Source: Rhizobium sp. (GTDB taxonomy: Bacteria; Pseudomonadota; Alphaproteobacteria; Rhizobiales; Rhizobiaceae). From it: 8,552 nucleotides of DNA. How positions within the stretch are numbered: position 1 is the first letter of the stretch; each line of letters opens with the position of its first letter. The notes under the pieces were generated by a model that made no database searches, had not been told where the DNA came from, and worked only from the letters and a program-made list of their open reading frames with translations. Made by a program: the position numbers and the translations under genes. The stretch is from positions 7,561-16,112 of the forward strand of contig DPXQ01000068.1 of NCBI GenBank assembly GCA_003527225.1, given 5' to 3'. Below, piece by piece: positions 1 to 8,552 of the stretch.

Positions 1-1
1 T

Positions 2-181
2 TCCCGCGCCATGAAGACCGCCGCCAAGCTGCGCTACGGCTGCACCTGGATCAACACCCACTTCATGCTGTGCAACGAGATGCCCCATGGCGGCCTGAAG
101 CAGTCCGGCTACGGCAAGGACATGTCGGTCTATGCGCTCGAGGACTACACCGCCGTCCGCCACGTGATGATCGCGCATTGA
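2..181 (+). CDS. patD: gamma-aminobutyraldehyde dehydrogenase, C-terminal end (partial)
   Basis: Only the last 59 codons and the TGA stop are in the window; the 5' part is cut off by the window edge, so this is not a broken gene. The reading frame beginning at base 2 gives the end of an NAD-dependent aldehyde dehydrogenase. The segments YGCTWINTHFML, EMPHGGLKQSGYGKDMS and LEDYTAVRHVMI closely match the C-terminus of PatD/YdcW as I remember it. Those enzymes oxidise 4-aminobutyraldehyde, made from putrescine, to GABA in the cytoplasm. The catalytic Cys and Glu lie upstream and cannot be checked. The GG-KxSG-G pattern is general for the superfamily, so betaine-aldehyde or another amino-aldehyde dehydrogenase remains possible, but the NTHFM and YGKDMS stretches favour PatD. 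The neighbouring arginine deiminase genes also handle arginine-derived amines, a loose functional fit. Confidence 0.8.
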   Translation, partial: SRAMKTAAKLRYGCTWINTHFMLCNEMPHGGLKQSGYGKDMSVYALEDYTAVRHVMIAH

Positions 182-206
182 GAAACATTGACGGCTATGG
201 ATGGAA

Positions 207-229
207 CCGGCGTGGCCCGGCCACGCCGG
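207..229 (+). terminator. Strong GC-rich hairpin after patD, probable terminator
   Basis: A perfect 10-bp inverted repeat (CCGGCGTGGC / GCCACGCCGG) with a 3-base loop begins 26 bases after the patD stop. No T-run follows, so it is not a textbook intrinsic terminator. It could instead be an RNA 3' end stabiliser, or act with Rho. A second small stem (AGGCT/AGCCT, 241-255) follows. Confidence 0.5.
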
Positions 230-559
230 CATGGCGGAACAGGCTCTTCCAGCCTCGGTGAGAGAAGATTGGAGATGAATGGCCGTGGCCACATCGTTTA
301 TGTTGCGGTCACGGTGATGGAATCAATCAAAGCTATTGAGTTCGGTTGGGTTTGAATTACCGCGGGATCGTGTCCAGCCCTATGTCGGATGGTGTTGCTG
401 TTCGGGTGGGTGACTGTGTCTGACCTAACGGGATCGCTGACACAATCTGTCATAAGCGAAGACAACTAGTGACGCCCCGCTGATCGGTTGACGTACGATG
501 CGCACGGCGCGTGCCGAGGCTCCATTTGGCGACGGTTTTGGCAATGTGCTGCCCTTTCT
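230..559. other. Spacer without a recognisable gene
   Basis: Apart from the small stem at 241-255, I see no gene, RNA gene or repeat between the patD hairpin and the FNR-like box. An open frame from ATG 488 simply runs into the universal stress protein and has no ribosome binding site. Promoter elements for the downstream gene begin at 560. Confidence 0.5.
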
Positions 560-573
560 TTGATTGGTCTCAA
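560..573 (+). promoter_or_regulatory. FNR/FixK-type box upstream of the universal stress gene
   Basis: TTGAT-TGGT-CTCAA matches the FNR/Anr/FixK consensus TTGAT-N4-ATCAA at 9 of 10 specified positions, with the correct 4-base centre. A good -10 candidate, TAAAAT, lies at 604-609. With that -10 the box centre would be near -49 rather than the classical -41.5, so either the start site or the mode of activation differs. The ribosome binding site and ATG of the stress gene follow at 619-631. Universal stress proteins are common members of FNR and FixK regulons, which supports the call. Confidence 0.55.
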
Positions 574-628
574 GGCGGGATGGTTCCGAACGGTCAAGTG
601 CGCTAAAATACCAAAAAAGGGGACGAAA

Positions 629-1465
629 ATGCGCTGGAAAACGATTCTTTGCCCGATCAGCTCCGAGACGGCCGACCGATTCGTGCGGCAGACCGCAGAG
701 TTGGCATATGAAGCGGATGCACATCTCAGCCTGCTTGTGACCGTTCTGGCCGCGCCGCCCGCTATAGGCAAATACGCTGCCCTGATCTCCGATGCCTGGC
801 TTGAAGAACGTGAACGCGATAATGCACTTCTCCTGGAGAAGGTCGCGGCGGTGAACTCGGCCTTGGCGAACACGAGCGCATCGGTGGACGTCGATCGCCT
901 GTATTGCGACACGTCCGCAGCCGCTTCGGAGATCGGCATGCGGGCTCTCTACGCCGACCTCGTGCTCGTTGCCGATGAAGGAAGGGTGAGCAAGGCTCTT
1001 CGGCGGGCGGCGGTCGACGGTGCACTTTTCCACGCAGGCCGACCCGCCCTTCTCGCGGTTGCTGACCAAGAACTGTCGCTGACACCTGGCAAGGTCGCGC
1101 TCGCCTGGGACGCTAGCCCCGATGCCGCCGCGGCTGCGCGGGAGGCGATCACATTGATGAAGAGCGCAAGAGATGTCCATGTGCTCATGGTCGATCCGGC
1201 GGATGGCGGCCGGGATCAGGACGAAGCGCCCGGAGCCGACATTGCCACTTATCTTGCCCGGTACGGGATCCAGGTCACGATTGACCAGTTGGAGGGCGGC
1301 GGGCGACCGGTCGCCGACGTGCTTCGCCAACGCGCGGCCGAACTCTCCGCCGATCTGCTCGTCATGGGCGCTTATGGTCATCCCCGTGTGATGGAAAGGG
1401 TATTCGGTGGTGTTACGCAGTCGATGATCGAGGTGGCACGGATCCCCGTTCTGCTCGCTCGCTGA
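629..1465 (+). CDS. Universal stress protein, tandem UspA domains
   Basis: A 278-residue cytoplasmic protein with two Usp-fold halves. The first runs from residue 1 to about 148 and opens with the typical strand WKTILCPIS. The second starts near residue 153 (KVALAWDAS) and ends with the nucleotide-binding loop G247-AY-G250, nine residues, then G260-GVT, close to the family's G-2x-G-9x-G-(S/T) motif. The first half lacks a clear copy of this loop and is probably degenerate. Usp proteins bind ATP or act as stress-time regulators; the partner is unknown. I chose ATG 629 because AAGGGGAC sits just upstream and the protein then begins where Usp proteins normally begin. An in-frame ATG at 488 would run through the FNR/FixK-like box and has no ribosome binding site. 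The gene appears monocistronic and is likely induced at low oxygen (inference from the box at 560-573). Confidence 0.87.
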   Translation: MRWKTILCPISSETADRFVRQTAELAYEADAHLSLLVTVLAAPPAIGKYAALISDAWLEERERDNALLLEKVAAVNSALANTSASVDVDRLYCDTSAAASEIGMRALYADLVLVADEGRVSKALRRAAVDGALFHAGRPALLAVADQELSLTPGKVALAWDASPDAAAAAREAITLMKSARDVHVLMVDPADGGRDQDEAPGADIATYLARYGIQVTIDQLEGGGRPVADVLRQRAAELSADLLVMGAYGHPRVMERVFGGVTQSMIEVARIPVLLAR

Positions 1466-2079
1466 CCCGGGGGGCGATTTCACGCTCAGAGCGCCTGGAT
1501 ACCGAATCCTTCCGCGTCAAGTGAACATCGCATCAGCGTGGTGGGCTCACAGACCGGGTGGTCCGCCGTTTGCACGGCTTTGTTCGCAAGTTGGTGCCGA
1601 GCCGTGCCACATGTTGGAAGAACATGTCGCGGAATAGGGCGCAGGGTTGGACAGTAAGCAGGTAAATGCCAGAAGCTGGTCGAAGGTATCGGTGTAGCTT
1701 TTGTTTGTGCCGATAGCCGTAGCGGACGCAGAACGTGCAGATCTCTACCTGCATACGTGGACCCGCTTGCGCTTCGGGGTAGGCCTCAGAGTTTCGGTCG
1801 ATGGCATGCTGAGCATTTTTTCGTCGAGCGTCTGGTCCACGACCATTTTCGATCTTTCGGCGTGGAAAAGTGGGGGCTGACTCAACTGCATTGTTGTTGC
1901 GGGCGAGGCTTCTTCGCGGTTACTTCAGTACCCGACATAAGGTCTCTCAGGGTCTCTCCTTTGATCGTTGCCAGTTGGTGCTCATGGCTGATGCTGATGC
2001 ACAGGTGACTGAGAACTGTTGTCTTAGCTCCGGCCACAGATGGGCTCCTTCTGGTTTCTGCACGCTTTTTGCACAACCT
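1466..2079. other. Long spacer, no confident gene; possible decayed sequence
   Basis: About 610 bases with only short open frames on both strands, none with a convincing ribosome binding site or recognisable fold. On the minus strand a frame near 1670-1720 reads SYTDTFDQLLAF, which resembles the SYRDTFxLLLxF stretch at the N-terminus of some tyrosine recombinases, but it is interrupted by a stop at 1745-1747 and the similarity ends after about 12 residues. A short direct repeat of GGTCTCTC occurs at 1942 and 1952. The base composition is less GC-rich than the flanking genes. It may be a degraded mobile-element remnant, but I cannot prove it. Confidence 0.35.
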
Positions 2080-2093
2080 TTGAGGCAGATCAA
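2080..2093 (+). promoter_or_regulatory. FNR/FixK-type box of the E1-lipoyl operon
   Basis: TTGAG-GCAG-ATCAA matches TTGAT-N4-ATCAA at 9 of 10 positions, with one perfect half-site. A -10-like TACATT lies at 2114-2119, predicting a start near 2126-2128. That puts the box centre (2086.5) at about -40 to -41.5, the standard class II position for FNR and FixK activators. The untranslated leader to the ATG at 2244 would be about 117 bases. This fits low-oxygen activation of the whole four-gene operon. Confidence 0.6.
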
Positions 2094-2113
2094 AGCTCAG
2101 AAAAACAGAACCG

Positions 2114-2119
2114 TACATT
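2114..2119 (+). promoter_or_regulatory. Probable -10 element of the E1-lipoyl operon
   Basis: TACATT keeps the important first, second and last bases of TATAAT. Its centre is 30 bases from the centre of the FNR/FixK-like box, close to the spacing of activator-dependent class II promoters. No good -35 hexamer is seen, as expected when an activator occupies that place. Confidence 0.4.
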
Positions 2120-2243
2120 AAGTAAAACTAGCGGCTCTTGATGGAATGAACTGGTTGACCGCCGATCTGGCGGAGAGGCAAGTTCGCGGGCCCATCCGGG
2201 TAAAGGGTTGTCCACCAGATCAACAAATCGAGGGAGGTCTGAA

Positions 2244-3224
2244 ATGCCGACGAAATCCCAGCTTCTATGGATGTACGAGGTCATGGAAAAGGCCCGGTAC
2301 TATGAAGACACTATGGCTGCCGCCTACATGGAAGGAAAATCCCCGAAATTCGATATAGGCGCAGGTCCATTGCCGGGTGAAATGCATCTCGCGGCTGGCC
2401 AGGAGCCGTGCGCAGCTGCGGTCTGTGTCCATTTGCGTGCCGACGATACAGTGACGGCAACCCATCGGCCCCATCATGCTGCCATTGCCAAGGGAGTCGA
2501 TCTCAAGAAGATGACGGCTGAGATCTTCGGTAAGGCATCCGGGCTCGGCGGCGGCCGCGGCGGCCACATGCATCTTCTCGATTCCGCTGTCAACTTTGTC
2601 TGCAGCGGCATCATCGCCGAGGGAGCGGGGCCAGCAGTTGGCGCAGCGCTGGCTGCCAAGCTGAAGGGAAGCGATGCCATCGCGGTATCCTATGTCGGAG
2701 ACGGAGCCGCCAACCAAGGGGGGTTTCATGAATCGCTCAATCTTGCTGCCCTATGGAAACTACCGGTCGTCTTCGTGATCGAGGACAATGGATGGGGAAT
2801 TTCCGTTCCGAAATCCGCCTCTACTGCCGTTGCGGACAACAGCGGGAGGGCTGCGGCGTACGGCATTCCCGGCTTCTACGTCGTCGACAACGACACGCTG
2901 ATGCTGTTCGACGTGGCGGAGCAGGCCGTCAATCGCGCCAGGAGGGGGGATGGCCCGACGCTGATCGAAGTGGAGACCTACCGCTATTACGGTCATTTCC
3001 AGGGCGACCCGGAGCTCTATCGCCCGAAGGGCGAGGTAGCTGCACTGAAAGCTAAGGATCCGATTGCACGACTTCGCCGGCAGATCATCGGACAGGGTGT
3101 GACCGAGGAGGAAGCCAACGAGGCCGCGAGCAAGGCAAAAAGGGAAGTCGATGAGGCCTTCACCTTTGCCCGAGCCGCAGCCTATCCGGCCCCGAGCGAC
3201 GCCCTGACCCAGGTCTTTGCCTGA
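2244..3224 (+). CDS. Thiamine-diphosphate dehydrogenase E1 component, alpha subunit (acetoin/2-oxoacid type)
   Basis: A 326-residue protein of normal family length. The E1-alpha of 2-oxoacid and acetoin dehydrogenases binds thiamine diphosphate and Mg, and with E1-beta forms an alpha2-beta2 enzyme that decarboxylates or cleaves its substrate and passes the acyl group to a lipoyl arm. The cofactor motif is clear: GDG at 152-154, then N157 and ending in EDNGWG at 180-185. THR-HH at 74-79, GKGSG-like GLGGGRGGHMH at 100-110 and GHFQGDPELYR at 250-260 resemble the acetoin dehydrogenase subunit AcoA more than pyruvate dehydrogenase. The start is ATG 2244, with GGGAGG just upstream; an ATG at 2208 lacks such a site. 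It is first of four tightly spaced genes. The natural substrate (acetoin, pyruvate or another 2-oxoacid) cannot be read from sequence, so I give no gene symbol. Confidence 0.9.
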   Translation: MPTKSQLLWMYEVMEKARYYEDTMAAAYMEGKSPKFDIGAGPLPGEMHLAAGQEPCAAAVCVHLRADDTVTATHRPHHAAIAKGVDLKKMTAEIFGKASGLGGGRGGHMHLLDSAVNFVCSGIIAEGAGPAVGAALAAKLKGSDAIAVSYVGDGAANQGGFHESLNLAALWKLPVVFVIEDNGWGISVPKSASTAVADNSGRAAAYGIPGFYVVDNDTLMLFDVAEQAVNRARRGDGPTLIEVETYRYYGHFQGDPELYRPKGEVAALKAKDPIARLRRQIIGQGVTEEEANEAASKAKREVDEAFTFARAAAYPAPSDALTQVFA

Positions 3225-3252
3225 CCGGCCATTCCCTTCCAAGGAGGAAACT

Positions 3253-4272
3253 ATGTCTAGTAATCGCATTATGACCGTTTCCCGGGCGATTTCCGAAGCG
3301 ATAGCACAGGAGATGCGCGCCGATCCCACAGTCTTCGTCATGGGTGAGGATATTGGCACCTATGGCGGTATTTTCGGTGCCACGACTGGCCTTCTGACCG
3401 AGTTCGGTAAGGAGCGCGTCCGCGACACGCCGATTTCGGAAACCGCCTTCATCGGCGCTGGCGTCGGTGCCGCCATGGCGGGCATGCGACCGATCGTCGA
3501 ATTGATGTTCGTCGATTTTTTCGGCGTCTGCATGGACGCGATCTATAATCTTGCTGCCAAGAATATTTATTTTTCCGGCGGTAACTGCAAAGTGCCTATG
3601 GTCATCATGACCGCGACGGGCGGCGGATATTCCGATGCTGGCCAGCATTCGCAAACCCTGCACGCGACCTTCGCCCACTTGCCTGGCCTAAAAGTGGTAG
3701 CGCCGTCCAACGCCTACGACGCCAAGGGGCTGATGATCTCGGCCATCCGCGACGACAGCCCTGTGATGTTCATGTTCCATAAGGGGCTGCAGGGGTTGGC
3801 CTGGATGGCCTCGCCCGAAGGGGCCGCTTCCGAACTGCCGGAGGAGGCATACGCCATTCCATTCGGCGAAGCCAAGGTGGTGCGGCCGGGCAAGGACGTC
3901 ACGATCGTCAGCCTCAGCATGATGGTGCACAGGTCGCTCGATGCTGCGGGGGAACTGGCGACGCAGGGCATAGAGGCGGAGGTAATCGACCTTCGCACCT
4001 TGGTGCCGCTCGACCGCAACAAGGTGATCGAATCGGTCCGCAAGACCGGCCGGCTTGTCGTTGTCGATGAGGACTACAAGAGTTTCGGCCTCACGGGCGA
4101 AATCATCGCCATCGTCGCCGAGGAGGATCCCAGGCTTTTGAAGGCGGCACCCCAGCGCCTGGCGGTTCCCGATGTGCCAATCCCCTACAGCAGGCCGATG
4201 GAACAATACGTCCTGCCATCCGCTGACAAGATCGTCGCAGCCGTGCTGAAAACGATGACGAAGGGGGACTGA
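3253..4272 (+). CDS. Thiamine-diphosphate dehydrogenase E1 component, beta subunit
   Basis: A 339-residue transketolase-like beta subunit of usual length, partner of the alpha subunit encoded 28 bases upstream. Visible landmarks are GEDIG at 31-35, DTPISETAFIGAGVGAAMAG at 58-77 with the conserved Glu at residue 63 that activates thiamine diphosphate, QHSQ at 131-134 with the active-site His, and DLRTLVPLD at 247-255 from the C-terminal domain. The protein is complete and the key residues are present, so an active E1 heterotetramer is expected. The start at ATG 3253 has an excellent AAGGAGG site; an in-frame ATG at 3217 would overlap the alpha gene and lacks one. It is closest in feel to AcoB and PdhB-type subunits. 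Which substrate it uses is not settled by the sequence. Confidence 0.9.
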   Translation: MSSNRIMTVSRAISEAIAQEMRADPTVFVMGEDIGTYGGIFGATTGLLTEFGKERVRDTPISETAFIGAGVGAAMAGMRPIVELMFVDFFGVCMDAIYNLAAKNIYFSGGNCKVPMVIMTATGGGYSDAGQHSQTLHATFAHLPGLKVVAPSNAYDAKGLMISAIRDDSPVMFMFHKGLQGLAWMASPEGAASELPEEAYAIPFGEAKVVRPGKDVTIVSLSMMVHRSLDAAGELATQGIEAEVIDLRTLVPLDRNKVIESVRKTGRLVVVDEDYKSFGLTGEIIAIVAEEDPRLLKAAPQRLAVPDVPIPYSRPMEQYVLPSADKIVAAVLKTMTKGD

Positions 4273-4273
4273 T

Positions 4274-4516
4274 TTGGCCGACATCAGGATCGCATCCGAC
4301 CTATGGGATGCCAGCGTCATTCCCGAAGGCATCATCGCAAATTGGTTCTATGATGATGGCAGCACCGTCGCGGCGGGCGTGACGATCGCCGAGTTGATGG
4401 TGGAAAAAACTACTTTCGACATTGCGGCGCCATCGGCTGGCATCCTGCACATCGCCGTCCCCAAGGACGGCGTCGTGAAGCCGGGAACGGTGGTCGGGAC
4501 CATCGATGCGGCCTGA
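4274..4516 (+). CDS. Free-standing lipoyl-domain protein (E2-type lipoyl carrier)
   Basis: An 80-residue protein that is one lipoyl domain and nothing else. The lysine to be lipoylated is K45 in the hairpin turn MVEKTTFDI. The flanking pattern, GSTVAAGVTIAELM before it and AAPSAGILHIAVPKDGVVKPGTVVGTI after it, is that of the E2 lipoyl domains of acetoin and pyruvate dehydrogenases, not the longer GcvH protein. The peripheral-subunit-binding and acyltransferase domains that normally follow are absent, and the gene ends cleanly with TGA. The start is TTG at 4274, one base after the E1-beta stop, with AAGGGGGA about eight bases upstream; the only in-frame ATG comes after most of the fold. It should carry the acyl group or reducing equivalents formed by the E1 encoded just upstream. 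A biotin-carrier role is less likely because the target motif is EKT rather than MKM. Confidence 0.87.
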   Translation: MADIRIASDLWDASVIPEGIIANWFYDDGSTVAAGVTIAELMVEKTTFDIAAPSAGILHIAVPKDGVVKPGTVVGTIDAA

Positions 4517-5207
4517 TCTTCTCGCCCGGTGCCTGGCGACGGCCATTGCCACCGCTGCCAAGGTTGACGGCCTCACCGTCGATCCGGGCGTGGATGGCTT
4601 CACGACGGCGGCGGAGGGGCTTGAAAGGCAGGAACGGCTTTGCGACGAGATCGATGACGGCTGCCGTTTGCGCATCCTCTTTTGGCAAGCGCCGCAGACT
4701 CTCACCGTCGGACGCGCGGACACGCACCTGCCTACTTTCGATGCAGCAGCGCAACGACTGGCGGCGGAAAACTGGCCGGTTGTTGTCCGTCGCAGCGGCG
4801 GAACTGCTTGTCCGGTTTCGCTGGGTACGTTTCAGATTGCCCTTGCCCGCACTGCGGGAGCCGACTTCGCTATCGATGCTGCCTACCGCGAACTCTCGGC
4901 GATGATTGGGGATGCGTTGGCCTCGATCGGTCTCGTGGCGACGATCGGCGAAGTGGACGAAGCTTTCTGCCCCGGCCGCTTCGATATTCAAATCAACGGC
5001 CGTAAGCTTGTGGGAGTTTCACAGCATTGGTGCGAGAGAAACGGTCACAGGGTGGTAACAACTGCGGCATCGTTCGTCCTGGCGGAGGATCTATCGGAAC
5101 TCACGCGGATCGTGAATCTCTTCTATGAAAGCGCTGGGGGTGCAAAACGGTGCCGGGATGATGCCATCAACAGTCTGGACCTAGCGCTCCGGGGCTTTGG
5201 ATCATAA
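4506..5207 (+). CDS. Lipoate-protein ligase family protein (LplA-like)
   Basis: A 233-residue protein of the biotin/lipoate ligase fold. It attaches lipoate, through lipoyl-AMP, to a target lysine; the obvious target is the lipoyl protein whose gene it overlaps by 11 bases (4506-4516). Family landmarks are TVGRAD at 67-72, RRSGGTACPVSLGTFQIAL at 95-113 (LplA has RRSSGGGAVFHDLG), and GRFDIQINGRKLVGVSQ at 157-173 with the expected catalytic lysine K167. The small C-terminal accessory domain of E. coli LplA is absent, as in many catalytic-domain-only ligases. The GG-TACP sequence in place of GGGAVxHD marks a divergent subgroup. Octanoyltransferase or amidotransferase (LipM/LipL-like) activity is an alternative. 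The start ATG 4506 has GGGA nearby and gives translational coupling to the carrier gene. It is the last gene before a convergent neighbour. Confidence 0.85.
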   Translation: MRPDLLARCLATAIATAAKVDGLTVDPGVDGFTTAAEGLERQERLCDEIDDGCRLRILFWQAPQTLTVGRADTHLPTFDAAAQRLAAENWPVVVRRSGGTACPVSLGTFQIALARTAGADFAIDAAYRELSAMIGDALASIGLVATIGEVDEAFCPGRFDIQINGRKLVGVSQHWCERNGHRVVTTAASFVLAEDLSELTRIVNLFYESAGGAKRCRDDAINSLDLALRGFGS

Positions 5208-5335
5208 CCGAATGTATCTTGTCACAGAGCCGATTGAATAGGATAGGCGCAGCTGATTTGCTCGGCCGACAACGTGTCAAACGCCGACTGCCCGCAGTTA
5301 CCGTTTCAAGCCACCGGGCTCCGGGTGCCACGGGA

Positions 5336-6256
5336 TCAATGTGACCCCATGGCCTTTGCGATCCGGGTGCCGGCACGACCTTCGAGAATAGCGATGGCAT
5401 CCTCCAGTCGACCGATCCCGGTGAAGCCACCTGTCTCGGCAAAATCAGCGCCGGCAACAACCTTCGGTCCCATCGATCCCGCGGGCGCACCAAGCGCGCG
5501 GGCTTCTTCCGGTGCCAGCACTGGAATCGGCGCTGCCCCGTCACTGCCAAAGTCGCGATAGACCGTGTCGACATCAGTTAGCAATAGTAGTGCATCGGCG
5601 CCGAGCTGGCGCGCCAGAAGAGCGCTGGCAGCGTCCTTGTCGATCACCGCTTCGATGCCGATCAGGCTGCCGTCGTCGCGCCGCACCACCGGGATGCCGC
5701 CGCCGCCGGTGCAGACGACGATGACGCCGTGGTCCAGCAGAAGCCCGATGATCCTAAAGTCGGGGATCTCGACGGGCTTGGGCGAAGCCACGACCCGGCG
5801 CCATTTGTCGCCATCGGCAGCGATGGTCCATCCCGCCGCCTTGGCTCGCGCCTCCGCTTCGGCCCGATCATAGACCGGTCCGACGAACTTGCTCGGCTTT
5901 TCGAAGGCGGGGTCGCGCCCATCCACGACGACCTGGGTCAGCAGGGTTGCGACGGGCTGGGCGTGATCCAGCGCATTCTCGAGCTCCTGTTCGATCATGT
6001 AGCCAATCATGCCCTCGGTTTCCGCGCCGAGAACGTCGAGCGGATAGGCCTCGTCGGGCTTGTAGGCCGCGCCCTGCAGCGCCAGGAGACCGACCTGGGG
6101 ACCATTGCCATGGGTGACGACCAGACGATGGCCTGCGCGAACCACCGCGGCTAGTGATCGGGCTGCCACCCGCACGTTCTCTCGCTGCGTCTCGGCCGTA
6201 AGCGGTTCGCCCCGTTTCAACAGGGCATTGCCGCCCAGCGCCGCGACCACCAGCAT
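5336..6256 (-). CDS. arcC: Carbamate kinase
   Basis: A 306-residue cytoplasmic enzyme that transfers phosphate from carbamoyl phosphate to ADP, giving ATP, CO2 and ammonia: the energy-yielding last step of the arginine deiminase pathway. The amino-acid-kinase fold is clear: VVAALGGNALLKRG at the start, VVTHGNGPQVGLL, VCTGGGGIPVV, a DKD-A-A-LA segment, LLLTDVDTVYRDFG, and the closing GSMGPKV segment. The length is normal and no key segment is missing. I prefer the start at 6256 because GGGAG lies just upstream and the protein then begins at the first strand; an ATG at 6280 would overlap arcB. Only one base separates it from the arcB stop, so the two are translated together. It ends 128 bases from the convergent ligase gene. 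Confidence 0.95.
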   Translation of the reverse strand: MLVVAALGGNALLKRGEPLTAETQRENVRVAARSLAAVVRAGHRLVVTHGNGPQVGLLALQGAAYKPDEAYPLDVLGAETEGMIGYMIEQELENALDHAQPVATLLTQVVVDGRDPAFEKPSKFVGPVYDRAEAEARAKAAGWTIAADGDKWRRVVASPKPVEIPDFRIIGLLLDHGVIVVCTGGGGIPVVRRDDGSLIGIEAVIDKDAASALLARQLGADALLLLTDVDTVYRDFGSDGAAPIPVLAPEEARALGAPAGSMGPKVVAGADFAETGGFTGIGRLEDAIAILEGRAGTRIAKAMGSH

Positions 6257-6257
6257 C

Positions 6258-7259
6258 TCAGGCTCCCAGGGTGGCGACAAGCACCGCCTTGATCGTGTGC
6301 AGCCGGTTTTCGGCCTGATCGAAGACGATCGATGCCGGGCTTTCGAAAACCTCCTCGGTCACCTCCATCGCATCGAGTCCGAACTCGGCCTTGATGTCCG
6401 CACCGACGCTCGTCTCGGTATTGTGGAAGGCCGGCAGGCAATGCATGAAGCGCACGCGCGGATTGCCGGTCTTGGCCATCAGCGCCGCGTTCACCTGGTA
6501 GGGCGTCAGCAGCTTGATGCGTTCGGCCCATTTCTCCTTCGCCTCGCCCATCGAGACCCAGACGTCGGTATAGACGAAATCGACGCCTTTGACCGCGGCA
6601 TCGATAACCTCGGTGATCATGATCCGCGCGCCGGTCTCGGCGGCGACGGCCTGGGCCTGATCCTGGATCTCCTGTGCGGGCCAGCACGCCTTCGGCGCGC
6701 AAAGCCTTACATCCATGCCCATCTTGGCCCCGCCGATCAGCAGGCTGTCGCCCATATTGTTGCCGGCATCGCCGATGAAGACATAGGAAACCTGGTGCAG
6801 CGGCTTTTCGACATGTTCCTGCATCGTCAGGAAGTCGGCGAGGATCTGCGTGGGGTGGAACTCGTTGGTCAGGCCGTTATAGACTGGCACGCCGGAATAC
6901 TTGGCCAGTTCCTCGACGATCTCCTGGCCGAAACCGCGATATTCGATCGCATCGTAGATCCGCCCCAGGACCCGGGCGGTGTCCTTCACCGACTCCTTGT
7001 GGCCGATATGGCTGCCGGTCGGCCCCAGATAGGTGACCCGCGCGCCCTGGTCATAGGCCGCCACCTCGAAGCCGACGCGGGTGCGGGTCGAATCCTTTTC
7101 GAAGATCAGCGCGATATCCTTGCCCTGAAGCTTGGGAACCTCAGTTCCGGCGTATTTGGCGGTCTTGAGGTCGGCGGCGAGCTTCAGCAGGAAGGCGATC
7201 TCGCGCGGCGTGTAGTCGCGAAGCGTGAGGAAGCTGCGATTTTTCAAATTGAAAGCCAT
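6258..7259 (-). CDS. arcB: Ornithine carbamoyltransferase, catabolic
   Basis: A 333-residue carbamoyltransferase. In this operon it runs catabolically: citrulline plus phosphate gives ornithine and carbamoyl phosphate, which arcC then uses. Landmarks are the carbamoyl-phosphate loop STRTR at 57-61, HPTQ at 135-138, DVWVSMGE at 232-239, and HCLPAFHN at 273-280 with the conserved Cys. N-terminal domain, linker and C-terminal domain are all complete. The start at 7259 is preceded by AAGGGG. It lies 18 bases after the arcA stop and one base before arcC. The protein is longer and more arcB-like than a typical anabolic ArgF, and its place between arcA and arcC supports the catabolic name; the sequence alone cannot exclude some biosynthetic use. 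Confidence 0.95.
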
Positions 7260-7277
7260 GGTGATTACCCCTTGAGA

Positions 7278-8510
7278 TCAGATCGCATCGCGGATGGTCG
7301 GGCAGCTCATGCAATGTCCGCCGCCGCGGCCACGGCCAAGCTCCGCGCCTGGAACAGCCAGGACCTCGATGCCAACGGCCTTCAGCGCGGCATTGGTATC
7401 GTCGTTGCGGTCGTATCCGATCACCACGCCGGGGCGCAGCGCCAGCACGTTGTTGCCGTCGTTCCACTGCTCGCGCGCACGCTCTTCGTTAGTATTGCCG
7501 CCAGTGGGCACGACCTGAAGCTTCTTGTAGCCGAGCACCTCGGCGACGATGTCGAAGATCGGACGCGGATCGTGGCGGAAGAACAGCGGCGCCTTACCTT
7601 CGCCCGGCCGTATGTCATAGCAGACCAGTTCGTCGGCGACCTCCTTGAAGGTCGTCACGACGTCGCCGCCGCACAGGGTGAACACCGTATCCAGATGCAT
7701 GGCCGCACGCGACTTCGGAATGCGGAAGGCCAGCACGCGATCGACGACGCCCTTGGCAAACAGCGCCTCGGCGAGTTGCCCGATCCCTTGTGGCGACGAT
7801 CGTTCTCCCATGCCCACGAGCACGGTGCGGTTGCCGACCGGCATCACATCGCCGCCTTCCAACGTCGCCAGTCCATGCTCCTTGGTCGGGTCGCCCCAAT
7901 GGATCTCGACCTTGCCGGCGAATTTCGGATGGAACTTGTAGATCGCGGTGTTGAGCAGCGTCTCCGGCCGACGGGCTGGCCAGTACATCGGATTGACCGT
8001 CACACCGCCGTAGATCCAGCACGAGTTGTCCCGGGTAAACAGGGCGTTGGGCAAGGGCGGCAGGATCAGGCCATGATGGCCGAGATAGCTGCCGAACAGG
8101 CCAGCCGGCTTGAACGGAAGATCGTTCGCCGCAAGCCCGCCGAGCAGATACTCGGCCAGTTTGGCACCGGGCAGTTCGTCCATCCAGGCGCGCAGTTCCT
8201 CCATCATGCCCACGCCGACCTGATCCGCGTTGACGCGTTGGTCCAGCACCCAGGCCCGGCCGTCTTTCAGATCCAGCGTTTCGGCCAAAAGCACGTTGAC
8301 ATCCAGCACCTCGACGCCATCGTCGCGCATCAGGCCGGAAAAGACGTCATGGTCCTTCTGAGCCTGCTTGACCCAGAACACGTCGTCAAACAGCAGTTCC
8401 TGGCAATTGGCGGGCGTGAGGCGTCGATGGGCGAGACCGGGGCGACAGACGATCACCTGCCGCAGCTTGCCGGTTTCGGAATGCACGCCGAGTTGTGAAG
8501 TTGCGTTCAT
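7278..8510 (-). CDS. arcA: Arginine deiminase
   Basis: A 410-residue enzyme that hydrolyses arginine to citrulline and ammonia, the first step of the arginine deiminase pathway in the cytoplasm. All catalytic positions of the family are visible: FTRD with D161, LEGGD with E218, MHLD with H272 and D274, and the nucleophile C400 in the closing [22 protein letters not shown] and [18 protein letters not shown] are also characteristic. The length is typical. Arcs A, B and C are co-oriented with small gaps, so one mRNA is likely. The start at 8510 has GGGAAC upstream. The operon promoter and any FNR/Anr site are probably beyond the right edge. The reading frame on the opposite strand across this gene and arcB is a shadow and not a second gene. 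Confidence 0.96.
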
Positions 8511-8552
8511 CGTGGTGTTCCCATGCCCGAGACGGTTACAAGGCGCTGATCG

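Follow-up and report, generated by a model that had tools for sequence, protein, structure and literature searches.

An E2-less form of an acetoin-dehydrogenase-like gene cluster with a dissected E2 in Rhizobium sp.

The four-gene cluster at positions 2244-5207 of the window, i.e., of the whole 8,552-nucleotide stretch of Rhizobium sp. contig DPXQ01000068.1 analysed here, is, judged from its genes and those of its relatives, an E2-less form of a wider acetoin-dehydrogenase-like type in which the E2 component is dissected into separate proteins. The reading that we favour, with slightly less than even confidence, is that the cluster supplies the E1 and carrier half of such a system, has lost the acyltransferase core, borrows the E2 cores and the E3 resident in the cell, and is possibly induced at low oxygen. 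The genes of the cluster, which lie head to tail according to the open reading frames and the Pfam scan, and those of its neighbours are as follows.

629..1465, + strand: universal stress protein (Usp) gene, neighbour (PF00582, 58.8 bits)
2244..3224, + strand: E1-alpha, ThDP-dependent dehydrogenase, 326 aa (PF00676, E1_dh, 239 bits)
3253..4272, + strand: E1-beta, 339 aa (PF02779, Transket_pyr, 140 bits; PF02780, Transketolase_C, 126 bits)
4274..4516, + strand: free-standing lipoyl carrier, 80 aa, TTG start (PF00364, Biotin_lipoyl, 35.9 bits, cut-off 22)
4506..5207, + strand: LplA/LipB/LipL-superfamily (ligase-like) protein, 233 aa (PF21948, LplA-B_cat, 60.1 bits, cut-off 27)
5336..6256, - strand: arcC carbamate kinase, convergent, bounding the cluster (TIGR00746, 364 bits, over cut-off)
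6258..7259, - strand: ornithine carbamoyltransferase of the arginine deiminase pathway (TIGR00658, 429 bits, over cut-off)
7278..8510, - strand: arcA arginine deiminase (PF02274, 390 bits; NF002381, 543 bits, over cut-off)

The gene content and spacing given by a previous sequence-only reading of this DNA (28 nt between E1-alpha and E1-beta, 1 nt between E1-beta and the lipoyl gene, and an 11-nt overlap of the lipoyl and ligase-like genes) were borne out by the open reading frame list and the Pfam scan, as was its statement that the E2 core and E3 are lacking: no match to the models of either was obtained among the six-frame open reading frames of at least 55 aa in the window, the E3 model having detected the E3 genes of the control loci L075, L094 and L096. 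The same reading would have been overturned by an E2 core or E3 gene lying just outside the window in the same operon, and this is excluded, because both neighbours of the cluster, the Usp gene ending at 1465 and the convergent arcC gene (5336-6256), belong to the window itself, so that the operon cannot extend to genes that were not seen. Nor is there space for an E2 remnant between the carrier and ligase-like genes, because these two overlap by 11 nt. A search for a phage origin of the cluster gave no match.

The same four-gene arrangement, a composition for which the sequence-only reading knew of no characterised counterpart, was found in seven genomes besides the window, and it is not isolated. 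In many relatives the gene that follows the lipoyl gene encodes a bare acyltransferase core as a protein of its own, the order being E1-alpha, E1-beta, carrier, bare core, ligase, and these relatives are found in Rhodobacterales, Roseibium, Sphingomonas, Rhodococcus and some haloarchaea (loci L002-L007, L021, L053, L064, L100-L102, L104, L106, L107 and L113). All five bare cores scanned (L002, L053, L064, L104 and L106) matched PF00198 alone, with neither a lipoyl nor an E3-binding domain, and the active-site segment read DHRxxDG or DHRxxNG in all six examined. Compared with this family, defined by E1-alpha, E1-beta, a separate lipoyl protein and a separate PF00198 core, the window has the first three parts and is without the core. 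Whether an E2 ever lies near such clusters can therefore be answered with yes, because the wider type has its acyltransferase core as a separate bare protein; an E3 gene, which is common but not universal in dehydrogenase operons, was found neither in the window nor in any family locus scanned. Note that one row of the E2-core model, that from L011, had been translated in the wrong frame; the E2 conclusions also rest on the PF00198 searches. Searches of the open-access literature listed no description of this cluster.

The E2-less clusters do not form one lineage (tree test, p-AU 0.0008), which, given the core-keeping relatives, suggests that the core has been dropped more than once; in the lineage of the window, the absence of the core gene is most likely due to loss. 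It would be most improbable, however, that such a deletion left the remaining four genes as a degenerate remnant in decay. The distribution is indeed sporadic, the ligase-like gene being present in 1 of 63 genomes in the genus of Ciceribacter naphthalenivorans, that genome only, but in comparison with L001 and L049, the closest relatives, the dN/dS values of the four genes all lie in the range 0.07-0.32 (estimated without a formal test and with dS against L049 near saturation), which makes decay unlikely, and because of these values none of the four resembles a chance open reading frame or a decaying remnant. Moreover, the identical four-gene order recurs in separate lineages, and an FNR-like site upstream of the cluster is conserved.

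The genomes of the relatives were searched for the components that the cluster lacks; in genome surveys, at most six candidates were scored per genome, and the counts from these are thus lower bounds. E2 and E3 genes are present elsewhere in all seven four-gene genomes, and the 17 E2 cores found there are all in long E2 frames. Lipoamide dehydrogenase was over the cut-off in 10/10 genomes tested, and GcvH was likewise present in 10/10. The bare core was not found elsewhere in any of the seven four-gene genomes, which include Ciceribacter, with an E1-beta 95% identical to that of the window. This makes it quite improbable that a bare core encoded at an unlinked position of the window's genome completes a normal five-part complex, even though the genomes searched were those of relatives. 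An AcoC-type E2 was over the cut-off in three of the seven four-gene genomes and in none of the three genomes with a bare core; as the missing partner it was rejected, being found in none of the other four and belonging, where present, to its own E1a-E1b-AcoC gene set. Because AcoC-type E2s are found in these three genomes, the E2 partner could differ between lineages. Docking of the carrier with the E2 and E3 of housekeeping complexes, one of the roles proposed from the sequence alone, with putative transfer in trans, thus fits the resident genes in 7/7 genomes.

Both E1 subunits match the ThDP-dependent E1 families of 2-oxoacid and acetoin dehydrogenase complexes over the Pfam cut-offs, the ThDP motif GDGAANQG...EDN of E1-alpha is intact, this motif and the E1-beta segments are conserved in an alignment including acetoin-dehydrogenase-type E1-alpha, and the dN/dS of E1-alpha against L001 is 0.07. 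E1-beta matches NF006667 with 340.6 bits (cut-off 321), and in the tree acetoin dehydrogenase E1-beta is the sister group of the clade holding that of the window. Acetoin dehydrogenase is encoded by acoXABC/acoL genes with a sigma-54 regulator, and sigma-54 activators adjoin the four-gene clusters L055 and L061; a ligase-family gene may also stand beside its operon, as in Caballeronia L108, where one follows the E2 gene. The two systems differ, however, in that the acetoin dehydrogenase E2 is a single protein including the lipoyl domain, whereas the lipoyl domain of the window is a separate protein, and in that the acetoin dehydrogenase acyltransferase is of the alpha/beta-hydrolase type, whereas members of the present family that have a core have one of the PF00198 type, the window being without any. 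With the pyruvate and branched-chain 2-oxoacid dehydrogenases the cluster shares the E1 alpha and beta families, the ThDP motif and the lipoyl domain, but it is without a tethered E2 and an E3 gene, and the PDH E1-alpha model gave 280 bits on its E1-alpha, under the cut-off of 394.

The carrier is a lipoyl domain of 80 aa on its own, with no core in the same protein or in the window. Its lipoyl-lysine is K45 in the motif ELMVEKTTFDI (codon 4406-4408), invariant across 12 aligned sequences; a search retrieved 11 proteins of similar length, of which one seems to be the carrier of the window itself. Its predicted structure is unreliable (pLDDT 46). A small free lipoyl protein shuttling between separate enzymes is also part of glycine cleavage, a system that shares its E3 with other complexes, and in three relatives (L050-L052) the cluster follows the glycine cleavage genes at a distance of 1.5-1.8 kb; in contrast, the carrier hits PF00364 alone and not GCV_H in the Pfam scan, and the window has a ThDP-dependent E1 where glycine cleavage has the PLP-dependent P protein. 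In the sHdr sulfur-oxidation system, a free single-domain lipoyl protein, LbpA, is likewise encoded with its own ligase-like enzyme, but LbpA resembles GcvH and works for an Hdr-like complex (PMC6067878). The Pfam scan, which covered nine genes of the window, showed no protein of this kind among their products.

As a rule, a lipoyl domain is recognised only by the E1 and E2 of its own complex, which speaks against transfer in trans to a housekeeping E2. The residue after the lipoyl-lysine is S or T in 8/8 four-gene bacterial carriers and V, I or A in 18/18 carriers with a linked core, which could reflect adaptation of the E2-less carriers to a different partner, although the pattern, sought once the data had been seen, comprises three contrasts (sign test p 0.25) and the three E2-less Haladaptatus carriers retain V. 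The occurrence of S/T in three bacterial groups, together with the failure to find a bare core in the seven genomes, would also agree with delivery of the acyl group to a non-CoA acceptor by a dedicated unlinked partner, the E2-less form then being a different pathway. We regard this as unlikely, also because no candidate gene was shared by the surroundings of E2-less clusters from separate lineages, as judged from 20 neighbour proteins delivered by a crude gene picker that misses or invents genes. In Haladaptatus, two of the three E2-less clusters have a HiPIP gene in their vicinity.

The product of the fourth gene, which the sequence-only reading called a dedicated lipoate-protein ligase, belongs to the LplA/LipB/LipL superfamily and is at most a putative ligase. 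With TIGR00545, the curated model for lipoate ligases, it scored 23 bits against a cut-off of 280, and the best NCBIfam matches are of LipL type, both far below their cut-offs (NF047857, 63.6 against 450; NF053589, 69.6 against 400). Its nearest PDB entries are 2p5i and 2p0l, both by sequence and by fold (TM 0.77 for 2p0l and 0.74 for 2p5i), and these are presumably LipL-type. Cys155 and Lys167 are invariant, Cys155 in two alignments with 16 and 20 sequences, and Cys155 aligns with a Cys in both structures; we take this conserved residue, located in the loop that precedes the lysine segment, to be the catalytic cysteine of LipL-type enzymes. Sequence and fold comparison together indicate that the protein most resembles the LipL-type amidotransferases, and it is presumed to lipoylate the carrier. 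That a carrier with its own ligase would stand outside the normal lipoylation route is thus a conjecture, since LipL in Bacillus transfers lipoyl groups from GcvH, i.e., within that route (PMC7253636), and three relatives have the cluster close to their glycine cleavage genes. The relay in Bacillus is similar in that the proteins closest to the window protein in sequence and fold are LipL-type, and dissimilar in that this protein scores below the NCBIfam cut-offs and is encoded with a free carrier. According to another paper, Proteobacteria have LipB but in no case LipM, the demonstrated LipM and LipL being those of Firmicutes and Tenericutes (PMC10332631). A genome-contig search with the ligase-like sequence yielded one locus only, because the query was a single sequence, and LIG-only genomes were set aside as a clue to another target, the top lipoyl match of G053 being an E2 of the usual kind that carries two lipoyl domains.

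In the favoured reading, the ligase-like protein, which is probably a transferase of LipL type, would load lipoate, or octanoate followed by LipA maturation, onto K45 of the carrier; the E1 (alpha2beta2) would then decarboxylate a 2-oxo acid or cleave an acyloin and reductively acylate the free carrier, which would diffuse to resident E2 cores, where the acyl group would pass to CoA, and would be reoxidised by the resident lipoamide dehydrogenase, a traffic that may be likened to the glycine cleavage shuttle. A more far-reaching formulation, in which a ThDP-dependent E1 charges a diffusible acyl or electron shuttle with no dedicated acyltransferase, after several losses of a core that was already detached, the carrier having changed next to its lipoyl-lysine to suit a new acceptor and the unit being induced at low oxygen in the window's clade, appears doubtful. 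It is improbable, too, that the cluster is a redox unit, in which the carrier is the electron acceptor of E1, the thioester is hydrolysed to the free acid, and the carrier is regenerated by lipoamide dehydrogenase or some other oxidase, so that an acyltransferase is not needed. Such a unit accounts for the loss of the core without replacement and would agree with the lipoamide dehydrogenases of all ten genomes and with the HiPIP genes near the Haladaptatus clusters, but it wastes the thioester, a thioesterase gene is absent from the four, and the recurrence of the HiPIP gene is confined to a single genus.

In the textbook 2-oxoacid dehydrogenase complex, the lipoyl arm is tethered to the E2 core. 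What is new here is the place of the cluster in an acetoin-dehydrogenase-like family with a dissected E2, with arm and core as separate genes in Proteobacteria, Rhodococcus and haloarchaea and the core apparently dropped more than once. The family is a natural test of the need for tethering, of the interchangeability of E2 cores and of acyl handover by a free carrier, and the question is directly open to bench work, because the parts are small and encoded together.

An E1 working at low oxygen was among the roles suggested from the sequence alone, and two FNR/FixK-like sites in the window lend this some support.

560..573, + strand: FNR/FixK-like site TTGATTGGTCTCAA, TTGA-N6-TCAA match, 55 nt to the Usp ATG taken at 629
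2080..2093, + strand: FNR/FixK-like site TTGAGGCAGATCAA, TTGA-N6-TCAA match, 150 nt between site and E1-alpha start

These two TTGA-N6-TCAA matches, looked for post hoc, compare with 0.06 expected. The site upstream of E1-alpha is shared by all three members of the window's clade (the window, L001 and L049), no such site was found just upstream of E1-alpha in the other family loci scanned, and position 5 of the site in the window is G, whereas FNR/FixK-type sites mostly have T or C there. The motif suggests that an FNR/FixK-type regulator may induce the unit at low oxygen in this clade. The neighbouring arginine deiminase (ADI) genes point in the same direction, but in the closest relative, L001, they look broken (argF of 196 aa, arcA absent on the stretch). 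Such genes adjoin the E1 cluster in the window, in L001 and, separately, in L053; this adjacency is only suggestive, because ADI modules on Agrobacterium and Shinella plasmids stand without an E1 cluster in the stretch shown and the L001 set is broken, and on the same grounds the ADI genes were rejected as an obligate partner. The Usp gene possibly belongs to the same regulon as the cluster.

Four co-directional genes make up the cluster in the window:
2244-3224, E1-alpha gene
3253-4272, E1-beta gene
4274-4516, gene of an 80-aa lipoyl protein (the carrier)
4506-5207, gene of an LplA/LipB-superfamily (ligase-like) protein

Their spacing (28 nt, 1 nt and finally an 11-nt overlap) was as the sequence-only reading had described it. 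On the 5' side there is a Usp gene, as well as the tail end of a gene similar to those of aminobutyraldehyde dehydrogenases, and arcC, the ornithine carbamoyltransferase gene and arcA lie 3', convergent with the cluster; the operon therefore ends inside the window, which leaves no place for an E2 or E3 gene of the same operon just outside it. The claimed absence of an E2 core and E3 was confirmed as well, as neither was found in the window by a scan whose E3 model detected E3 in positive controls. The cluster is real and not a truncated normal operon. In the nearest named relative, Ciceribacter naphthalenivorans (L001), E1-beta is 95% identical and the arcC neighbour is shared. Judged by selection, the cluster is apparently functional: the dN/dS values against this relative were 0.07 for E1-alpha, 0.10 for E1-beta, 0.21 for the carrier and 0.24 for the ligase-like protein, and those against L049, the locus of genome G553, were 0.08-0.32 at dS of 1.2-2.1, hence near saturation.

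We class the window cluster as the E2-less version of an acetoin-dehydrogenase-like family whose E2 is dissected; no description of the cluster, in four- or five-gene form, was found in the open-access full-text literature. Annotated operons were reached through plasmid matches of the ligase-like protein and of E1-beta. The Paracoccus, Phaeobacter (two), Roseibium, Mameliella and Gemmobacter operons encode E1-alpha, E1-beta, a 77-aa lipoyl protein, an E2 of 226-230 aa annotated as "2-oxo acid dehydrogenase subunit E2" and the ligase-like protein; Aminobacter has the same gene order, with E1-alpha reduced to a remnant. Pfam recognised the catalytic domain PF00198 alone, with neither a lipoyl nor an E3-binding domain, in the five bare cores analysed (L002, L053, L064, L104 and L106), and, since the lipoyl protein is separate, E2 in this family exists as two proteins, a free carrier and a bare core. 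The order E1-alpha, E1-beta, carrier and core, with no adjoining ligase-like gene, occurs in Sphingomonas, Halobaculum (two), Natrialba, Natrinema and Rhodococcus opacus, and three Haladaptatus plasmids carry E1-alpha, E1-beta and the carrier only. Single-domain lipoyl proteins have been named as a class in archaea (PMC3904984), and LbpA of sulfur oxidisers is such a protein linked to its own ligase genes (PMC6067878); the parts of these two papers available to us do not treat an E1 system like that of the window.

Several neighbouring genes were also recorded. On the Mameliella plasmid, E1-beta is unannotated and split over two reading-frame pieces (L005, 5981-6990), so that this copy may be inactive, and a lipA gene lies nearby. 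In the dissected-E2 operon of R. opacus 1CP a lipoyl synthase gene (lipA; L106, 10053-11063) replaces the ligase-like gene. A high-potential iron-sulfur protein gene lies near E2-less Haladaptatus clusters (L103, 10013-10321; L114, 7012-7407). Several five-gene clusters (L003, L006, L007 and L053) are followed by the gene of a GMC oxidoreductase and a small companion gene, and L064 has a gene resembling that of the oxidoreductase; such a neighbour hints that the substrate could be an alcohol or a sugar acid. In L049, 5' of E1-alpha, lies the gene of a 455-aa FAD protein (3860-5227) that matched Pyr_redox_2 weakly and did not match the E3 model built in this analysis.

The core was also sought elsewhere in seven four-gene genomes (of unstated completeness, the window's own not among them). 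The open frames holding the 17 PF00198 matches were all 393 aa or longer, one of them (in G559) with an in-frame stop as reported by the tool, whereas each of four fuller-form genomes had a core whose frame measured 226-280 aa. The lipoyl model built here found its domain in 16 of the 17 proteins, and the N-terminus of the remaining one (L013) is lipoyl-like by eye. The three Haladaptatus plasmid records alone gave 0, 1 and 2 matches, every frame being at least 455 aa. At the same time, a lipoamide dehydrogenase above the cut-off, GcvH and a second LplA-B_cat protein were each present in 10 of 10 genomes. The cluster most probably works as a free-carrier shuttle, which would borrow the resident E2 and E3. 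A pattern noticed post hoc concerns the residue following the lipoyl-lysine: it is S or T in 8/8 four-gene bacterial carriers, V, I or A in 18/18 carriers with a linked core and, unlike in the bacterial E2-less ones, V in the three E2-less Haladaptatus carriers. Mapped on the E1-beta tree, it gave three contrasts one way, none in reverse and one without difference, too few for testing.

With up to six candidates scored in each genome, an alignment of 16 ligase-like sequences matched at least 6/394 genomes at the family level, at least 5/385 in the class and at least 22/398 in the phylum, that is, at least 30 distinct genomes, G001 (C. naphthalenivorans) and G553 being recurrent. Longer stretches were scanned for 29 of these 30 (G836 was left out).

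Gene content around the ligase-like gene in 29 matched genomes
Four-gene, no core: 7/29 (G001, G553, G657, G559, G734, G1066, G1094)
With bare core: 4/29 (G287, G1112, G1109, G254; the G254 contig starts at the carrier)
Fused acetoin-dehydrogenase type with ligase-like gene: 1/29 (G1062)
Ligase-like gene in a stretch without E1 or carrier: 17/29 (e.g. L054, L058)

Among clusters found via the ligase-like gene, the E2-less form is therefore commoner than the fuller one. L009 likewise has a ligase-like superfamily gene with no E1 or carrier nearby. In the genus of G001 only that genome, of 63, was matched; the cluster is an accessory system of sporadic occurrence.

The presence or absence of the core required at least five changes on a tree of concatenated E1-alpha and E1-beta (25 rows), where constraining all 10 E2-less rows into one group was rejected (p-AU 4.5e-5), and also five on the E1-beta tree (29 rows), where a single clade of the eight four-gene bacterial rows was rejected (p-AU 0.0008) and the placement of the long Rhodococcus and Sphingomonas rows is uncertain. 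The four-gene bacterial rows fell into three supported groups: window/Ciceribacter/G553, G657/G559/G734 and G1066/G1094. Because core-bearing rows branch deeper, we infer loss of the core rather than gain. The bare cores mostly grouped together (16/17 rows, Rhodococcus separate), one clade was not rejected (p 0.139), and the detached core need not have had a single origin. In a quick tree the E1-beta family came out as a single clade whose sister group is acetoin-dehydrogenase E1-beta (SH-aLRT 99 and 92).

The designation of the fourth protein as a ligase stood only as to superfamily: the curated models that matched it best, at 69.6 and 63.6 bits and well short of their cut-offs, were those of octanoyl- and lipoyl-[GcvH] transferases, respectively, and the LplA model gave 23 bits. 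Its PDB sequence matches were 2p5i (BH3822) and 2p0l, which are also the nearest folds of the predicted structure (pLDDT 90.5; TM 0.74 and 0.77, respectively, by query length), followed by archaeal LplA (0.68); we take both to be LipL-type, which their PDB titles do not state. Cys155, whose equivalent is catalytic in LipL/LipM, and Lys167 did not vary in either of two alignments (16 and 20 sequences). In G657, G559 and G734 (L050, L051 and L052) glycine cleavage genes, recognised by Pfam (G657), gene order and GcvH positions, are found 1.5-1.8 kb upstream of the four-gene cluster, which fits GcvH as the donor. These matches and this neighbourhood suggest that the protein may be a transferase of the normal lipoylation route. 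A LipL relay starting from GcvH is described in PMC7253636, which also calls function assignment from sequence alone perilous among these enzymes.

As to the low-oxygen idea, the window contains two copies of TTGA-N6-TCAA, which we take to be the FNR/FixK consensus, one at 560-573 (5' of the Usp gene) and one at 2080-2093 (5' of E1-alpha), against 0.06 expected and two occurrences in 1 of 200 shuffles. The motif is kept in register in L001, and L049 has one site 98 nt ahead of the E1-alpha start; no site was found in L053, and no further family locus among the 108 scanned has one just upstream of E1-alpha. Arginine deiminase genes adjoin the cluster in the window and L001. A second such adjacency, on a separate branch, was observed in L053 (G1112; 1242-9813), where an amino acid permease gene, arcA, argF and arcC immediately precede E1-alpha, E1-beta, carrier, bare core and ligase-like genes on a single strand. 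A tight link is disfavoured, because the arginine deiminase genes of L001 look broken (5306-6548; argF of 196 aa, arcA missing from the stretch) and plasmids of Agrobacterium and Shinella have such modules with no E1 cluster in the stretch examined.
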